Below, piece after piece: positions 1 through 64,000 of a stretch of 64,000 nucleotides of DNA. This DNA is from Curvibacter delicatus NBRC 14919 (GTDB lineage Bacteria > Pseudomonadota > Gammaproteobacteria > Burkholderiales > Burkholderiaceae_C), in contig NZ_BCWP01000023.1 in the NCBI RefSeq assembly GCF_001592265.1, positions 1-64,000 of the forward strand. The letters run 5' to 3'. The notes under the pieces were generated by a model that searched no databases, was not told the DNA's origin, and worked only from the letters and a program-made list of their open reading frames with translations. Numbering within the stretch: position 1 is the stretch's first letter; each line of letters opens with the position of its first letter. The translations under genes were made by a program, and so were the position numbers.

Positions 1-36
1 CCTTAAGCTCTGTCTGGCTATTTCCAAGACAAAGAC

Positions 37-1242
37 ATGAGCGACAAAAGTACCGAGCTGATCCACCATCCCTACCTGCCGCCAGAAGGTTTTGCCGCGC
101 CGCAGCCGGGCGTGTTCAAGGCGTCGACGGTGATCTTTCCCAACGTGGCGGCGATGCGCAGCCGGGAGTGGAAAGACAAGACCGGCTACACCTATGGCCT
201 GCATGGCACACCCACCACCTACCTGCTGGAGGAGCGCCTGTGTGCGCTGGAAGGTGGTACGCAATGTGTGCTGGTGCCCAGCGGCTTGGCGGCAATTGCC
301 AATGTCGCTCTGGCGCTGCTCAAGCAGGGCGATGAACTGCTGATTCCCGATAACGCCTACGGCCCCAACAAGGCGCTGGCCGAGGGCGAACTCAAGGACT
401 GGGGCATCACGCATCAGTTCTATGACCCGATGGACCTGCAGGACCTGGCGCGCCGCATCAGCCGCAGGACCAAACTGGTCTGGCTGGAAGCGGCTGGCTC
501 GGTCACGCTGGAGTTTCCCGATCTGCGCGAACAGGTGCGTGTCTGCCGGAATGCGAATGGTGGGGCCGGCGTGCTGACGGCGCTGGACAACACCTGGGGC
601 GCCGGCCTGGCCTTCAACCCGTTCGAGTTGGGCGATGGCCTGGGGGTCGATATCTCCGCCCACGCCCTGACCAAATACCCGAGCGGCGGTGGTGATGTGC
701 TGATGGGCAGCGTGATCACGCGCAACGAGGCGCTGCACATCCGCATCAAGCTCACCCATATGCGGCTCGGCCTGGGCGTGGGGGCCAACGACGTGGAAGC
801 GGTGCTGCGCTCATTGCCCAGCCTGCCGCTGCGCTACTGCGCCCACGACCAGACGGCACGCGCCCTGGCCCGCTGGTGCCAGACGCGGCCCGAATTCGCC
901 CAAGTGCTGCACCCGGCGCTGCCCGACTCGCCCGGCCATGCCCAGTGGCTGGCACTGTGCGGTGACGAGGCAGGCCGCGCGGCGGGCCTGTTCAGCGTGC
1001 TGTTTGATGCCCGATACAGCCAGGCGCAGGTCGACGCTTTTTGCGACGCATTGCGCCTGTTCAAGCTCGGGTACAGCTGGGGCGGCCCGATGAGTCTGGT
1101 GGTGCCTTACGAGCTGGCCAGCATGCGCCAGGCCTGGCCGGCGCATCTGGCGCCAGGTCATCTGGTGCGTTTTTCGGTCGGACTGGAAGCCGCGACTGCA
1201 TTGCAGGCCGACCTGGTGCAGGCGCTGGCCGTCTTGGACTGA
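37..1242 (+). CDS. metC: Cystathionine beta-lyase-type PLP enzyme
   Basis: A 401-residue PLP-dependent enzyme of the Cys/Met metabolism family (AAT fold I). It is predicted to cleave cystathionine to homocysteine, pyruvate and ammonia in methionine biosynthesis. The expected PLP lysine is Lys213 in ALTKYPSGGG, and Asp184 in ALDNTW would bind the pyridine nitrogen. YTYGLHGTPTT near residue 52 matches the substrate/PLP-phosphate loop of MetC-type enzymes. Length is normal for the family. The start is the first ATG, with no strong ribosome binding site visible in the 36 bases before it. Cystathionine gamma-synthase or methionine gamma-lyase are close relatives, so the exact reaction is inferred. 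Confidence 0.85.
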   Translation: MSDKSTELIHHPYLPPEGFAAPQPGVFKASTVIFPNVAAMRSREWKDKTGYTYGLHGTPTTYLLEERLCALEGGTQCVLVPSGLAAIANVALALLKQGDELLIPDNAYGPNKALAEGELKDWGITHQFYDPMDLQDLARRISRRTKLVWLEAAGSVTLEFPDLREQVRVCRNANGGAGVLTALDNTWGAGLAFNPFELGDGLGVDISAHALTKYPSGGGDVLMGSVITRNEALHIRIKLTHMRLGLGVGANDVEAVLRSLPSLPLRYCAHDQTARALARWCQTRPEFAQVLHPALPDSPGHAQWLALCGDEAGRAAGLFSVLFDARYSQAQVDAFCDALRLFKLGYSWGGPMSLVVPYELASMRQAWPAHLAPGHLVRFSVGLEAATALQADLVQALAVLD

Positions 1243-1312
1243 TCGATAACCCTCTGCGGGTTGGTGTTTTCCTGAGTAGCCAAGTCATCGGGTGCTGGGT
1301 AGCCTAACAGGC

Positions 1313-2137
1313 ATGACCGAGATCAATTCCTTGCCCGAAGCCGCCGACCTGCCGGTCAATCCCGTCCCTTATGTGCCGCCGCCGCCCGAAGGGCCCAGGC
1401 GCCAGATCGCGGTGCTTGGGTTTGCGGAGCCGTTCCGTTGGCTGGCGCGTGGCGCTCAGGACCTGTGGGCCGCCAAGGGAATTGCCCTGTTCTACGGAAT
1501 CTGCTTCTGGGCCATGGCCATGCTGCTGCAGGCGGTCTTCTTTCGCCTGCCCGAGTACACCATGTCCATCGCTTCGGGCTGCCTGCTGGTCGGCCCCTTC
1601 CTGGCCATGGGTTTGTACGACGTCAGCCGTCGGCGTGAGCGGGGCGAGAAGCCCGACATTGTCTATTCCCTGACCTGCTGGGACTCGCACCTCGGCAGCA
1701 TGGCCATGCTGGTGCTGGTGCTCATCGTTCTGGAACTGCTCTGGGGACGGGCCTCCCTGGTGGTGTTTGCCGTTTTCTTCAACACCGGCATGCCCTCAAC
1801 GGCTGGCGTGCTGCAGGCCGTCTTCAGCCCAGAGAACTGGGAGTTCGTGATGGTGTACATGGTGGTGGGCGGCGTGTTTGCCGGCCTGGTTTTCGCCACG
1901 TCGGTGGTGTCCATCCCCATGATCCTGGACCGCGACACTGACGCCATCTCAGCCTCGATCACCAGCCTGCAGGTCTTCTTCAACAACCTGCCGGTGCTGC
2001 TGCTGTGGGGGGCACTGATCAGTGGGCTGGTGCTTGTGGCGCTGATTCCCTGGGGCCTGGGCCTGCTGCTGGTGGGACCTTGGCTCGGACATGCGACCTG
2101 GCACGCCTACCGGGGGGCGGTGCGCTGGGAGGCTTGA
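1313..2137 (+). CDS. DUF2189-type multi-pass membrane protein
   Basis: About 274 residues if started at the ATG at 1313; the frame stays open to an ATG at 1292. It has a proline-rich cytoplasmic N-terminus (YVPPPPEGPRR) followed by about six hydrophobic stretches, consistent with the DUF2189 integral membrane family of proteobacteria, whose function is unknown. A characteristic segment is LVGPFLAMGLYDVSRRRERG near residues 90-110, after the second membrane span. It lies 70 bp after metC on the same strand, but nothing in the sequence links the two functionally. The family name is by recognition of the pattern and is fairly likely; no function should be inferred. Confidence 0.7.
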   Translation: MTEINSLPEAADLPVNPVPYVPPPPEGPRRQIAVLGFAEPFRWLARGAQDLWAAKGIALFYGICFWAMAMLLQAVFFRLPEYTMSIASGCLLVGPFLAMGLYDVSRRRERGEKPDIVYSLTCWDSHLGSMAMLVLVLIVLELLWGRASLVVFAVFFNTGMPSTAGVLQAVFSPENWEFVMVYMVVGGVFAGLVFATSVVSIPMILDRDTDAISASITSLQVFFNNLPVLLLWGALISGLVLVALIPWGLGLLLVGPWLGHATWHAYRGAVRWEA

Positions 2138-2264
2138 GGGCCTAGGGCGGCGGACTTTCATGGTGCCTCCATTGAAGGAGGACAAGGCAGATATTGCATC
2201 TTGAGCTTGTCTATCGCGCGATTTCGGTGCATCCTGAGGCTGTCGATTTTGAAGGGGTCCCATC

Positions 2265-2891
2265 ATGAGTGATTTGCTCTTCGATCAGTTTCTGCTTCCG
2301 TTCTTCGTCCGGTTTTTCTTCGTGTTCAGCCTGATCGGCTTGGCGACGGGGGCTGGGCTGGTTTTCTTTCCCGGGCGCATGCGTGAGGTATTTGAACAGG
2401 GGAATCGCTGGCTATCGGTACGGCGCCACATGAAGTGGCTGGAAGTACCGTACGACATCGACACGGCCCTGTACCGCTTCGCGCGCCAGTTGGGGGGCGT
2501 TCTGATTGCACTTGCGGTGTACTCGACGTTTGTCCTGGCCACGCAAGTCAATGCCGCTGGCTTGGTGTCTGCCATGGGGGCTGACAAGACGGGCGACCCC
2601 ATGCTGGCGCTGATCGTCGCTGACACGGTACGCTGGTCGCTTGTCGCGGGGGGCGTATTGGGCATCGTCGTCATGCTTCTGGTGCTTTTTTCTCCGAACC
2701 TGATGGGAGGCATAGAGAAACCCGCGGACCGGTGGTACTCCACCCGGAACTGGCTTCGTGGACTCGATCAGATGCGCATGGGCTTTGACACCTGGGTTCA
2801 AGGACATCCCCGCGCCATGGGCAGCCTGATGCTGCTGGGATCTCTGGTGGTGAGCCTCCATTTCGGCATCAGATGGTTTGTCCAGGGCTGA
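2265..2891 (+). CDS. Hypothetical four-helix integral membrane protein
   Basis: A 208-residue protein with hydrophobic segments near residues 10-32, 75-97, 120-148 and 184-203, so probably four transmembrane helices. An AAGGGG-like ribosome binding site sits 9 bases before the ATG, supporting this start. Cytoplasmic loops are basic (RRHMKW, RNWLRGLDQMRMG). I do not recognise a family or catalytic motif. The upstream gap from 2138 contains a weak CCTCC/GGAGG hairpin and no other gene. The neighbours do not suggest a role. Confidence 0.7.
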   Translation: MSDLLFDQFLLPFFVRFFFVFSLIGLATGAGLVFFPGRMREVFEQGNRWLSVRRHMKWLEVPYDIDTALYRFARQLGGVLIALAVYSTFVLATQVNAAGLVSAMGADKTGDPMLALIVADTVRWSLVAGGVLGIVVMLLVLFSPNLMGGIEKPADRWYSTRNWLRGLDQMRMGFDTWVQGHPRAMGSLMLLGSLVVSLHFGIRWFVQG

Positions 2892-2953
2892 AACAACGCG
2901 GGATGGTTTGTGAAATGTTAGAGTCTCGCCATTAACTTGAGGGCACTCATACT

Positions 2954-3142
2954 TTGGCTACACCCAACTACGGATACGAAAAGCGTCAGAAAGAACTCGC
3001 CAAAAAGCGAAAGAAGGAAGAAAAACTCAAGAACAAGGCCGAGCGCAAGCTGGGCGGCGGTTCTGAGGATGGTGCGGAGCAGTCCGATGGCCAGCTGTCC
3101 GAGCCAGATACGCCGTCGCCGGACCAGCCCGCGCAACCCTGA
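2954..3142 (+). CDS. Small conserved lysine-rich protein, TTG start
   Basis: A 62-residue protein starting at TTG, read as MATPNYGYEKRQ. GAGGG lies about 12 bases upstream. The first half is a dense run of Lys/Arg/Glu (residues 8-36) likely to form a charged helix; the second half is acidic, proline-rich and disordered. Short proteins beginning MATPNYxYEKRQ and rich in KKRKKEE are, as I recall, widespread in Burkholderiales, which is the main support for it being a real gene. The function is unknown; nucleic-acid or ribosome binding is only a guess from charge. A perfect 9-bp hairpin follows the stop. Confidence 0.65.
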   Translation: MATPNYGYEKRQKELAKKRKKEEKLKNKAERKLGGGSEDGAEQSDGQLSEPDTPSPDQPAQP

Positions 3143-3150
3143 CGCACCGG

Positions 3151-3174
3151 CCTTGGCCATGCCTGTGGCCAAGG
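3151..3174 (+). terminator. Hairpin after the small lysine-rich gene
   Basis: CCTTGGCCA at 3151-3159 and TGGCCAAGG at 3166-3174 are perfect 9-bp complementary arms with a 6-base loop, 9 bases after the stop at 3142. No T-run follows, so it is not a classic intrinsic terminator; it may stop or stabilise the 3' end. Confidence 0.35.
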
Positions 3175-3281
3175 GCTGTCAAGTCCGCCCGCTGCTGGGC
3201 CGCGGGCAGCTTTCAAACAATCCCGACACGACATTCGCGCACTGCGCATTCTGATGGTGCCGCATCAGGAGCACAACACGG

Positions 3282-3791
3282 TCAGTCGTCCGGTCCATAC
3301 AGGTAGTCGTGCTTGTTCAGCGGAACACCGTTGTGCCTCAAGATGGCATATGCCGTGGTGATGTGAAAAAACAGATTGGGCAAGGCCCACTGCTGCAGAT
3401 AGTCCTCGCCGCATAACGTCCTGGTTTGGCCAAGACCGGCTGGCATGGTGATGTCCTGATCCGCCATGCCATCCAGTCCGTCTGGCGGCAGGGTGGATAA
3501 CCAGCTCAAGGTCTGATCAATGCGGGTCTGCAACTGCTCCAGGGCCGTTTCGTCATTGGGGTACTTGGGAGGTTCCAGGCCCTGCATGCGGTGGCCCCAG
3601 ATCTTGACCACATCACAGGCCACCGTGACCTGCCGTGAGAAAGGCAGCATGTCCGGCGCCAACCGGGCCTGCATCAGAACCTGCGGGGCGTAGCCGCGCG
3701 CCTTGGCATCGTTGATGCCTTTTTGCACGATGTGCCGCAGATTGCCCAAGGCCTTGCGGAATACCGGCAGGCTGGCCGAGGACAGCCTCAT
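3282..3791 (-). CDS. DUF1993 domain protein
   Basis: A 169-residue protein that matches the DUF1993 family in length and pattern: an N-terminal MRLSSASLPVFRKALGNL helix, an ARLAPDMLPFSRQV segment near residues 42-55, and a C-terminal NLFFHITTAYAILRHNGV block. Family members fold like the DinB four-helix bundle, but no enzymatic role is established. Its ATG overlaps the mnmH stop as ATGA at 3788-3791, so it is the last gene of a translationally coupled tesA-mnmH-DUF1993 operon. A conserved PL/DYLYG tail ends the protein. Confidence 0.8.
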   Translation of the reverse strand: MRLSSASLPVFRKALGNLRHIVQKGINDAKARGYAPQVLMQARLAPDMLPFSRQVTVACDVVKIWGHRMQGLEPPKYPNDETALEQLQTRIDQTLSWLSTLPPDGLDGMADQDITMPAGLGQTRTLCGEDYLQQWALPNLFFHITTAYAILRHNGVPLNKHDYLYGPDD

Positions 3792-4864
3792 GCGGCAACC
3801 AAAGCCTGCTGCTGGACGGCCAGCTCATCGGCCAGCACCCGCATCGCTTGCACCGATCGGTCCCGTGGGCTGATGGCAAAGGCCTGGGCATACTGCTTGA
3901 AGTTGCGTTGCATCGACTGCAAATACACCGGGTCATAGTGATTCAGCAACAGGTCGCGCACCACCGGTTCAATCTGGCCGGCACGAACCTGGGCTTTCCA
4001 GCCCTCAACGACCTGCTTGCCGCGCAATTGGGTCAGCGCATCGAGCCGTTCGCAAAAGGCTTCACGGTCGCGCACGAAGAAGTCGTAGTCTTCCAGCAGC
4101 AGTGCCACCCGTTGGTCATCGGGCAGCAACAGGTTGAGGCATTGGCCGGCGCGCATGGCGTCGATCAGGGCCGCCGGCACCGCCACATTGCCGACTTTCT
4201 TGCTTTCACTTTCCACGAACACCGGGCGTGCCGGGTCAAGCCGGCGCAGCGCATGCCAGATGCGGGTGTCAAAGTGCTTTTGCGACGGCTGCGGCACGCC
4301 CGGGATGGCACCCAGGACGGAGCTACGGTGGTTCGCCAGCGCTTCCAGGTCCAGCACCTGGGCACCGGCCTGTTCCAATGCCTGCAGCAGCCGTGTCTTG
4401 CCGGAGCCGGTGGTGCCGCAGATCACGCGCCAGTCGAATTTCGGCGCCAGGCGCGGAATGTCTTCCAGCAGCGCGTTGCGGAAGGCCTTGTAGCCGCCCT
4501 CAAGCAGGGTGATGCGAAAGCCGATCTGGCTCAGCACCAGCGAGAGCGAGCCGCTGCGCTTGCCGCCGCGCCAGCAGTAGGCCAGCGGTTTCCAGCTTTT
4601 GGGCTTGTCCAGCACTTCGCGCTCGATGTGATTGGCAATGTTGCGCGCTGCCATGGCTGCACCACGCTTGCTGGCTTCGAAGGCGTTGACCTGCTTGTAC
4701 ATCGTGCCCACCAGCTTGCGCTCTTCGTTGTTGAGCGTGGGCCAGTTGACGGCGCCCGGCAGATGGTCTTCGGCGTATTCGTCTTCGCTGCGGGCGTCGA
4801 TGAGGGTATCGAACTCGTCGAGCCGGCGCAGTGCCTCTTCGGCGGAGATGGTGGTCAAACTCAT
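3788..4864 (-). CDS. mnmH: tRNA 2-selenouridine synthase (MnmH/SelU)
   Basis: A 358-residue protein that replaces sulfur with selenium in 2-thiouridine at tRNA wobble position 34, and makes the geranylated intermediate. It has an N-terminal rhodanese domain with the catalytic cysteine in AYCWRGGKRSGS (about residue 97) and a C-terminal P-loop domain with the Walker A motif CGTTGSGKT (about residue 145). The ATG at 4864 overlaps the tesA stop as ATGA (4861-4864); a longer open frame upstream runs inside tesA and is not used. No selD lies in this window, so the selenophosphate donor must be encoded elsewhere. Confidence 0.9.
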   Translation of the reverse strand: MSLTTISAEEALRRLDEFDTLIDARSEDEYAEDHLPGAVNWPTLNNEERKLVGTMYKQVNAFEASKRGAAMAARNIANHIEREVLDKPKSWKPLAYCWRGGKRSGSLSLVLSQIGFRITLLEGGYKAFRNALLEDIPRLAPKFDWRVICGTTGSGKTRLLQALEQAGAQVLDLEALANHRSSVLGAIPGVPQPSQKHFDTRIWHALRRLDPARPVFVESESKKVGNVAVPAALIDAMRAGQCLNLLLPDDQRVALLLEDYDFFVRDREAFCERLDALTQLRGKQVVEGWKAQVRAGQIEPVVRDLLLNHYDPVYLQSMQRNFKQYAQAFAISPRDRSVQAMRVLADELAVQQQALVAA

Positions 4865-5505
4865 GAAATCAGTTTCTTCAGTTCCGGCCAGACGTTGTCC
4901 AGCAGGATGGGTTGCGCTTGCTCGTTCGGGTGGATGCGGTCCGCCTGGAACAGCCGCGCGGCATCCGGTACATCTCCCACGCCCTTGAGCAGGAAAGGCA
5001 CCAGCAGCGCCTTGTGCGTGCGAGCCACGTTGCGGTACAGCGCAGAAAAGCGGTTGGCGTAATCCTGGCCGTAGTTGGGCGGCATCTGCATGCCCAGCAG
5101 CAGTACCCGGGCGCCAGCTTTCTGTGCCGCCTGTGTCATCCAAGCCAGATTGTCCTCGGTATTGGCCAGAGCCAGACCGCGCAAGGCATCATTGCCGCCG
5201 AGTTCGATCACCACGATGCCGGGACGGTGCTGTGCCAGCAGGGCCGGCAGGCGAGATCGGCCGCCAAAGGTGGTGTCGCCGCTGATGCTGGCATTGACGA
5301 CAGTGAACGGCTTCTTCTCGCGTGTCAGCCGCTGTTCCATCTGGGCCACCCAGCCGCTGCCGCGCTTGAGGCCATATTCGGCACTGAGTGAGTCACCCAG
5401 CACCAGCACGGTGCGTGAGGTGGGTTCCGCCGCCTGGCAAAACCCTGTAGCAGCGGCCAGCAGGCCGATCGCGATAAAGTAGCGTCGAAACAAAGAAAGC
5501 CTCAT
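4861..5505 (-). CDS. tesA: Periplasmic SGNH arylesterase/thioesterase (TesA-like)
   Basis: A 214-residue secreted hydrolase. A signal peptide covers about residues 1-24 (MRLSLFRRYFIAIGLLAAA, cleavage after CQA). SGNH-hydrolase blocks are present: block I VLGDSLSAEYG with the nucleophilic serine, the block II glycine in SGDTT, block III GGND, and block V DRIHPN with the catalytic Asp-His. E. coli TesA is thioesterase I/protease I/lysophospholipase L1 and the substrate here is not determinable. It is the first gene of a coupled operon with mnmH and the DUF1993 gene, and its ATG overlaps by two bases the divergent start of the ABC ATPase. Confidence 0.88.
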   Translation of the reverse strand: MRLSLFRRYFIAIGLLAAATGFCQAAEPTSRTVLVLGDSLSAEYGLKRGSGWVAQMEQRLTREKKPFTVVNASISGDTTFGGRSRLPALLAQHRPGIVVIELGGNDALRGLALANTEDNLAWMTQAAQKAGARVLLLGMQMPPNYGQDYANRFSALYRNVARTHKALLVPFLLKGVGDVPDAARLFQADRIHPNEQAQPILLDNVWPELKKLIS

Positions 5506-6184
5506 GTCTGAATCCATCATCTCCGTGGAGCATGTGTACAAGTCGGTCACCGACTCCACCGGCACCCTCGACATTTTGCGCGATATCGACTTCCGCGTGC
5601 CGGCACAGCAGACGGTGGCCATTGTCGGCGCCTCCGGCTCGGGCAAGAGCACGCTGCTGTCCATCATTGCCGGGCTGGACACGCCGTCGCGCGGCACGGT
5701 GCGCCTGGCCGGTCAGGACCTGTTCGCGCTGGATGAGGACGCGCGTGCCGCGCTGCGGGCGCACAAGCTGGGTTTCGTGTTCCAGAGCTTCCAGCTTCTG
5801 GGTCATCTGACCGCACTGGAGAACGTGATGTTGCCACTGGAGTTGGCCGGTCGCCGCGATGCGCGCCAGGCGGCGGCCGACATGCTGGCCCGTGTCGGGC
5901 TGGCGCAGCGCCTGGGCCATTACCCCAAGGTGCTGTCCGGTGGCGAGCAGCAGCGCGTCGCGCTGGCTCGCGCTTTTGTCGTGCAGCCGGCGGTTCTGCT
6001 GGCTGATGAGCCGACTGGCAGCCTGGACTTTGCCACCGGGGAGAAAGTGATGGAGTTGATGTTCGAACTCAACCGCGAGCAGGGCACCACGCTGCTGCTG
6101 GTGACGCATGACGCCGGCATTGCGCGGCGTTGCGAGCGGCGCATCACCATCGAGGCCGGACGCATGGCCGCAGACGCGGCATAA
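5504..6184 (+). CDS. ybbA: ABC transporter ATP-binding protein (YbbA/LolD type)
   Basis: A 226-residue ATPase of the MacB/LolD/YbbA group. It shows Walker A GASGSGKST (about residue 44), the Q-loop FVFQSFQLLGHLTALENV, signature LSGGEQQRVALARA, Walker B VLLADEPTGSLD and switch His in LLVTHD. In E. coli ybbA is also divergent from tesA, which supports this assignment by synteny. There the ATPase is followed by the large permease ybbP. Here the next gene is rlmB, 34 bp away, so the partner permease is missing from the window. LolD would be expected next to lolC/E, which are also absent. Confidence 0.8.
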   Translation: MSESIISVEHVYKSVTDSTGTLDILRDIDFRVPAQQTVAIVGASGSGKSTLLSIIAGLDTPSRGTVRLAGQDLFALDEDARAALRAHKLGFVFQSFQLLGHLTALENVMLPLELAGRRDARQAAADMLARVGLAQRLGHYPKVLSGGEQQRVALARAFVVQPAVLLADEPTGSLDFATGEKVMELMFELNREQGTTLLLVTHDAGIARRCERRITIEAGRMAADAA

Positions 6185-6218
6185 GGACACCGCAGGACAA
6201 GGGGGATAATCCATCCCC

Positions 6219-6953
6219 ATGTCCTCGCCCAAAGTCCTGTTCGGCTTCCACGCCGTGGGTGTCCGTCTGAAGACGGCACCGAAATCCATCATCGAAATCT
6301 ATTACGAGACGACGCGGCGCGATGCGCGCATGCGTCAGTTCCTCGAGAAAGCCCAGGAAGCCGGGGTACGCCTGATCGAGGCGGATGGCCTGCGTCTGGC
6401 CAAGCTGGCCGGCAGCCATGGCCACCAGGGGGTGGCTGCACGGGTGGAGCCGGTGGCCCAGGTCCATTCGCTGGATGACCTGCTGGACAGCCTGACCGAG
6501 CCGCCGCTGTTGCTGGTGCTCGACGGTGTGACCGATCCGCACAACCTGGGTGCCTGCCTGCGGGTGGCCGACGGCGCCGGGGCCCATGCCGTGATCGCCC
6601 CCAAGGACCATGCGGTGGGCATCAATGCCACAGTGGCCAAGGTGGCCAGTGGTGCGGCTGAGACCGTGCCGTACTTCATGGTGACCAACCTGGCGCGGAC
6701 CCTGAACGAACTCAAGGAGCGCAACATCTGGTGCATCGGTACCAGTGACGATGCACCCAAGACCCTGTACCAGGTGGACCTGAAGGGGCCGGTGGCGCTG
6801 GTGCTGGGCGCCGAAGGGCAGGGCATGCGGCAACTCACGCGCAAGACCTGCGATGAGCTGATCAGCATTCCGATGAAGGGTGGTGTGGAGAGCCTGAATG
6901 TGTCGGTGGCCAGCGGCGTGTGCCTGTACGAGGCGCTGCGCCAGCGCGGCTGA
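6219..6953 (+). CDS. rlmB: 23S rRNA (guanosine-2251-2'-O)-methyltransferase
   Basis: A 244-residue SpoU/TrmH-family (SPOUT) methyltransferase that 2'-O-methylates G2251 in the peptidyl-transferase loop of 23S rRNA. The N-terminal substrate-binding domain starts [12 protein letters not shown]. The SPOUT motifs follow: motif 1 [20 protein letters not shown] (about residues 101-120), motif 2 [12 protein letters not shown] and motif 3 [17 protein letters not shown] with the knot. Length fits RlmB. The start ATG has no strong ribosome binding site but alignment of LFGFHAV near the N-terminus supports it. Confidence 0.92.
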
Positions 6954-6976
6954 GACCCGCGAAGGATACCGGCGCG

Positions 6977-7249
6977 TCAGGCCTGCGTGTTGAGCAGGCG
7001 GCCGGTGGTTTCGCCCTGGCTGTTCAGCGTGGTTTGGGTGTCGCTGCGCGGCGCCCCCTTGCCTTCGAGACTGCGAACCTCGTTCTGCGCCTGAGCCGCT
7101 TGCTGGCGCGCGCTTTCGGTTTGCGCTTCCAGCGATTGCACCTGAGCCTGAGCCTGTGCCGCCTCGCGCCGCGCCTGCTGCAGTTTGGCCTGGTACAGGC
7201 TCAGCTGCGCACTGGGCAGGCCGCTGGAGGTGGGGGCAAGGCCAAACAC
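6977..7249 (-). CDS. Small coiled-coil protein with QGETTGR tail (paralog 2)
   Basis: A 90-residue protein starting at GTG with GGGAG spaced 6 bases upstream. Residues 18-60 are a continuous Ala/Gln/Arg-rich heptad-like stretch predicted as coiled coil. The C-terminus LNSQGETTGRLLNTQA closely matches the end of the neighbouring small protein (VNTQGQTTGRIINTTA), so the two are tandem paralogs 13 bp apart. No signal peptide or membrane segment is present. I do not recognise a named family; small structural or surface-associated roles are possible but unsupported. Confidence 0.65.
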   Translation of the reverse strand: MFGLAPTSSGLPSAQLSLYQAKLQQARREAAQAQAQVQSLEAQTESARQQAAQAQNEVRSLEGKGAPRSDTQTTLNSQGETTGRLLNTQA

Positions 7250-7262
7250 GGAAACTCCCGAT

Positions 7263-7466
7263 TCACGCCGTGGTGTTGATGATGCGGCCCGTGGTCTGGC
7301 CTTGGGTGTTCACCACCGGTTGTGCGTTGCGCCGAGCTTCCTCCTGTGCCCGCTCGGCCGCTTTCTGCTGCTCGGCACGGTATTCCTGTGCGCGGACCTC
7401 CTCAGCCTGACGCGCCTTGGGCGGCGGCGGGGTGCTGATGGCTTGGGTGGCGGAGGAAACGGCCAT
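7263..7466 (-). CDS. Small charged helical protein with QGQTTGR tail (paralog 1)
   Basis: A 67-residue protein. The ATG at 7466 is preferred over one at 7487 because AGGAG lies 6 bases before it. The middle (about residues 18-48) is a Glu/Arg/Gln/Ala helix; the tail is NTQGQTTGRIINTTA. It is the upstream member of a two-gene set with the 90-residue paralog, and both run toward rlmB, converging on it. The shared tail with a divergent helical body suggests the tail is the functional or binding part. Function unknown. Confidence 0.6.
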   Translation of the reverse strand: MAVSSATQAISTPPPPKARQAEEVRAQEYRAEQQKAAERAQEEARRNAQPVVNTQGQTTGRIINTTA

Positions 7467-7558
7467 GCGGGACTCCTGAAACTCCAACGATGTTGCTTTT
7501 GACTCTAGGGCGGCGGAGCGGCCCTGTCAATGGTGGCTTTGTAACCGGATCCAGTGGC

Positions 7559-9181
7559 ATGATGAGCCGATACCGCCGTTTTCTGAGCTCAATGTTGCCT
7601 ACCCAGTCTCGCGCTACCGCCCCCGACCGTCGCAAACTGCTCAAGCTGGCGGCTGCCGCGGCCGGCACCTTGTGGCTACCCCGTAGCGCCTGGAGCCAGC
7701 CGCGCTGGCCGCGCGATCCCTTTGCGCTGGGCGTGGCCAGCGGTTCGCCGGCGCACGATTCGGTGGTGCTGTGGACGCGCCTGTTGCCGGGTGAACCCTT
7801 GCATGGCCCGGTCACGCTGCGCTGGGAAGTGGCGCATGACGAGGGTTTCAGCCGGCTGGCCCGCAGTGGCCAGGTGCAGGCACTGCCGGAGCTGGCCCAT
7901 GCGGTACACGCCGAAGTCACGGGGCTGGCGCCGGACCGCTGGTATTTCTACCGGTTCATGGCCGGTGATGCCGTCAGCCCCACAGGCCGGACACGAACTT
8001 TCCCGGCCCCTGACGCCAACCCCGGCCGGCTGCGGCTGGGTTATGCCTCCTGCCAACGCTGGGAGCATGGTTTCTACAGCGCTTGGCACCACATGCGCGC
8101 CGAGGACCTGGACGCCGTGCTGTTCCTGGGCGACTACATCTACGAGTACCCGGGGGCTGTCAATGCCGTGCGTTCCGTGACAGGAGGCTGGGTGCTGACG
8201 CTGGATGACTACCGCCAGCGTTATGCCTTGCACAAGAGCGACGCCAATCTGCAGGCCATGCATGCGGTATGTCCTTGGCTCGTGACCTGGGATGATCATG
8301 AGGTGCAGAACGATTACGCGGGCCTGCAAGAGGGCAATGGTGTTCTCGGCATGGGTACGGTGCCGGACTTCGCGGCCCGCCGTGCAGCGGCCTACCAGGC
8401 CTATTACGAGCACATGCCGCTCAGGGCTTCGGTGCTGACGCAGGCGCTGGCCGGGCTGGCGAGAGGGGCTGAGATGCGCATCTACCGGCAGGTGCCGTTT
8501 GGCCGGCTGGCCTCCCTTTATTTGCTCGACGCACGGCAGTACCGCGATCGCCAGCCCTGCCTGAAAGACGGCAAACCAGGCGGCAGCCTGGTCGATCCGG
8601 CGCACTGCGCCGACTGGGGCGATCCGCAGCGCAGCTACCTGGGGCGTGAACAAGAGCTGTGGCTCAATGACGCACTGGCCCGTTCCGGCGGCCGCTGGAA
8701 CGTGATCGGGCAGCAGACGCTGTTGGGCATGCGCGACGCACGTCCTGGGCCGGGACAACGCCTGTGGAACGATGGCTGGGACGGTTATGCGGCTGCCCGT
8801 ACCCGCTTGACCGATACGTTACGCCACAAGCATGTGGCCAACCCGGTGGTGTTGGGCGGTGATGTGCACGAGAACTGGGTCGGCCACATCAAGGCGGACT
8901 ACGCCGACGCCGCCAGTCCGAGTGTGGGTGTGGAGTTCTGCGGCACCAGCATTACTTCGCGCGCGGGCGGCGTGGCCCAGGTGGCCGAACGCCTGGCTGA
9001 GAATCCGCATTTCGTTTTTGCCGATGCGCAGTACCGCGGCTACGGCGTGGTGGAATTCACACCGGCCCAACTCAGCACCACACTGCGCGCCGTGGAGGAT
9101 GTAACCAACCCGGCCTCAGGCGTCAAAACCCTTGCGCGTTTTGCCGTGGCGTCCGGGCGCCCGGTGATCGAGCGTGCTTAG
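7559..9181 (+). CDS. phoD: Tat-exported alkaline phosphatase D
   Basis: A 540-residue PhoD-family phosphodiesterase/phosphatase. A twin-arginine-type signal DRRKLLKLAAAAAG lies near residue 25, so it should be exported folded to the periplasm. The PhoD N-domain follows (DPFALGVASGSPAHDSVVLWTRL), then metallophosphatase motifs LFLGDYIYEYPG, TWDDHEVQNDY and GGDVHENWVGH, which supply Asp/His ligands for the metal centre. Start choice is uncertain: ATGs at 7490, 7559, 7562 and 7592 are in frame. A single CTGTCAA half-site of a PhoB-type box is at 7524-7530; the second half is poor. It converges with the PhnD-like gene with only 3 bp between stops. Confidence 0.9.
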   Translation: MMSRYRRFLSSMLPTQSRATAPDRRKLLKLAAAAAGTLWLPRSAWSQPRWPRDPFALGVASGSPAHDSVVLWTRLLPGEPLHGPVTLRWEVAHDEGFSRLARSGQVQALPELAHAVHAEVTGLAPDRWYFYRFMAGDAVSPTGRTRTFPAPDANPGRLRLGYASCQRWEHGFYSAWHHMRAEDLDAVLFLGDYIYEYPGAVNAVRSVTGGWVLTLDDYRQRYALHKSDANLQAMHAVCPWLVTWDDHEVQNDYAGLQEGNGVLGMGTVPDFAARRAAAYQAYYEHMPLRASVLTQALAGLARGAEMRIYRQVPFGRLASLYLLDARQYRDRQPCLKDGKPGGSLVDPAHCADWGDPQRSYLGREQELWLNDALARSGGRWNVIGQQTLLGMRDARPGPGQRLWNDGWDGYAAARTRLTDTLRHKHVANPVVLGGDVHENWVGHIKADYADAASPSVGVEFCGTSITSRAGGVAQVAERLAENPHFVFADAQYRGYGVVEFTPAQLSTTLRAVEDVTNPASGVKTLARFAVASGRPVIERA

Positions 9182-9184
9182 GGC

Positions 9185-9997
9185 TCAGAGACCGAGCCAG
9201 AGGATGAGCTTTTTTTCCTGCTCGTCGGACGGCGCGACAAAGCCTTTGTAGCCCGAGGCGGCCAGGGCCCGGCGGCCAGGCTCGGTCTGGTCAAGCCCCA
9301 GCAGGGCATCACGCAGCACATTGGCAACAGAGGGGTCGAGTCGGGGGGAGGCAATCCACTGCTTGATGGGCATGGGGCGCGATTCGGCGCAGGTCTTGCC
9401 CCCTTTGTCTTTCCATGCCTTGATCACGCTGCCGGAGGCGGTGGCGCCATAGGCCGCAAAGCCGTTTTCGACATAGAAGGGCACGGCATCCTGGTAGCGC
9501 GTGGTCTGCAGTTTCACGTCGCTTGGTTTCAGCCTGTGCTCGGCCAGCATGGCGCGCGTCATGACGGCCGTGATGGAGTCTGGATCCGGTGTGACGAAAG
9601 CCTTGCCGCTCACCATGGCCCAGTCCTGGATCGGCTGCGGCTCCTTGCACAGCAGGGAAACCTTGTACTCGGTATAGCCGCTGGTCCAGGCCACGGCCTT
9701 GAAGCCGTTGCCCTTGATGGCTTCGAAGGCGATGTGGGAGGGGTGGATGAACGCCAGGTCCAGCTGACCTTTCTTCAGGGCGTCGCGCAGACCGTTGTAG
9801 CTGCTGATGACCTGCACCTTGACGGGCTGACGGGTCGCAGTACCCAGTACCTTGGCAATGGCGTCAAAGCGGGCTTCGATTTCGTTGTCGGTGGCGCGAT
9901 AGGTCACGCCCTCCGTAACCCCAATGACCAGGGCCTGGGCTGAAATCAAAGCGCCACAGGCCAGAACTGCTGCAACGATACGCGCAAACAACTTCAT
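9185..9997 (-). CDS. PhnD-like periplasmic phosphate/phosphonate-binding protein
   Basis: A 270-residue type-2 periplasmic binding protein of the phosphate/phosphite/phosphonate PhnD group. A signal peptide covers residues 1-21 (MKLFARIVAAVLACGALISA). The mature part begins LVIGVTEGVTYRATDNEIEA. Diagnostic motifs are SSYNGLRDALKKGQLDLAFIHPSH and AVMTRAMLAEHRL. The ATG at 9997 has GGGGAG upstream; a longer frame to 10093 is spurious. No PhnC or PhnE transport genes lie nearby, so it is an orphan binding protein. It could serve a distant transporter or act as a sensor. The ligand cannot be read from the sequence. Confidence 0.8.
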   Translation of the reverse strand: MKLFARIVAAVLACGALISAQALVIGVTEGVTYRATDNEIEARFDAIAKVLGTATRQPVKVQVISSYNGLRDALKKGQLDLAFIHPSHIAFEAIKGNGFKAVAWTSGYTEYKVSLLCKEPQPIQDWAMVSGKAFVTPDPDSITAVMTRAMLAEHRLKPSDVKLQTTRYQDAVPFYVENGFAAYGATASGSVIKAWKDKGGKTCAESRPMPIKQWIASPRLDPSVANVLRDALLGLDQTEPGRRALAASGYKGFVAPSDEQEKKLILWLGL

Positions 9998-10208
9998 CAC
10001 GAACTCCCCAGAATCAAGAGGTTTGGAAACGCAAGATGGTTTGCAGGACAGTGTAGCTTCAGAAGTTCCGGGCCCCCACAGACGCAGGCGCATGCGGGCT
10101 TCGGAGATGTAACCAGCTTCGGCAAAGCGGATGCGACCCTGCGCCTCCAGCGCGATGAAGGCGGAGGTCAGGCCAGAGCCGCCGCCCGCACATGGCAGGG
10201 CGCCCGTC
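9998..10208. other. Gap between phnD-like gene and serB
   Basis: These 211 bases hold the upstream region of the phnD-like gene. From 10094 to about 10190 the minus strand reads as plausible protein in the phnD frame (for example ALEAQGRIRFAEAGY), but there is no start codon with a ribosome binding site and no recognisable product. It may be a worn gene remnant; I make no gene call. Confidence 0.3.
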
Positions 10209-10934
10209 TTACCTCAGGATCTCGAGCAGGCGGTCGAGACCGCCGCTGTTGATGGCAACCATGGCCTGTTCGCGCACCTTGGGTTTGGCATGGTAGGCCA
10301 CCGAGAGGCCGGCTTCGCCCATCATGGGCAGGTCGTTCGCGCCATCGCCCATGGCAATGGCCTGCTGCGGGCTGATGCCCATCTGCTCGCAGGTCTGCAG
10401 CAGCATGCGGCGCTTTTCAGCGCCGTCGCAGATGTCGCCCCAGGACTGGTCGACCAGGCGGCCGGTCAGCATGCCGCAGTTCGGGCCGCTCTCGATCTCC
10501 AGGACGTTGGAGCGGGTGAAATCGATGCCCAACCGGTCGCGCACGCGGTCGGTGAAAAAGGTGAAGCCGCCGCTGACCAGCAGCACCTTCATGCCGACGG
10601 CCTTGCAGGCAGCAATCAGCTCGGCTGCGCCGGGGTTGAGCTGCAGACGCTCGCGGTACACCGACTCCATGTCGGCCACCGTCACACCCTTGAGCAAGGC
10701 AACACGGCGGCGCAGGCTTTCCTTGAAGTCGCTTATCTCGCCGCGCATGGCGGCTTCGGTGATGGCCGCCACTTCGGTCTTGCGGCCGACGGTATCGGCA
10801 ATTTCATCCACACATTCGATGTTGATGAGAGTGGAGTCCATGTCGAAGGCGATCAGCTTGAAGTCCTGGAGCTTCAGCGGAGGCGTGAAGCCCCGGACCG
10901 TGAGGCCGGAAGCGAATTCGGTGGCAGGGGTCAT
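10209..10934 (-). CDS. serB: Phosphoserine phosphatase
   Basis: A 241-residue HAD-superfamily enzyme for the last step of serine biosynthesis, hydrolysing O-phosphoserine to serine. It carries motif I FDMDSTLINIECVDEIAD (nucleophile Asp about residue 31), motif II SGGFTFF, a motif III lysine in HAKPKV downstream of motif IV GDGANDLPM. The cap segment SDFKESLRRRVALLKG is typical of SerB. It lacks the N-terminal ACT-like domain present in longer SerB proteins such as that of E. coli, so it is the short form. The DUF4405 gene ends 13 bp upstream on the same strand, so they may be co-transcribed. Confidence 0.92.
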   Translation of the reverse strand: MTPATEFASGLTVRGFTPPLKLQDFKLIAFDMDSTLINIECVDEIADTVGRKTEVAAITEAAMRGEISDFKESLRRRVALLKGVTVADMESVYRERLQLNPGAAELIAACKAVGMKVLLVSGGFTFFTDRVRDRLGIDFTRSNVLEIESGPNCGMLTGRLVDQSWGDICDGAEKRRMLLQTCEQMGISPQQAIAMGDGANDLPMMGEAGLSVAYHAKPKVREQAMVAINSGGLDRLLEILR

Positions 10935-10946
10935 GGTGGTAATAAG

Positions 10947-11447
10947 TCAGGGTTGGTTGGGAGGGATGAGTCGGTTGAGGATCTGCATTTGACGACGTGT
11001 GTCGCTACCCACAAGATCCTGCAGGGACTGCTGGTCGCTGGAGGTGGTGAACCCGGCGGCCGAGAGCTTGCTGTGCAGTTCTTCGGTGCTGATGCCGGCT
11101 ACCTGGGCCAGCACCGGCAAGGGCGCGCGCGCCAGTGCCTGCACAGGGCCGACGAACGGCGGTTTGGACGTCTTGGTGGCCGGGATAAAGCTCAGGACCA
11201 GCAGGGCCACGAAAGCCAGAATGACCCAGCGGCCGGTGGCCGTGAGGAAATAACGTTTGAACGCTGTCAGGTTGAGCAAGACATGCAGGCACACGCCAGC
11301 CAGCATGGCCCAGCTCAGCCATTCGTGGGCAAGCTTGTTCAGTCCGGTGTCGAGATGGAAGAACATCAGCACGCCGGTGACAGCGGACAGCAGGAAGGCG
11401 CCGATGACGAGCGGCGTGATCCAGGGGCGATGCGGGTTGAGGTTCAT
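10947..11447 (-). CDS. DUF4405-type membrane protein
   Basis: A 166-residue protein with three membrane helices (about residues 11-30, 44-62 and 75-93). Histidines in MFFHLDTGLNKLAHEWLSW and GVCLHVLLNLTAFKRYF resemble the haem-coordinating pattern of DUF4405 and cytochrome b561-like membrane proteins. A soluble C-terminal part of about 70 residues follows (QVAGISTEELHSKLSAAG), which reads like a small helical domain. Haem binding is inferred from the histidine placement and is not certain. It is just upstream of serB on the same strand. Confidence 0.65.
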   Translation of the reverse strand: MNLNPHRPWITPLVIGAFLLSAVTGVLMFFHLDTGLNKLAHEWLSWAMLAGVCLHVLLNLTAFKRYFLTATGRWVILAFVALLVLSFIPATKTSKPPFVGPVQALARAPLPVLAQVAGISTEELHSKLSAAGFTTSSDQQSLQDLVGSDTRRQMQILNRLIPPNQP

Positions 11448-11573
11448 GAGTGGTGTCCTTCAAGGGTTGATAGCCGTCTTAGTGTCTCGAAGGCAGTTGA
11501 AGAAAACCATGGTTTGCATGAACGGTGGGTAAAGCAGATGCGCTGGGGGCATGGGGCTTGATCTGGCGCAAAC

Positions 11574-14500
11574 TCAGGCTGCTTGTTTGTCCGCGAGCGG
11601 CTGGCCCAGGGATCGCAGCACGTCGCGCACCAGGTGCGCACGTGATTTCGGGTCGGGCAGCTCGCGCTCGATGCGCAGCTTTTCGTTGCCGGCCAGTTTG
11701 ATGTGGCGGTTCTTCTGGATCAGTTCGATCACGCGCATGCCGTCGATTGGCGCATCCTTCCGGAAGGTGATGGTGATCAGGTGCGGTGCGGCATCGACCT
11801 TGACCACGCCATAGGGCTTGGCAATCACGCGCAGGCGGTGCACGTCGATTAGCGTCTGCGTCTGGGCAGGCAGTTTGCCGAAACGGTCGACGATTTCCTC
11901 CATCAGGGCATCAATCTGCTCGGTGGTCTTGGCGGTGGCCAGCTTCTTGTAGAAACTCAGGCGCATGTGCACGTCGCCGCAGTAGTCGTCGGGCAGCAGG
12001 GCCGGCGCATGCAGGTTGATGTCGGTGGTGGCGCTCATCGGCGCCAGCAAATCGGGCTCCTTGCCGTCCTTCAGGCTGCGCACGGCCTCGCTCAGCATCT
12101 CGTTGTAGAGCTGGAATCCCACTTCCAGCATGTTGCCGCTCTGGTTTTCGCCCAGCACCTCGCCAGCGCCGCGGATTTCCAGGTCGTGCATGGCGAGGTA
12201 GAAGCCGGAGCCGAGTTCCTCCATCTGCTGGATCGCGTCCAGTCGCTGCGCCGCCTGCTTGGTCAGGCCATCCTTGTCGGGCACCATCAGGTAGGCATAG
12301 GCCTGGTGGTGGCTGCGGCCGACACGACCGCGCAGCTGGTGCAGCTGTGCCAGGCCGAACTTGTCGGCACGGCTCATGACGATGGTGTTGGCTGTCGGCA
12401 CGTCGATGCCGGTCTCAATGATGGTGGAGCACAGCAGCAGGTTGTAGCGCTGGGCCACGAAGTCGCGCATCACGGCCTCCAGCTGGCGCTCGGGCATCTG
12501 GCCGTGTGCCACGGCAATGCGTGCTTCCGGCAGCAATTCTTCCAGCTTGGCGCGGCGGTTTTCGATCGTTTCCACCTCGTTGTGCAGGAAGTAGACCTGG
12601 CCGCCGCGCTTCAATTCGCGCAGCACGGCCTCGCGGATGACGCCATTGCCTTCGGTCCGCACAAAGGTCTTGATGGCCAGGCGCCGCTGCGGTGCGGTCG
12701 CGATCACACTCAGGTCGCGCAGCCCCTCCAGTGCCATGCCCAGCGTGCGCGGGATGGGGGTGGCGGTTAGCGTCAGCACATCCACCTCGGCGCGCAGTGC
12801 CTTCATGGCTTCCTTGTGACGCACGCCAAAGCGGTGCTCCTCGTCGATGATGAGCAGGCCCAGGTTCTTGAAATGCGTGTCGGGGCTCAGCAGCTTGTGG
12901 GTGCCGACGACGATGTCGATGGTGCCGTCGGCGATGCCCTTCATGGCGGCCGTGATTTCCTTGGCCGAACGAAAACGGCTCATCTCCGCCACCTTCACCG
13001 GCCATTTGCTGAAGCGGTCTGCCAGCGTCTGGTAGTGCTGTTCAGCCAGCAGCGTGGTCGGCGCCAGGAAGGCCACCTGCCGCCCGCCGGTGACGGCGAT
13101 GAAGGCGGCGCGCAGCGCCACCTCGGTCTTGCCGAAGCCGACGTCGCCGCATACGAGCCGGTCCATCGGGCGCGGCGAAATCATGTCCTGGATCACCGCG
13201 TGGATGGCGGCGCGCTGATCGGCTGTTTCTTCGAAGCCGAAATCGTTGGCGAACACCTCGTAGTCCTTGGCCGAGAAGCGGAACGGGTGGCCTTCGCGCG
13301 CGGCACGGCGGGCGTAGATGTTGAGCAGCTCGGCTGCGGCGTCGCGGATCTGCTCGGCCGCGCGGCGCTTGGCCTTTTCCCACTGGCCGGAGCCCAGCCG
13401 GTGCAGCGGCGCCTCGTCGGCGCTGACGCCGGTGTAGCGGCTGATCAACTGCAGCTGGCTGACCGGCACGTAGAGCACGGCCTTGTCGGCGTATTCGAGG
13501 TGCAGGAACTCCTGCATCTCGGGTGTGCCATCGTCCTGCAATTGGCCCACGCTCATGTTGACCAGGCCACGGTAGCGGCCGATGCCGTGCGCAGAATGCA
13601 CCACCGGGTCGCCCACATTGAGTTCGGACAGGTCCTTGATCAGCGCCTCGACGTCGCTGACCTGTTCCTGCTTCTTGCGCCGGCGCGTGGTGGGGCCGGC
13701 GGCGAACAGCTCGGTCTCGGTGATGAAGTCCAGCCCTTCATCGAGCCAGCCAAAGCCGCTGGTCAGGGCCGCGGTGGCGATGCCGACCTTTTCCTCGCTG
13801 GCCAGGAATTCCTGCAGTGAATCGAAGGCTGGCGGAATCAGGCTGCTGGCGCGCAGGAAGTCGAGCAGGCTTTCGCGCCGGCCGTCGCTTTCAGCCAGCA
13901 GCAGCACGCGGTGCTGCGTGTTGCGGATGTGCGCTTTCAGGCGGGCCAAGGGGTCTTCGGCGCCGCGCACCACCGCCAGTTCCTCCAGTTTCTGGAAGGT
14001 CGCGTCCCAGGCGTGACCCTCGCCGTCGGGCTGTTCGCCGGTGCGCAAGGCCAACTGGGCATGGCTGTTGGCCTGGGCGTAGAACTGCTCGGCATTGAGG
14101 AACAGGGTTTCGGGCGGCAGGGCAGGGCGGTCCGGGTCGCCCTGGGCCAGGCGAAAGCGCTCCTTGGCATCCTGCGAGAAACGCTGGAAGGCCGGTTCCA
14201 GATCGCCATGCAACACCACGGTGGCGTCCGCACCCAGGTAGTCGAACACCGTGGCCGTCTGTTCGAAGAACAGCGGCAGGTAGTACTCGATGCCGGCAGA
14301 GGCCACGCCGTTGCCGATGTCCTTGTAGATGCGGCTCTTGGTCGGGTCGCCTTCGAGCAGCTCGCGCCAACGCTGGCGAAACAGCTTGCGCGCGGCGTCG
14401 TCCATCGGGAATTCGCGTCCGGGCAGCAGGCGCACTTCCGGCACCGGGTAGAGGCTGCGCTGGCTGTCAGGGTCGAAGGTGCGGATGGAGTCGACCTCGT

Positions 14501-15083
14501 TGTCGAACAGGTCTACCCGGTAAGGCACGGCTGAGCCCATGGGAAAGAGGTCGATCAGGCCGCCGCGCACCGCGTATTCGCCGGGGCTGACCACCTGGGT
14601 CACATGGTTGTAGCCTGCCAGCGTCAGCTGGGCCTTGAGCTGCGCTTCATCGAGTGTCTGCTTGACCTTGAACTCGAAGGTGTAGGCGGCCAGAAAGCTC
14701 GGCGGCGCCAGCCGGTACAGCGCGGTGGTGGCCGGGATGACGACCACGTCCGCCGTCTCGTGGCTGTCACCGGAGCGTTTGCCGTGGTTGTACAGGCGCC
14801 AGAGCGTGGCCAGGCGTTCGCTGATCAGGTCCTGATGTGGCGAAAAGGTATCGTAGGGCAGGGTTTCCCAGTCCGGAAACAGCGCACAACGCAGATCGGG
14901 TGCGAAGAAGGCGATTTCCTCAATCAGGCGCTGCGCGTCGGTGGCGTCGGCCGTGACAAGGGCCATGAGCCTGCCGGCGGTTTTTTCGCGTCGTCCCAGC
15001 GAGGCCAGCAGCAAGGCGTCGGCCGAGCCTGCCGGGCGGGTCAGGGTAAAGCGTTTGCCGGTCTGGAGTTTGGGCAGGTCCAT
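11574..15083 (-). CDS. mfd: Transcription-repair coupling factor Mfd
   Basis: An 1169-residue DNA translocase that removes stalled RNA polymerase at lesions and recruits UvrA. The UvrB-homology region occupies about residues 1-450, followed by the RNA polymerase-interacting domain (LNVGDPVVHSAHGIGRYRGL, about residue 495). The helicase core has Walker A GDVGFGKTE, FLAPTTLLAEQH, Walker B DEEHRFG and the motif LTATPIPRTL. Motif VI (QLRGRVGRS) and the C-terminal TRCF domain complete it. The start is taken at ATG 15083 (MDLPKLQTGKRF); the frame stays open to 15149 through a strong hairpin, so the longer version is unlikely. No clear ribosome binding site is seen. Confidence 0.95.
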   Translation of the reverse strand: MDLPKLQTGKRFTLTRPAGSADALLLASLGRREKTAGRLMALVTADATDAQRLIEEIAFFAPDLRCALFPDWETLPYDTFSPHQDLISERLATLWRLYNHGKRSGDSHETADVVVIPATTALYRLAPPSFLAAYTFEFKVKQTLDEAQLKAQLTLAGYNHVTQVVSPGEYAVRGGLIDLFPMGSAVPYRVDLFDNEVDSIRTFDPDSQRSLYPVPEVRLLPGREFPMDDAARKLFRQRWRELLEGDPTKSRIYKDIGNGVASAGIEYYLPLFFEQTATVFDYLGADATVVLHGDLEPAFQRFSQDAKERFRLAQGDPDRPALPPETLFLNAEQFYAQANSHAQLALRTGEQPDGEGHAWDATFQKLEELAVVRGAEDPLARLKAHIRNTQHRVLLLAESDGRRESLLDFLRASSLIPPAFDSLQEFLASEEKVGIATAALTSGFGWLDEGLDFITETELFAAGPTTRRRKKQEQVSDVEALIKDLSELNVGDPVVHSAHGIGRYRGLVNMSVGQLQDDGTPEMQEFLHLEYADKAVLYVPVSQLQLISRYTGVSADEAPLHRLGSGQWEKAKRRAAEQIRDAAAELLNIYARRAAREGHPFRFSAKDYEVFANDFGFEETADQRAAIHAVIQDMISPRPMDRLVCGDVGFGKTEVALRAAFIAVTGGRQVAFLAPTTLLAEQHYQTLADRFSKWPVKVAEMSRFRSAKEITAAMKGIADGTIDIVVGTHKLLSPDTHFKNLGLLIIDEEHRFGVRHKEAMKALRAEVDVLTLTATPIPRTLGMALEGLRDLSVIATAPQRRLAIKTFVRTEGNGVIREAVLRELKRGGQVYFLHNEVETIENRRAKLEELLPEARIAVAHGQMPERQLEAVMRDFVAQRYNLLLCSTIIETGIDVPTANTIVMSRADKFGLAQLHQLRGRVGRSHHQAYAYLMVPDKDGLTKQAAQRLDAIQQMEELGSGFYLAMHDLEIRGAGEVLGENQSGNMLEVGFQLYNEMLSEAVRSLKDGKEPDLLAPMSATTDINLHAPALLPDDYCGDVHMRLSFYKKLATAKTTEQIDALMEEIVDRFGKLPAQTQTLIDVHRLRVIAKPYGVVKVDAAPHLITITFRKDAPIDGMRVIELIQKNRHIKLAGNEKLRIERELPDPKSRAHLVRDVLRSLGQPLADKQAA

Positions 15084-15089
15084 CAGGGA

Positions 15090-15132
15090 TACAAATAGAA
15101 AACACCCCCCGGTGCATGGAGCGGGGGGTGTT
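15090..15132 (-). promoter_or_regulatory. Terminator-like hairpin in the mfd leader
   Basis: AACACCCCCCG at 15101-15111 and CGGGGGGTGTT at 15122-15132 form a perfect 11-bp stem with a 10-base loop. Read on the minus strand the stem is followed by TTTTCTATTTG and then, about 18 bases on, the mfd ATG. This has the form of an intrinsic terminator or attenuator directly before mfd. No minus-strand gene lies upstream to need a terminator, because the next gene, at 15287, runs the other way. Confidence 0.55.
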
Positions 15133-15286
15133 GAAAGACGATCTGGCAAGATTTTACTTGGAGCTTGCTCGGCAGTTCGGTTGTTCTCCGGGCTTGATCC
15201 AAAGATAAAATGATAAAAATGGCAGACTGCGATAAAGCGCTATAAAGACATTGGCCCAGGCGGACAATGACGGAGCAGGATTTGAT

Positions 15287-18200
15287 ATGAGCCATCAAGA
15301 CATCGACGATCAGGGTGATTTCCTTTCGACCGAGCGCATGCCTTCCTTGGCAACTGTGGCAAGGGTTTTTGTCCCCCCGATTCTCATCTCGGCCATCAGC
15401 GTTGCGGCGGGTCAGTTGAACTACCTGCTGTTCCATACCCTGGCGGAGGTGTTCTCCATCGTCATCGCCTTCACGGCGCTGGTGGTTGCGACGACGTCCC
15501 GCCGCTTTACGCACAACCATTTCACAGTCTATCTGGCCGTGCTCATCGGCTGGTGTGCTGCGCTGGACCTGATCCACGCCGTGTCCTACAGGGGGATGGA
15601 TCTTCTGAGGGTGGATGAAGCCAACGTCGCCACCCAGCTATGGATAGCCGCACGTTTCATCCAAGCCGTGGGGCTGCTGAGTTCTCCGCTGTTTTTGAGC
15701 CGCCGCGTGAGCATTGATTACCTGCATCTTGGTTACGGGTTGGCGGCACTGGGTGTCACCATCTGGATTTTCTCGGGGTATTTCCCCACCGCCTTTGTCC
15801 AGGGCCAAGGACTGACGCCGTTCAAGATTTATGCCGAGTACGTGATCATCGCCATGCTGACGGCGACCGGCGTTCTGTATTGGAGGCAGAGGCGCCTGAT
15901 GTCTCCCATTCTGTTCGGGAGCATGCTGGTGGCCTTGGTGGCCATGATCCTGTCCGAGTTTGCTTTCACGCGTTATGCCAATGTCTATGGCCTGTCGAAC
16001 GAGATGGGGCATGTCGCCAAGATTTTTGCCTACTGGTTTGTTTATCTGGCGCTGGTGCAAAGCACCCTGCGCGAGCCGTTCAGCATGCTGTCGCGCACGG
16101 CCAGCACCTACGATGCGGTCCCCGATCCGGCGATCGTGATTCACCAGGATGGCCTGATTCATCAGGCCAATCTGGCGGCAGCTGCTTACGCTGGCATGAA
16201 GGCGGAAGAGTTGATCGGCCTGTCTTCGCATGCCATTTTCCATGCGCCGACCGTACCGGTCGGTGATTGTCCGGTGTGCGCCCGTCTGGCGGGGGGAGAG
16301 TCCCGCTTTTCGGTCGAGATCGATCGTGGTGGCTCTGCGGGCATCGTCGAATGCCAGATCGCTCCGTTCATCGTCGAGGACCGTGAGCGCAGCTATGTCC
16401 AGGTGGTACGTGACATCACCGATGAAAAGCAGCTGCTGGCCGAACGCGAGTTGCTGGTGCATGACCTGGGTGAGCGCGTCAAGGAGTTGCGTTGCCAGTA
16501 TGCAATTTCCAACATTCTGGAAAAAGTGGATATCGAGGTCCCCAGTTTGCTGACACAGGTGGTGGATGTCTTGCCGGCCGGATTCCTGTTTCCTGCGCAC
16601 GCGAGGGCTGCCTTCGTGAGTGATTGGGGGACGTTTGGCAGTCAAGGCGCTGAACAGGCCAAGCTCAGCCTTGTGCATGAGCTGTACGTCAATCAGCGAA
16701 GCGTTGGCTCTCTGAGCGTCTTTTATTCGGCTGAACTGGTGCAGAACGCCGATCCCTTCATTCCCGAGGAGCGTGAACTGCTGAGAACCGTGGCGCTGCG
16801 GGTGGGACAGGCGATCGAACGGATTCAGGCGGGTGTGCAGGTCAAGCGCCTGACGTATCTGTATGACATGCTCAGCGCCACCAACCGGGCCATCGTGCGT
16901 TGCCGCAGCAGTGACGAATTGCTGGCGCGCGTGTTTGAGACGCTGATCCAGCACAGTACGTTTCCGCTGCTGTTTGTCGCCATGTCCGATGCGGGGAAGA
17001 TGCCTTTGCGTATCGTCCATGCCCATGGCATTGACGAGGCTGCACGGGAAGAACTCCATGCCATCCTGGCCGACCCGCAAAGCACGTTCGGTTTGGCGTT
17101 CGATGAAGAAACCAGCAAGGGCAAGGTGTACGCGATCGGCATGCAGACACTGGACACCCACACCCGGTGGCATGACTACCTGCGTCGGCATGCGGTCACC
17201 GAAAGGGCCATTCTGCCGATCATGCGCGAGGGGCAGCTGTTCGGTGTCATCGGGTTGTACGCGCAAGGGCCGGGCGCTTTTGACCAGGCGCAACTCAATC
17301 TGCTTCACGAGATGGCAGAGGACCTGGAGTTTGCCCTGAATGGCATGGCGCAGAATGAGCGGCGGCGCTTGGCCGAGGAACGCGCTGAGATGTCAGAGTT
17401 CCGTTTCCGTGAAGTGTTCGAAGCCTCGCCGACGCCGATGCAGATTCAATCGCTCTCGACTGGGGCTATGCGGGCTGTCAACCGCGCGCACAGAGAGTGG
17501 TTGGGTTATGCGCCGGAGGACATCGCCACATCGGAGCGTTGGTTCGCGCAGGCCTATACCGATCCTGGGGTTCGGGAGGTCCTCCAGAAGAGCTGGCTCC
17601 AGTCCGTGGAGGAAGCCAGGAAGTCCGGCAACATGGTTCGCTCACCCGAACTCAGTCTGTATGGCAAGGATGGCCGCGAGCGTATTGCCGTCGGCACCAT
17701 GACGGTGGTGGGTGATGACGCGATCGTCGCCTGGGAGGACCTGACAGAGATCAGGCACAGCGAGCAGGCGCTGCGCGAGAGCGAACAGCACTTCCGCACC
17801 ATGATCGAAGAAACCATGCTGGGCATCTATGTGCGGCGCGACGGTCGTTATGTCTATGTCAACCCGCGTTATTGCGAGATGACGGGCTGGCCGCGCGAGC
17901 ATTTGCTCGGCCAGGAGGTCTGGCGCTTCACCACCGCCGACCCAGAGAACGTCCGGCATATCCACGACGCCTGGGACCGGCTGGCGGCAGGGGAGCACAG
18001 CGTGCACTACAACGTGCCGCTGCTGTGCAAGAGCGGCGAGATCCGGGAGTTGGCACTGCATGCCAGCAGCATCCGCTGGGATGATGCGCCGGCCACCATC
18101 GTGATGGCGGAGGACGTCACCGAGCGCCAGCAGGCGGAGGCGAAGCTGGCCGACTATGTGAAGCAGTTGGAAGCCTCGATGCGCGGCACCTTGCAAGCGG

Positions 18201-18748
18201 TTTCCAACATGATTGACCAGCGTGATCCGTATACCGCAGGCCATGAACGGCGCGTCGGCCTGATTGCCGGCGCCATCGGGCGCGAGATGGGCTGGCCCGA
18301 GGAGCGCTGCACCCGGATGGAACTGGTGGGGCTGGTGCACGATATCGGCAAGATCAGCGTGCCGGCTGAAATCCTGACCAAGCCCGGGCGTCTGACCGAC
18401 CTGGAGATGCGGCTGGTGCGCGAACATGCCCAGATCGGCTACGAGATCCTGAAAGACATTCCGTTTCCGTTCCCGGTGGCAGACATCATCCGTCAGCATC
18501 ATGAGCGTCTCGACGGCAGCGGCTATCCTCAGGGCCTCAAGGGGGATGCCATCCTGCCGGAGTCGAAGGTGCTGGCGGTGGCCGATGTGATCGAATCCAT
18601 TGCTTCCCATCGTCCCTATCGGCCAGCCCGGGGACTGGATGCAGCGCTTGACGAGCTGGAGCGCGGGCGCAACACACACTACGATCCGGATGTGATTGAC
18701 GCATTTTCCCGCCTGTTGCACGACAGGGGCTATACCTTGCCGCAGTAG
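15287..18748 (+). CDS. MASE3-PAS-GAF-HD-GYP sensor, predicted c-di-GMP phosphodiesterase
   Basis: An 1153-residue membrane-bound signalling protein. Residues about 15-255 form a MASE3 membrane sensor (LLFHTLAEVFSIVIAF, several helices). A PAS domain follows (about 260-375), then two GAF-like regions (about 390-530 and 535-690), two further PAS domains (about 705-830 and 840-960) and a C-terminal HD-GYP domain (about 970-1150). The HD motif VHDIGKISVP and the GYP motif HHERLDGSGYPQGL are intact, so hydrolysis of cyclic di-GMP is likely. No GGDEF domain is present. The ATG at 15287 is preferred over a TTG at 15251 because GGAGCAGG precedes it. Its many input domains suggest integration of several signals; ligands are unknown. 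Confidence 0.88.
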   Translation: MSHQDIDDQGDFLSTERMPSLATVARVFVPPILISAISVAAGQLNYLLFHTLAEVFSIVIAFTALVVATTSRRFTHNHFTVYLAVLIGWCAALDLIHAVSYRGMDLLRVDEANVATQLWIAARFIQAVGLLSSPLFLSRRVSIDYLHLGYGLAALGVTIWIFSGYFPTAFVQGQGLTPFKIYAEYVIIAMLTATGVLYWRQRRLMSPILFGSMLVALVAMILSEFAFTRYANVYGLSNEMGHVAKIFAYWFVYLALVQSTLREPFSMLSRTASTYDAVPDPAIVIHQDGLIHQANLAAAAYAGMKAEELIGLSSHAIFHAPTVPVGDCPVCARLAGGESRFSVEIDRGGSAGIVECQIAPFIVEDRERSYVQVVRDITDEKQLLAERELLVHDLGERVKELRCQYAISNILEKVDIEVPSLLTQVVDVLPAGFLFPAHARAAFVSDWGTFGSQGAEQAKLSLVHELYVNQRSVGSLSVFYSAELVQNADPFIPEERELLRTVALRVGQAIERIQAGVQVKRLTYLYDMLSATNRAIVRCRSSDELLARVFETLIQHSTFPLLFVAMSDAGKMPLRIVHAHGIDEAAREELHAILADPQSTFGLAFDEETSKGKVYAIGMQTLDTHTRWHDYLRRHAVTERAILPIMREGQLFGVIGLYAQGPGAFDQAQLNLLHEMAEDLEFALNGMAQNERRRLAEERAEMSEFRFREVFEASPTPMQIQSLSTGAMRAVNRAHREWLGYAPEDIATSERWFAQAYTDPGVREVLQKSWLQSVEEARKSGNMVRSPELSLYGKDGRERIAVGTMTVVGDDAIVAWEDLTEIRHSEQALRESEQHFRTMIEETMLGIYVRRDGRYVYVNPRYCEMTGWPREHLLGQEVWRFTTADPENVRHIHDAWDRLAAGEHSVHYNVPLLCKSGEIRELALHASSIRWDDAPATIVMAEDVTERQQAEAKLADYVKQLEASMRGTLQAVSNMIDQRDPYTAGHERRVGLIAGAIGREMGWPEERCTRMELVGLVHDIGKISVPAEILTKPGRLTDLEMRLVREHAQIGYEILKDIPFPFPVADIIRQHHERLDGSGYPQGLKGDAILPESKVLAVADVIESIASHRPYRPARGLDAALDELERGRNTHYDPDVIDAFSRLLHDRGYTLPQ

Positions 18749-18799
18749 TGCATCAGCGCCGGGGCCGGGCGGCCGGGTCTTAGAATGGCGGCAGTTCGC

Positions 18800-19534
18800 A
18801 TGACCGCTTCTTCTTCATCACCGTCGCCTTCACCGCGCTTCTGGGCCCTGATTCCGTGTGCCGGCACCGGTTCGCGGGCGGGTGCCGATGGCCCCAAGCA
18901 GTACCGGCCTTTGGCCGGCCAGCCGCTGGTCATGCACACGCTGGCGGCCTTTGCTGCCGTGCCGGGCCTGCACCGCACGCTGGTGGTGCTGGCACCCGGT
19001 GATGGTTTCCTGGATGCGCTGGGGCTTCCCTTTGTGGTTGCGAAGTGTGGCGGTGCCACGCGGGCGCAAAGCGTCCTGAACGGCCTGGATGCGCTGCTGG
19101 CACTGGGGGCCCAGGAGGCTGACTGGGTGCTGGTGCACGATGCGGCACGCTGCCTCATCACGCCGGCGCAGATCGAAGGACTCATGGCGGCCCTTGCACA
19201 GGATGAGGTCGGGGGGCTGTTGGCCCACAAGTTGCCTGACACCCTCAAGCGCGAGGCCAATGGGCGCGTGGCGGCCACGCTTGATCGCAGCGACAAGTGG
19301 CTGGCGCAGACGCCGCAGATGTTCCCGCTCGGCCTGTTGCGCCGGGCCTTGGTGCAGGCGGGTGATCAGGTGACCGATGAGTCCAGCGCCGTGGAAGCGC
19401 TGGGTCTGGCGCCGCGTCTGGTGGCCGGCAGTGCGCAGAATTTCAAGGTGACCTATCCGGAGGACTTTGCGCTGGCCGAAGCAGTGCTGCGCGGGCGCGC
19501 GGCCGGTGTGGCGACCGACAGGAGCAAAAGATGA
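18800..19534 (+). CDS. ispD: 2-C-methyl-D-erythritol 4-phosphate cytidylyltransferase
   Basis: A 244-residue enzyme of the MEP isoprenoid pathway that couples CTP to 2-C-methyl-D-erythritol 4-phosphate. The N-terminal nucleotide-binding loop [20 protein letters not shown] and the later [22 protein letters not shown] and [11 protein letters not shown] motifs are diagnostic. An in-frame ATG at 18785 would add five residues before a serine-rich non-conserved leader; neither start has a good ribosome binding site. The stop overlaps the ispF ATG (ATGA at 19531-19534), giving the usual ispD-ispF coupling. Confidence 0.92.
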
Positions 19535-20007
19535 ATATTCGTGTGGGCGAGGGCTGGGACGTGCATGCCCTGGTGGCGGGGCGCAAGCTCATCATCGGTG
19601 GCGTGGAGATTCCGTTTCACCTCGGCCTCTTGGGCCACTCGGACGCCGACGTGCTGCTGCATGCCATGACCGATGCCCTGCTGGGGGCCGCCGGCTTAGG
19701 TGACATTGGCCAGCATTTCCCGGACACCGACCCCCAGTTCCGCGGTGCCGACTCGGTGGCGCTGCTGCGCGAAGCTGCCCGGCGCGTGCGCGAGCAAGGC
19801 TGGCAGATCGGCAATGTGGACAGCACCATCATTGCGCAAGCTCCGAAGATGGCACCGCACATTGCCGCCATGCGCGAGTGCATCGCCGCGGCGCTTGCCG
19901 TGGATGCCACGCAGGTCAACGTCAAAGCCAAGACGGCAGAGAAGCTCGGGCCGGTGGGGCAGGGGCAAAGCATTGAGGCGCGTGCCGTAACGCTCCTTTT
20001 TCGATAG
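19531..20007 (+). CDS. ispF: 2-C-methyl-D-erythritol 2,4-cyclodiphosphate synthase
   Basis: A 158-residue trimeric zinc enzyme that cyclises CDP-ME2P to MEcPP, two steps after IspD in the MEP pathway. It shows [10 protein letters not shown] (metal ligands Asp10 and His12), [20 protein letters not shown] with the third metal histidine, [12 protein letters not shown] and the C-terminal [19 protein letters not shown]. It overlaps ispD by 4 bp. The last few codons and the TAG stop fall in a dispersed repeat that also supplies the stop of the convergent kinase gene. Confidence 0.95.
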
Positions 20008-20052
20008 CTGTTGGCGCATATCCCATAAGGGCTAGAGCCTATTTTTGCTTGA
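19997..20052. repeat. Short dispersed repeat between ispF and the kinase gene
   Basis: The stretch TTTTCGATAGCTGTTGG ... CATAAGGGCTAGAGCC ... TTTTTGCTTGAA resembles a very common intergenic repeat of Comamonadaceae that I recall as containing GATAGCTGCTAGCGCTTAT and AAGCGCTAGAGGCC. This copy has mutations that weaken its central stem. It spans the 31-bp gap between two convergent genes and supplies both TAG stops (20005-20007 plus, 20039-20041 minus). Family membership rests on recall. Confidence 0.5.
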
Positions 20053-21484
20053 ACTGGGGCGCGCGCGGCAGTTTGATGTGGGCTGCCAGGCCGCCCGAGC
20101 TGGTGTTGGCCAGCGCAAACCTGCCGCCCATGCGGCGGATGGTTTTTTCCACGATGGACAAGCCCAGGCCAGCGCCGGTTGCCTCGGTGCGGGCGGCATC
20201 GCCACGGAAGAAGGGCTTGGTCAGGTTGGGCAGGTGTTCGGGGTCGACACCCGGCCCATGGTCGCGTACCTTGAGCAGCACCGACTGTTCACGTGCGCGC
20301 GCTGCGATGTCAACCGTGGTCACGCCGGTGGCCGGTGTCTTGCCGTAGCGGCGCGCATTTTCCAGCAGGTTGGAAATCACGCGGCCGAGCTCGACATCGT
20401 CGGCCAGCACCCAGAGCCCGTCTTCCAGGTCGAGCCGGACACGCATGTCGCTACGGTTCTTGAAACCGTAGATGCAGCTGCGGATCACCTCATTGAGGCT
20501 GACCGGGCTGAGCTGCACACGGTCTGGGCGGGCGTAGTCCAGGAATTTGTCGATGATGGCGTCCAGCTGTTCGATGTCGGCTGCCATGTGCGCACGGGCA
20601 TTGCTGTCGCCGACGCTCATTTCGGTTTCCAGCCGCAGCCGTGCCAGCGGTGTGCGAAGGTCGTGCGAAATGCCGGCCAGCATGACCGCGCGGTCCTGCT
20701 CGATCTTGGCCAGACGCTGGGCCATGCGGTTGAAGCCGATGTTGACCTGCCGGATTTCGCTGGTGACGACCTTTTCATCCAGGCGGCTGGCGGCGAAGTC
20801 ACCCTCGCGCACGCGGCTGGCGGCAAACGACAGCTCTTTGAGCGGCCGGTTGATCAGGCGTGCGATCAAGGCGGCACCGGCCAGCGAGAGGGCTGCAGCC
20901 GTGAGCAGCCAGATCAGCCAGGTCTTGCCGCCGGTGCGATCGAAGCGGGCGCGGTCGGTCAGCATCCAGTAGTTGTCGCCGTCGATGACGAAGCCGACCC
21001 AGAGCCCGGGTTGCTGGTTGACGCTGTCGGCCACCACCGTGCCGGGCCCCAGGCGTGCCATGAGTTCCAGCGCAATGCGCCGGTCCAGCTTGTCATCGTC
21101 GAACGGGGCGAAGGTGTCGCCAGGTTCGCGCGGCAGGATGTGCACGCCTTCCTCGTCGCTCATGGTCTTGAGCAGCGAGACCCGGGCAATGGCGTCCGAG
21201 TGGACCAGCGCGGCACGACTGAGATTGACCAGCGAGGCGATCTGCTGCGCGGTCTGGATGGCGCGGGGCTCGATCTCCAGGGTGCGCAACGTCTGCAGCC
21301 AGGCCACGATGCTGCCCAGCAACAACACGGCGAGCAGGAAAAAGGTGCGCCAGAACAGGCTCAGGCCACGACGCTGGCGCTCCAGATCGGCCATGTCGGG
21401 TTCGCTGGCCTCCAGCGGCGTCGGGCTGCTGAGGTCAACGTCTGCGGAGGCCCCCCCCTTGGCTTTGGCAAAGGGAAGCTTCAA
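20039..21484 (-). CDS. EnvZ/RisS-type sensor histidine kinase
   Basis: A 481-residue inner-membrane kinase. Two membrane helices (about residues 44-65 and 187-208) flank a periplasmic sensor loop. A HAMP linker follows, then a HisKA domain with the phospho-accepting histidine in AGISHDLRTPLARLRLE and a HATPase domain with N box NLLENARRYG and G boxes RDHGPGVDP and GAGLGLSIV. The SHDLRTPLxRxR sequence is the EnvZ-like subtype, as in Bordetella RisS. Its ATG overlaps the regulator stop as ATGA (21481-21484), so the pair is translationally coupled. The stimulus is unknown. Confidence 0.88.
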   Translation of the reverse strand: MKLPFAKAKGGASADVDLSSPTPLEASEPDMADLERQRRGLSLFWRTFFLLAVLLLGSIVAWLQTLRTLEIEPRAIQTAQQIASLVNLSRAALVHSDAIARVSLLKTMSDEEGVHILPREPGDTFAPFDDDKLDRRIALELMARLGPGTVVADSVNQQPGLWVGFVIDGDNYWMLTDRARFDRTGGKTWLIWLLTAAALSLAGAALIARLINRPLKELSFAASRVREGDFAASRLDEKVVTSEIRQVNIGFNRMAQRLAKIEQDRAVMLAGISHDLRTPLARLRLETEMSVGDSNARAHMAADIEQLDAIIDKFLDYARPDRVQLSPVSLNEVIRSCIYGFKNRSDMRVRLDLEDGLWVLADDVELGRVISNLLENARRYGKTPATGVTTVDIAARAREQSVLLKVRDHGPGVDPEHLPNLTKPFFRGDAARTEATGAGLGLSIVEKTIRRMGGRFALANTSSGGLAAHIKLPRAPQFKQK

Positions 21485-22215
21485 CCCGCACCGTCCGGAA
21501 CGAAAACGTAACCCACGCCCCAGACGGTCTGGATATAACGCGGCGAGGCAGGATCGACCTCGATCAGTTTGCGCAGGCGCGAGACCTGCACGTCCAAGCT
21601 GCGGTCAAACGGTTCGAACTCGCGGCCACGCGCCAGCTGGGCCAGTTTCTCGCGCGACATGGGTTGACGAGGGTGGCGCACCAGCGCCTTGAGCATGGCG
21701 AATTCGCCCGTGGTCAGCGGCAGTTCCTCGCCTTCCTTGCGCAGCGTGCGGGCACCCAGATCGAAGTTGAAGGGGCCGAAGTTCACCACTTCGTTGTCGC
21801 TCGAGGGGGCGCCCGGGGCCTCCTGTGTCGGCCGGCGGCGCAGCACGGCATTGATGCGGGCGAGCAACTCGCGCGGGTTGAAGGGCTTGCCGAGGTAGTC
21901 GTCGGCGCCGACCTCCAGCCCCACAATGCGGTCCACATCCTCGACCTTGGCGGTCAGCATGATGATGGGCGTCTTGTCGTTGGCAGCACGCAGACGGCGG
22001 CAGATCGACAGGCCATCTTCGCCCGGCATCATGAGGTCGAGCACGATCAGGTCCACCGTTTCGCGCAGCAGAATGCGGGTGAGCGCCTTGCCGTCTTCGG
22101 CCTGGAAGACCTCAAACCCTTCCTGGGTCAGGTAGCGGCGCAGCAGGTCGCGGATGCGGGCATCGTCATCCACGACCAGGATTTTGTCGGTACGGCTGGT
22201 GCTTGAAGTGGCCAT
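21481..22215 (-). CDS. ompR: OmpR/RisA-type response regulator
   Basis: A 244-residue OmpR-family regulator. The receiver domain has acidic pair DDD near residue 16, phospho-acceptor Asp in LIVLDLMMPGEDG (about residue 60), conserved Thr in IIMLTAK and Lys in GKPFNPREL. A winged-helix DNA-binding domain follows (RTLRKEGEELPLTTGEFAML ... FDRSLDVQVSRLRKLIE). It is the closest visible match to E. coli OmpR and Bordetella RisA. The ATG at 22215 has GAGAG upstream; the open frame continues to 22392 but that part is not regulator-like. The upstream region carries two inverted TTTGTAACA sites that could be its own targets. Confidence 0.9.
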   Translation of the reverse strand: MATSSTSRTDKILVVDDDARIRDLLRRYLTQEGFEVFQAEDGKALTRILLRETVDLIVLDLMMPGEDGLSICRRLRAANDKTPIIMLTAKVEDVDRIVGLEVGADDYLGKPFNPRELLARINAVLRRRPTQEAPGAPSSDNEVVNFGPFNFDLGARTLRKEGEELPLTTGEFAMLKALVRHPRQPMSREKLAQLARGREFEPFDRSLDVQVSRLRKLIEVDPASPRYIQTVWGVGYVFVPDGAG

Positions 22216-22229
22216 GATCTCTCGGCGAA

Positions 22230-22307
22230 TTTGTAACAAGCCCGATTTTGCAGGCCCAAACCGAGATTTCGTGCGATGGAGGGCTGACTTTGACAGTCTG
22301 TTACAAA
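22230..22307. promoter_or_regulatory. Inverted TTTGTAACA sites upstream of ompR
   Basis: TTTGTAACA at 22230-22238 and its exact reverse complement TGTTACAAA at 22299-22307 lie in the divergent region between the regulator gene and the small secreted protein gene. GTTACA-type boxes are characteristic of OmpR-family binding sites, so autoregulation or control of the divergent gene is plausible. The assignment is inference from motif form and position. Confidence 0.4.
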
Positions 22308-22390
22308 TATGCGGGGCCGGGGCCGACCACGCTTGGAACAATGCCTGTGTGGACTGAACCAGAGCCCCAAAGAGTCTTACATTGCAAACC

Positions 22391-22675
22391 ATGAAGATCC
22401 AGCGTTACCTGAGCTACCTCCTGTTGTTCAGCAGTTGTGCAATGGCGCAGCCGGGCGAGAACGTCCAGGGGGAGGGCGTGACCGACCCTCAGACACTGCG
22501 CGAGCAGCGGCGGACCGAATTGCGCCAAACCCTGCAATCCCAGCGCCATTCGGGTGAGCCGATGCACCCGGCTCCAGTGCAAGGCGGCAGGCAGTTGTCG
22601 CCGCAGGAGCGTCAGGCCTTGCGCGAGCAGCTGCGTCAACAGCAGCAGCGGGATGCAGGCCGGCCGCAGCCGTGA
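22391..22675 (+). CDS. Small secreted Gln/Arg-rich protein
   Basis: A 94-residue protein with a signal peptide (MKIQRYLSYLLLFSSCAMA, cleavage after about residue 19). A cysteine in SSCAMA is not a good lipobox. The mature part is hydrophilic, rich in Gln, Arg and Glu (LREQRRTELRQTLQ, LREQLRQQQQ) and probably helical or disordered. It is divergent from the OmpR-type regulator, sharing the region with GTTACA boxes, and is followed 48 bp later by the SIMPL gene. A TTG at 22382 is an alternative start. I do not recognise a family beyond similarity in style to small periplasmic proteins of Burkholderiales. Confidence 0.6.
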   Translation: MKIQRYLSYLLLFSSCAMAQPGENVQGEGVTDPQTLREQRRTELRQTLQSQRHSGEPMHPAPVQGGRQLSPQERQALREQLRQQQQRDAGRPQP

Positions 22676-22723
22676 CGGCTGCGGCCATGGCCTTATGGCA
22701 ACGTTGATGAATTTGGAGACCAC

Positions 22724-23431
22724 ATGAAACCCATTGTGAAAATCTACGCGTCATGCATTCTGTTGACCTTGGCAACGGTCAGTTTCGCCCAGCCCAGCGT
22801 CGTACCGCCGCCCCAGAACGTGGTGCAACTGTCGGCCTCGGCGGCGCTCGAGGTGCCGCACGACTGGTTGGCGCTGGCCATGAGCACCAGCCGCGATGGC
22901 ACCGATGCCCAAGCGGTGCAGGCCCAGCTGAAGACAGCGTTGGATGCCGCCCTGACCGAGGCGCGTTCAAGCGCTCAGCCGGGCGCACTGCAGGTACGCA
23001 CGGGAAATTTCACCCTCACGCCGCGTCGCGGCCGGGACGGCCACATCAACGGCTGGCAGGGCTCGGCAGAGCTTTTGCTGGAAGGGCGCGACTTCGCCCG
23101 CATCAGTGCCGCAGCGGGCCGCATCCAGACCCTGACCGTGGCCAGCGCAGCGTTCGGCCTGAGCCGGGAGCAGCAGGCGGCGGTGGAGTCGCAGGTGCAG
23201 GCGCAGGCGATTGAACGCTTCAAACTGCGGGCGACCGATATTGCCAAGGCGTTTGGTTTCGCGGGTTATTCCCTGCGGGAGGTCAATGTCAGCAGCAGCG
23301 AACCGAACCAGCCGCGTCCGCGTTTTCTGGCCATGGCGGCCAGCAATGCCTCGATGGACGCGGCGTTACCGGTGGAAGCCGGCAAAGCTACCGTGCAAGT
23401 GACCGTGAGTGGTGCGGTGCAGTTGAAGTGA
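22724..23431 (+). CDS. Periplasmic SIMPL-domain (DUF541) protein
   Basis: A 235-residue exported protein. The signal peptide is about residues 1-23 (CILLTLATVSFAQ). The SIMPL/DUF541 domain follows: VVQLSASAALEVPHDWLALAMSTSRDG, the QAQLKTALDAAL helix, and the TPRRGRDGHINGWQGSAELLLEGRDF strand region. In E. coli the family member YggE is linked to oxidative stress, and others form ring-shaped oligomers; no enzymatic motif is visible. It follows the small secreted protein gene and converges with relA. Confidence 0.8.
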   Translation: MKPIVKIYASCILLTLATVSFAQPSVVPPPQNVVQLSASAALEVPHDWLALAMSTSRDGTDAQAVQAQLKTALDAALTEARSSAQPGALQVRTGNFTLTPRRGRDGHINGWQGSAELLLEGRDFARISAAAGRIQTLTVASAAFGLSREQQAAVESQVQAQAIERFKLRATDIAKAFGFAGYSLREVNVSSSEPNQPRPRFLAMAASNASMDAALPVEAGKATVQVTVSGAVQLK

Positions 23432-23481
23432 AGCGGCCGCCGGGAATTCCAGGCGGCTGGCGACGGGTCAAGCGTTCGGGT

Positions 23482-25710
23482 TCAACGCCGGCGGGCTGAC
23501 CGCACGCCACTCAAACCCGCCACGCTGCCCAAGACCTTGGTCAGCCGGCTGGAATCGGCGACTTCCACCGTCAACGTCATCCAGGCAATGCCTTTGACGG
23601 TCTGGGTCTGGGCACCAATGACGTTGAGTTTTTCCTTCGCAAAGACCTCCAGCACATCGCGCAGCAGGCCTTGGCGGTCCAGCGCTTCCACCGAGACGTC
23701 CACCGGGTACAGCGGCAGCTCGCCGGCCTTGGAAACACCCCACTCGACGTCGATCACCCGCTCCGCGTTGCGGGCCGCCATTTCGCGCAGATTGGCGCAG
23801 TCTGCCCGGTGCACGCTGACGCCCTTGCCGCGCGTGACAAAGCCGCGAATCTCGTCCGGCGGCGCCGGCTTGCAGCATTTGGCAAGCTGGGTGAGCAGCG
23901 AGTCGACACCCACCACCAGGACGCCGCCGCGCGAAGTGCCGTCGCTCTTGGACTTCTTGAGATGTGGCTGTTCGTCCTGCGTGGCCGGTGGTGCCGGAGG
24001 GCGCAGCAGGATCTCGATGTTGCGCAGCGAAAACTCATCCTTGCCGACCACTTCAAACAGGGCATCCGCCGAACCGAAGCCGAGCTGGGAGGCCAGATCC
24101 TCCAGCTTGATCGCGGTCTTGCCTTCGCGCTGCAGCAGTTTTTTCACGGCATCCCGGCCGCGCGCCACGGTTTCGTGCACGGCCAGTGCATTGAACCAGG
24201 CCCGTACCTTGGCCCGGGCGCGCGGGCTGACCAGGAAGCCGAGTTCGGGGTTGAGCCAGTCACGTGAAGGGCCGCCTTCCTTGGCTGCCGTGATCTCCAC
24301 CGTCTGGCCGTTTTTCAGGGGCGTGCTGAGCGGCACCATGGCGCCATCGACGCGGGCACCGCGGCAACGGTGGCCCAGGTTGGTGTGGACGCTGTAGGCG
24401 AAGTCGATCGGTGTTGCCCCTTGCGGCAATTCGACAATCGCCGCATCGGGCGTCAGCACATAGATGCGGTCGTCGAAAAAGCCCTGGCCCTGCTGCGGTC
24501 CCGACAGGTCACGCTCCCAGGCCAGCAGCTGGCGCAGCACGGCAATCTTGGCATCGTAGGAACTGTTGGCCGAGACGCCGGCATAACCTTTGGAGCCTGC
24601 TTCCTTGTAGGCCCAGTGGGCTGCCACGCCATGCTCCGAATGCTCATGCATGGCCTGGGTCCGGATCTGGATCTCGATCGGCCGGCCCTCGGCATCGCGC
24701 ACGATGGTGTGCAGGGACTGGTAGCCGTTGGGCTTGGGTTTGGCAATGTAGTCGTCGAATTCCTCGGTGACAGGCGTGAACTGGCTGTGCACCCAGCTCA
24801 GGGCAGCGTAGCAGTCGGGGATGGTGTTCACCACGATGCGCAGCGCCCGCACGTCATAGACCTGGTCAAAATTGAGCGCCTTGCCGCGCATCTTCTTGAC
24901 GATGCTGTAGATGTGCTTGGGCCGGCCCTGCACGCGGGCCTGGATGCCCTGGGCACGCAGTTCCGACTCCAGACGGCTGCGCAGATGCTCGACGTAGGCC
25001 TCGCGTTCGATGCGTTTCTCGTCAAGCAGCCGCGCCACTTGCCGGTAGGTGTCGGGCTCCAGGAAACGGAAGGACAGGTCTTCCATCTCCCATTTGATCT
25101 CCCAGATGCCCAGCCGGTTGGCCAACGGGGCGAACACCTGCAGCGATTCGGCGGCCAATGCCGGCGGCACCGGCAGTTTGGTGACGGCGAAATGGCGCAA
25201 GGTCTGCAGGCGCGAGGCCAGGCGCAGCATGACCACGCGCAGGTCGCGCGAGAAGGCCAGCAGCATCTTGCGCACGTTCTCGGTCTGCATCGCTGTCGTC
25301 TGCGCCATGGGCACCGGTGTGCCCGAGCGGGCCGCTGCGACCTGGGCGGCACGCGCCTGGCGCTGCACCTGCACCAGTTTGGTCGTTTCGACCGCCAGTT
25401 CGGCAAAGCTGTCGCCGAAGGCCTTGGCAATGACTTCCTGTGGCTTGTTCAGGTGGGCGCAGGCATAAACCAGGTAGCTGGCGGCCTGCATGGCTTCCGA
25501 GCCGCCGATGGATTTGAGGATGGCTGCGACCGCATCGGCGTGGGCCAGCATGTTTTCGCCGGTGTCCAGGGTCTCGCCGGCCAGCAGCGGTTCGGCAAAA
25601 GCCCGTGCCCGCGTGAGCGCGTGGTCCTGCTCCGGCAGGCTGTTTGCCGTGGCGGCAATGACTTGCGGCAGCGGCTCTGCCCCTTGGTATTCGGCTGCGT
25701 GGCTTTTCAT
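23482..25710 (-). CDS. relA: GTP pyrophosphokinase RelA
   Basis: A 742-residue long-form RSH protein that makes (p)ppGpp on stalled ribosomes. The N-terminal HD-like region (about 50-180) lacks the HDxxED hydrolase motif: at the expected place it reads YACAHLNKPQEVI, so hydrolase activity should be absent. The synthetase domain has GRPKHIYSIVKKM, YDVRALRIVV and DDYIAKPKPNGYQSLHT (about 315-335). A TGS domain (YVLTPDAAIVELPQGATPIDFAY), a conserved cysteine/histidine region (AKCCKPAPPDEI, SVHRADC) and a C-terminal ACT domain follow. A separate SpoT-like hydrolase should exist elsewhere in the genome. The alpha/beta hydrolase gene ends 7 bp upstream. Confidence 0.92.
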   Translation of the reverse strand: MKSHAAEYQGAEPLPQVIAATANSLPEQDHALTRARAFAEPLLAGETLDTGENMLAHADAVAAILKSIGGSEAMQAASYLVYACAHLNKPQEVIAKAFGDSFAELAVETTKLVQVQRQARAAQVAAARSGTPVPMAQTTAMQTENVRKMLLAFSRDLRVVMLRLASRLQTLRHFAVTKLPVPPALAAESLQVFAPLANRLGIWEIKWEMEDLSFRFLEPDTYRQVARLLDEKRIEREAYVEHLRSRLESELRAQGIQARVQGRPKHIYSIVKKMRGKALNFDQVYDVRALRIVVNTIPDCYAALSWVHSQFTPVTEEFDDYIAKPKPNGYQSLHTIVRDAEGRPIEIQIRTQAMHEHSEHGVAAHWAYKEAGSKGYAGVSANSSYDAKIAVLRQLLAWERDLSGPQQGQGFFDDRIYVLTPDAAIVELPQGATPIDFAYSVHTNLGHRCRGARVDGAMVPLSTPLKNGQTVEITAAKEGGPSRDWLNPELGFLVSPRARAKVRAWFNALAVHETVARGRDAVKKLLQREGKTAIKLEDLASQLGFGSADALFEVVGKDEFSLRNIEILLRPPAPPATQDEQPHLKKSKSDGTSRGGVLVVGVDSLLTQLAKCCKPAPPDEIRGFVTRGKGVSVHRADCANLREMAARNAERVIDVEWGVSKAGELPLYPVDVSVEALDRQGLLRDVLEVFAKEKLNVIGAQTQTVKGIAWMTLTVEVADSSRLTKVLGSVAGLSGVRSARRR

Positions 25711-25717
25711 GGAGGGC

Positions 25718-26620
25718 TCATGCTTCAGCGAACAGGAAGTCGCTGACCACCTGGACCTGATCCGGGGCGATCAGGGTCGGGGCGTGCCCGACGCCGGCAA
25801 ATTCCACCAACCGGGCTTTCGGTCCGCGCTGCGTCATGGCGGCCGCGGTTTCAGTCGACAGCAGGTCGGACTGGGCGCCGCGGATGAGCAGCGTCCTGGC
25901 GCGGATGGCGTCATACAGGCGCCACAGCACGGCTTCGCCCTGAGTGGCGGCTTCTTGCGTCAAGGCCTTGAAGGGCAGGGCAATGGCCGGGTCGTAGTGC
26001 AGCACGAAGCCGCCCGCGGCATCCGTGGCCGGTTTGATCATGGGACGCGTCAGGGCCAGCCACTGTTCACGTGTGTGCGGCCCGAAGCTCGACGAGATGA
26101 CCCACAGGGCGTCGGCCGCCTGTTCCAGCGACTGGAAGCGAACCGGTTGTCCCAGGTAGCTGCCGATGCGCTGCAGCGCCTGCCACTGGACCACCGGACC
26201 GACATCGTTGAGCACCAGGCGCCGGATTGGCGCCGGCAACGGCAGCTCGGGTTGGCCGCTCAGTCCCAGACCGATCAATCCGCCCATGCTGGTGCCGACC
26301 CAATCGAGCGTGGCCGGCTGCAATTGCTGGAGCAGCACCAGCATGTCGGCGGCATAGGCCGGCAACTGGTAACCCATCGGGTCCTTGAGCCAGTCGCTGC
26401 GGCCGCGCCCCACCACGTCGGGGCAGACCACGCGCACATCGTCCCTGCCGCGGGCGCACAGGGCCTGCGCCAGCACATCGAAGTCGCGGCCCTGGCGCGC
26501 CAGACCGTGTACGCACATCACCACATGGCCGGCCTGGGGTTTGCCCCACTGCCAGTACGCCATGCGATGGCCGCCATGGGCATCAGGGCAGGATACGTAG
26601 TTCAGCGTAGGCTCGGGCAT
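25718..26620 (-). CDS. Alpha/beta hydrolase
   Basis: A 300-residue alpha/beta-hydrolase-fold protein. The oxyanion-hole region is VHGLARQGRDF, the nucleophile elbow is GTSMGGLIG (about Ser103), the acid is the Asp in RGAQSDLLS (about residue 248) and the catalytic His is in GVGHAPTL near the C-terminus. It begins MPEPTLNYVSC at ATG 26620; a longer open frame to 27127 lies opposite the dehydrogenase gene and is spurious. Substrate unknown. It is 7 bp upstream of relA on the same strand and diverges from a 3-hydroxybutyrate dehydrogenase, so a role in polyester or ester turnover is possible but unproven. Confidence 0.8.
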   Translation of the reverse strand: MPEPTLNYVSCPDAHGGHRMAYWQWGKPQAGHVVMCVHGLARQGRDFDVLAQALCARGRDDVRVVCPDVVGRGRSDWLKDPMGYQLPAYAADMLVLLQQLQPATLDWVGTSMGGLIGLGLSGQPELPLPAPIRRLVLNDVGPVVQWQALQRIGSYLGQPVRFQSLEQAADALWVISSSFGPHTREQWLALTRPMIKPATDAAGGFVLHYDPAIALPFKALTQEAATQGEAVLWRLYDAIRARTLLIRGAQSDLLSTETAAAMTQRGPKARLVEFAGVGHAPTLIAPDQVQVVSDFLFAEA

Positions 26621-26701
26621 GGTGAAATCTTGTGGCTGAAGATAATGACAGCAGTACCGTGATCCTAATTCATCAATCGCACCCCTGATCGGAGAAACAC
26701 C

Positions 26702-27478
26702 ATGCTCAAAGGCAAAACCGCCCTCGTGACCGGCTCCACCAGCGGCATCGGCCTTGGCATTGCCAAGGCGCTGGCACGCCAAGGCGCTGACATCGTGCTC
26801 AATGGCTTTGGCGATGTCGAAGGCCCGAAGGCCGAGATCGCTGCGCTCGGTGTCAAAGTGGCCTACCACGGGGCCGACATGAGCAAGCCGACCGACATCG
26901 AGGACATGATGACGTTCGCCGCCGGCCAGTTCGGCCGTCACCGGGTGGATGTGCTGGTGAACAACGCGGGTATCCAGTACGTGGCGCGCGTCGAGGACTT
27001 CCCCCCCGAGCGCTGGGACGCCATCCTGGCGATCAATCTCACCAGCGCCTTCCACACCTCGCGCCTGGCATTGCCGGCGATGCGTGCCGCCAACTGGGGA
27101 CGCATCATCAACGTGGCCTCGGTGCACGGTCTGGTGGCCTCAGCCGAAAAATCGGCCTATGTGGCGGCCAAACACGGCATCGTCGGGCTGACCAAAGTGA
27201 CTGCGCTGGAAAACGCGACCAGCGGTGTGACCTGCAATGCCATTTGCCCGGGTTGGGTGTTGACGCCGCTGGTGCAAAAACAGGTGGATGCCAAGGCTGC
27301 GGCGCTGGGGCTGTCCAACGACGAAGCCAAGAAATTGCTGCTGGGCGAGAAAGAGCCTTCGCTGCAGTTCACCACCCCCGATGAACTGGGCGAACTGGCC
27401 GTGTTCTTCTGCTCGCCGGCGGCCAACAATGTGCGTGGGGTGGCGTGGAATATGGACGGGGGCTGGGCCGCCCAGTAA
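26702..27478 (+). CDS. bdhA: D-3-hydroxybutyrate dehydrogenase
   Basis: A 258-residue short-chain dehydrogenase that interconverts 3-hydroxybutyrate and acetoacetate with NAD in polyhydroxybutyrate or ketone-body turnover. The cofactor loop is TGSTSGIGLGIA, followed by NNAGIQYVARVEDFP, catalytic Ser in INVASVHGLVAS and YxxxK in YVAAKHG. The HGLVAS and CNAICPGWVLTPLVQKQ segments are typical of the 3-hydroxybutyrate dehydrogenase subgroup. GGAG precedes the ATG by about 9 bases. Other SDR activities cannot be wholly excluded. Confidence 0.88.
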   Translation: MLKGKTALVTGSTSGIGLGIAKALARQGADIVLNGFGDVEGPKAEIAALGVKVAYHGADMSKPTDIEDMMTFAAGQFGRHRVDVLVNNAGIQYVARVEDFPPERWDAILAINLTSAFHTSRLALPAMRAANWGRIINVASVHGLVASAEKSAYVAAKHGIVGLTKVTALENATSGVTCNAICPGWVLTPLVQKQVDAKAAALGLSNDEAKKLLLGEKEPSLQFTTPDELGELAVFFCSPAANNVRGVAWNMDGGWAAQ

Positions 27479-27520
27479 GCGCTGAGTGGGCAGATGCCGG
27501 GGTGCCTGCCGGTGGCGGAG

Positions 27521-29023
27521 CTACTTCCGCTTTGAGCCACCCAGGATACTGCCCAGAACCCCGCGGATGATCTGTCGCCCGACCTCCCGGCCGATGGAGC
27601 TGGCGGCACTCTTGATCAACTGCTCTCCAGCACTGGCGCGTGTCCGTTTGGCGCCACCGCCGAGCAGGCCGCCCAAGGTGTCGAGCAGGCCGCCACCAGT
27701 GGATTCATGTGCGGGTGTTTCGGCCTGGCCTTTGCCCATGCGCGTTTGTGTGCGGCCCGACAGCAATTCGAAAGCCGACTCGCGGTCCACCGTTTTTTCA
27801 TAAACACCGGCCACCACCGAGTTGGCGATCAGGGCCTTGCGCTGTTCCGGTGTGATGGGGCCGATCTGGCTGCCCGGCGGCAGCACATACACGCGTTCGG
27901 TGATGCCGGGGCGGCCTTTGTCGTCCAGGAAACTCACCAGCGCCTCGCCCACGGCCAGCTCCGTGATGGCGGTGGCGATGTCGAGCTTGGGGTTCTGCCG
28001 CATGGTTTCGGCCGCGGACTTAACGGCCTTCTGGTCGCGTGGCGTGAAGGCACGCAGGGCGTGCTGCACGCGGTTGCCGAGCTGGCCCAGCACGCTGTCG
28101 GGGATGTCGAGCGGGTTCTGGGTGACGAAATAAACCCCCACGCCCTTGCTGCGCACCAGCCGCACCACCAGTTCGATGCGTTCCAGCAGGGCCTTGGGGG
28201 CGTCGTTGAAGAGCAGGTGGGCCTCGTCAAAGAAGAACACCAGCTTCGGCTTGTCCAGATCACCGACTTCGGGCAGGTGCTCGAACAGCTCGCTCAGCAG
28301 CCAGAGCAGGAAGGTGGCGTACAGGCGTGGCGCGTTCATCAGTTTGTCGGCCGCCAGGATGTTGACGACACCCCGGCCTTGGCCATCGGTCTGCATGAAA
28401 TCGGCGATGTTGAGCATGGGCTCGCCGAAGAACTTGTCGCCGCCCTGGGCCTCGATCTGCAGCAGGCCGCGCTGGATGGCGCCAATGCTGGCGGCACTGA
28501 TGTTGCCGTACTGGGTGGTGAATTGCGAGGCGTTGTCACCCACGTGCTGACACATGGCGCGCAGGTCCTTCATGTCGAGCAGCAGCAGGCCCTGGTCGTC
28601 GGCGATTTTGAACACCAGCTGCAGCACGCCTTCCTGCGTCTCGTTCAGGTTGAGCATGCGGCCCAGCAGCAGAGGGCCGAGGTCGCTCACCGTGGCGCGC
28701 ACCGGATGGCCCTGTTCGCCGAAAACGTCCCACAGGGTGGTCGGGCATGCTATCGATTCAGGAGCGGCCAGCGCACGTTCCGTGAGGACTTTGGCCAGTT
28801 TTTCGCCGATAACGCCGGCCTGCGAGATGCCGGTGAGGTCGCCTTTCACATCGGCCATGAAGACCGGGACGCCGATGCGCGAGAAACCTTCGGCCAGCGT
28901 TTGCAGCGTGATGCTCTTGCCGGTGCCGGTGGCCCCGGTGATCAGGCCGTGGCGATTGGCCTTGTCGGGCCGGATGAAGCACTGTGTGTCGTTGTGCTGG
29001 GCAATCAGGATCGGATCAGCCAT
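27521..29023 (-). CDS. HerA-like ATPase of the DUF853 family
   Basis: A 500-residue P-loop ATPase of the FtsK-HerA superfamily, equivalent to E. coli YjgR. Walker A is [18 protein letters not shown] (about residue 30), the [11 protein letters not shown] segment follows, and Walker B is [12 protein letters not shown] (about residue 262). The C-terminal tail is glycine- and basic-rich ([18 protein letters not shown], then [14 protein letters not shown]). The physiological role of this family is not established; relatives pump or translocate DNA. It converges with bdhA and is divergent from yebC. Confidence 0.85.
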
Positions 29024-29082
29024 GGCATTCCCAAAAAGTACAATTCACTCCCCATAGCGTAACGAACTTTTAAGGAATCCCC

Positions 29083-29802
29083 ATGGCTGGACACAGTAAA
29101 TGGGCCAATATTCAGCACCGTAAAGGCCGCCAGGACGAGAAGCGCGGCAAGATCTGGACCCGCATCATCCGCGAAATCATGGTGGCGGCACGCCAGGGCG
29201 GCGGCGATCCGAATGCGAACCCGCGCCTGCGTCTGGCGATTGACAAGGCCAAGGCAGCCAACATGCCGGCCGATAACATCAAGCGCAACGTCGACAAGGC
29301 CACCGGCAACCTTGAAGGCGTGACCTACGAGGAAATCCGCTACGAAGGCTACGGCATCGGTGGCGCGGCCATCATCGTCGACACCATGACCGACAACCGG
29401 GTGCGTACCGTGGCCGAGGTGCGCCACGCCTTCAGCAAGCACGGCGGCAACATGGGGACCGAGGGTTCGGTGGCTTTCCAGTTCAAGCATTGCGGCCAGA
29501 TGATCTTTGCGCCGGGTACTTCTGAAGACAAGGTGATGGAGGTGGCGCTGGAGGCTGGCGCCGAGGACGTGGTCACGGATGAGGACGGCGCCATCGAGGT
29601 GCTGACGTCGCCGGGTGACTTCGAAGCCGTGAAGAACGCGCTGGAAGCTGCCGGCCTCAAGCCCGAGGTGGCGGAAGTCACCATGCGGCCGGAGAACACG
29701 ATTGAACTTGGCGGCGATGATGCGGCCAAGATGCAAAAACTGCTGGACGCGCTGGAAGACCTGGACGATGTGCAAGAGGTCTACCACAACGCAGGGCTGT
29801 AA
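29083..29802 (+). CDS. yebC: YebC/PmpR family protein
   Basis: A 239-residue member of the YebC/PmpR/TACO1 family, starting with the invariant [20 protein letters not shown]. Middle motifs include [41 protein letters not shown] and FSKHGGNMG. Members have been described as transcriptional regulators and, more recently, as translation factors helping ribosomes through difficult motifs. AAGGAA precedes the ATG by about 7 bases. A repeat element follows immediately after the stop. Confidence 0.93.
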
Positions 29803-29806
29803 GGCT

Positions 29807-29905
29807 CACCCCCAGGCTGCGCGCACTGCGTGTCGCTTCGCCACCCCCCTTGCAGGGGGCGGGCACCAGCGGCCCGGCGAAGCCGGTTCCGCGGTGTCCC
29901 TTGGG
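29807..29905 (+). repeat. Dispersed two-hairpin repeat, copy A
   Basis: A 99-bp element between yebC and purD. It contains the small palindromes CCCCCTTGCAGGGGG and CCGGCGAAGCCGG, and its ends are partly complementary. Copies with strong similarity are at 58459-58560 and 63946-64000 in the opposite orientation. The form is that of a REP-like or MITE-like intergenic element. Its loop bases differ between copies while the stems are kept. Confidence 0.85.
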
Positions 29906-29957
29906 CTTGTCATGTTTGCACGCGTAGATTCAGTGCGAAGGCGAAATAAGGATTGAT

Positions 29958-31238
29958 ATGAAAGTACTCGTGATTGGTGGCGGCGGCCGGGAACACGCGC
30001 TGGCTTGGAAACTGGCCCAGTCTCCCAAGGTGCAGGTGGTCTATGTGGCGCCTGGCAACGGGGGTACGGCGCGTGATGCGCGCCTGCAGAACGTGCCCAT
30101 CACGGATGTGAAGGAACTGCGGGCTTGGGCTTTGGCCGAGAAGATCGGCCTCGCGGTGGTGGGGCCGGAGGCACCGCTGGCCGCTGGCGTGGTGGACGAG
30201 TTCCGTGCCCATGGGCTACGCGTCTTCGGTCCGACCCAGGCCGCAGCCCAGTTGGAGAGTTCCAAGGCCTTTTCCAAGGCCTTCATGAAGCGCCATGCGA
30301 TTCCGACGGCCGCGTACGACACATTCACCGACCCAGTGGCCGCCCATGCCTATGTGGAGAAGATGGGCGCTCCTATCGTGGTCAAGGCCGACGGCCTGGC
30401 GGCCGGCAAGGGCGTGGTGGTGGCCATGAGCCTGGCCGAGGCGCACGAGGCGATTGACTTCATGCTGCTGGACAACAAACTCGGTGTCAGCCACAACGAG
30501 GGCGGTGCACGTGTGGTGATCGAGGAATTCCTGCAGGGCGAGGAAGCCAGCTTCATCGTGCTGTGCGACGGCAAGAACGTCACGGCACTGGCCACCAGCC
30601 AGGACCACAAACGCCTGCTGGATGCCGACCAGGGCCCCAATACCGGTGGCATGGGCGCCTATTCGCCGGCACCGGTGGTCACGCCCGAGGTGCATGCGCG
30701 CGCCATGCGCGAGATCATCCTGCCCACCATCAAGGGTATGGAAAAAGACGGCATCCCCTACACCGGTTTCCTCTACGCCGGCCTGATGATCGATGCCTCG
30801 GGTGCACCGAAGACGCTGGAGTTCAACTGCCGCATGGGTGACCCGGAGACCCAGCCCATCATGATGCGCTTGAAGAGCGATCTGGTGGATGTGATGCAGG
30901 CCGCCACCGATGGCAGGCTGGACCAGATCGAGCTGGAGTGGGACCGCCGCGTTGCGTTGGGTGTGGTGATGGCCGCGTATGGCTACCCGATGAACCCGCG
31001 CAAGGGTGATGCCATCACCGGCTTGCCGGCGGATGCGGACGACGCCATGGTGTTCCATGCCGGCACGACCATGAAGGACGGCCAGGTGCTCACCTCCGGT
31101 GGCCGCGTGCTGTGCGTCACGGCCCTGGCCGACAGCGTGAAGCAGGCGCAGCAACGGGCCTACGAGGTGATCAAGGGCATCCACTTCGACGGCATGCAGT
31201 ACCGCGGCGACATCGGCTACCGCGCCATCAAGGGCTGA
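29958..31238 (+). CDS. purD: Phosphoribosylamine-glycine ligase
   Basis: A 426-residue ATP-grasp enzyme for the second step of purine synthesis, joining glycine to 5-phosphoribosylamine. The N-domain starts VLVIGGGGREHALAWKLAQS; then GPEAPLAAGVVDEF, the grasp segment VVKADGLAAGKGVVVA, GEEASF, the diagnostic GPNTGGMGAYSPAP and ATP-site EFNCRMGDPETQ. It has standard length. The stop overlaps the start of the next gene by one base (TGATG), beginning a long run of closely spaced plus-strand genes. Confidence 0.96.
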   Translation: MKVLVIGGGGREHALAWKLAQSPKVQVVYVAPGNGGTARDARLQNVPITDVKELRAWALAEKIGLAVVGPEAPLAAGVVDEFRAHGLRVFGPTQAAAQLESSKAFSKAFMKRHAIPTAAYDTFTDPVAAHAYVEKMGAPIVVKADGLAAGKGVVVAMSLAEAHEAIDFMLLDNKLGVSHNEGGARVVIEEFLQGEEASFIVLCDGKNVTALATSQDHKRLLDADQGPNTGGMGAYSPAPVVTPEVHARAMREIILPTIKGMEKDGIPYTGFLYAGLMIDASGAPKTLEFNCRMGDPETQPIMMRLKSDLVDVMQAATDGRLDQIELEWDRRVALGVVMAAYGYPMNPRKGDAITGLPADADDAMVFHAGTTMKDGQVLTSGGRVLCVTALADSVKQAQQRAYEVIKGIHFDGMQYRGDIGYRAIKG

Positions 31239-31885
31239 TGTCCCACGGCGACTTTCCCCGCCCGTTCCCGGTGCAGTTTGCCGGCAGCGCTGTGGCGCGC
31301 TGGCTGCTGCGCCGCATGGGCTGGACGGTCCATTTCGACGGCTTGCCGGGCCTGCAGGGTGTGCTGGCGGTCTACCCGCACACCAGCAACTGGGATTTTG
31401 TGGTGCTGGTGATCGTGAAGTGGGCGGTGGGCATCCCGGTGCACTTCTGGGGCAAGGACAGCCTGTTCCGCATCCCGCTGTTCGGCCGCTGGCTGCGTTG
31501 GCTTGGCGGGATTCCGGTGGAACGCACGTCGTCCAAGGGCGTGGTGGGCGATACGGCGTCCCGCATGCAGGCTGCGCGTGCGCAGGGTGAGTATTTCTGG
31601 CTGGCGCTGGCCCCGGAGGGTACCCGCAAGCACATCCCGGGTTGGCGCAGCGGCTTCTACCGTACCGCGGTGCAGGCCGGGGTGCCACTGGGCCTGGTGA
31701 AGGTCAACTATCCTCGACGCGAAGTGACGGTGCAGGCGTTCCTGATTCTCAGTGGCGACGAGGCGGCCGATTTTTCGCGCATTGCCGCCGCCCTGGACGG
31801 CGCCGTCGGCTGTAGGCCAGGCAATGCGGCGCCGATCCGTCTGCTGGACACCTCGGTGCCGCGCACTGAAACCATCGTGAAATAA
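31238..31885 (+). CDS. 1-acyl-glycerol-3-phosphate acyltransferase family protein
   Basis: A 215-residue PlsC-type acyltransferase. The HX4D catalytic motif is HTSNWD (about residue 48), with the later [18 protein letters not shown] block giving the EGTR phosphate-binding motif. It starts at the ATG overlapping the purD stop; the longer open frame upstream is inside purD. The group with HTSNWD is a divergent branch of phospholipid acyltransferases, often annotated only at family level. It probably acts at the inner membrane on a lipid acceptor, but substrate specificity cannot be read. It sits 3 bp before hemF. Confidence 0.8.
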
Positions 31886-31887
31886 CC

Positions 31888-32811
31888 ATGAACGCAAACA
31901 CATCCCATGTCAGCACCGTGCGCGACTACCTGCAAGGTCTGCAGCAGCGCATCACCGACGCCATCTCCGCGGTCGATGGCAGCACTTTTCTGGCCGATGC
32001 CTGGGAGAAGGCGCCGGGCGAGCCGCTGCAGGGCAGCGGCCTGACCAAGATCATGGAGGGTGGCCGGGTGTTCGAGCGCGCCGGTTGCGGCTTTTCGCAT
32101 GTGCAGGGGCCGAAGCTGCCGCCGTCGGCCACTCAGCACCGGCCGGAGCTGGCTGGTGCGCCCTTCGAGGCCATGGGCGTCTCGCTGGTGTTCCACCCGC
32201 GCAACCCTTATGTGCCCACGGTGCACATGAACGTGCGCATGCTGGCGGCCAAGGGCAAAGACGGGCAGGAGGTCTGCTGGTTCGGCGGCGGCATGGACCT
32301 GACGCCGTACTACGGTTTCGAGGAAGATGCGGTGCATTTCCACACGGTGTGCCGCGATGCGCTCAAGCCCTTTGGCGACGACAAGTACCCGCGCTTCAAG
32401 GCTTGGTGCGACGACTACTTCTTTCTCAAGCACCGCAACGAGCAACGCGGCATCGGTGGCGTGTTCTTCGACGATTTCTCCGAGCTTGGCTTCGACGGCA
32501 GTTTTGCCATGACGCAGGCCGTGGGTGACGCCTTCCTGGGGGCTTACCTGCCGATCGTGGAGCGCCGGCAGCAGCTGCCCTACGGTGAACGTGAGCGTGC
32601 CTTCCAGCTCTACCGGCGCGGTCGTTACGTCGAGTTCAACCTGGTGTGGGACCGCGGCACGCACTTTGGCCTGCAGTCGGGTGGACGTACCGAGTCCATC
32701 CTGCTGTCCATGCCGCCGCTGGTGAGCTGGGCCTACCAGCAGCAGCCGGAGCCGGGTTCGCCGGAAGCGGCGCTGTACACGAAGTTCCTACCGCGGTGGG
32801 ACTGGGTTTGA
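31888..32811 (+). CDS. hemF: Oxygen-dependent coproporphyrinogen III oxidase
   Basis: A 307-residue enzyme that decarboxylates coproporphyrinogen III to protoporphyrinogen IX using O2 in haem biosynthesis. The family signature is intact: [33 protein letters not shown] and the C-terminal [20 protein letters not shown]. Length matches E. coli HemF. Reliance on oxygen suggests aerobic growth; an oxygen-independent HemN may exist elsewhere. Its stop overlaps the TTG start of nadD. Confidence 0.96.
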
Positions 32812-33416
32812 ACGCGCCCTCGAAACGACTAGGTGTCTTTGGTGGCGCGTTTGACCCGCCGCATCTGGCACACCGGGCCTTGGCTGAGGTGGCGCTGTCA
32901 CAACTTGCACTTGACGAGTTGCGGGTGCTGCCGACCGGGCACGCCTGGCACAAAAGCCGGCAGCTCACGCCGGCACAGCATCGCCTGGCGATGGCGCAGC
33001 TGACCTTTGCCGGGTTGCCCGGGCTGGTGCTGGATGATCGCGAGATCCGGCGTGCCGGGCCGTCCTACACACTCGATACCTTGCGGGAGCTACATGCCGA
33101 GCAACCGGAGGCGGAATTGTTCCTGGTGATGGGCAAAGACCAGGCCGATGTGCTGCCCAGCTGGCGCGACTGGCAGGAGATCGTCCGTCTTGCTATAATT
33201 TGTGTAGCTGATCGCGATGGATTGACGGGCCAAGAGACCCGATTTGTACCCCCGCCCGAGATGGCGGCGCGCTTTCGCAAGCTGCACATGCCCGCCATGG
33301 ACATCAGCGCCACAGGCATCCGTACCCGAGTGGCGAGCCAACAGGGCATTGCCCCTCTGGTTTGCGAGTCCGTTGCGCGCTATATTGAACACCATCACCT
33401 TTACACGACCTCTTGA
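32808..33416 (+). CDS. nadD: Nicotinate-nucleotide adenylyltransferase
   Basis: A 202-residue enzyme of NAD synthesis, adenylating nicotinate mononucleotide. It has the nucleotidyltransferase motif [19 protein letters not shown] and later [27 protein letters not shown] and the [11 protein letters not shown] motif. The start is taken as TTG at 32808, overlapping the hemF stop (TTTGA); no ATG is available near the conserved N-terminus. An extended -10 element and a short palindrome are embedded at 33192-33210. The stop overlaps the rsfS ATG by one base, so nadD-rsfS-rlmH form the usual cluster. Confidence 0.92.
33190..33210 (+). promoter_or_regulatory. Possible internal promoter/short palindrome in nadD
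   Basis: TGCTATAAT at 33191-33199 matches an extended -10 box (TGN then TATAAT) and a weak CTGGCA lies 18 bases upstream. It could drive rsfS-rlmH-maf. The same bases form GCTATAATTTGTGTAGCTG, one of four related short palindromic sequences in the window, so it may be a repeat remnant rather than a promoter. Confidence 0.3.
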
Positions 33417-34096
33417 TGACTACCGAAACCGCTGCCAAAAAAGACATTCAGAAACTCCAGCGAGCCATCGTTGATGGACTGGAGGACGTGAAGGCCCAGG
33501 ACATCCAGGTGTTCAACACCGAGCACCTGTCACCGCTGTTCGAGCGCGTGATGATTGCCTCCGGTACGTCCAACCGCCAGACGAAGGCGCTGGCCGCCAG
33601 CGTGCGCGATGCGGTCCGCGACGCGGGTTTTGCCAAGCCCCGCATGGAGGGGGAAGACAACGGCGAGTGGATCATCGTGGATTGCGGCCAGGCCGTGGTG
33701 CACATCATGCAACCCAATATCCGCCAGTACTACCATCTGGAAGATCTGTGGGGTGACAAGCCGGTGCGGCTGAAGTTCGGCGCTGACAAGCCGGCGGTCA
33801 AGGCACCAGCCAAAACGGCGGCCAAAACCAGCGCGGAGGCCAAGCCGGCCACCCTCAAGCGCTCGAGCGCGGCCAAGAAGGGCGTGAGCGAGGTTTTCCC
33901 GTCCAAGGCGCAGGAAAAGAAGGCCGCCGCCAAGAAAGCTGCTGCCAAGACGGCTGCAAAAACACCCGCCAAGAAGACGGTTGCCAGCAAATCTGCTGGC
34001 GCCGCCAAGGTGGCGACCAAGGCACCGGCCAAGAAAAGTAGCCAACCCTCTGGCACCAAGCCTGCGGCGAAGAAGACGGCAGTCCGCAAGGCCTGA
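33416..34096 (+). CDS. rsfS: Ribosome silencing factor RsfS with histone-H1-like tail
   Basis: A 226-residue protein. Residues about 1-120 are the RsfS/Iojap domain ([63 protein letters not shown]), which binds ribosomal protein uL14 and blocks subunit joining in starvation. E. coli RsfS ends about here. The remaining 105 or so residues are almost wholly Lys, Ala, Pro, Ser and Thr in repeats such as KAPAKTAAK and KKAAAKKAA, like histone H1 tails. The tail probably binds RNA or DNA, but this is inference. The ATG at 33416 overlaps the nadD stop; a TTG at 33413 is also open. Confidence 0.92.
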
Positions 34097-34128
34097 GGCC
34101 AGATAGACACGAGGACGTAGAGGCCTGC

Positions 34129-34596
34129 ATGAGGCTGCTGATCGTGGCCGTTGGCCAGCGGGTGCCTGATTGGGCCCAGACGGCATGGGACGACTATGCC
34201 AAGCGCTTCCCGCCAGAGTTGCGGGTGGAGCTCAAGGCCGTCAAGACGGAGCCGCGCGGCTCCAAGACGCTGGAGCAGCTGTATGCGGCGGAGCGAACCC
34301 GCATCGAGGCTGCCATTCCCAAGGGGACCCGCATCGTGGCGCTGGACGAGCGCGGTACGGCATTGACCACCGTGGCACTGGCGTCCAAGCTCAAGGCCTG
34401 GCAGCTCGAGGGCGATGATGTGGCGCTGGTCATCGGCGGGCCGGACGGTCTCGATCCTGCCTTTCGCCAGGCGGCGCACGAGCGCATTCGCTTGTCGGAC
34501 CTCACGTTGCCGCATGCCATGGTGCGCGTGCTGCTGGTCGAGCAGCTCTATCGCGCCTGGTCGATCAATGCCAACCATCCTTACCACCGTGAGTGA
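34129..34596 (+). CDS. rlmH: 23S rRNA (pseudouridine-1915-N3)-methyltransferase
   Basis: A 155-residue SPOUT-class methyltransferase modifying pseudouridine 1915 in helix 69 of 23S rRNA. Family features are [14 protein letters not shown], the SAM-knot [15 protein letters not shown], and the C-terminus [20 protein letters not shown] with NHPYHRE at the end. Length equals E. coli RlmH. It follows rsfS by 32 bp, the common rsfS-rlmH order, and precedes maf. Confidence 0.96.
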
Positions 34597-34610
34597 CCAG
34601 GGTTTGATGC

Positions 34611-35213
34611 ATGTCTGATTTCATTTATCTGGCCTCTCAAAGTCCACGCCGGCGTCAGTTGCTGGAGCAGTTGGGAGTACGCCATGAATTGCTGCTACCG
34701 GATGCGCACGAGGATGCGGAAAGCCTGGAGGCCGTGCTGCCGGGTGAAGCGCCTACGGCCTATGTGCAGCGTGTCACGCAGCTCAAGCTGGAGGCGTCTC
34801 TGGCGCGTCTCAAGCGACGCGGTTTGCCGTCGGCACCGGTGCTGTGTTCAGACACCACGGTGGCATTGGGGCGCACCATTTATGGGAAACCAGCCAATGC
34901 CGGCGATGCCGCCCGCATGCTGGGTGAACTGGCCGGGCGCACCCACCGTGTGCTGACCGCCGTGGCCGTGGGTACAGCACGGCGGCGTGAGCAGGCATTG
35001 TGTGTGTCGCGCGTGACCTTTGTTCCCATGAACCGGCACCAGATCCAGGCTTACGTTGACGGGGGCGAGCCCATGGGCAAGGCCGGTGCCTATGCGGTGC
35101 AGGGCCGGGCGGCAGCCTTCATTTCGCATATTTCAGGCAGCTACTCTGGCATCATGGGCTTGCCCATGTACGAGACGGCACAATTGCTGCATACATTCGG
35201 CTTCAAGCTCTGA
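34611..35213 (+). CDS. maf: Maf-family nucleoside triphosphate pyrophosphatase
   Basis: A 200-residue Maf/HAM1-type house-cleaning pyrophosphatase that hydrolyses non-canonical or methylated NTPs to monophosphates. It begins IYLASQSPRRRQLLEQLG, with SDTTVAL (catalytic Asp), YGKPANAGDAARML, GRTHRVLTAVAV and GKAGAYAVQGRAA. The YhdE/YceF subtype is not decided here; SDTTVALG resembles the dTTP/UTP subtype (YhdE). It sits 15 bp after rlmH and 29 bp before rng, a conserved neighbourhood in proteobacteria (maf-rng). Confidence 0.92.
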   Translation: MSDFIYLASQSPRRRQLLEQLGVRHELLLPDAHEDAESLEAVLPGEAPTAYVQRVTQLKLEASLARLKRRGLPSAPVLCSDTTVALGRTIYGKPANAGDAARMLGELAGRTHRVLTAVAVGTARRREQALCVSRVTFVPMNRHQIQAYVDGGEPMGKAGAYAVQGRAAAFISHISGSYSGIMGLPMYETAQLLHTFGFKL

Positions 35214-35241
35214 GACATCAAGTTCCGAAACAGGCAAGCCC

Positions 35242-36717
35242 ATGCAAGAAGACATCCTGATCAACTGGTCACCGCAGGAAACGCGTGTCGCCGTGGTGGA
35301 AAACGGGGCGGTGCAGGAGTTGCACGTCGAGCGCACTTACGAGCGTGGTCTGGTGGGCAATATCTATCTGGGCAAGGTGGCGCGTGTGCTGCCGGGCATG
35401 CAATCCGCCTTCATCGACATCGGTCTGGAACGGGCCGCTTTTCTGCACGTGGCCGACGTCTGGCATCCGCCGGCTGAAGGTGAGTCGCTCAGTGCCTCAC
35501 GTGCGGCGCAGCCGCAGATCCCGATCGAGAAACAGGTGTTCGAGGGACAGGCGCTGATGGTGCAGGTGATCAAGGATCCGATTGGCACCAAAGGGGCTCG
35601 CCTGTCGACCCAGATCAGCATTGCCGGGCGTCTGCTGGTGTTTCTGCCGCAAGACGATCATGTGGGGGTATCGCAGAAGATTCCTCTGGAACAGCGCGAT
35701 GAACTGCGAACGCGGCTGCAGACGCTGGTCGGAGAGCAGGGCGGCGGTTTCATCCTGCGTACCAATGGTGAGGATGCATCAGACGCCGAACTGGTCGACG
35801 ACATCGCCTACCTGCGCAAGACCTGGACGCGCATCAAGGAGGCGTCCCTGCGTCTGGCGCCGAAGTCGCTGCTGCACCTCGACCTGAACCTGCTGCAACG
35901 TGTGCTGCGCGATCTGGTGGGAGAGTCGACACAATCGATCCGGGTCGATTCAGGGGAACAGTTCGAGGCATTGCGTGCTTTCGGCCGTGAGTTCATGCCG
36001 GCCGCCGCAGGGAAACTTCAGCATTACAGGGGTGAGCGCCCGATCTTCGACCTGTTTTCGATTGACGAGGAAATTGCCAAGGCCTTGGGCCGCCGTGTCG
36101 ACCTCAAGTCCGGTGGTTACCTGATCGTTGACCAGACCGAGGCTCTGACGACGATTGACGTCAATACTGGCGGTTTCGTCGGCGCGCGCAATTTCGATGA
36201 CACCATCTTCAAGACCAATCTGGAGGCGGCGCAGGCGATCGCGCGACAACTGCGCCTGCGCAACCTGGGCGGCATTGTCATCGTCGATTTCATCGACATG
36301 GCACGTGAAGACCATCGCGAGGCGGTGCTGGCCGAGTTCCGCAAGCAGCTGGCGCGTGATCGCGTCAAGACCATGGTCGGCGGTTTTTCTCAGCTCGGTC
36401 TGTTGGAGATGACGCGCAAACGCACGCGCGAGTCATTGGCACACATGCTGTGCGAACCCTGCCCGACCTGTGAGGGCAAAGGTATCGTTAAGACGGCACG
36501 TAGCGTGGCTTATGACATCCTGCGTGAGATCCTGCGGGAGGCGCGCCAGTTCAACCCGCGTGAGTTCCGTGTTGTTGCCTCGCCCAAGGTGATCGAGCTG
36601 CTGCTGGACGAGGAAAGCCAGCACCTGGCCGGATTGAGTGAATTCATCGGCAAACCTGTGTCGTTGCAGAGCGAAACGGCCATGGGGCAGGAACAGTACG
36701 ACATCGTGCTTCTTTGA
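35242..36717 (+). CDS. rng: Ribonuclease G
   Basis: A 491-residue endoribonuclease of the RNase E/G family, needed for 16S rRNA 5' maturation and decay of some mRNAs. It begins MQEDILINWSPQETRVAVVE; the S1 domain is at about 36-120 (VGNIYLGKVARVLPGMQSAFIDIG), the catalytic DNase I-like domain contains TTIDVNTGGFVG and GGIVIVDFIDM with metal-binding Asp residues, and the zinc-link CEPCPTCEGKG is near residue 400. It lacks the long C-terminal scaffold of RNase E. The glycosyltransferase gene follows only 3 bp after its stop. Confidence 0.95.
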   Translation: MQEDILINWSPQETRVAVVENGAVQELHVERTYERGLVGNIYLGKVARVLPGMQSAFIDIGLERAAFLHVADVWHPPAEGESLSASRAAQPQIPIEKQVFEGQALMVQVIKDPIGTKGARLSTQISIAGRLLVFLPQDDHVGVSQKIPLEQRDELRTRLQTLVGEQGGGFILRTNGEDASDAELVDDIAYLRKTWTRIKEASLRLAPKSLLHLDLNLLQRVLRDLVGESTQSIRVDSGEQFEALRAFGREFMPAAAGKLQHYRGERPIFDLFSIDEEIAKALGRRVDLKSGGYLIVDQTEALTTIDVNTGGFVGARNFDDTIFKTNLEAAQAIARQLRLRNLGGIVIVDFIDMAREDHREAVLAEFRKQLARDRVKTMVGGFSQLGLLEMTRKRTRESLAHMLCEPCPTCEGKGIVKTARSVAYDILREILREARQFNPREFRVVASPKVIELLLDEESQHLAGLSEFIGKPVSLQSETAMGQEQYDIVLL

Positions 36718-36720
36718 GTC

Positions 36721-37857
36721 ATGCGGATTGCCGTTATCAGTCGGGTATTTGCCAAATCTGGCGGCGGGGCCGAAAGCTATTCGGTGGCGCTGGTGCAGCA
36801 GTTGGCGGCTCGACACGAGATCCATGTGTTTGCGCAGGAGTCGGATCAGCCGGTGCCAGGCGTGACCTACCACCGGATTTTCTGCCTGGGTCGCAAGCCG
36901 CGCTGGATCAACCAATTGTTGTTTGCCATGGCCACCTGGTGGCGTACGCGCACAGGTTTCGATGTGGTTCACTCGCACGAGAACACCTGGCACGGCCAGA
37001 TCCAGACCATCCATGTGCGGCCGACGCGCTACAACCTGTTCCAGGGGCGAGCGGGTCTGCGCCTGGTGCTGCGTTGGATCAAGGTGCTGCTGAGTCCGCG
37101 CTTGATCACCTATGTCTGGCTGGAAGGTGCACGCTTTCGGCCAGAACCAACGCGTCGTGTGGTGGCGACCTCCGACACCCTCAAGGACGAATGTGAGGCG
37201 GCCTATCCGGCCAGCCGTCCATGCATGTCGGTCGTGACGCCTGGTACCCAGCTGCCACAGGGGGCTTTGACGAAGGCAGAAGCGCGCCGCCAGCTTGATC
37301 TGCCACTTGAGGCACCACTCCTGCTCTTTGTGGCCAATGACTACGCGCGCAAGGGGCTCGACACCTTGTTGCAGGCCTTGGCGAAACTGCCTGCTGACGT
37401 GCATCTGGCTGTGGCGGGTCATCCCGCGTCCATTCCGCGTTACCGCCAGCTGGCAGAGCGGCTGGGGCTGTTGGGGCAGGTGCATTTTCTTGGTTCACGA
37501 AACGACCTGAACCCTGTCTATCGGGCCGCCGACGGTCTGGTCCACCCCACACTGGAAGACAGCTTTGCCATGGTGGTGCTTGAAGCCATGGCACACGGGT
37601 TACCCGTGGTGGTGAGTGGTCCGGCCCATTGCGGTATTTCACGCCAGTTGCAGGATGGCGTGCAGGCCTTGTTGCTGGGCAATCCACGTGACGCCACCGG
37701 TCTGGCCGATCGCATCAATTCCGTGTTGACAAACACATTGCTGGCGCAACAGTTGGGGCAGCAGGCACGGGTGTTTGCGCTGGCGCATTCCTGGGAGAGT
37801 GCCGCCCTACAATACGAGCGCCTGTATCAGCAGGTTGCTTCCTCTGTCTCTTCATGA
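36721..37857 (+). CDS. GT4 glycosyltransferase (WaaG-like)
   Basis: A 378-residue GT-B-fold retaining glycosyltransferase of family GT4, probably acting on the LPS core at the cytoplasmic face of the inner membrane. The N-domain starts RIAVISRVFAKSGGGAESYS and includes DVVHSHENTWHG; the C-domain has FVANDYARKGLDTLLQAL and the nucleotide-sugar motif HPTLEDSFAMVVLEAMAHGLPV (E-x7-E type, about residues 276-297). The pattern resembles WaaG (heptose glucosyltransferase) but donor and acceptor are not certain. It overlaps the next gene by 4 bp and follows rng by 3 bp. Confidence 0.82.
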   Translation: MRIAVISRVFAKSGGGAESYSVALVQQLAARHEIHVFAQESDQPVPGVTYHRIFCLGRKPRWINQLLFAMATWWRTRTGFDVVHSHENTWHGQIQTIHVRPTRYNLFQGRAGLRLVLRWIKVLLSPRLITYVWLEGARFRPEPTRRVVATSDTLKDECEAAYPASRPCMSVVTPGTQLPQGALTKAEARRQLDLPLEAPLLLFVANDYARKGLDTLLQALAKLPADVHLAVAGHPASIPRYRQLAERLGLLGQVHFLGSRNDLNPVYRAADGLVHPTLEDSFAMVVLEAMAHGLPVVVSGPAHCGISRQLQDGVQALLLGNPRDATGLADRINSVLTNTLLAQQLGQQARVFALAHSWESAALQYERLYQQVASSVSS

Positions 37858-39185
37858 CCGCACCATTCCAGCAACGCTGGCTGATTCTCGCCCATGCCTT
37901 CAACATGGATGGCCGGGCGGCCAGCCAGACGATCACCGACAAATTGCCTCATCTGCGGCGAGCCGGGATTGAGGTGGTGGTGCTCAGTGGTGTTTCTGGC
38001 ACACACGATACCGTGGTCGAACACCACCAGCTCTGGCCCGCCGGGCCGGCTGGTTTGCGTTTTGAATTGCGGCATGTGCTGCGTCGACGTTTTGGCAGCG
38101 GCGTGCTGTACCGTGCCCTGATGGTCCTGGCGTCGTTGCTGCTGTTGCCAGGCATATTGGTCGAGAAGTTGCTGCGGCCGGTGGAAAGCTCCTGGTCCTG
38201 GTGGCTCAGTGCCTATCTGAAGGGGCGGGCGCTGGCGCGTCGCCAGCCTTTTGACCTGATTTACTCCACCGGGGGCGCCTTTGCCGCGCACTTGGCCGGC
38301 CGGGCGTTGAAGCGTGCCACCGGCATGCCCTGGCTGGCCGAGGTGCACGACCCCTTGGTGATGCCGGGTACCGAGCCCGCAACGCCGCAGCAGAAGATGC
38401 AGGCCGAGGTTGAGCGGCTCATTTGCACCGACGCGGACATTGCCATCTGGTTTACCGAGCAGGCCTTGGCGAGCGCACGTCGGCGCCATCCGCAGTTGGG
38501 CGAGCGTGGCAAGATGATGCTGCCCGGCATTGATCCGCCGTTCCAGGTGTTGCCGCCTTATCAGCCTGGGGCGAAATTCATCATCGGACATTTTGGATCG
38601 CTTTCGGCCACGCGCCATCTGGGTCCGATCGTGGATGCATTGGAATTGTTGCAGGCGCGACGGCCAGATCTGGTGGCGATGACGGAACTGCATGTCTACG
38701 GTGGACCGCTCGATCCTGTTTCCAGCGACAAAATTGCATCCTCTTCTGTCCGTGCATGCGTGCGGCATTTCGGCCGGGTTGAGGCAGATCCTCAAACGGG
38801 GCTGAGTGGGCGCGAGCAGATATTGCGACGTATGCGCGCCGTTGATGTGCTGTTGCTGCTTCACGGGGAGGAGCCGATTTGTGCAGAGTACATCCCCTCC
38901 AAGCTCTACGAGTACTTGTGGATGCAGCGCCCGATTCTGGCCGTGGTGCACAAGAATCCGCAAATGGTCGGCATGTTGCGTGGGCAGGGGCATCCGGCAA
39001 TACGGACAGGCGAAGATCACAATGCAGCTGGCGCGGCGATTCTTGAACTTGCCAATGCGCTGGAGGAAATGTTTGATCGTTGGCGTGTTGATGGCTTGCC
39101 TGACAACCACCGGCTCAGCCCCTATACCACCCAAGCGGCAGTAGGCCAACTGCTTGGGTGGGCCGGAACGCTCACTCGGAACTGA
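37854..39185 (+). CDS. GT4-like glycosyltransferase, unassigned specificity
   Basis: A 443-residue protein with a GT-B-like layout. The N-domain starts WLILAHAFNMDGRAASQTITDKLPHL; a hydrophobic segment is at about 83-103 (LMVLASLLLLPGILVEKLL), suggesting membrane association; PWLAEVHDPLV and IIGHFGSLSATRHLG mark the domain linker. The C-terminal YIPSKLYEYLWMQRPILAVV resembles the sugar-nucleotide site of GT4 enzymes. No specific family name is recognised. Overlap with the preceding GT4 gene (ATGA, 37854-37857) shows they work together, probably in core or O-chain assembly. Confidence 0.7.
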   Translation: MTAPFQQRWLILAHAFNMDGRAASQTITDKLPHLRRAGIEVVVLSGVSGTHDTVVEHHQLWPAGPAGLRFELRHVLRRRFGSGVLYRALMVLASLLLLPGILVEKLLRPVESSWSWWLSAYLKGRALARRQPFDLIYSTGGAFAAHLAGRALKRATGMPWLAEVHDPLVMPGTEPATPQQKMQAEVERLICTDADIAIWFTEQALASARRRHPQLGERGKMMLPGIDPPFQVLPPYQPGAKFIIGHFGSLSATRHLGPIVDALELLQARRPDLVAMTELHVYGGPLDPVSSDKIASSSVRACVRHFGRVEADPQTGLSGREQILRRMRAVDVLLLLHGEEPICAEYIPSKLYEYLWMQRPILAVVHKNPQMVGMLRGQGHPAIRTGEDHNAAGAAILELANALEEMFDRWRVDGLPDNHRLSPYTTQAAVGQLLGWAGTLTRN

Positions 39186-39233
39186 CTTCAAAACTGACCG
39201 ACAATCCTACTATTTCGCGAAACGCAAGAATTC

Positions 39234-40364
39234 ATGACGACCCAACCCAAAGTTGCACTCATCACCGGCATCACTGGCCAGGATGGCTCGTACCTGGCAG
39301 AGCTGCTGCTGGAAAAAGGTTATATCGTGCATGGCATCAAGCGTCGTGCCAGCCTTTTCAACACCGCCCGTGTGGACCATTTGTATCAGGATCCGCACAT
39401 TGATCATCGCAACTTTGTGTTGCATTACGGCGATCTCTCTGACACAAGCAACCTGGTTCGTATCGTTCAGCAGGTCCAGCCTGACGAGGTCTACAACCTG
39501 GGTGCCCAAAGCCATGTCGCGGTGAGCTTCGAAAGCCCGGAGTACACCGCAGATGTGGATGCAATCGGCACCCTTCGTCTGCTAGAGGCCATTCGCATCC
39601 TGGGGTTGGAAAAAAAGACGCGTTTCTATCAGGCGTCTACTTCCGAGCTGTATGGCCTGGTACAGGAAATTCCGCAGAAGGAGACGACGCCTTTCTATCC
39701 GCGCAGCCCGTATGGTGTAGCCAAGCTTTATGCCTACTGGATCACGGTGAACTACCGCGAGGCCTACGGCATGTATGCCTGCAATGGCATCCTCTTCAAC
39801 CACGAAAGCCCGCGTCGTGGTGAAACCTTTGTCACGCGCAAAATCACACGAGGCTTGGCGAACATCGCCCTTGGACTGGACAAGTGCCTCTATATGGGCA
39901 ACCTCGATGCGCTACGCGATTGGGGGCATGCAAAAGACTACGTGCGCATGCAGTGGATGATGCTGCAGCAGGAATCTCCCAAAGATTATGTGATTGCCAC
40001 TGGCATCCAATACAGCGTGCGCAGCTTTATCGAAAAGGCGGCTGCTCAACTTGGCATTGTGCTGCGTTTTGAGGGACAGGGCGTCAATGAGCAGGCCGTT
40101 GTCAGCGCTATCCAAGGCGACAAAGCCCCGGCACTCAAGATCGGTGATGTGATTGTGCGTGTCGATCCACATTATTTCCGTCCGGCTGAAGTGGAAACCT
40201 TGCTGGGTGATCCCAGTCTGGCGAAGAAGGACTTGGGCTGGATTCCACAAATCACCTTGGACGAAATGGTGCAAGAAATGGTGGCATACGATTTGGAGCA
40301 GGCTCGTCAGCACGCGTTGCTCAAACACCATGGCTATACGGTTCCAGTCTCTCGGGAGAAATAA
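39234..40364 (+). CDS. gmd: GDP-mannose 4,6-dehydratase
   Basis: A 376-residue extended SDR enzyme converting GDP-D-mannose to GDP-4-dehydro-6-deoxy-D-mannose. It has the cofactor loop [41 protein letters not shown], catalytic Thr/Ser in STSELYG with YxxxK in [10 protein letters not shown], and [17 protein letters not shown]. Length and motifs match Gmd closely. It starts 48 bp after the preceding glycosyltransferase and is 5 bp before fcl, giving the two-gene GDP-L-fucose pathway. No GDP-mannose synthesis genes (manB, manC) are in the window. Confidence 0.97.
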
Positions 40365-40369
40365 ACGTC

Positions 40370-41335
40370 ATGGAACGCAATGCCAGGATTTTTGTGGCGG
40401 GTCACCGTGGCATGGTCGGCAGTGCCATTGTGCGGACCCTGTTGACACAGGGTGTCGACGGCAAGTGCATCATCACTCGAGCGCATGCAGAGCTGGATCT
40501 GACGGATCAGTGCGCAGTGAATGAGTTTTTCGCCAAAGAAACCCCCGATCAGGTCTACCTCGCTGCAGCCAAAGTCGGGGGCATCCACGCCAATAATACC
40601 TATCCGGCCGAATTCATCTACCAGAACCTGATGATGCAGGCCAATGTGATTCATGCGGCGCATGTCCATGGCGTGCAAAAGCTGCTGTTTCTCGGCTCCA
40701 GCTGTATTTATCCCAAATTGGCTGCCCAGCCGATGAGCGAGGATGCGCTGCTCAGTGGCAAGCTTGAACCGACCAATGAACCTTATGCGGTGGCTAAAAT
40801 CGCCGGCATCAAGCTGTGCGAGAGCTATAACCGCCAGTATGGCCGCGATTACCGCAGCGTGATGCCGACCAATCTGTATGGCCCGGGCGATAACTACCAT
40901 CCGGAAAACAGTCACGTCATTCCTGCACTGCTACGCCGCTTTCATGAGGCAAAAGTGGCTCACGCACCTGAAGTCGCCATTTGGGGCTCGGGTACGCCGC
41001 GCCGGGAATTCCTCTACGTGGACGATATGGCTGCCGCCAGTGTTTTTGTCATGCAATTGGCACCACATGAATACGCAGCACAGGTGCAACCGCAACTCAG
41101 CCACATCAATGTGGGGTACGGCTCTGATGTGACGATTGCTGAACTGGCAGCTACCGTGGCGCGCGTGGTTAATTATCAAGGGCGTATTACCTTTGATGCC
41201 AGCAAGCCGGATGGTGCCCCTCGTAAGCTGATGGACTCCGGTCGACTCATTGCCATGGGTTGGCGTGCCAGGGTTGATTTGGAGCAGGGCCTGCAGCAGG
41301 CATATGAAGACATGTTGGCAAGTCAACGTGCTTAA
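40370..41335 (+). CDS. fcl: GDP-L-fucose synthase
   Basis: A 321-residue epimerase-reductase that turns the Gmd product into GDP-L-fucose with NADPH. It shows [15 protein letters not shown] (Rossmann loop), [33 protein letters not shown] with the catalytic Ser/Cys region, [20 protein letters not shown] (YxxxK) and the family motif [20 protein letters not shown]. Together with gmd it commits mannose nucleotide to fucose, matching the two fucosyltransferases downstream. Confidence 0.97.
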
Positions 41336-41353
41336 GCAGATGAACAGCAAGGA

Positions 41354-42061
41354 ATGTCCGTGTCATTGAAGTACAAAATCAGATTCTTGAAGGAATACCT
41401 GACATTTAAAAAAGCCGGCGGTAAAGTCGATAAGTTTTTTCCAATTTACTCTGACTACAAAGAGCAGGCAGGTTCTGCAACCGGACACTACTTTCACCAA
41501 GATCTGTTGGTCGCGAGCTATATCAGTAAAAATAACCCGACTCGACACATTGACATCGGTTCTCGGATAGACGGTTTTGTCGCTCACGTTGCTTCATTCA
41601 GACCGATTGAGGTGATTGATGTCCGTGAACTCCATAACACTGGGCATGACAATATCCGCTTTAAACGCATGGATCTGATGAATGCCGATGAAATTGAGCC
41701 GGCCATCTGTGATTCTTTATCGTGTCTTCATGCGATTGAGCATTTTGGCTTGGGACGTTATGGCGATCCGATCAACCCCTCGGGGCATCTGACGGGTTTC
41801 AAAAACCTCCTGAAAATGCTCAAGCCTGGGGGGACGCTGTACATCAGTTTTCCTATCAGTCATTCTGATCAGCTGCATTTCAACGCCCATAGAGTTTTTA
41901 GGCCCGACAGCATCTTGAACTGGCAGAACGAGACGGCCCTAGAGATGTTGAGCTTTTCCTTTGTTGATGATGCGGGTAACTTGCACAGGGAGGTTCCAAT
42001 TTCTGCCGTTCCGGTTGAAACTGAATATGGCTGTGGAATCTACACATTCAAAAAGATCTGA
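41354..42061 (+). CDS. DUF268-type protein, methyltransferase-like
   Basis: A 235-residue protein resembling DUF268 proteins of polysaccharide clusters. RHIDIGSRIDGFVAHVASF and EVIDVRE look like a SAM-binding Rossmann start, SCLHAIEHFGLGRYGDPI like a motif-IV region, and NLLKMLKPGGTLYISFPI like the end of a class I methyltransferase core. It is therefore a possible sugar or glycolipid methyltransferase, but the family has no settled activity. The DNA is visibly AT-richer than the flanking housekeeping genes. It lies 18 bp after fcl. Confidence 0.7.
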   Translation: MSVSLKYKIRFLKEYLTFKKAGGKVDKFFPIYSDYKEQAGSATGHYFHQDLLVASYISKNNPTRHIDIGSRIDGFVAHVASFRPIEVIDVRELHNTGHDNIRFKRMDLMNADEIEPAICDSLSCLHAIEHFGLGRYGDPINPSGHLTGFKNLLKMLKPGGTLYISFPISHSDQLHFNAHRVFRPDSILNWQNETALEMLSFSFVDDAGNLHREVPISAVPVETEYGCGIYTFKKI

Positions 42062-42104
42062 TCGCCATCGTGAATGGTCAAAAATCAAGTCATTGTGATG
42101 CGCC

Positions 42105-42992
42105 ATGTGGCCTAAGCAAGTTATTGCAAGAATAGAAGGTGGTCTGGGTAACCAGCTTTTTCAGTATGCTGCGGCTCGGTCCCTGGCTGATCGGCTGGGT
42201 TGCGAACTGGCACTGGACTTGCGCGGGCTCGATCACAACGGTGATCGTCCATTTCAGCTTGACCTTTATCGTGTTCGTGCGTCAGTTGCCACTCCGGAGT
42301 TATTGGAAGGCTTGCCAGACTGGCGCTCGTCCCGTCTGGGGCGTTTCAAAGCCAATTTGTCACAACTCGCGCCCTCTGTTTTTTCGTTTCCTGTATTCTG
42401 GCCAGTCAGCTTCGCGTTTGATGCAAGGTTTGGCAGGATATCTCGGCCAGCTTATCTGGTCGGCTATTGGCAGTCAGAGAAATACTTTGCTTGGAATCGT
42501 GAACGTTTGTTGCAAGATATCCAACTGATCGCGCCACTGTCAGCGGATATTCAGCTGCTGGATCTGATTCGTAGCACACCTAGCGTGGCACTCCACATAC
42601 GACGGGGGGACTACGTTCATAATGCGGCTGCAGCGCAGTTTCATGGACTGTGCGGTATGGATTATTATCAAGCCGCTATCGCGGCTCTCAAGGCGCGCAT
42701 CCCTGAGATTCATGTTTTCGTCTTTTCAGATGAACCTTCTTGGGCGCGGGCCAACTTTAAGCTTGATGTTCCAACCCACTATGTAGATGCCAATCCGGTG
42801 GACATGGGTTATATCGATATGGAGTTGATGTCCCTATGCCGACATCACGTCATTGCTAACAGCTCATTTAGTTGGTGGGGTGCCTGGCGTTGCCAGAGTC
42901 CTGAACAATCCGTTTATGCTCCCAGCCGCTGGTTCGCTGATTCTTCCACCGATACGACTGATGTGGTACCGAGCCATTGGATCAAGATATGA
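42105..42992 (+). CDS. GT11 alpha-1,2-fucosyltransferase-like
   Basis: A 295-residue glycosyltransferase of family GT11. It starts with the typical IEGGLGNQLFQYAAARSLADRLG (motif for GDP-fucose enzymes), has the donor-binding HIRRGDYVHN (about residue 165), and the C-terminal MDYYQAAIAALKA, FVFSDEPSWARANF and NSSFSWWGAW segments. Bacterial members add fucose alpha-1,2 to galactose in LPS or capsule. Its stop overlaps the next glycosyltransferase start (ATGA, 42989-42992). Linkage and acceptor are inferred from the family. Confidence 0.9.
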   Translation: MWPKQVIARIEGGLGNQLFQYAAARSLADRLGCELALDLRGLDHNGDRPFQLDLYRVRASVATPELLEGLPDWRSSRLGRFKANLSQLAPSVFSFPVFWPVSFAFDARFGRISRPAYLVGYWQSEKYFAWNRERLLQDIQLIAPLSADIQLLDLIRSTPSVALHIRRGDYVHNAAAAQFHGLCGMDYYQAAIAALKARIPEIHVFVFSDEPSWARANFKLDVPTHYVDANPVDMGYIDMELMSLCRHHVIANSSFSWWGAWRCQSPEQSVYAPSRWFADSSTDTTDVVPSHWIKI

Positions 42993-44020
42993 ATTTCGGT
43001 GTTGGTGTCGACGATCAGCCACTCATTTCAATCGTCATTCCAGTCCACAACGGCGCCAAATGGCTAGGTCAGACGCTTCAGTCTTTGTACGCACAAAGTT
43101 ACCCGCATTTCGAGATTGTCTTGATCGATGATGCCTCGTCTGATGGACTCGAGGATGTCCTGAATGACAGCAAGGATGAGCGTCTACGAGTCGTTCATCT
43201 CACGACCAATGTCGGTGTCAGTGCAGCCCGCAATCATGGTATTGACCTGGCCAAAGGCAGTTATATCGCCTTTTGCGATGCGGATGATCTCAGCTTGCCT
43301 CAGCGGCTTGAGTTGCAACTGTCCTTTCTCATGCAGCATCCTGATATCGGCCTGTGCGGCAGCGGTTTTACCTGTTTCGATACACAAGACCGAGAAACTA
43401 TTCAAAATCCGGAGACGGACGAACAGATTCGCAAGGCTTTGATGCGAGGCAATTGCTTTGGCTTATCCACGGTCATGGCGCGAGCGACGGCTCTCAAAGC
43501 GCACCATTTCGACCCAAACCTTCAGGTTGCCGAAGATTATGATCTCTGGACCCGGTTGGCATCGACGGGCGTTCGCTTGGCGAATTTGCCGGAGAGTCTT
43601 GTGCGTTATCGACTGCACCAGCAACAAGCAAGTCGGGCCAAAAGTGAGAGACTGGACCTCGCGTCACGTCGCATTCGGGGTCTGTATTGTGCAAGCCTTT
43701 TAAAGGATGAGCCCTTTTTAAGGCGTCTCAGCAGCGGGACAATTGGTCTGAATGATTTGACGCAGGCGGCTCGTAAAGTTGCAGATTTTTCCAAGTGCCA
43801 TTCACAGTACACCGTCCAAGACTTTCGTTTCATGTTGGCTTGGTTGTACCAGCAGTTGCCTCATCACGGTTTGATGTCATGGTGGTGCTGGACCCGTATA
43901 CAGAAACAGATAGGACTTGATCTGGATCGCAATTACAGGGTCAACATCGGACTGCTGGCCATTCTTCCGCATAAGCTGGCGCGTCAGTACTTTGATACGT
44001 TGATCAAACTTAAGCGATAG
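42989..44020 (+). CDS. GT2 glycosyltransferase
   Basis: A 343-residue GT-A-fold inverting glycosyltransferase of family GT2. The N-terminus is ISIVIPVHNGAKWLGQTLQSL, followed by VLIDDASSDG and the metal-binding DXD motif FCDADD (about residue 92), then a DYDLWTRL acceptor-site motif (about residue 188). The ATG at 42989 overlaps the preceding stop; a TTG at 42977 is less likely. In fucosylated lipopolysaccharides a GT2 enzyme often builds the Gal or GlcNAc backbone that fucosyltransferases decorate, which is a plausible role here but not shown. Confidence 0.85.
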   Translation: MNFGVGVDDQPLISIVIPVHNGAKWLGQTLQSLYAQSYPHFEIVLIDDASSDGLEDVLNDSKDERLRVVHLTTNVGVSAARNHGIDLAKGSYIAFCDADDLSLPQRLELQLSFLMQHPDIGLCGSGFTCFDTQDRETIQNPETDEQIRKALMRGNCFGLSTVMARATALKAHHFDPNLQVAEDYDLWTRLASTGVRLANLPESLVRYRLHQQQASRAKSERLDLASRRIRGLYCASLLKDEPFLRRLSSGTIGLNDLTQAARKVADFSKCHSQYTVQDFRFMLAWLYQQLPHHGLMSWWCWTRIQKQIGLDLDRNYRVNIGLLAILPHKLARQYFDTLIKLKR

Positions 44021-44040
44021 GCGTTTCATTTCACGGTTGC

Positions 44041-45087
44041 ATGTACTGGTTCTTGTTTTTTTGCCGTAAATACATGGTTAAACGAATTGTTCAATTCATA
44101 AGTAGTTCTGGACCAGCGTGGCCCTGGCAAAGACAGCTCCCTGATGACACCTGCATTTGGGGGAGTACGCAGTATGAAATTGAGCGCGAGCCAGACAAGC
44201 CAATGGACTGGCTGGTCATTTATGAAGGGTGGACGCAGAAGAGTCTGTTTACCCGGATTCCTCGTGAACGGCGTATCTTCATCACGGGTGAACCAGAGAG
44301 TTTTTACCAATACCAGCCCAAATTTCTCGACCAGTTTGGGCATGTCATAACAACACAGCGGAAGATACATCACCCCGGTGCCATTTACACCCAAGTCGCC
44401 ATCAATTGGTTTGTTGGAGTTCGATTTGAGGGAGCAGGTGGTCCTTATGTGCCGGTTTTGCGTTTTGCCGATTTTGAAAAAGGCAATCCGCCAAAATCCA
44501 AACTGTGCTCAGTTGTTTGCTCCAATAAGGCGGTGACGCGAGGTCATAGACAAAGATTGGCTTTTGTTCAGAGGCTTCAAGAGGAGTTTGGAGACCAAAT
44601 TGATGTCTATGGCCGGGGATTTCGTGAAATCTCCGATAAGGACGAAGCACTTGCCGACTATCGCTTTCATATTGCTTTGGAGAATTCGGTGCATCCAGAC
44701 TACTGGACTGAGAAATTGGCCGACCCTCTTCTGCGTGGCTGTTTTCCGATTTACAGCGGGTGCCAAAATCTAGAGGATTACTTTCCAGCCGGCAGTTATG
44801 TCCGAATTGACCTGAACAAACCGGACCAAGCTATCGCAATCATTACGGACGTATTGCAAGGAGAGTTGGACCAATCTAGCGCAAATCAGCGACAGGAAGC
44901 AAAACGCCGAGTCTTGTACGAGCACAATATCTTTGCGGTGCTTGAACGGCTATATACTCAATTTGAGCACGGTCGGGGGAAGGATGTTGCTTTAAAGGCA
45001 GGATCTTTGGTCCGCCTGTATTCAGATCATGAGGCAAAAGACTTCAAGTTCAGTCGACGTTTGCGCCGCTGGCTTCGTGGCCGCTAG
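44041..45087 (+). CDS. GT10 alpha-1,3/4-fucosyltransferase-like
   Basis: A 348-residue protein (337 if it starts at ATG 44074). The C-terminal half has the GT10 donor-binding block YRFHIALENSVHPDYWTEKL followed by CFPIYSGCQNLEDYFPAGSY (about residues 212-258), equivalent to the YKFxLAFENS...DYVTEK motif of alpha-1,3-fucosyltransferases. RRIFITGEPESFYQYQP and TQRKIHHPGA are further family-like segments. The expected activity is transfer of fucose from GDP-fucose to GlcNAc or a similar sugar. It ends 38 bp inside the convergent O-antigen ligase gene. Confidence 0.85.
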   Translation: MYWFLFFCRKYMVKRIVQFISSSGPAWPWQRQLPDDTCIWGSTQYEIEREPDKPMDWLVIYEGWTQKSLFTRIPRERRIFITGEPESFYQYQPKFLDQFGHVITTQRKIHHPGAIYTQVAINWFVGVRFEGAGGPYVPVLRFADFEKGNPPKSKLCSVVCSNKAVTRGHRQRLAFVQRLQEEFGDQIDVYGRGFREISDKDEALADYRFHIALENSVHPDYWTEKLADPLLRGCFPIYSGCQNLEDYFPAGSYVRIDLNKPDQAIAIITDVLQGELDQSSANQRQEAKRRVLYEHNIFAVLERLYTQFEHGRGKDVALKAGSLVRLYSDHEAKDFKFSRRLRRWLRGR

Positions 45088-46411
45088 AGAGCGTCAAACC
45101 ACTGAACATGGCGGTCATGAAAAATAGCAGTTCAATGAAGTGGTCGCTACAGACCTCAGTGGTCAAATAGCTAATGGCGATCACAGGGATTGTCCAGACG
45201 GCGTACACACTCCAGAAGTCGGTACGCTGCCTAGCACGCCAGTAACTTACTAAAAGCGGTATCCAAAGTAATAGTAAGCCGGGTATGCCAAATCCAAGAG
45301 CGAAATCTAGCCAGCCGCTGTGGGTCGCACCCCGGTTTTTGCCGTTTGGTTTGCGAAAATCTGTCCATTTCTGGATGGCCAGAGCACCGAACGAGTGGTT
45401 GATCAGTCCGTAACCCCACGGATTTTCCTGAAGAAGCTTGAGTCCAGCGTAGCCCCACGCAACACGTTCATAAGTGCTTCCATTCACGGGAATGCCGTAT
45501 TCATTCGATGGAACTGGTGAAATTTGATTTTTCCAATTGGAATGTTTTTCAATTTGAGAACTGATCTTATAGTCGGCAAGAAGGTTGGGCCAAGCAGGAT
45601 TGTTGTCCAAATGCTTTTTAACTACGTAACCAAAGATGAGCAGGCATGCCAACAGCAGGATATAAATGCCAGTGCGGTGTGTCTTGATATGAGTGTTGCT
45701 GGTCAGGACATGAAACAAAAAATAGCCAAAAAGCAGTACGAACATCGCGAAACCATTTTTGGTGTTGGCAAAGTAATACGTTAGCACTGTGGCTAATAAG
45801 CCAAGCACGCCATACAGATACCAAATTGGGTGTTCACTTCTTCGAAGTGCTGATAGGATTTTGATGAACATGACGGGCAGAAACAAGCTGCCGAAGATAA
45901 CAAGAGGTGTTTTCCCTAAGTATGGTGTCATGAAGAAATTTGCATGAATCCACTGACCGGTCTGAATGACTTCATAGGCGTATCGGATGCAAAATATGGT
46001 GATTGTTCCGCCGAGGCCCCAAATTAGTATGGTTTGCTGGACTCGCTGTACGCGAGAGGGCAAGTGATGAGCGGGGTCGGAGAGTACGAGACCTAAGGCG
46101 AGGCCTATGCTGGCAGCCAAGAAGTTCCGAAGCCAGTCGCCTGTCAATTCGTACCATTGTTCCTCGTGGTTGCCTGACAAGAAGAGAAAGTGAAAGACAA
46201 GCCAGATGAAGAATGAAAAAAATATGTAGACGGGCCAAGCAAAAAGGTGTTTCAGCTGCCAAGCATTCTTGGTCAGTATCATCAAAGATGCGAGGAAGCC
46301 GATCAGCAATAAAAGATGACGAACACCTATGGTGTTAGGCAATGGCCATATTGCAAGCAGACCAGCAGCTGCAAATAGAAGCACTGCTGCATAAAATTTT
46401 TTCTCTGTCAT
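45050..46411 (-). CDS. O-antigen ligase/polymerase family membrane protein
   Basis: A 453-residue polytopic membrane protein with about 11-12 hydrophobic segments. The Wzy_C/WaaL-type region is late: the long periplasmic loop carries RVAWGYAGLKLLQENPWGYG and the histidine motif GATHSGWLDFALGFGIPGL (about residues 370-388). It is either WaaL, joining O-chain to lipid A-core, or a Wzy polymerase; the ligase is favoured by its position with msbA. The ATG at 46411 is chosen; a TTG at 46429 would overlap the preceding stop. The gene is AT-rich and overlaps the GT10 gene tail-to-tail by 38 bp. Confidence 0.8.
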   Translation of the reverse strand: MTEKKFYAAVLLFAAAGLLAIWPLPNTIGVRHLLLLIGFLASLMILTKNAWQLKHLFAWPVYIFFSFFIWLVFHFLFLSGNHEEQWYELTGDWLRNFLAASIGLALGLVLSDPAHHLPSRVQRVQQTILIWGLGGTITIFCIRYAYEVIQTGQWIHANFFMTPYLGKTPLVIFGSLFLPVMFIKILSALRRSEHPIWYLYGVLGLLATVLTYYFANTKNGFAMFVLLFGYFLFHVLTSNTHIKTHRTGIYILLLACLLIFGYVVKKHLDNNPAWPNLLADYKISSQIEKHSNWKNQISPVPSNEYGIPVNGSTYERVAWGYAGLKLLQENPWGYGLINHSFGALAIQKWTDFRKPNGKNRGATHSGWLDFALGFGIPGLLLLWIPLLVSYWRARQRTDFWSVYAVWTIPVIAISYLTTEVCSDHFIELLFFMTAMFSGLTLSSGHEASGANVD

Positions 46412-46425
46412 GTGATTTCGAATGA

Positions 46426-47313
46426 TCAAATGCGGCCAGCGGCTCGTCTCAGTTTTCGGCCCAAGCGGGAGAAGAAGTGACCGCCTTCATTTGGCCAATC
46501 CATCTCACGTTCCCAAGCTGATTGATATATCGCGCCGCAATAGAATCGCGCTAATTTTTGCGAGGTGATTCCGGCGCGTCGGTCATGATCAAACTGCCAG
46601 GCGTAGTGATAGACCTTGAACAGAGCTTGGCAGGGCAGGAGTGGCACGGCACGGTAGGCAAGCAGGGCTTCGCCGTACCAGCGAGACTCAATGGGGGCCA
46701 AGGCAATTGCGTCGGCAAAGTTCATGCTTCGTGGCTGCAAAAAAAGTCTATCCAGGCTTTCCCAAACAGCGCGATGCCATACTAACGGGAAGGGGCCAAA
46801 GCTGTAGCGTCGACCAGCACGTCCAAAGAGCTGCTGCACTTGGTCGGCTTCTTTTGTGAAGGCTGTTACTACACGTTCTCGCTTATGACGCATAGCATCT
46901 TCTAGCAAGTCGTGCGCCTCATCGAGCATCGTATAGGGTGTGCCGTCTGGGGTCATGAAGTCGGCCAGGCCGAACGGCCGAATCAGGACGGCATCCGAAT
47001 CCAGACACAGGTAAGCCGTAGAGAGCCCCAGGCGCCAAAATTCGGATTTCACAACCTGCTGGGAGACACTGCCGAGCATGCTTTGTACTTGAATCGGATC
47101 TATGCGCGGTGAGGCCTTGATGATCTCCTCGTCCGCCAGCAATTCTGCATCCAGCCCGGCGAGGTGCTCGCGAAACAGGGCCAACTCGGCTTGCGGCACC
47201 GAAACGTAGAAAGGAAGTTGCTCCACGTTGTAACGCTGGATGGATTGCGCCAGGCGAATCAGCCGCCGGAGGTCGGTGCTGTAGCTTTTGCAATAAAGCG
47301 CAAAAGGCTTCAT
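46426..47313 (-). CDS. DUF6492-like glycosyltransferase-type protein
   Basis: A 295-residue soluble protein. The start MKPFALYCKSYSTDLRRLIRLAQSIQRY and the segment YLCLDSDAVLIRPF (about residue 102, a DXD-like motif) resemble DUF6492 and GT-A-fold proteins found in polysaccharide loci. No precise activity is known. It is translationally coupled to the deacetylase upstream (ATGA, 47310-47313) and nearly touches the O-antigen ligase gene downstream, so it belongs to the surface-glycan operon. Confidence 0.65.
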   Translation of the reverse strand: MKPFALYCKSYSTDLRRLIRLAQSIQRYNVEQLPFYVSVPQAELALFREHLAGLDAELLADEEIIKASPRIDPIQVQSMLGSVSQQVVKSEFWRLGLSTAYLCLDSDAVLIRPFGLADFMTPDGTPYTMLDEAHDLLEDAMRHKRERVVTAFTKEADQVQQLFGRAGRRYSFGPFPLVWHRAVWESLDRLFLQPRSMNFADAIALAPIESRWYGEALLAYRAVPLLPCQALFKVYHYAWQFDHDRRAGITSQKLARFYCGAIYQSAWEREMDWPNEGGHFFSRLGRKLRRAAGRI

Positions 47314-48029
47314 GCCCGCCGATCTTCGTAACAGGTCATCACCTTGGCGGCAAACAGGCCAAGGTGCGTGGCGCGGGCCACCATGATGCGACGCAAAGTG
47401 TAGCGATCGTCACCGGCATGCACGCGTCCACGCTGTGTGGTGGTTGCGGTGACGTAGCCGGCTTCTTGCACCATGTGGCGATGTTCTGGTGCGAACCAGC
47501 CATAGGGGTAGCAGAAATGGCGAACCTCACAGCCCACGATCTGCTCCAGTTCGTGTTTGGATGAGGCAATCTGCTCACGTGCTTCGTCTGGTGGCAGTTT
47601 GGTCAGAGCGGCATGTGTGCGCGTATGGGAGCCGATATCCATGCCTGCATCACGCCAGGTGCGCCAGTCGTCCACGGTCATCAGCGGTTTCTCGGCAATG
47701 CCAAGGTGACGGTCCCAGCTATTGGTGCCGCCAATCATGCTGCTGACGCCATAACAGGTGGCGGTGAACCCATGTTGGCTGAGGACGGGCAGTGCATGGT
47801 GTACGTTGTTCTGGTAGCCATCGTCAAAGGTCAGTCCGACAACTTTGCCCGATTTTTCCCCTGTCAGGTAAGGTTCCAGGGCCGTCATGGAGAGGCCTTT
47901 GTAACCCATCAACTTGAGCAGCATCATCTGGCGCGAGAACGAACGCGGAGATACCACCAGCCCCCGCAATGGGGCGCCCCGTGCAGGTGGCTCGTCAATC
48001 TGGTGGTACATGAGGATGGGGATGTTCAT
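47310..48029 (-). CDS. Polysaccharide deacetylase family protein
   Basis: A 239-residue NodB-homology carbohydrate esterase (CE4). Motif 1 is LTFDDGYQNN (catalytic base Asp and metal Asp), motif 2 is GSHTRTHAALT (metal His pair HTRTH), and motif 3 is RHFCYPYGWF. It has no obvious signal peptide, so it may act in the cytoplasm on a lipid-linked sugar as ArnD-like or PIG-L-like enzymes do, rather than on secreted polymer. It overlaps msbA by 4 bp (48026-48029) and the DUF6492-like gene by 4 bp. Confidence 0.82.
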   Translation of the reverse strand: MNIPILMYHQIDEPPARGAPLRGLVVSPRSFSRQMMLLKLMGYKGLSMTALEPYLTGEKSGKVVGLTFDDGYQNNVHHALPVLSQHGFTATCYGVSSMIGGTNSWDRHLGIAEKPLMTVDDWRTWRDAGMDIGSHTRTHAALTKLPPDEAREQIASSKHELEQIVGCEVRHFCYPYGWFAPEHRHMVQEAGYVTATTTQRGRVHAGDDRYTLRRIMVARATHLGLFAAKVMTCYEDRRA

Positions 48030-49759
48030 GTCTGCATCCGGCTGAGGTTGGCGTAGTAGCCGCCTGCGGCTTGTAGTTCAGCGTGTGTGCCGCTCTCCAC
48101 GATACGGCCATGATCCAGCACCAAGATTTTGTCGGCATGCTCGATGGTGCTGAGCCGGTGGGCAATCACCAGCGTGGTGCGGTTTTTCATGAGTGTGGCC
48201 AGGGCGGCTTGTACTTGGCGTTCGCTTTCTGTATCCAGTGCTGAAGTGGCCTCGTCGAGGATCAAGATGGGGGCATTCTTGAGCAGGGCTCGTGCGATGG
48301 CGATACGTTGACGCTGTCCCCCAGAGAGTTTGGCCCCGTCTTCGCCGATCAAGGTGTCCAATCCCTCAGGCATCTGCTGAATGAAGTCCCATGCGTTGGC
48401 TGCTTTGGCCGCTGCGATGACGTCTTCACGGCTGCAGATCTCACGTGCGCCGAAAGCGATATTCGCATTCACTGTATCGTTAAATAAAACGATGTCTTGA
48501 CTTACGAGTGCGATGTTGTGGCGGAGGCTGGTCAGGGTCACGTCATTGATGTCGATACCGTCAATGCGAATTTGACCTGTTGTCGGCCTGTAGAAACGGG
48601 GTATCAGCGCGCTGATGGTTGTTTTGCCGCCGCCGGAGGCGCCAACCAAAGCGACTGTCTGTCCAGCTAAAGCGCGAAAGCTGATGTCAATCAGCGCCCG
48701 CCGTTCAGAGCCTGGATAGTTGAAACTGACATGGTTGAATTCGATTTCACCGTGGACTTGGCGCAATTCACCTTTCCCCGCATCTTGTTCTGCAGGGGTG
48801 TCAAGCAGTTCGAATACGCCTTCGCAAGCGGCCAGCCCACGTTGCATGAGCGGGCTGATGGTGGTCAGTTGCTTGATAGGGGATATCAGCAGCAGCATTG
48901 CGGTAATGAATGAAACAAAACCACCCGCCGAAGCGCCGGCCTGTCCTGTGCTTTGACTCAAGGCCAGAAATGTAATGATGGCGATGGCCAGTGATGCCGC
49001 AATGTGGGTAATCGGAGTGATGGCAGAGGACGGGACGGCCTCGCGCATCATGGATCGCCGGAAGCGCTCGGTATCCTTGTAAAACCGTTCGGTCTGTTGC
49101 GCTTGGCCACCATAGACTTTGATCACCTTGTGTGCGGCGACAGATTCTTCAATGGTGTGTGAAATGGTGCGCATGGCCTCCAGGCTATTGCGGCTTGCGG
49201 CACGCATCCGTTGACCGAATCCCTTCACAATGAGTGCAATCAGTGGTGCGATGGCAAGCGTGATCAGCGTGAGTTTCCAGTCGAGATAAATCAGGTAGGC
49301 AAGTAAGGCGACTGCGGTCAGACTTTCGCGTACGGCAGACACAAGAACATTGGTAGCGGCCTGATTGACGTTGTCAGCGTCATACAGGAGCCGTGAGATC
49401 AACTTGCCAGATGAATGCTCGTGAAACGTCTGTGTCGGCAACACCAATATTTTTGCGAACATCTGTCGACGTAGATCAGCCACAAGACGTGTTGATATCC
49501 AAGTCATCAGATAACTGGTGCAGAACGACAAAATGCCCCTGACAAAGAACAGAATCACGATGCCCAACGGAATCAGCCAGATCATGCGGGCATCTTGTGT
49601 TTTGAACCCGTTGTCCAGCAGGTACTTCATGATGGCGGGAAACACGGGCTCTGTTGCGGCGGTGCCGGCCATGCCCACAACAGCCAAGGCAAATGCCTTC
49701 CAGTACGGCCGCACATAAGACAGCAGCCGAAAATAAAGCGCGCTGTTGCCGGTTTGCAT
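48026..49759 (-). CDS. msbA: Lipid A/LPS-core flippase MsbA
   Basis: A 577-residue half-size ABC exporter. Six membrane helices cover about residues 15-310. The nucleotide-binding domain has Walker A VGASGGGKTT, signature LSGGQRQRIAIARALL, Walker B ILILDEATSALD and switch His in VIAHRLSTIEHA. It flips core-lipid A across the inner membrane. The ATG at 49759 overlaps the preceding stop (TGATG), so the longer open frame from 49795 is not used. Its position between glycosyltransferases and the ligase fits LPS export. Other lipid-linked glycan exporters look alike. Confidence 0.9.
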   Translation of the reverse strand: MQTGNSALYFRLLSYVRPYWKAFALAVVGMAGTAATEPVFPAIMKYLLDNGFKTQDARMIWLIPLGIVILFFVRGILSFCTSYLMTWISTRLVADLRRQMFAKILVLPTQTFHEHSSGKLISRLLYDADNVNQAATNVLVSAVRESLTAVALLAYLIYLDWKLTLITLAIAPLIALIVKGFGQRMRAASRNSLEAMRTISHTIEESVAAHKVIKVYGGQAQQTERFYKDTERFRRSMMREAVPSSAITPITHIAASLAIAIITFLALSQSTGQAGASAGGFVSFITAMLLLISPIKQLTTISPLMQRGLAACEGVFELLDTPAEQDAGKGELRQVHGEIEFNHVSFNYPGSERRALIDISFRALAGQTVALVGASGGGKTTISALIPRFYRPTTGQIRIDGIDINDVTLTSLRHNIALVSQDIVLFNDTVNANIAFGAREICSREDVIAAAKAANAWDFIQQMPEGLDTLIGEDGAKLSGGQRQRIAIARALLKNAPILILDEATSALDTESERQVQAALATLMKNRTTLVIAHRLSTIEHADKILVLDHGRIVESGTHAELQAAGGYYANLSRMQT

Positions 49760-50547
49760 CAGGACCTGGTCGCCGGGGAAGCCGGCGCTTTCCACTCATC
49801 GCCTTTTTGAATTTCCAAGGCCTTCACATAGCGATAAAAGGTACCTTCGAAATTGCCCAGCGCAATCATGAATCCGGCCCAGCCATCAAGAAAACCCAGT
49901 TTGAAGATGTAATGCTTCACGAAAGACCAGAGACCATGGGCGAGCGCGGTGCCCATGGAAATTTTCTTGTGCTTGATTTTTTCGGCCCCGAGAGTCGAGT
50001 AGCGGTTCGCCTTGTGCAGAACCTCGCCCATGTTCTTGAACGGGAACTGCCAGATGGCGTTTTGCAGGGTGCCGATGGGTTTTGTGCTGTGCAGGACGTA
50101 GCCCTCGTGAACGGGCTTGAGGTCGTAGCTCATGCAGCCTTTGCGGAACAGCTGCGGCTGTCGGAAGTTCGGATGCCAGCCTGAGTGCCTGATCCACCGA
50201 CCCATGAAATAGTTACGACGGGGAACGCGATAGACGTCCAGCGATTCTGGATTGTCTGCAATGGCGCGCGCCTCTTGCGCTACTTCGGGTGTGCAGCGCT
50301 CGTCGGCGTCAATGCTGAAGATCCATTCGTGGGTGCAGGCGGCAATGGCCTGGTTGCGCAGGTCGCCAAAGCCCTTGAATTCAACCTGGACCACTTTGGC
50401 CCCCAGTCGGGTGGCGATTTCAGGTGTGCCGTCCGTGCTCCAGGAGTCGACCACGATCACTTCATCGGCCCAGCGGGCGCTTTCGATGGTGGCCGTGACT
50501 TTCTCGGCCTCGTTGTAGGCGATGATGTAGACGGAAATTTTGCTCAT
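49759..50547 (-). CDS. GT2 glycosyltransferase (WaaE/KdtX-like)
   Basis: A 262-residue GT2 enzyme of the LPS-core beta-1,4-glucosyltransferase type. It has ISVYIIAYNEAEKVTATIES, VVDSWSTDGTPEIA, the DXD-type FSIDADERCTPE (about residue 90) and the acceptor-side RRNYFMGRWIRHSGWHPNFRQP typical of WaaE. It is the first gene of a minus-strand operon with msbA, the deacetylase, the DUF6492-like gene and the ligase. The short region upstream to 50628 must hold divergent promoters. Confidence 0.87.
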   Translation of the reverse strand: MSKISVYIIAYNEAEKVTATIESARWADEVIVVDSWSTDGTPEIATRLGAKVVQVEFKGFGDLRNQAIAACTHEWIFSIDADERCTPEVAQEARAIADNPESLDVYRVPRRNYFMGRWIRHSGWHPNFRQPQLFRKGCMSYDLKPVHEGYVLHSTKPIGTLQNAIWQFPFKNMGEVLHKANRYSTLGAEKIKHKKISMGTALAHGLWSFVKHYIFKLGFLDGWAGFMIALGNFEGTFYRYVKALEIQKGDEWKAPASPATRS

Positions 50548-50628
50548 CAGGGATGGTAGTATTCGGCGGCCTGTGCGGGTGATGCAGGGCGCTGCGAGCG
50601 CGTTGCCAGCCTCGTAGTCTAGTTCAAA

Positions 50629-51483
50629 ATGGATGCTTCTGACCTGATTTCCGTGGTGATCACGACCTACAACCGCTGCGACGCCTTGCTCGCGGTGCTT
50701 GACGGATTGTCACGTCAGACGGATCGACGCTTCGAGGTGATCGTCGCCGACGATGGCTCTCGTGACGCGCATCGACAGCCGATTCTTGATGCCGCCGTGG
50801 CGCAGGATCTGCATGTCGTGCATGTATGGCATCCCGATGTCGGCTTTACCGCGTCACGTGTTCGCAACCGTGGCGTCGCTGCTGCCCGTGGCCAATACAT
50901 TGTTTTCCTTGACGGTGATTGCGTGCCTGAGGTTGATTTCATCGCTCGGCATAAATGGCTGGCCCAACCCGGTTTTTTCGTCAACGGCAGCCGCGTGCTG
51001 CTTTCGCCCGAGCTGACGCAGCAGGTGGTCAGTGGCCGTGAGCGGGTCAGTGGACGCGGGTGGCGTTATTGGTTCAGGCAGCGCCTGGCAGGGCACGCCA
51101 GCAAGCTGACCGGCTTGTTGCGCTTGCCCGACTGGTCGGGGCGGGTGCAGCGCGACTTCACCTGGAAGGGCATCCGTAGTTGCAACATGGGCGTCTGGCG
51201 TACGGATTTCGAGCGGGTCGACGGCTTTGACGAGTCCTTTGTCGGCTGGGGGCATGAGGATGCCGACTTCGTGCTGCGTCTTCACCACAGCGGCGTTGCG
51301 CGCAAGAATGGCTTTTGTGCCACGGAGGTGTATCACCTCTGGCACAAGGAGGCAGCGCGTGACCATGAGTCGCAGAATGCCCAAACCGTACGAGAGAGAG
51401 AGAAGTCCGATGTGGTACGGGCTGCCTTGGGTTATTCGCAGCAGCGTATCCATGACGATGCCGTGATCACAAGATTGGGATAA
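50629..51483 (+). CDS. GT2 glycosyltransferase with GT7-type C-terminus
   Basis: A 284-residue glycosyltransferase. The GT2 part starts ISVVITTYNRCDALLAVLDGL with VIVADDGSRD and the DXD motif VFLDGDCVPE (about residue 89). The C-terminal galactosyltransferase-like segment WGHEDADFVLRLHHSG (about residue 203) resembles the GT7/chondroitin-polymerase acceptor motif. It probably adds a hexose or hexosamine in LPS core. It ends 7 bp before tolB, on the same strand, so the two could be co-transcribed. Confidence 0.82.
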   Translation: MDASDLISVVITTYNRCDALLAVLDGLSRQTDRRFEVIVADDGSRDAHRQPILDAAVAQDLHVVHVWHPDVGFTASRVRNRGVAAARGQYIVFLDGDCVPEVDFIARHKWLAQPGFFVNGSRVLLSPELTQQVVSGRERVSGRGWRYWFRQRLAGHASKLTGLLRLPDWSGRVQRDFTWKGIRSCNMGVWRTDFERVDGFDESFVGWGHEDADFVLRLHHSGVARKNGFCATEVYHLWHKEAARDHESQNAQTVREREKSDVVRAALGYSQQRIHDDAVITRLG

Positions 51484-51490
51484 TAGACAA

Positions 51491-52765
51491 ATGTTGAAAC
51501 GCTCCTTGTTGTGTTTGATGGCCGGCATGATCGCTCTGCCGGCTCTGGCCCAGTTCCGTGTCGAGGTGTCCGGCATCGGTCTGACCCAATTGCCAATTGC
51601 CATTGCGCCTTTCCGTGGCGATGACACCTCGCCGCAGAAGGTGGGTGCCATCGTGCAGGCCGATCTGGAGCGCAGTGGTCAATTCCGCCTGATCGATGCC
51701 GCGGGCAGTGGTCTGGACGAGAATGCTCGGCCCGACATGTCCCCCTGGCGCCAGAAAGGGGCGGACTCCCTGGCAGCCGGCAGTGTGACGCGCTTGGCTG
51801 ACGGACGCTACGACGTCCGTTTCCGCCTCTGGGATGCGGTCCGTGGTCAGGACCTGGGCGGCCAGAGCTATGCCGTGACCGTGGGGGACCTGCGGCTGGC
51901 TGCGCACCGGATTGCCGACTTCATCTACGAGAAGCTGACAGGCGACAAGGGCGCCTTCTCGACCCGCATTGCCTATGTGACCAAGGCCGGGGCACGCTAC
52001 AGCCTGTGGGTTGCCGACGCCGATGGTGAGAATGCCCAGGCAGCATTGACCAGCCCTGAGCCGATCATTTCGCCGGCCTGGTCACCGAATGGCGCGCAGC
52101 TGGCTTACGTATCCTTCGAGTCGCGCAAGCCGGTGGTCTATGTTCATGACATCGCGACTGGCCGGCGTCGGCTGGTGGCCAATTTCCGTGGCTCCAACAG
52201 TGCGCCCGCCTGGTCGCCTGATGGCCGCACACTGGCCGTGACCTTGAGTCGTGATGGCGTGTCACAGATCTATGGTCTTGATGCTGCTGCAGGTGGTGAG
52301 CCACGGCGTCTGTCACAGTCGTCCAGCATCGACACCGAGCCGGTCTACTCGCCCGATGGCAAAAGCATCTACTTTGTCAGTGACCGGGGGGGCAGCCCGC
52401 AGATTTACCGCATGCCGGCCTCGGGCGGTGCAGCTGATCGCGTGACTTTTACCGGCACTTACAACATTTCGCCCTCCATCAGCCAGGACGGCCGCTGGCT
52501 GGCTTACATTTCCCGCGTGAGCGGCGCCTTCAAGCTGCATGTGATGGAACTTGCCAGCGGCAGCACGACTCCCATCACGGAAACCAGTGCCGATGAAAGC
52601 CCCAGCTTTGCTCCCAACAGCCGCTTGATCGTCTATGCGACCAAACAGCACGACCGGGAAGCACTGATGACCACGACGCTGGACGGCAAGCTCAAGGCCC
52701 GATTGGCCGGGCAGGGCGGGGACATTCGGGAGCCGGACTGGGGCCCGTTCCAGAAGCAGAATTAA
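51491..52765 (+). CDS. tolB: Tol-Pal system periplasmic beta-propeller TolB
   Basis: A 424-residue periplasmic protein. The signal peptide is about residues 1-21 (CLMAGMIALPALA). An N-terminal alpha/beta domain (residues 22-160) precedes a six-bladed WD40-like propeller with repeats such as SPAWSPNGAQLAYVSFESRK, APAWSPDGRTLAVTLSRDG and EPVYSPDGKSIYFVSDRGG. TolB binds Pal and supports outer-membrane constriction at division. The usual upstream genes tolQ, tolR and tolA are not here; a glycosyltransferase gene sits 7 bp upstream. A possible AAGATTGGG/AGACAA leader gives only a weak ribosome binding site. Confidence 0.95.
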   Translation: MLKRSLLCLMAGMIALPALAQFRVEVSGIGLTQLPIAIAPFRGDDTSPQKVGAIVQADLERSGQFRLIDAAGSGLDENARPDMSPWRQKGADSLAAGSVTRLADGRYDVRFRLWDAVRGQDLGGQSYAVTVGDLRLAAHRIADFIYEKLTGDKGAFSTRIAYVTKAGARYSLWVADADGENAQAALTSPEPIISPAWSPNGAQLAYVSFESRKPVVYVHDIATGRRRLVANFRGSNSAPAWSPDGRTLAVTLSRDGVSQIYGLDAAAGGEPRRLSQSSSIDTEPVYSPDGKSIYFVSDRGGSPQIYRMPASGGAADRVTFTGTYNISPSISQDGRWLAYISRVSGAFKLHVMELASGSTTPITETSADESPSFAPNSRLIVYATKQHDREALMTTTLDGKLKARLAGQGGDIREPDWGPFQKQN

Positions 52766-52799
52766 CCGATTGATCCAACATACTTACAGGAGTTTTTAG

Positions 52800-53324
52800 A
52801 TGTCGATGAAAAAATATGCCTTGATCTTGGGCGCAGCCTTGTTGATGGTTGGTTGCGGCTCTTCTGTCAAGCTTGACGATGTGCCCGTTGAAAACCGCTC
52901 CGGTGCTTCCGTTGACGGCGCTGATGCCAATGCTGCCGGCAAGAACGGCGTTGCCTCCGTCGATCTCGACAAAAGCAAGCTCGGCGTTGCTCCGGCGGGG
53001 CCGCGTGTCGTCTATTTCGACTATGATAGTTATGTCGTCAAGCCGGAATTCCAATCCGTGATCGAAGCCCATGCCCGCCACATCAAGGCGGACAAGAATC
53101 GCAAGGTGGCCATTGAGGGCCATACCGACGAACGTGGTGGTCGTGAATACAACCTGGCTCTGGGGCAAAAGCGTGCCGAGGCCGTGCGCCGTGCGCTGGT
53201 GCTGCTTGGCGCAGCAGACAGCCAGGTCGAGGCCGTGAGCTTTGGCAAGGAGAAGCCTGCTGTCCAAGGCAGCGACGAAGCGGCCTGGTCCAAGAACCGT
53301 CGCGCTGAAATCAGCTACCGCTGA
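52800..53324 (+). CDS. pal: Peptidoglycan-associated lipoprotein Pal
   Basis: A 174-residue outer-membrane lipoprotein. The lipobox is LLMVGC with Cys about residue 19. A linker of about 40 residues precedes the OmpA-like peptidoglycan-binding domain: VVYFDYDSYVVKPEF, IEGHTDERGGREYNLALGQKRAEAV and the C-terminal KNRRAEISYR. CAGGAG precedes the ATG by 8 bases. It forms the tolB-pal-cpoB unit; the gap after tolB is 34 bp. Confidence 0.96.
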   Translation: MSMKKYALILGAALLMVGCGSSVKLDDVPVENRSGASVDGADANAAGKNGVASVDLDKSKLGVAPAGPRVVYFDYDSYVVKPEFQSVIEAHARHIKADKNRKVAIEGHTDERGGREYNLALGQKRAEAVRRALVLLGAADSQVEAVSFGKEKPAVQGSDEAAWSKNRRAEISYR

Positions 53325-53344
53325 AACTGGCAGGAGATTCGGCT

Positions 53345-54076
53345 GTGACCCGATATACGCGACTGACAGGCGCGCTGCTGCTGGGCTGGGCCGCCTGCAC
53401 GGCCCAGGCCGGCTTGTTTGAGGACGATGAGGCCCGGCGCGCCATTGTTGATCTGCGCAGCAGCCAGGAAGACGCGCGCCGCTCCAGCGAGGAAATGCGG
53501 CGCAGCATGCTGGATCTGCAAAACCAGATCGAGGCCCTGCGCGCCGATCTGGCCCGGATGCAGGGGCAGAACGAGCAGCTTGCACGCAGTGTGTCGGAGT
53601 TGCAGCGCCAGCAGCGTGACGTGATGCAAGGGGTGGACGAACGCCTGCGCAAGTTCGAACCTATCAAGGTCTCGCTGGATGGTCGTGAATTCATGGCCGA
53701 GCCGGCCGAAAAACGCGATTTCGAAGCTGCACTTGGCATCTTCCGCAAGGGGGATTTCGCCGCGGCCCAGACGGCCTTCGTTGACTTCACTAAGCGCTAT
53801 GCCCAAAGCGGCTATGCGCCATCAGCGTACTTTTGGCTTGGCAATGCCCGCTACGCGACACGCGACTACAAGGAAGCAGTGCAGAACTTCCGCACACTGC
53901 TGACGCAGGCGCCGGATCACTTGCGTGCGCCAGAAGCCGTGCTGTCGATTGCCAACTGCCAAGTGGAGCTGAAAGACCTGCGCGGGGCACGCAAGACCTT
54001 GGACGAGCTGGTCAAGGCCTATCCGCAATCCGAGGCCGCGGCCGCCGCCAAAGACCGTCTGGCCCGACTCAAGTAG
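53345..54076 (+). CDS. cpoB: Cell division coordinator CpoB (YbgF)
   Basis: A 243-residue periplasmic protein starting at GTG 53345 with GGAGA 9 bases upstream. A signal peptide (residues 1-22, ALLLGWAACTAQA) is followed by a trimerising coiled coil (about residues 25-100, with SSQEDARRSSEEM and RADLARMQGQNEQL) and TPR repeats (about 120-243, with FRKGDFAAAQTAFVDFTKRY and SAYFWLGNARYATRDYKEAV). CpoB coordinates PBP1B activity with Tol-mediated constriction. It is the third gene of tolB-pal-cpoB. Confidence 0.93.
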   Translation: MTRYTRLTGALLLGWAACTAQAGLFEDDEARRAIVDLRSSQEDARRSSEEMRRSMLDLQNQIEALRADLARMQGQNEQLARSVSELQRQQRDVMQGVDERLRKFEPIKVSLDGREFMAEPAEKRDFEAALGIFRKGDFAAAQTAFVDFTKRYAQSGYAPSAYFWLGNARYATRDYKEAVQNFRTLLTQAPDHLRAPEAVLSIANCQVELKDLRGARKTLDELVKAYPQSEAAAAAKDRLARLK

Positions 54077-54113
54077 GGCGCGCCCAGGAAGCAAGATCGC
54101 CTAAAATTCTGGG

Positions 54114-55229
54114 ATGCAAGTCTCTGAATTGTCCGCGCTCAACGCGCAGGTGTTGATCGCCGCTTTTGTTCTTTCCATCATCTTTGGCGCCATCACGCAG
54201 CGCACCCATTTTTGCACCATGGGGGCCATCAGCGATGTCGTCAACATGGGCGACTGGACGCGCATGCGCCAGTGGGGTCTGGCAGCCGGTGTCGCCATGG
54301 CTGGTTTTGCCCTCTTGGCCTACGCCGGCATCATCGATCCGACCAAGACCCTGCATGCGTCGAACCGCTGGCTCTGGCTCTCCGCGGCCGTTGGCGGTGC
54401 GTTGTTCGGCTTCGGCATGGTGCTGGCCTCTGGTTGTGGCAGCAAGACACTGGTTCGTGTCGGTGGCGGCAGCCTGAAGTCGCTGGTGGTCCTGCTGGTC
54501 ATGGGGTTGGCGGCTTTTGCCACCATGAAAGGCATCACGGCCGTCGTGCGCGTGGCGAGCGTAGACCAAGCCTTCATCGAGTTTGCTTCCATCGCCAACC
54601 TGCCGCATCTCGCCGCGGCAGCTTTCGGTGTGTCGCCCGCATTGATGACTTTGGCGCTGGGCCTGCTCATCGGCGGTGCGCTGATCATCTGGGCTTTGCT
54701 CGGACGCGAGTTCTGCCGTTTGGACAACCTGCTGGGTGGCCTGGGTATCGGTGCCATCATTGTCGCGATGTGGTGGGTCAGCGGGCATCTGGGTTTTGTT
54801 GCCGAACATCCGGAGACGCTTGATGAGGTCTTTCTGGCCACCAACTCCGGCCGTTCCGAATCCATGAGCTTTGTGGCGCCGATTGCCTATGCGCTGGACT
54901 GGCTGATGTTATTCAGTGACAAGAGCAAGGTCCTGTCAGTGGGGATTGTTTCGGTGGCGGGTGTCATCGTCGGTTCCGCCATCATGGCGCTGGCCAGCCG
55001 CAGCTTTCGCTGGGAAGGATTCCGCGGCACCGAAGATCTGGCCAACCACCTGGTCGGCGCTGTGCTCATGGGCATTGGCGGCGTTACCGCGATGGGATGC
55101 ACGATTGGCCAGGGCTTGACGGGTATCTCCACCTTGGGTGCTACAAGTTTTGTAGCTGTCGCCGCCATCATGGCGGGCGCAATCGCCGCATTCAAGTATC
55201 AGATGTGGCGGCTTGAGCGCGTCGCCTGA
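54114..55229 (+). CDS. YeeE/YedE-family sulfur-compound transporter
   Basis: A 371-residue polytopic inner-membrane protein of the YeeE/YedE family (Pfam sulf_transp), with about nine helices. Conserved cysteine segments are RTHFCTMGAISDVVNMG, GMVLASGCGSKTLVRVGGG (about residue 104-122) and TAMGCTIGQGLTGIS (about residue 325). In the thiosulfate transporter TsuA such cysteines relay thiosulfate, so this protein probably imports thiosulfate or another sulfur compound. A palindromic GCTACAAGTTTTGTAGC lies in the coding sequence at 55140-55156. tcdA follows at 9 bp. Confidence 0.85.
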   Translation: MQVSELSALNAQVLIAAFVLSIIFGAITQRTHFCTMGAISDVVNMGDWTRMRQWGLAAGVAMAGFALLAYAGIIDPTKTLHASNRWLWLSAAVGGALFGFGMVLASGCGSKTLVRVGGGSLKSLVVLLVMGLAAFATMKGITAVVRVASVDQAFIEFASIANLPHLAAAAFGVSPALMTLALGLLIGGALIIWALLGREFCRLDNLLGGLGIGAIIVAMWWVSGHLGFVAEHPETLDEVFLATNSGRSESMSFVAPIAYALDWLMLFSDKSKVLSVGIVSVAGVIVGSAIMALASRSFRWEGFRGTEDLANHLVGAVLMGIGGVTAMGCTIGQGLTGISTLGATSFVAVAAIMAGAIAAFKYQMWRLERVA

Positions 55230-55238
55230 TTGGGCGCC

Positions 55239-55988
55239 ATGGATGCAGAGCGACGCTTCGGCGGGCTGGCGCGTCTGTACGGCCTCGCCGGCGCGCAGCG
55301 CATCCGCGCCGCACACGTTGCGGTCATTGGCATCGGCGGAGTCGGCTCCTGGGCGGCAGAGGCCTTGGCGCGCAGCGGGGTCGGGCGTCTGACGCTGATC
55401 GACCTCGATCATGTGGCCGAATCGAACATCAACCGTCAGATTCACGCGCTGGAAAGCACACTCGGTCAAGCCAAGGTACTGGCCATGCGCGACCGCATCG
55501 CCCAGATCAACCCGGATTGTGTGGTTCAGTGCATTGAGGAGTTTGTCGAGCCTGACAACTGGCCTGGCTTGCTGCCGGCAGGTGTGGATGCCGTCATCGA
55601 CGCCTGTGACCAGGTGCGCGCCAAAACTGCCATGGCGGCTTGGGCACTGCGGCACAAGACCCTTTTCATCACCGTGGGGGCTGCTGGCGGCAAACGCCTG
55701 GCGCACCAGGTCGACATTGAAGACCTGAGCAAGACCACGCATGACCCCTTGCTGGCCCAGTTGCGCTACCGCTTGCGCCGTGAGCACGGTGCAGCACGCG
55801 ATGGGAAGAAGATCGGCGTCGCCTGTGTCTTCAGTCGCGAGTCCGTCAGGCAGCCTGATGCTTCCTGCTCCGTTGAAGGTGACGGCTCGCTGAACTGCAG
55901 TGGCTATGGCTCACTGGTGTCTGTCACGGCCACTTTTGGGCAGTGTGCGGCAGGATGGGTGATGAACGAAATTTCAGTTCTTCCTTGA
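55239..55988 (+). CDS. tcdA: tRNA threonylcarbamoyladenosine dehydratase
   Basis: A 249-residue E1-like (ThiF/MoeB superfamily) ATP-dependent enzyme that cyclises t6A37 in tRNAs to ct6A. It has the nucleotide loop VIGIGGVGSWAAEALARSG, the DLDHVAESNINRQIHALEST segment and VIDACDQVRAKTAMA, all typical of TcdA/CsdL. The ATG at 55239 is preferred over a TTG at 55230. Nearness to a sulfur transporter and thi genes is notable because CsdL works with CsdA/CsdE sulfurtransferase, but those partners are not present. Confidence 0.92.
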   Translation: MDAERRFGGLARLYGLAGAQRIRAAHVAVIGIGGVGSWAAEALARSGVGRLTLIDLDHVAESNINRQIHALESTLGQAKVLAMRDRIAQINPDCVVQCIEEFVEPDNWPGLLPAGVDAVIDACDQVRAKTAMAAWALRHKTLFITVGAAGGKRLAHQVDIEDLSKTTHDPLLAQLRYRLRREHGAARDGKKIGVACVFSRESVRQPDASCSVEGDGSLNCSGYGSLVSVTATFGQCAAGWVMNEISVLP

Positions 55989-56014
55989 AGAGAGGGTCGA
56001 AAAAACGCTATAAT
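55985..56014 (+). promoter_or_regulatory. Promoter of tRNA-Lys
   Basis: A perfect -10 TATAAT at 56009-56014 with a -35-like TTGAAG at 55985-55990 and an 18-base spacer. The flanking ACGCTATAATTT is also found, in the opposite orientation, before tRNA-Asn. The -35 box overlaps the last codons of tcdA. Confidence 0.7.
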
Positions 56015-56020
56015 TTGAGG

Positions 56021-56052
56021 CTTGGCAAAACAGCAAAAAATGTTTTGCCAAG
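56021..56052 (+). promoter_or_regulatory. Twelve-base-pair leader hairpin before tRNA-Lys
   Basis: CTTGGCAAAACA (56021-56032) and TGTTTTGCCAAG (56041-56052) are perfectly complementary around an A-rich 8-base loop. It begins about 7 bases after the -10 box, so the primary transcript would start at or next to this stem and then reach the tRNA 8 bases later. The stem is a candidate 5' end protector or RNase P/RNase E context element. Confidence 0.6.
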
Positions 56053-56060
56053 GCCCTGAT

Positions 56061-56136
56061 GGGACGTTAGCTCAGTCGGTAGAGCAGCGGACTTTTAATC
56101 CGTTGGTCGCGTGTTCGAGTCACGCACGTCCCACCA
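56061..56136 (+). tRNA. tRNA-Lys (anticodon TTT)
   Basis: A 76-nt tRNA including an encoded CCA end. The acceptor stem GGGACGT pairs with ACGTCCC; the anticodon loop is CTTTTAA giving UUU; the T-arm has GTTCGAGTC. An intrinsic terminator follows. Confidence 0.97.
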
Positions 56137-56142
56137 AAATTC

Positions 56143-56175
56143 AAAGGACTTGGTTTAACAGCCAAGTCCTTTTTT
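56143..56175 (+). terminator. Intrinsic terminator after tRNA-Lys
   Basis: AAAGGACTTGG (56143-56153) and CCAAGTCCTTT (56162-56172) form a perfect 11-bp stem with an 8-base loop, followed by a T-run to 56175. Confidence 0.9.
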
Positions 56176-56518
56176 GTTGTCTGTACGTTCCAAAATACAC
56201 CGTCAGTTGTCCCCGCTGTGCGTGGTTAAAGTTGTGGATATCTTGCCTGATAACTCGGATGAGCCACGCCAGCCTTGGCCTCCCAAGGGCTGCCCAAAAT
56301 GCAGGCAACATCCAACGACGACCTCAACGATCAGTGGTGAGGTGATGCCTGCACCTGAAACGAGCTGAGGGACCTGAGCCGCTGGAAGTCGAGAGCGTGG
56401 TGGACCGCGATGCCAATTCTGCAGCGAAGAATCCGTTGTCCGCTGCGTCTCGAATTGAGCGTGGAGGACGTGGACGAAACGTGATTTCTTTGTCACGTTT
56501 AAGTCGCGATCAGAAATG
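56176..56518. other. 343-bp stretch between the two tRNA terminators, no intact gene
   Basis: Only short open frames occur. On the plus strand one frame contains GCPKCRQH (near 56290) and, after two stop codons, PRCQFCSEE (near 56405), which looks like a broken zinc-ribbon or transposase-type sequence, but I cannot name it. A perfect AAACGTGA/TCACGTTT hairpin lies at 56477-56500. The position beside tRNA genes fits a remnant of inserted DNA. Confidence 0.35.
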
Positions 56519-56549
56519 AAAAAGCCCCAGCACTTACGTGCTAGGGCTT
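56519..56549 (-). terminator. Intrinsic terminator after tRNA-Asn
   Basis: On the minus strand AAGCCC-T-AGCAC pairs with GTGCT-G-GGGCTT (one internal mismatch) around a GTAA tetraloop, followed by five Ts at 56523-56519. It ends the tRNA-Asn transcript. Confidence 0.88.
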
Positions 56550-56557
56550 ATCAAATT

Positions 56558-56633
56558 TGGCTCCTCGACCTGGGCTCGAACCAGGGACCTACGGATTAAC
56601 AGTCCGGCGCTCTACCGACTGAGCTATCGAGGA
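56558..56633 (-). tRNA. tRNA-Asn (anticodon GTT)
   Basis: A 76-nt tRNA with encoded CCA. The minus strand reads TCCTCGATAGCTCAGTCGG at the 5' end; the anticodon loop CTGTTAA gives GUU; the T-arm is GGTTCGAGCC. Its own promoter and terminator are visible. Confidence 0.97.
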
Positions 56634-56644
56634 ACAAGACTTAA

Positions 56645-56674
56645 ATTATAGCGTCATTTTTGTCGGCTTCGCAA
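56645..56674 (-). promoter_or_regulatory. Promoter of tRNA-Asn
   Basis: On the minus strand a perfect TATAAT is at 56650-56645 and a -35-like TTGCGA at 56674-56669 with an 18-base spacer. The core ACGCTATAATTT is identical to that of the tRNA-Lys promoter. Confidence 0.65.
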
Positions 56675-56694
56675 GTGAGACGAAAAAATTTGGC

Positions 56695-57615
56695 TCATCG
56701 ATCCGAGCGGAGCGGCGTCATCAGCGACTGGAGTTGCGCTGCTGCCGCTTCCGGGTTGTCGGCACCTGTGATGGCACGTACCACCGCCACGGAACCCACG
56801 CCGCTGGCGAGCACTTCGGGCAGTTTGCTGGCATCAATGCCGCCAATGGCAACAAGCGGGTAGTCGCGCATCAGGCGTGCGTACGCATGCAATCGGCCAG
56901 CCCCCTGCGGGGCCGTTGCCATTCGCTTGAGCGTGGTCGGGAACACCGCACCCATGGCGATGTAACTTGGGCTGACGCGGTCGGCGCGCAGCATTTCGGC
57001 ATAGCCGTGGCTGGAGAGTCCCAGGCGCAGGCCGGCTGCCCGGATGGCGGCGAGGTCGGCGACGTCCATGTCTTCCTGTCCGAGGTGCACGCCATAGGCG
57101 CCGGCGGCAATCGCGGCTTGCCAGTGGTCGTTGATGAAGATGCGTGCATCGGTGCCTCGTACCGCGTCCACCGCGGCCTGAACTTCGCGTTGAATGGCGC
57201 TGGCGTCATCCGACTTGAATCGCAATTGGACCGTGGGCACGCCGGCGCGAGCCATCCGTCCCACCCAGGCGGCATCGGGCAGTACGGCGTACAGGCCCAG
57301 TGCTTTCGGGCAGGGGGCAAAAGCATCCTCGCGAGGCCAGGGGCGCATGCCAAAGTCGGCCGGCTCCTCGGGCCAGGCCTTGGCGTCGAAACGGCCTGTG
57401 CGACGTGTCATGGCTTGCCAGGCCTGGGCCAGACATTCAGCATCGATTTCGACAAAGCCCATAGCCTTGCAGGCCTGCTTGGCAGCCCGATAGACGGGGT
57501 CAGTGCTGCCGTAGGTCATGGCAGCCTGACTTTCGACAGGCAGGGCCAGGGCGGCCTGGTGTGCGGCGACGATGGCCGCGGCCTCGAGGGATAGTGCGTT
57601 CACGGCGAGGTTCAT
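56695..57615 (-). CDS. thiE: Thiamine phosphate synthase with N-terminal extension
   Basis: A 306-residue protein. Residues about 105-300 are a ThiE barrel joining HMP-PP to thiazole phosphate: LGLYAVLPDAAWVGRMARAG, VQLRFKSDD, FINDHWQAAIAAGAYGVHLGQEDM, LGLSSHGYAE, YIAMGAVFPTTLK and VAIGGIDA. The typical ThiE is about 210 residues, so the first 105 residues are an added region (EIDAECLAQAWQAMTRRTGR, EPADFGMRPWPRED) that I cannot assign. The ATG overlaps the thiG stop (57612-57615). It is the last gene of thiO-thiS-thiG-thiE. Confidence 0.88.
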   Translation of the reverse strand: MNLAVNALSLEAAAIVAAHQAALALPVESQAAMTYGSTDPVYRAAKQACKAMGFVEIDAECLAQAWQAMTRRTGRFDAKAWPEEPADFGMRPWPREDAFAPCPKALGLYAVLPDAAWVGRMARAGVPTVQLRFKSDDASAIQREVQAAVDAVRGTDARIFINDHWQAAIAAGAYGVHLGQEDMDVADLAAIRAAGLRLGLSSHGYAEMLRADRVSPSYIAMGAVFPTTLKRMATAPQGAGRLHAYARLMRDYPLVAIGGIDASKLPEVLASGVGSVAVVRAITGADNPEAAAAQLQSLMTPLRSDR

Positions 57616-58415
57616 GCGTGGTGCCAGAAAGGGGTGCCCAGTAACGGCGTACTCGGCTGGGCGGACTCTTGTTCGGCCATGGCGCCGGAGCGATATGCAT
57701 CGCGTCCGGCCTGGGTTGCGGCGGCGAAAGCGCCGGCCATGGTCACGGGCTCCTGCGCCAGCGCGACGGCGGTGTTCAGCAGCACGCCATCAAAGCCCCA
57801 TTCCATCACCTGGCAGGCATGAGAGGGGCGTCCCAGGCCCGCGTCCACAATCATCGGTACGTCAAGCCGTTCGCGCAGCACGCGCATGGCATAGGGGTTG
57901 ATGGGCCCCTTGCCGGTGCCGATGGGCGCAGCCCAGGGCATGACGGCCTGGCAGCCCACATCCACCAGGCGCTGGCACAGCACAAGATCTTCGGTGCAGT
58001 AGGGTAGTACTTTGAAATCGTTCTTGATCAGCCAACTGGCGGCTTCCACCAGGTTGAGCGTGTCGGGCTGCAGGGTGTAGTCGTCGCCGATCAGCTCGAG
58101 CTTGATCCAGGCCGTTTCGAACACCTCGCGCGCCATCTGTGCCGTGGTGATGGCTTCCTGGATGCTGTGGCAGCCGGCGGTGTTGGGCAGCACCGGCACG
58201 TTCAACGCCTTCAGCAAGTTCCAGAAATCGTTGCCGCTCTCACCGGGGGCCGCCGTCTGACGGCGCAGCGAGGCCGTGAGCATGGCCGGCTTGGCTTGTT
58301 TTACGGCGGCTTCGAGCACGGCCGGCGACGGATAGCGCGAGGTGCCCAGCAGCAGGCGACTGTGGAAGGTTTCGCCGTATAGGATGAATGGGTCTTGGAT
58401 GGGGGCGGTTTGCAT
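57612..58415 (-). CDS. thiG: Thiazole synthase
   Basis: A 267-residue TIM-barrel enzyme that builds thiazole phosphate from deoxyxylulose phosphate, glycine imine (from ThiO) and ThiS thiocarboxylate. It shows FILYGETFHSRLLLGTSRYP, VLPNTAGCHSIQEA, WIKLELIGDDYTLQPD with the Schiff-base lysine, and the phosphate-binding VMPWAAPIGTGKGP. The start is ATG 58415 (MQTAPIQDPF); upstream frame extension runs into the repeat element and is not used. About 150 bp containing that repeat separate it from thiS. It overlaps thiE by 4 bp. Confidence 0.95.
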   Translation of the reverse strand: MQTAPIQDPFILYGETFHSRLLLGTSRYPSPAVLEAAVKQAKPAMLTASLRRQTAAPGESGNDFWNLLKALNVPVLPNTAGCHSIQEAITTAQMAREVFETAWIKLELIGDDYTLQPDTLNLVEAASWLIKNDFKVLPYCTEDLVLCQRLVDVGCQAVMPWAAPIGTGKGPINPYAMRVLRERLDVPMIVDAGLGRPSHACQVMEWGFDGVLLNTAVALAQEPVTMAGAFAAATQAGRDAYRSGAMAEQESAQPSTPLLGTPFWHHA

Positions 58416-58458
58416 GTCAGCAGTCCATGTGGTTTGCGATGGCATATGTGTGGAAGAA

Positions 58459-58560
58459 CCCAACCGGGAAACGCCGTGGAACCGGCTTGGCCGGGCCACT
58501 GGCGTTGCCCCCTGCAAGGGGGGAGGAGGAGCGACACGAAGTGCGCGCAGCCTGGGGGTG
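58459..58560 (-). repeat. Dispersed two-hairpin repeat, copy B, inside the thi operon
   Basis: On the minus strand this begins CACCCCCAGGCTGCGCGCAC and contains CCCCCTTGCAGGGGG and CCGGCCAAGCCGG, as in copy A at 29807-29905, with small loop changes. It fills most of the thiS-thiG gap, so it would be transcribed within the operon mRNA and could stabilise or terminate part of the message. Confidence 0.85.
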
Positions 58561-58567
58561 TGCCACT

Positions 58568-58765
58568 TTATCCACCGGTGACAGGCGCAATGATGTCAAC
58601 GCGATCACCCGGCTGAAGTCGATGTTCGCCGTACTGCGTCTTGGGCACGAACTGCGTGTTGACCGCGGCCGCAAACGGCGGCTTGGCTTCAATGGCCGCA
58701 ATGGCATCGAGCAGCGTTGCCCCGTCGGCGAGTTCGTACTCGTTCTTGTTGATGAAGACTTTCAT
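58568..58765 (-). CDS. thiS: Sulfur carrier protein ThiS
   Basis: A 65-residue ubiquitin-like protein ending in the required Gly-Gly (IIAPVTGG). ThiF adenylates this end and it then carries the thiocarboxylate sulfur to ThiG. KVFINKNEYELADGATLLDAI is the beta-grasp start. The gene lies 4 bp after thiO. A ThiF/MoeB activator specific for it is not in the operon; TcdA nearby is a relative but is not expected to do this job. Confidence 0.93.
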   Translation of the reverse strand: MKVFINKNEYELADGATLLDAIAAIEAKPPFAAAVNTQFVPKTQYGEHRLQPGDRVDIIAPVTGG

Positions 58766-58769
58766 GGAT

Positions 58770-59870
58770 TCAGGTCGGCACAGTTTCCAGATGCAGGTCG
58801 AGTGAGTTCGCCAGTGTAGTGCGCTGCTCGTGCACCAGTTCCAGCACGGCGTCGAGCAGGGCCGGGGAGATCATGAAGCCGTGGCGGTACATGCCGTTGA
58901 TTTGCAAGCTGCGGGGCCCCAGCTGACGGATGGCCGGCAGGTTGTCCGGCAGGGTGGGGCGGCACTGGCTGGCGATCTCCAGGATGCGCGCTTCGGCAAA
59001 ACCGCTGTGCACGGCGTAAGCCGCGCTCAGCAGTTCCAGCGTGGAGCGCACGCTCGGTGGCGAGAGGTCATTGCTCTCAATCTCGGTGGCGCCGATCACG
59101 AACACGTGGTCCTGCTTTGGCGCGATGTAGATCGAATAGCGCGGGTGGACCATGCGTGTGGGGCGGCGCAGGGTGACTTCGGGGGCATGGATGCGCGCCA
59201 CTTCGCCGCGGATGCCGCGCAACTGCGGCCATTGCGCTTGTGCACCCAGGCCGCGGCAGTCGAACACCCAGTCCGGCTGGCCTGCCGTGCCGGGGGCGAA
59301 GTCCTGCGGGGCGCGCGGGCTGTTCCAGTGCAGGTCAACCTTGAGTGTTTGCAGCTCGTGCAGCAGGGCCGCCAGCAACTGGCGGTTGTCGAGCTGGCCT
59401 TCACCCGGCAGGTACAGGCCTTGTGTGAAGCGGTTGCCCAGCGCAGGCTCGTACTCGGCCATGCCGGTAGCATCAAGCGCCTGCATCTTGGGCAAGGCGG
59501 GCACCTTTTCCTGGTTGGCCTGCAGCAGGCGGGCAAAACGCTGGGCGTCGGCGGCGTCTTGGCGGTGCCAGACGATGAGCGTGCCGTCCTGCTGAAAAAA
59601 CACCGGCTGCGACAGCTGCGCCAGCAGTTCGGGCCAGCGTGTGAGCGCGTAGCGCCCCATTTCCACCACGCTGGGCTCGGTGACGGCGGATTCGGCCAAG
59701 GGGGCCAGCATAGCGGCCGCGATGCGGGCAGGCGAGCCCTGGGCATCGGCGCCGCCGGCTTCATACACGGTGACGGCATGGCCGGCACGAGCCAGTTGCC
59801 AGGCGAGCAGCCGGCCCATCAGGCCGGCGCCGAGGACGACAGAGGAGGGGCGGGAAGGGGAAGTGGTCAT
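58770..59870 (-). CDS. thiO: Glycine oxidase ThiO
   Basis: A 366-residue FAD-dependent oxidase of the DAAO family that makes the glycine imine used by ThiG, needed in aerobic thiazole synthesis. The FAD loop is VVLGAGLMGRLLAWQLARAG; GSPARIAAAMLAPLAE, YLPGEGQLDNRQLLAALLHE and FVIGATEIESND (about residue 268) are typical. It is the first gene of thiO-thiS-thiG-thiE. Only 26 bp separate its start from the divergent thiD start, leaving little room for a separate promoter, which supports transcription from the upstream riboswitch. Confidence 0.92.
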   Translation of the reverse strand: MTTSPSRPSSVVLGAGLMGRLLAWQLARAGHAVTVYEAGGADAQGSPARIAAAMLAPLAESAVTEPSVVEMGRYALTRWPELLAQLSQPVFFQQDGTLIVWHRQDAADAQRFARLLQANQEKVPALPKMQALDATGMAEYEPALGNRFTQGLYLPGEGQLDNRQLLAALLHELQTLKVDLHWNSPRAPQDFAPGTAGQPDWVFDCRGLGAQAQWPQLRGIRGEVARIHAPEVTLRRPTRMVHPRYSIYIAPKQDHVFVIGATEIESNDLSPPSVRSTLELLSAAYAVHSGFAEARILEIASQCRPTLPDNLPAIRQLGPRSLQINGMYRHGFMISPALLDAVLELVHEQRTTLANSLDLHLETVPT

Positions 59871-59896
59871 TTCAAAATACCCTGATAATTTTCGTC

Positions 59897-60754
59897 ATGA
59901 CGAACACAACGATTTCTGCCAACGAAAAACACTACCCGCGTGTGCTGTCCATCGCGGGTTCCGACAGCGGCGGTGGCGCCGGCATCCAGGCCGACCTGAA
60001 GACCTTCAGCGCGCTGGGCTGCTATGGCATGACGGCCATCACGGCCATCACGGCACAAAACACGCAGGGCGTGCGCGCCATCCACGGCGTGCCGCCCGAG
60101 ATCCTCAAGGCACAGATCGAAGCGGTGGTGGAAGACATCGGCGTTGATGCGGTGAAGATCGGTATGTTGCACGCGCCCGAGGTGGTGCGGGTGGTGGCGC
60201 AGGCCATCCGTCAGTATGGGCTCCGGCAGGTGGTGCTTGATCCGGTGATGGTGGCGACCAGCGGTGACCGCCTGATTGCAGAAGAAACGGTGCAGGTGCT
60301 GGTGCAGGAGCTGTTCCCGCTGGCGACCGTCATCACTCCCAACCTGGACGAGGCCGAGCTGCTGCTGGGCCATCCGATCGAGGGCATTGCCGCTCTGGAG
60401 CCGGCGGCACGCGAGCTGCAGGCGCTGGGGGCACCCAGCGTGCTGCTCAAGGGCGGCCATTTGCCAGGAACCGACGTGGTGGATGTGTTGCTGGAGAAGA
60501 GCCAGCCGTCGCAACGCCTGGCGTCGCAGCGCATCGAGAGCCTCAATGTCCACGGCACCGGCTGCACCTTGTCGTCTGCGATTGCCGCCCATCTGGCACT
60601 GGGGCTGGATCTGGCCACTGCCGTGGCCCGGGCCCGGGCCTATATCCTGCGCGCGATTGCTGCAGGCGCTGATGTGCGCACCGGTCACGGCCACGGTCCG
60701 CTGAACCACGGTTATGCGCCGATGGCGATGCAGACCTTGTCTGCGCCCCGATGA
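59897..60754 (+). CDS. thiD: Hydroxymethylpyrimidine/phosphomethylpyrimidine kinase
   Basis: A 285-residue ribokinase-fold kinase that phosphorylates HMP to HMP-P and HMP-PP. It has RVLSIAGSDSGGGAGIQADLKTFSALGCYG, VLDPVMVATSGDRL, VITPNLDEAELLLG and the catalytic NVHGTGCTLSSAIAA (anion hole and Asp region). The ATG at 59897 lies 26 bp from the divergent thiO start. It is oriented opposite to the rest of the thi genes and lies between the TPP riboswitch and thiO, so any transcript from the riboswitch to thiO is antisense to the whole gene. Confidence 0.95.
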   Translation: MTNTTISANEKHYPRVLSIAGSDSGGGAGIQADLKTFSALGCYGMTAITAITAQNTQGVRAIHGVPPEILKAQIEAVVEDIGVDAVKIGMLHAPEVVRVVAQAIRQYGLRQVVLDPVMVATSGDRLIAEETVQVLVQELFPLATVITPNLDEAELLLGHPIEGIAALEPAARELQALGAPSVLLKGGHLPGTDVVDVLLEKSQPSQRLASQRIESLNVHGTGCTLSSAIAAHLALGLDLATAVARARAYILRAIAAGADVRTGHGHGPLNHGYAPMAMQTLSAPR

Positions 60755-60845
60755 CTTTTCCGCACGCGTCATGACAATCGTTTCAAAGGCAGGGGCGGCG
60801 GGCGGCGGGGCCAAAGCGCATCAAGAGTCGATACGCGGCCTGTTG

Positions 60846-60944
60846 AGCCTGCTTCCCTGCGCGAGGATTACCTCAGTCAGGTTCAAAGGGACTGTCTCAG
60901 TCGCGGCCCACCTATTTCAGGCGGGGCAACACCCCCAGCGAATG
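60846..60944 (-). promoter_or_regulatory. TPP riboswitch (THI element)
   Basis: On the minus strand the conserved segments appear in order: GGGGGTG (60936-60930), CTGAGA (60900-60895), GAACCTGA (60884-60877) and GCGCAGGGA (60862-60854). This order and spacing match the TPP-binding aptamer. There is no thi gene directly downstream: the next minus-strand gene is thiO, 976 bases away, past the antisense of thiD. No U-run terminator follows; a C-rich, G-poor stretch on the minus strand (about 60790-60812) suggests Rho-dependent control. It starts about 40 bases after a terminator of the fpr gene, so it has its own promoter (candidate -10 TAAAAT at 60971-60966). Confidence 0.92.
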
Positions 60945-60960
60945 TGCTCTTGTGAGCACA
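60943..60960. promoter_or_regulatory. Palindrome TGTGCTC-TTGT-GAGCACA before the riboswitch
   Basis: A perfect 7+7 inverted repeat with a 4-base centre, just upstream of the riboswitch and near the predicted transcription start. It could be a repressor operator or a 5' RNA hairpin. No known regulator is assigned. Confidence 0.35.
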
Positions 60961-60976
60961 GGCGAATTTTAGAGCC

Positions 60977-61005
60977 AAGAAAAAGCCCGCTCTGAGGCGG
61001 GCCTT
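60977..61005 (-). terminator. Intrinsic terminator after the ferredoxin reductase gene
   Basis: On the minus strand GCCCGC and GCGGGC (61002-60997 and 60990-60985) form a stem with a 6-base loop, followed by TTTTT (60984-60980) and then CTTGG. It lies 30 bases after the stop of the reductase gene. Confidence 0.88.
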
Positions 61006-61033
61006 AACTTGTTTCGGCGAATGTTGACCTGGG

Positions 61034-62134
61034 TCAGTCGAACACCGGCGTTTCCACGCCCAGCACCTTGTGCAGCTTGGGGCTGGTGGTGGTGTACTGC
61101 AGGTGGACCTTCTTTTCCGGGAAGATGAAGGGCATGGCGCCGAAGGCGGCCAGGGCGCATTCGTGGAAGCCCGACAGGATGAGCTTCTTCTTGCCCGGAT
61201 AAGTGTTGATGTCACCCACGGCAAAGATGCCGGGCACGCTGGTGGAGAACTTTTCGGTGTCCACCACGAGCTGCTTGCGCTCGATCTCCAGGCCCCAGTC
61301 GGCGATCGGGCCCAGCTTGGGGCTCAGGCCGAAGAACACCAGCAGCACGTCCATGGGCACCACGCGGGTGACACCATCGCCGCCGGTGACCTTGACCGCG
61401 GTGAGCTTGCCGTCCGTCTCTTCGAAGCCGGTGACCTGGCCGACGATGAACTGCATCTCGTAGGCGTCGCACAGTTCCTTCATCTTGGCCACGCTGGCCG
61501 GAGCCGCCTTGAAGCCGTCACGGCGGTGCAGCAGGATCACGCTCTCGGCCTTGTTCGGGCCTTCGGCGGTGAAGTTCAGCGTCCAGTCGAGCGCGGAGTC
61601 GCCGCCGCCGACGATCACCAGGTTCTTGCCGGCGAAGTCGGCCGGGTTCTTGACGCGGTAGAACAGCTGTGAGCCTTCAAACTTGTCCAGGCCCTCGACC
61701 TTCAGTGTGCGCGGCTGGAAGGCGCCGACGCCAGCGGCGATGAAGATGGTCTTGGTCAGGAACTGGGTGCCCTTGGAGGTTTCGACGAAGAAACGGCCGT
61801 CGTCCTGCTTCTGCACCACGGTCACTTCCTGGCCCAGGTGGAAGGTGGCGCCGAAGGGCTCGATCTGCTTGAGCAGGGAATCGGTGAGTTCCTTGCCGGT
61901 GCACACCGGCACGGCCGGAATGTCGTAGATCGGCTTGTCGGGATAGAGCTCCATCGGCTGGCCGCCGGGATAAGCGAGCGAGTCGATCACGTGGGCCTTG
62001 ATCTCGAGCAGGCCGAGTTCGAACACCTGGAACAGGCCCACCGGGCCAGCGCCGACGATGACGGCGTCGGTTTCAATGGGGCCTTCGTGGGCCTGGGCGG
62101 TTTTGATCACTTCTTGACTGAGTTTCGGTTCCAT
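61034..62134 (-). CDS. Ferredoxin-NADP reductase, thioredoxin-reductase-like type
   Basis: A 366-residue FAD/NAD(P) flavoprotein. It contains two Rossmann motifs, [17 protein letters not shown] and [16 protein letters not shown], the FAD motif [18 protein letters not shown] and the late [17 protein letters not shown]. It lacks the redox CxxC of thioredoxin reductase, which is typical of type-2 ferredoxin reductases. Translation starts at ATG 62134 (MEPKLSQEV); an upstream open frame lies in fdxA. It follows the ferredoxin gene by 4 bp, so electron transfer between NADPH and FdxA is likely. Confidence 0.92.
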
Positions 62135-62138
62135 GCTT

Positions 62139-62468
62139 TTAGCGCAGCAGCTCTTTGAGCTTGCCGGTCTTGTCTTTCCACTCTTCCGCATCGGGGAGGG
62201 CGGCTTTGCGTTTGGTGATGCTCTTCCAGGTTGGCAGCTTGGCCAGCTCGGCGTTGAGCTTGGTCATGTGCTGCTGGTCGGACGGCACGTCTTCTTCGGC
62301 GTAGATGGCGTTGACCGGGCATTCGGGAATGCAGACGGCGCAGTCGATGCACTCATCGGGATCGATGGTCAGGAAGTTCGGACCTTCGCGGAAGCAGTCG
62401 ACGGGGCAGACATCAACGCAATCGGTGTATTTGCAGCGGATGCAGGATTCGGTGACGACGTGGGTCAT
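62139..62468 (-). CDS. fdxA: 7Fe ferredoxin FdxA
   Basis: A 109-residue 3Fe-4S/4Fe-4S ferredoxin. Cysteines lie in [18 protein letters not shown] (residues 9-26) and [12 protein letters not shown] (residues 40-51), the Azotobacter FdI/FdxA arrangement. A C-terminal tail of about 50 residues follows ([15 protein letters not shown]). AGGAGG-like GGAGG lies upstream at about 62480. It forms a two-gene operon with the ferredoxin reductase. Confidence 0.95.
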
Positions 62469-62570
62469 GCTGTAGTTCTGGAGGAAAAAGGGAAGAAGCC
62501 CTTGATTTTATTGGGTTTTGGGAAGTCTGGCGATTGTCGTCCTTGTCGGGGGCAGGGTTGTTGAGATAAG

Positions 62571-63914
62571 TCAATGCAAAAGGAGGGCTCCGGAGGTCTT
62601 GTGGGTGGCGGTATCCACCAGGATCAGTGAGCCCAGAACGCGCGAACGGGCGAAGGGCAAGGCCGCAATCGGCTCCTGCAGTGCCAGCTCGACATGGCCG
62701 ATGGCATTGGGCTCCAGCTGGCTGGCGTCTTCTTCGGCCAGGGTGTTGATGTCCAGGCGGTGCACGATGCGCTTGACCTTGGCCTTGACCCAGCGGTGCC
62801 CATGCAAGGCCCAGTAGACGCGGCCGGCCACCAGCGCTTCGTCGTCGAGCCAGGCCACGGTGCCCAGCAGTTCGCGGCTGGGCGTCAGGCCGGCATCACC
62901 GGCTTGGCTGTCGGCACCGGCCAGCAGCCAGTCACCACGCGACACATCCACCTCGCGGTCCAGCACGATGCCGGCGCTGTGGCCAGCGGCCACGGCCCCG
63001 GGCTGGCGCACGTGGTCCAGCACCTGGGCCACGGTGGCACTCTGCCCGCTGGGGAAAACGCGCACCGTATCGCCGGCCTGCACGCCGCCGGCAGCCACAC
63101 GGCCCCAGAACACGCGCCGGCCCTGGCTGGTGTCGCTGGAAGAGGAAAATTTCTCCACCCACTGCACCGGGAATGCCAGCGGCAGGCCAGTGTCGGCGGC
63201 GGTCACGGGCAACTGCTCCAGGATGTCCAGCAGCGTCGGGCCGCCGTAGCCGCACCAGTTGGCCTCGGCCGGGGCATCCACCACATTCCAGCCCTTGAGG
63301 GCGGAGACCGGCACGGTGGCCGTCACGCTCAAGCCGGCGCTTTCGGCAAAGGCCAGCAGGGCGCTGCGGATGTGGGCAAAGGCCAGGGCCGCATCGGCCA
63401 CGGCATCGAGCTTGTTGACGGCAAAGATGATGGACGGCACACGCAGCAGTTTCAGCAGCAGCGAATGGCGCCGCGTCTGCGGCAGCAGATCCAGGCCGGC
63501 CTTGGCCCAGTCCAGTTTGGTGGCATCCACCAGCACCACAGCGGCGTCGGCACTGGAGGCGGCCGTGACCATGTTGCGCGTGTACTGTTCATGGCCCGGG
63601 GCGTCGCCGATGATGAACTTGCGGTTCTCGGTGCTGAAGTAGCGGTAGGCCACGTCGATGGTGATGCCCTGCTCGCGTTCGGCGGAGAGACCGTCGGTCA
63701 GCAGGGCCAGATCGGTTTCGCCTTGGCGCTGCACGCCAGCCAAGTGGTCCTGCAGCACGGCGCGGGTGTCCACCAGCAGGCGGCCGATCAGCGTGCTCTT
63801 GCCGTCATCGACCGAACCGCAGGTGATGAACTTCAGCGCGGATTGCGTGTCATTTTTGCCGGAAGGCACCGTGGAATATGCGGTAGCAGCTATTGATTTT
63901 GTAGCGGTTGTCAT
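62571..63914 (-). CDS. cysN: Sulfate adenylyltransferase subunit 1 (CysN)
   Basis: A 447-residue GTPase subunit of ATP sulfurylase in assimilatory sulfate activation. GTPase motifs are GSVDDGKSTLIGRLLVD (G1), a G3 GDAPGHEQYTRN and NKLDAV (G4); EREQGITIDVAYRYF is the switch I region. Domains II and III follow EF-Tu-like beta barrels. There is no fused APS-kinase domain. The start is ATG 63914, giving a leader MTTATKSIAATAYSTVPS that contains a repeat-like sequence. Its partner cysD should lie upstream, beyond the window edge. Confidence 0.94.
   Translation of the reverse strand: MTTATKSIAATAYSTVPSGKNDTQSALKFITCGSVDDGKSTLIGRLLVDTRAVLQDHLAGVQRQGETDLALLTDGLSAEREQGITIDVAYRYFSTENRKFIIGDAPGHEQYTRNMVTAASSADAAVVLVDATKLDWAKAGLDLLPQTRRHSLLLKLLRVPSIIFAVNKLDAVADAALAFAHIRSALLAFAESAGLSVTATVPVSALKGWNVVDAPAEANWCGYGGPTLLDILEQLPVTAADTGLPLAFPVQWVEKFSSSSDTSQGRRVFWGRVAAGGVQAGDTVRVFPSGQSATVAQVLDHVRQPGAVAAGHSAGIVLDREVDVSRGDWLLAGADSQAGDAGLTPSRELLGTVAWLDDEALVAGRVYWALHGHRWVKAKVKRIVHRLDINTLAEEDASQLEPNAIGHVELALQEPIAALPFARSRVLGSLILVDTATHKTSGALLLH
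63884..63905 (-). repeat. Repeat-like sequence in the cysN start region
   Basis: The minus strand reads GCTACAAAATCAATAGCTG plus CTA here, similar to the left part of the dispersed sequence recalled from Comamonadaceae and to short palindromes at 33192 and 55140. It encodes CysN residues 4-11, before the conserved GTPase domain. Confidence 0.4.
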
Positions 63915-63945
63915 AAGAATCTCTTTCCGAATGCAGTGCTTCCAA

Positions 63946-64000
63946 CCCAGGGGCACCGCGGAACCGGCTTCGCCGGGCCGCTGGTGCCGCCCCCTGCAAG
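63946..64000 (-). repeat. Dispersed two-hairpin repeat, copy C (cut by window edge)
   Basis: The minus strand reads CTTGCAGGGGGCGG at the window end, then CCGGCGAAGCCGG and GGTGCCCCTGGG, matching copy A. It begins 31 bases upstream of the cysN ATG, so it lies in the likely cysD-cysN junction. The rest of the element is beyond the window. Confidence 0.8.

Follow-up and report, generated by a model that had tools for sequence, protein, structure and literature searches.

Which genes does a TPP riboswitch serve when the first gene in its path is read from the opposite strand? This question was raised by the window, a stretch of 64,000 nucleotides from Curvibacter delicatus NBRC 14919 (contig NZ_BCWP01000023.1), in which the order on the minus strand is a TPP aptamer, 82 nt up to the thiD stop, thiD in antisense, a 26-bp gap between the start codons of thiD and thiO, and then thiO-thiS-thiG-thiE. 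The positions of the features are collected in Table 1. The earlier note had described thiD on the plus strand, thiOSGE on the minus strand and the 26 bp between the two starts, all of which were confirmed. In the genome, thiO and thiD gave one match each, and two further TPP riboswitches were detected there, one before thiC and one before a cassette of LuxE, LuxC, an ABC transporter with an NMT1/THI5-like binding protein, and an SDR enzyme. Based on the comparison with relatives given below, the locus was read as a noncontiguous operon under riboswitch control whose antisense stretch would be translated as a bridge, and a probability of about 0.83 was assigned to this reading.

Table 1. Features of the thiD-thiO locus and their positions in the window
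Feature	Position	Strand	Basis or remark
thiD, HMP/HMP-P kinase	59897-60754	+	PF08543, E 1e-96; opposite strand inside the proposed operon
thiO, glycine oxidase	58770-59870	-	DAO family match
thiS	58568-58765	-	downstream of thiO
thiG	57612-58517 as listed	-	true start probably near 58415
thiE	56695-57615	-	downstream of thiG
TPP riboswitch aptamer (RF00059)	60837-60946	-	cytX-type of relatives, by eye
-10-like TAAAAT	60966-60971	-	presumed promoter of the riboswitch transcript
Terminator-like hairpin with T-run, GC-rich	60980-61002	-	3' of the fdxA-FNR unit; by eye
Proposed bridge ORF, 301 codons	59867-60772	-	antisense to all of thiD, in register
ATGA, bridge TGA overlapping thiO ATG	59867-59870	-	sequence
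GATAAT, -10-like	59884-59889	+	7 nt before thiD ATG; putative near-leaderless thiD promoter

Relatives were collected through thiO or thiD in genomes of the same genus and family, together with 80 named loci whose titles include Hylemonella, Curvibacter, Rhodoferax, Limnohabitans, Acidovorax and Variovorax. From 234 loci (the window and L034-L266), 186 were kept, the others having no usable thiD or duplicating a kept one, and this sample was drawn mainly by thiO similarity. The TPP aptamers of relatives were located with a covariance model built in this analysis, and the layout classes were set by the positions of riboswitch, cytX and genes only, with no use of the antisense frame. Layout A (23 loci including the window and that of Limnohabitans sp. 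Rim28, L160) comprised riboswitch, antisense thiD and thiO, with no cytX and no riboswitch in the thiD-thiO gap; layout D (19 loci including that of Variovorax boronicumulans, L161) was the same with cytX after the riboswitch; in layout N (41 loci) the riboswitch was absent from the stretch examined; in layout own (80 loci) it lay between thiD and thiO; and in layout ctl (23 loci) thiD was not divergent from thiO. Since the same layout occurred in 23 of 186 distinct loci, the arrangement of the window was not a matter of chance, and the comparison of this junction within the family, which the earlier note had suggested, revealed that the frame and the thiO junction were kept together with it. 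The same note had also allowed for a relic of a thiD inversion. This was not borne out: thiD and thiO were divergently oriented in 163 of the 186 loci, namely those of layouts A, D, N and own, and what varied was the gene lying between the riboswitch and thiD. Nothing but the riboswitch leader and the bridge ORF precedes thiD in the window, whereas cytX is found there in layout D, and relatives carried either cytX or the LuxE-LuxC-ABC-SDR cassette at this place. In four Rhodoferax loci (L130, L144, L150 and L162) the order FNR-TPP-cytX-thiO-thiS-thiG-thiE was contiguous and thiD lay past thiE on the opposite strand, so the antisense thiD of the window stands where these loci have cytX after FNR-TPP. 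In L055, L057 and L058, which belong to the same genus as the window, the opposite change was seen, with thiD lying in the same direction within the operon.

The aptamer matched RF00059 over its full length with 53.4 bits (E 1.1e-8), and it was missed by the default Rfam scan because this score falls slightly short of the curated cut-off, 54.3 bits; its noted coordinates on the minus strand were right within a few bases. Several aptamers of the same genus at the equivalent place scored above the cut-off, and our covariance model, whose training set included the window sequence, gave 95.8 bits. The conserved TPP core (CUGAGA, ACCUGA and CGCAGGGA) and the helices were present, and by eye the window aptamer was closer to the cytX-type of the same genus (L055, L057 and L058) than to the thiO-type (L060 and L061) or the thiC-type. 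Across the 23 layout-A loci the core was nearly invariant, and for 8 of 23 predicted pairs some sequence had changed on both sides. The 50 nt preceding the aptamer contained TANAAT in 22 of the 23 loci of layout A and in 15 of the 19 of layout D, with 0.3 expected from shuffles in either case. An own promoter for the riboswitch is probable because the terminator-like hairpin, not listed by the consensus terminator scan, would close the fdxA-FNR unit. In single-sequence folds of 13 leaders, the spacer CCCUGC paired with GCAGGG of the aptamer only sometimes and inconsistently. Judged by its invariant core, its pair changes on both sides and its conserved -10, the aptamer does not look like a dead relic.

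The path from this aptamer to thiO was analyzed through the antisense frame in register with thiD, in which stops correspond to the thiD codons TTA, CTA and TCA. Long antisense frames were seen on several genes of the window, and fdxA had none of the three stop-matching codons in 1744. Among the relatives, in-register antisense stops numbered 0 in 6571 codons in layout A (23 loci, mean GC3 0.84), 1 in 5424 in layout D (19 loci, 0.866), 22 in 11,779 in layout N (41 loci, 0.792), 66 in 22,821 in layout own (80 loci, 0.859) and 27 in 6448 in layout ctl (23 loci, 0.831). For the 42 loci of A and D, in which thiO had no riboswitch of its own and one was present upstream, this amounted to 1 stop in 11,995 codons. 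The sole exception (L113, layout D) had its internal stop 36 nt inside the thiD 3' end, after the cytX overlap.

Because related sequences are not independent, the stop gains were counted on trees of 162 loci, from which ctl and L056 (no full thiO) were left out. The main tree was built from thiO and thiD, so that the counted codons were part of it, and a second tree was built from thiO alone. On the thiO and thiD tree, 1 stop gain was found on the A/D branches, where the rate of the own branches would predict 37.2 (Poisson P 3e-15). Per unit branch length, the gains were 0.11 for A/D and 4.16 for own, with N intermediate at 2.57 (21 gains). Two controls did not separate A/D from own. As a codon control, gains of A-ending Val, Thr, Pro, Ala and Gly codons in thiD were 25.5 per unit length for A/D and 27.8 for own, and as a gene control, gains of the same three stop-matching codons in thiO were 6.94 and 6.97, respectively. 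A Fisher test accompanying these counts gave p 2.4e-10. The thiO-only tree gave 1 gain on A/D versus 38.4 expected; an independent-pairs test on a thiO tree found only 2 supported pairs, too few to reach significance. The explanation of the open frame by mere codon bias was rejected after the tree count with its codon and gene controls and the thiO-only repeat. By these counts, selection keeps the antisense frame open in layouts A and D.

The two ends of the frame were also examined. Its end fell at -4 to +7 of the thiO start in 22 of 23 loci in A, 15 of 19 in D, 26 of 41 in N and 4 of 80 in own, while shuffled gaps with random phase gave means of 5.5, 3.6, 7.1 and 1.3 such ends, respectively. 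In L035, L036 and L046, which have a gap of 131-175 nt with a repeat, the frame was open throughout and ended at the thiO start codon. On the upstream side, a start of the register frame overlapped the cytX stop in 14 of the 19 D loci, compared with 4 of the 48 cytX-bearing own loci (Fisher p 2.5e-7, kinship ignored). Five of these 14 overlaps were ATGA or GTGA and nine were of the form rTGNN-stop, and the nine may share one origin, as eight of them lie in one thiD-derived motif. Both junctions were found in 12 of the 19 D loci, 11 of which had no internal stop. An in-register ATG at 3-25 nt before the thiD stop was present in 18 of 23 loci in A, 4 of 19 in D, 13 of 41 in N and 4 of 80 in own, counts that ignore kinship, and most of the 18 loci in A are kin of one genus. 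None of the Shine-Dalgarno-like strings searched for was found before the conserved layout-A ATG, which is a weak point of the bridge reading.

In layout N, an ATG of the frame formed an ATGA overlap with the stop codon of the preceding ORF in 10 of 41 loci, and this ORF was an SDR enzyme in all three loci tested (L105, L080 and L127). Riboswitch leader, cytX and SDR gene thus make at least three kinds of upstream neighbour that appear to feed the same antisense frame. The reading of layout N as lacking a riboswitch proved partly wrong: in six of the 20 upstream stretches fetched, a TPP riboswitch lay on the strand of thiO roughly 6 kb ahead of thiD and headed the unit FNR-TPP-LuxE-LuxC-ATPase-permease-NMT1-SDR-(antisense thiD), and the N counts given here still include these six loci, five of whose genomes represent one genus. 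No TPP riboswitch was found in the remaining 14 stretches, three of which were shorter than 4.5 kb; several TPP-less N loci nonetheless had an open, coupled antisense frame. In the genus of the window, L051, L054 and L056 kept the short junction and the open frame with no TPP riboswitch in the stretches examined, so thiO can probably be fed another way. Set against L049 and L050, where no TPP riboswitch was found in the stretch examined and the frame was broken, these three loci suggested that a different promoter can supply the bridge or take its place.

The gap between thiD and thiO bears on the strongest of the alternatives, which we nevertheless consider improbable. It holds that thiO has its own promoter within the 26 bp, formed by a near-symmetric -10 in common with thiD (AATTAT on the thiO strand, GATAAT on the thiD strand), and that the riboswitch RNA has thiD as its only target or merely remains from a former cytX. 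Symmetric -10 elements have precedents among divergent promoters, and the AATTAT/GATAAT block is conserved in the gap and matches the -10 consensus at 4 of 6 positions on the thiO strand. A gap of the same kind is kept in the genus members L051, L054 and L056, in which no TPP riboswitch was found. However, this block was also present where thiO has its own riboswitch and -10, and is therefore best read as a promoter of thiD. The likely -10 of thiO, TGTGNTGTAAT, was detected in the gap of 68 of 80 own and 8 of 41 N loci but in no locus of layout A (0 of 23) or layout D (0 of 19), and neither TANAAT nor TGTAAT in the thiO direction was found in any of the 23 layout-A gaps. On the side of thiD, 142 of the 186 loci (17 of 23 in A, 2 of 23 in ctl) had [CG]ATAATT in the 60 nt preceding the called start, most commonly with its sixth base 7 nt before the start (97 loci), and thiD thus seems to have its own near-leaderless promoter. 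A promoter in the gap would also leave the selected open frame, the junctions with thiO and cytX and the kept aptamer unexplained. A thiO promoter inside thiD was considered separately and rejected, as no segment of thiD stood out in synonymous conservation in layout A, with 3-11 sites per segment making this a weak test. The transcript proposed in the earlier note, which would start at the riboswitch, run antisense across thiD and serve thiOSGE, is most likely in view of the open frame, the coupling to thiO, the lack of an own riboswitch or -10 for thiO, and the cytX-thiOSGE order in Rhodoferax. The excludon-like part of that note, a lowering of thiD at low TPP, gained no such support, given the conserved -10-like element that thiD has near its start and the missing thiamine response of the thiD upstream region in Neisseria meningitidis (PMC7237195).

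That the antisense stretch is probably translated is a refinement which that note did not foresee. Translation could be for a product, as in pop and laoB of E. coli O157:H7, antiparallel overlapping genes reported to be translated (PMC7103648, PMC5810103), with which the window shares a lengthy open frame on the strand opposite a known gene. A genuine protein gene that overlaps thiD and forms an operon with thiO would fit the conserved start position and the coupling on both sides as well, yet it is very unlikely on the evidence of substitution rates. A change at a four-fold site of thiD is a change at the first base of the antisense codon, and such sites would be expected to be slow if the antisense protein mattered. 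The ratio of thiD to thiO four-fold divergence was 0.98 in A and D (224 pairs; 0.93 for A and 0.96 for D singly), 1.07 in own (1447 pairs) and 1.10 in N, that is, these thiD sites diverged almost as fast as those of thiO, and the amino-acid selection expected of an antiparallel overlapping protein gene was not found in this ratio. A Pfam search of the window antisense ORF gave no family at E 0.001. The antisense peptide may be under weak constraint, at most slight by this measure; what is conserved in the frame is its lack of stops, its start and its end, and the peptide encoded by the bridge probably serves no function. In the parts of the two reports considered here, pop and laoB are presented as protein genes, whereas the amino-acid sequence of the window frame appears nearly free to vary.

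About equally improbable is a riboswitch acting in antisense, whose main purpose would be to lower thiD at low TPP by collision or duplex RNA, thiO being incidental. Riboswitches of this type, such as the SAM riboswitch at ubiG-mccBA and the cobalamin riboswitch at pocR, are described in PMC9943018 as lying at the 3' end of a gene and being transcribed against it, a definition that fits the window in position and orientation, with its aptamer at the thiD 3' end pointing against thiD. The catalogue in that paper lists 83 TPP cases out of 9,766 with no enrichment (P 1.00), and thiD does not appear in its main text. Those riboswitches are held there to repress the gene, whereas the window RNA most likely serves thiOSGE beyond thiD: lowering the pyrimidine kinase when TPP is short would make little physiological sense, selection on the frame and on the thiO junction points to thiO, and the riboswitch in the same place precedes cytX-thiOSGE in the four Rhodoferax loci. 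A nonfunctional orphan riboswitch left after cytX loss or thiD inversion is the least likely reading, for although cytX is absent in the window and present in layout D and many own loci, the near-invariant core with compensatory changes in 23 loci, the conserved -10 and the divergence of thiD from thiO in the other layouts all speak against it.

For the riboswitch-controlled operon with a translated bridge, what follows on transcription and translation, on Rho, on the response to the ligand and on the order of the historical steps is our inference. At low TPP, the transcript starting just upstream of the aptamer would not be shut off. Ribosomes would enter at the bridge ORF ATG (60772, 18 nt before the thiD stop), translate some 300 codons of the RNA that lies opposite thiD, stop at the TGA overlapping the thiO ATG and re-initiate on thiO, with thiS, thiG and thiE downstream on the same RNA. 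Rho suppresses antisense transcripts, and ribosomes moving across thiD would probably keep Rho off an RNA that it would otherwise terminate. The simplest history would be an operon of the form TPP-cytX-(antisense thiD)-thiOSGE from which cytX was lost in the lineage of the window, the riboswitch being kept, as we propose, because thiOSGE still depends on it.

Known systems resemble parts of this arrangement. The noncontiguous operon was described for the menaquinone genes of Staphylococcus aureus (Saenz-Lahoya et al. 2019), where, as summarized in the review PMC7154746, an opposite-strand gene lies inside a unit whose other genes serve the same pathway; in the window, too, the gene order places an opposite-strand gene between members of one unit. 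In contrast to that operon as summarized there, the unit of the window is headed by a riboswitch, its antisense stretch has been maintained as an open frame joined to the gene that follows, and its co-transcription is a prediction. In Neisseria meningitidis, a TPP riboswitch precedes cytX-thiO-thiE and was proposed to act on translation, perhaps with Rho, and the region upstream of thiD showed no thiamine response (PMC7237195). The likeness lies in the riboswitch before cytX, in thiO and thiE downstream and in thiD outside its control; unlike the window, that operon is contiguous as described, with no antisense gene mentioned between cytX and thiO in the parts of that paper considered. In the open-licence papers covered, no description was found of the present arrangement or of an antisense frame kept as a bridge; an entry in the supplementary tables of PMC9943018, which lay beyond that coverage, is possible.

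Genome annotation ends operons at a strand change and treats long antisense frames in GC-rich DNA as noise. Both assumptions seem to be wrong at this one locus, where an operon under riboswitch control appears to continue across a gene on the opposite strand and selection appears to act on the frame dismissed as noise. The locus offers a direct test of whether translation protects antisense RNA from Rho, and missing antisense stops together with start/stop overlaps at both ends provide a search signature for hidden noncontiguous operons. With somewhat better than even odds, the ribosome bridge is a new genetic element, namely a frame opposite a gene that is kept free of stops by selection for the passage of ribosomes and not for a product, and that would shield the transcript and bring translation to the gene that follows. 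Within one family it would be used with a riboswitch leader alone, with cytX or with an SDR gene upstream, and it may exist wherever an opposing gene interrupts an operon.

A hairpin was found immediately 5' of the TPP aptamer of the window, and possibly forms an extra leader helix, as judged from the sequence. In relatives (e.g. loci L048 and L059) the letters of this hairpin seemingly differ with the pairing preserved, as judged by eye.

An interspersed repeat lies between thiS and thiG in the window. Three relatives (L035, L036 and L046) carry copies of it in their thiD-thiO gap, with 87-92% identity over 92-100 nt, and the antisense frame, which is the open frame opposite thiD, stayed open despite these copies.

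Additional TPP aptamers were identified in relatives. In three Rhodoferax loci (L130, L150 and L162) and in L166, a second aptamer was located past the thi genes on the opposite strand, where it precedes thiD and another thiE-like gene, both encoded on its own strand. Divergent pairs of aptamers were present in two relatives. A LuxE-LuxC-ABC transporter (NMT1/THI5-like)-SDR cassette was headed by a TPP riboswitch in L267, a stretch of the window's own genome, and in six relatives (L268-L273, five of them from one genus) the LuxE-LuxC-ABC-SDR cassette lay between the riboswitch adjoining FNR and the antisense thiD. The large ORF divergent from the riboswitch of the cassette in L267 resembled a metallophosphatase by eye; no Pfam match was obtained with the 249 aa searched from its start.

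Coordinates of features in the window, its genome and relatives
Feature	Position	Strand	Detail
Interspersed repeat	window, about 58460-58561		thiS/thiG intergenic
Hairpin	window, 60943-60960	minus	TGTGCTC-ACAA-GAGCACA
Cassette stretch, L267	G000:C8:5500-12500		
Large ORF, start	L267 6253-6999	plus	
Divergent aptamers	G022:C2:393749-394068		90 bp between
Divergent aptamers	G008:C400:731-995		46 bp between

Within 60 nt upstream of thiD, the motif [CG]ATAATT was present in 140 of the 163 loci with thiD divergent from thiO, compared with 2 of the 23 control loci with thiD not divergent. Across the family, a thiD oriented divergently from thiO thus seems, on sequence grounds, to have almost no leader.
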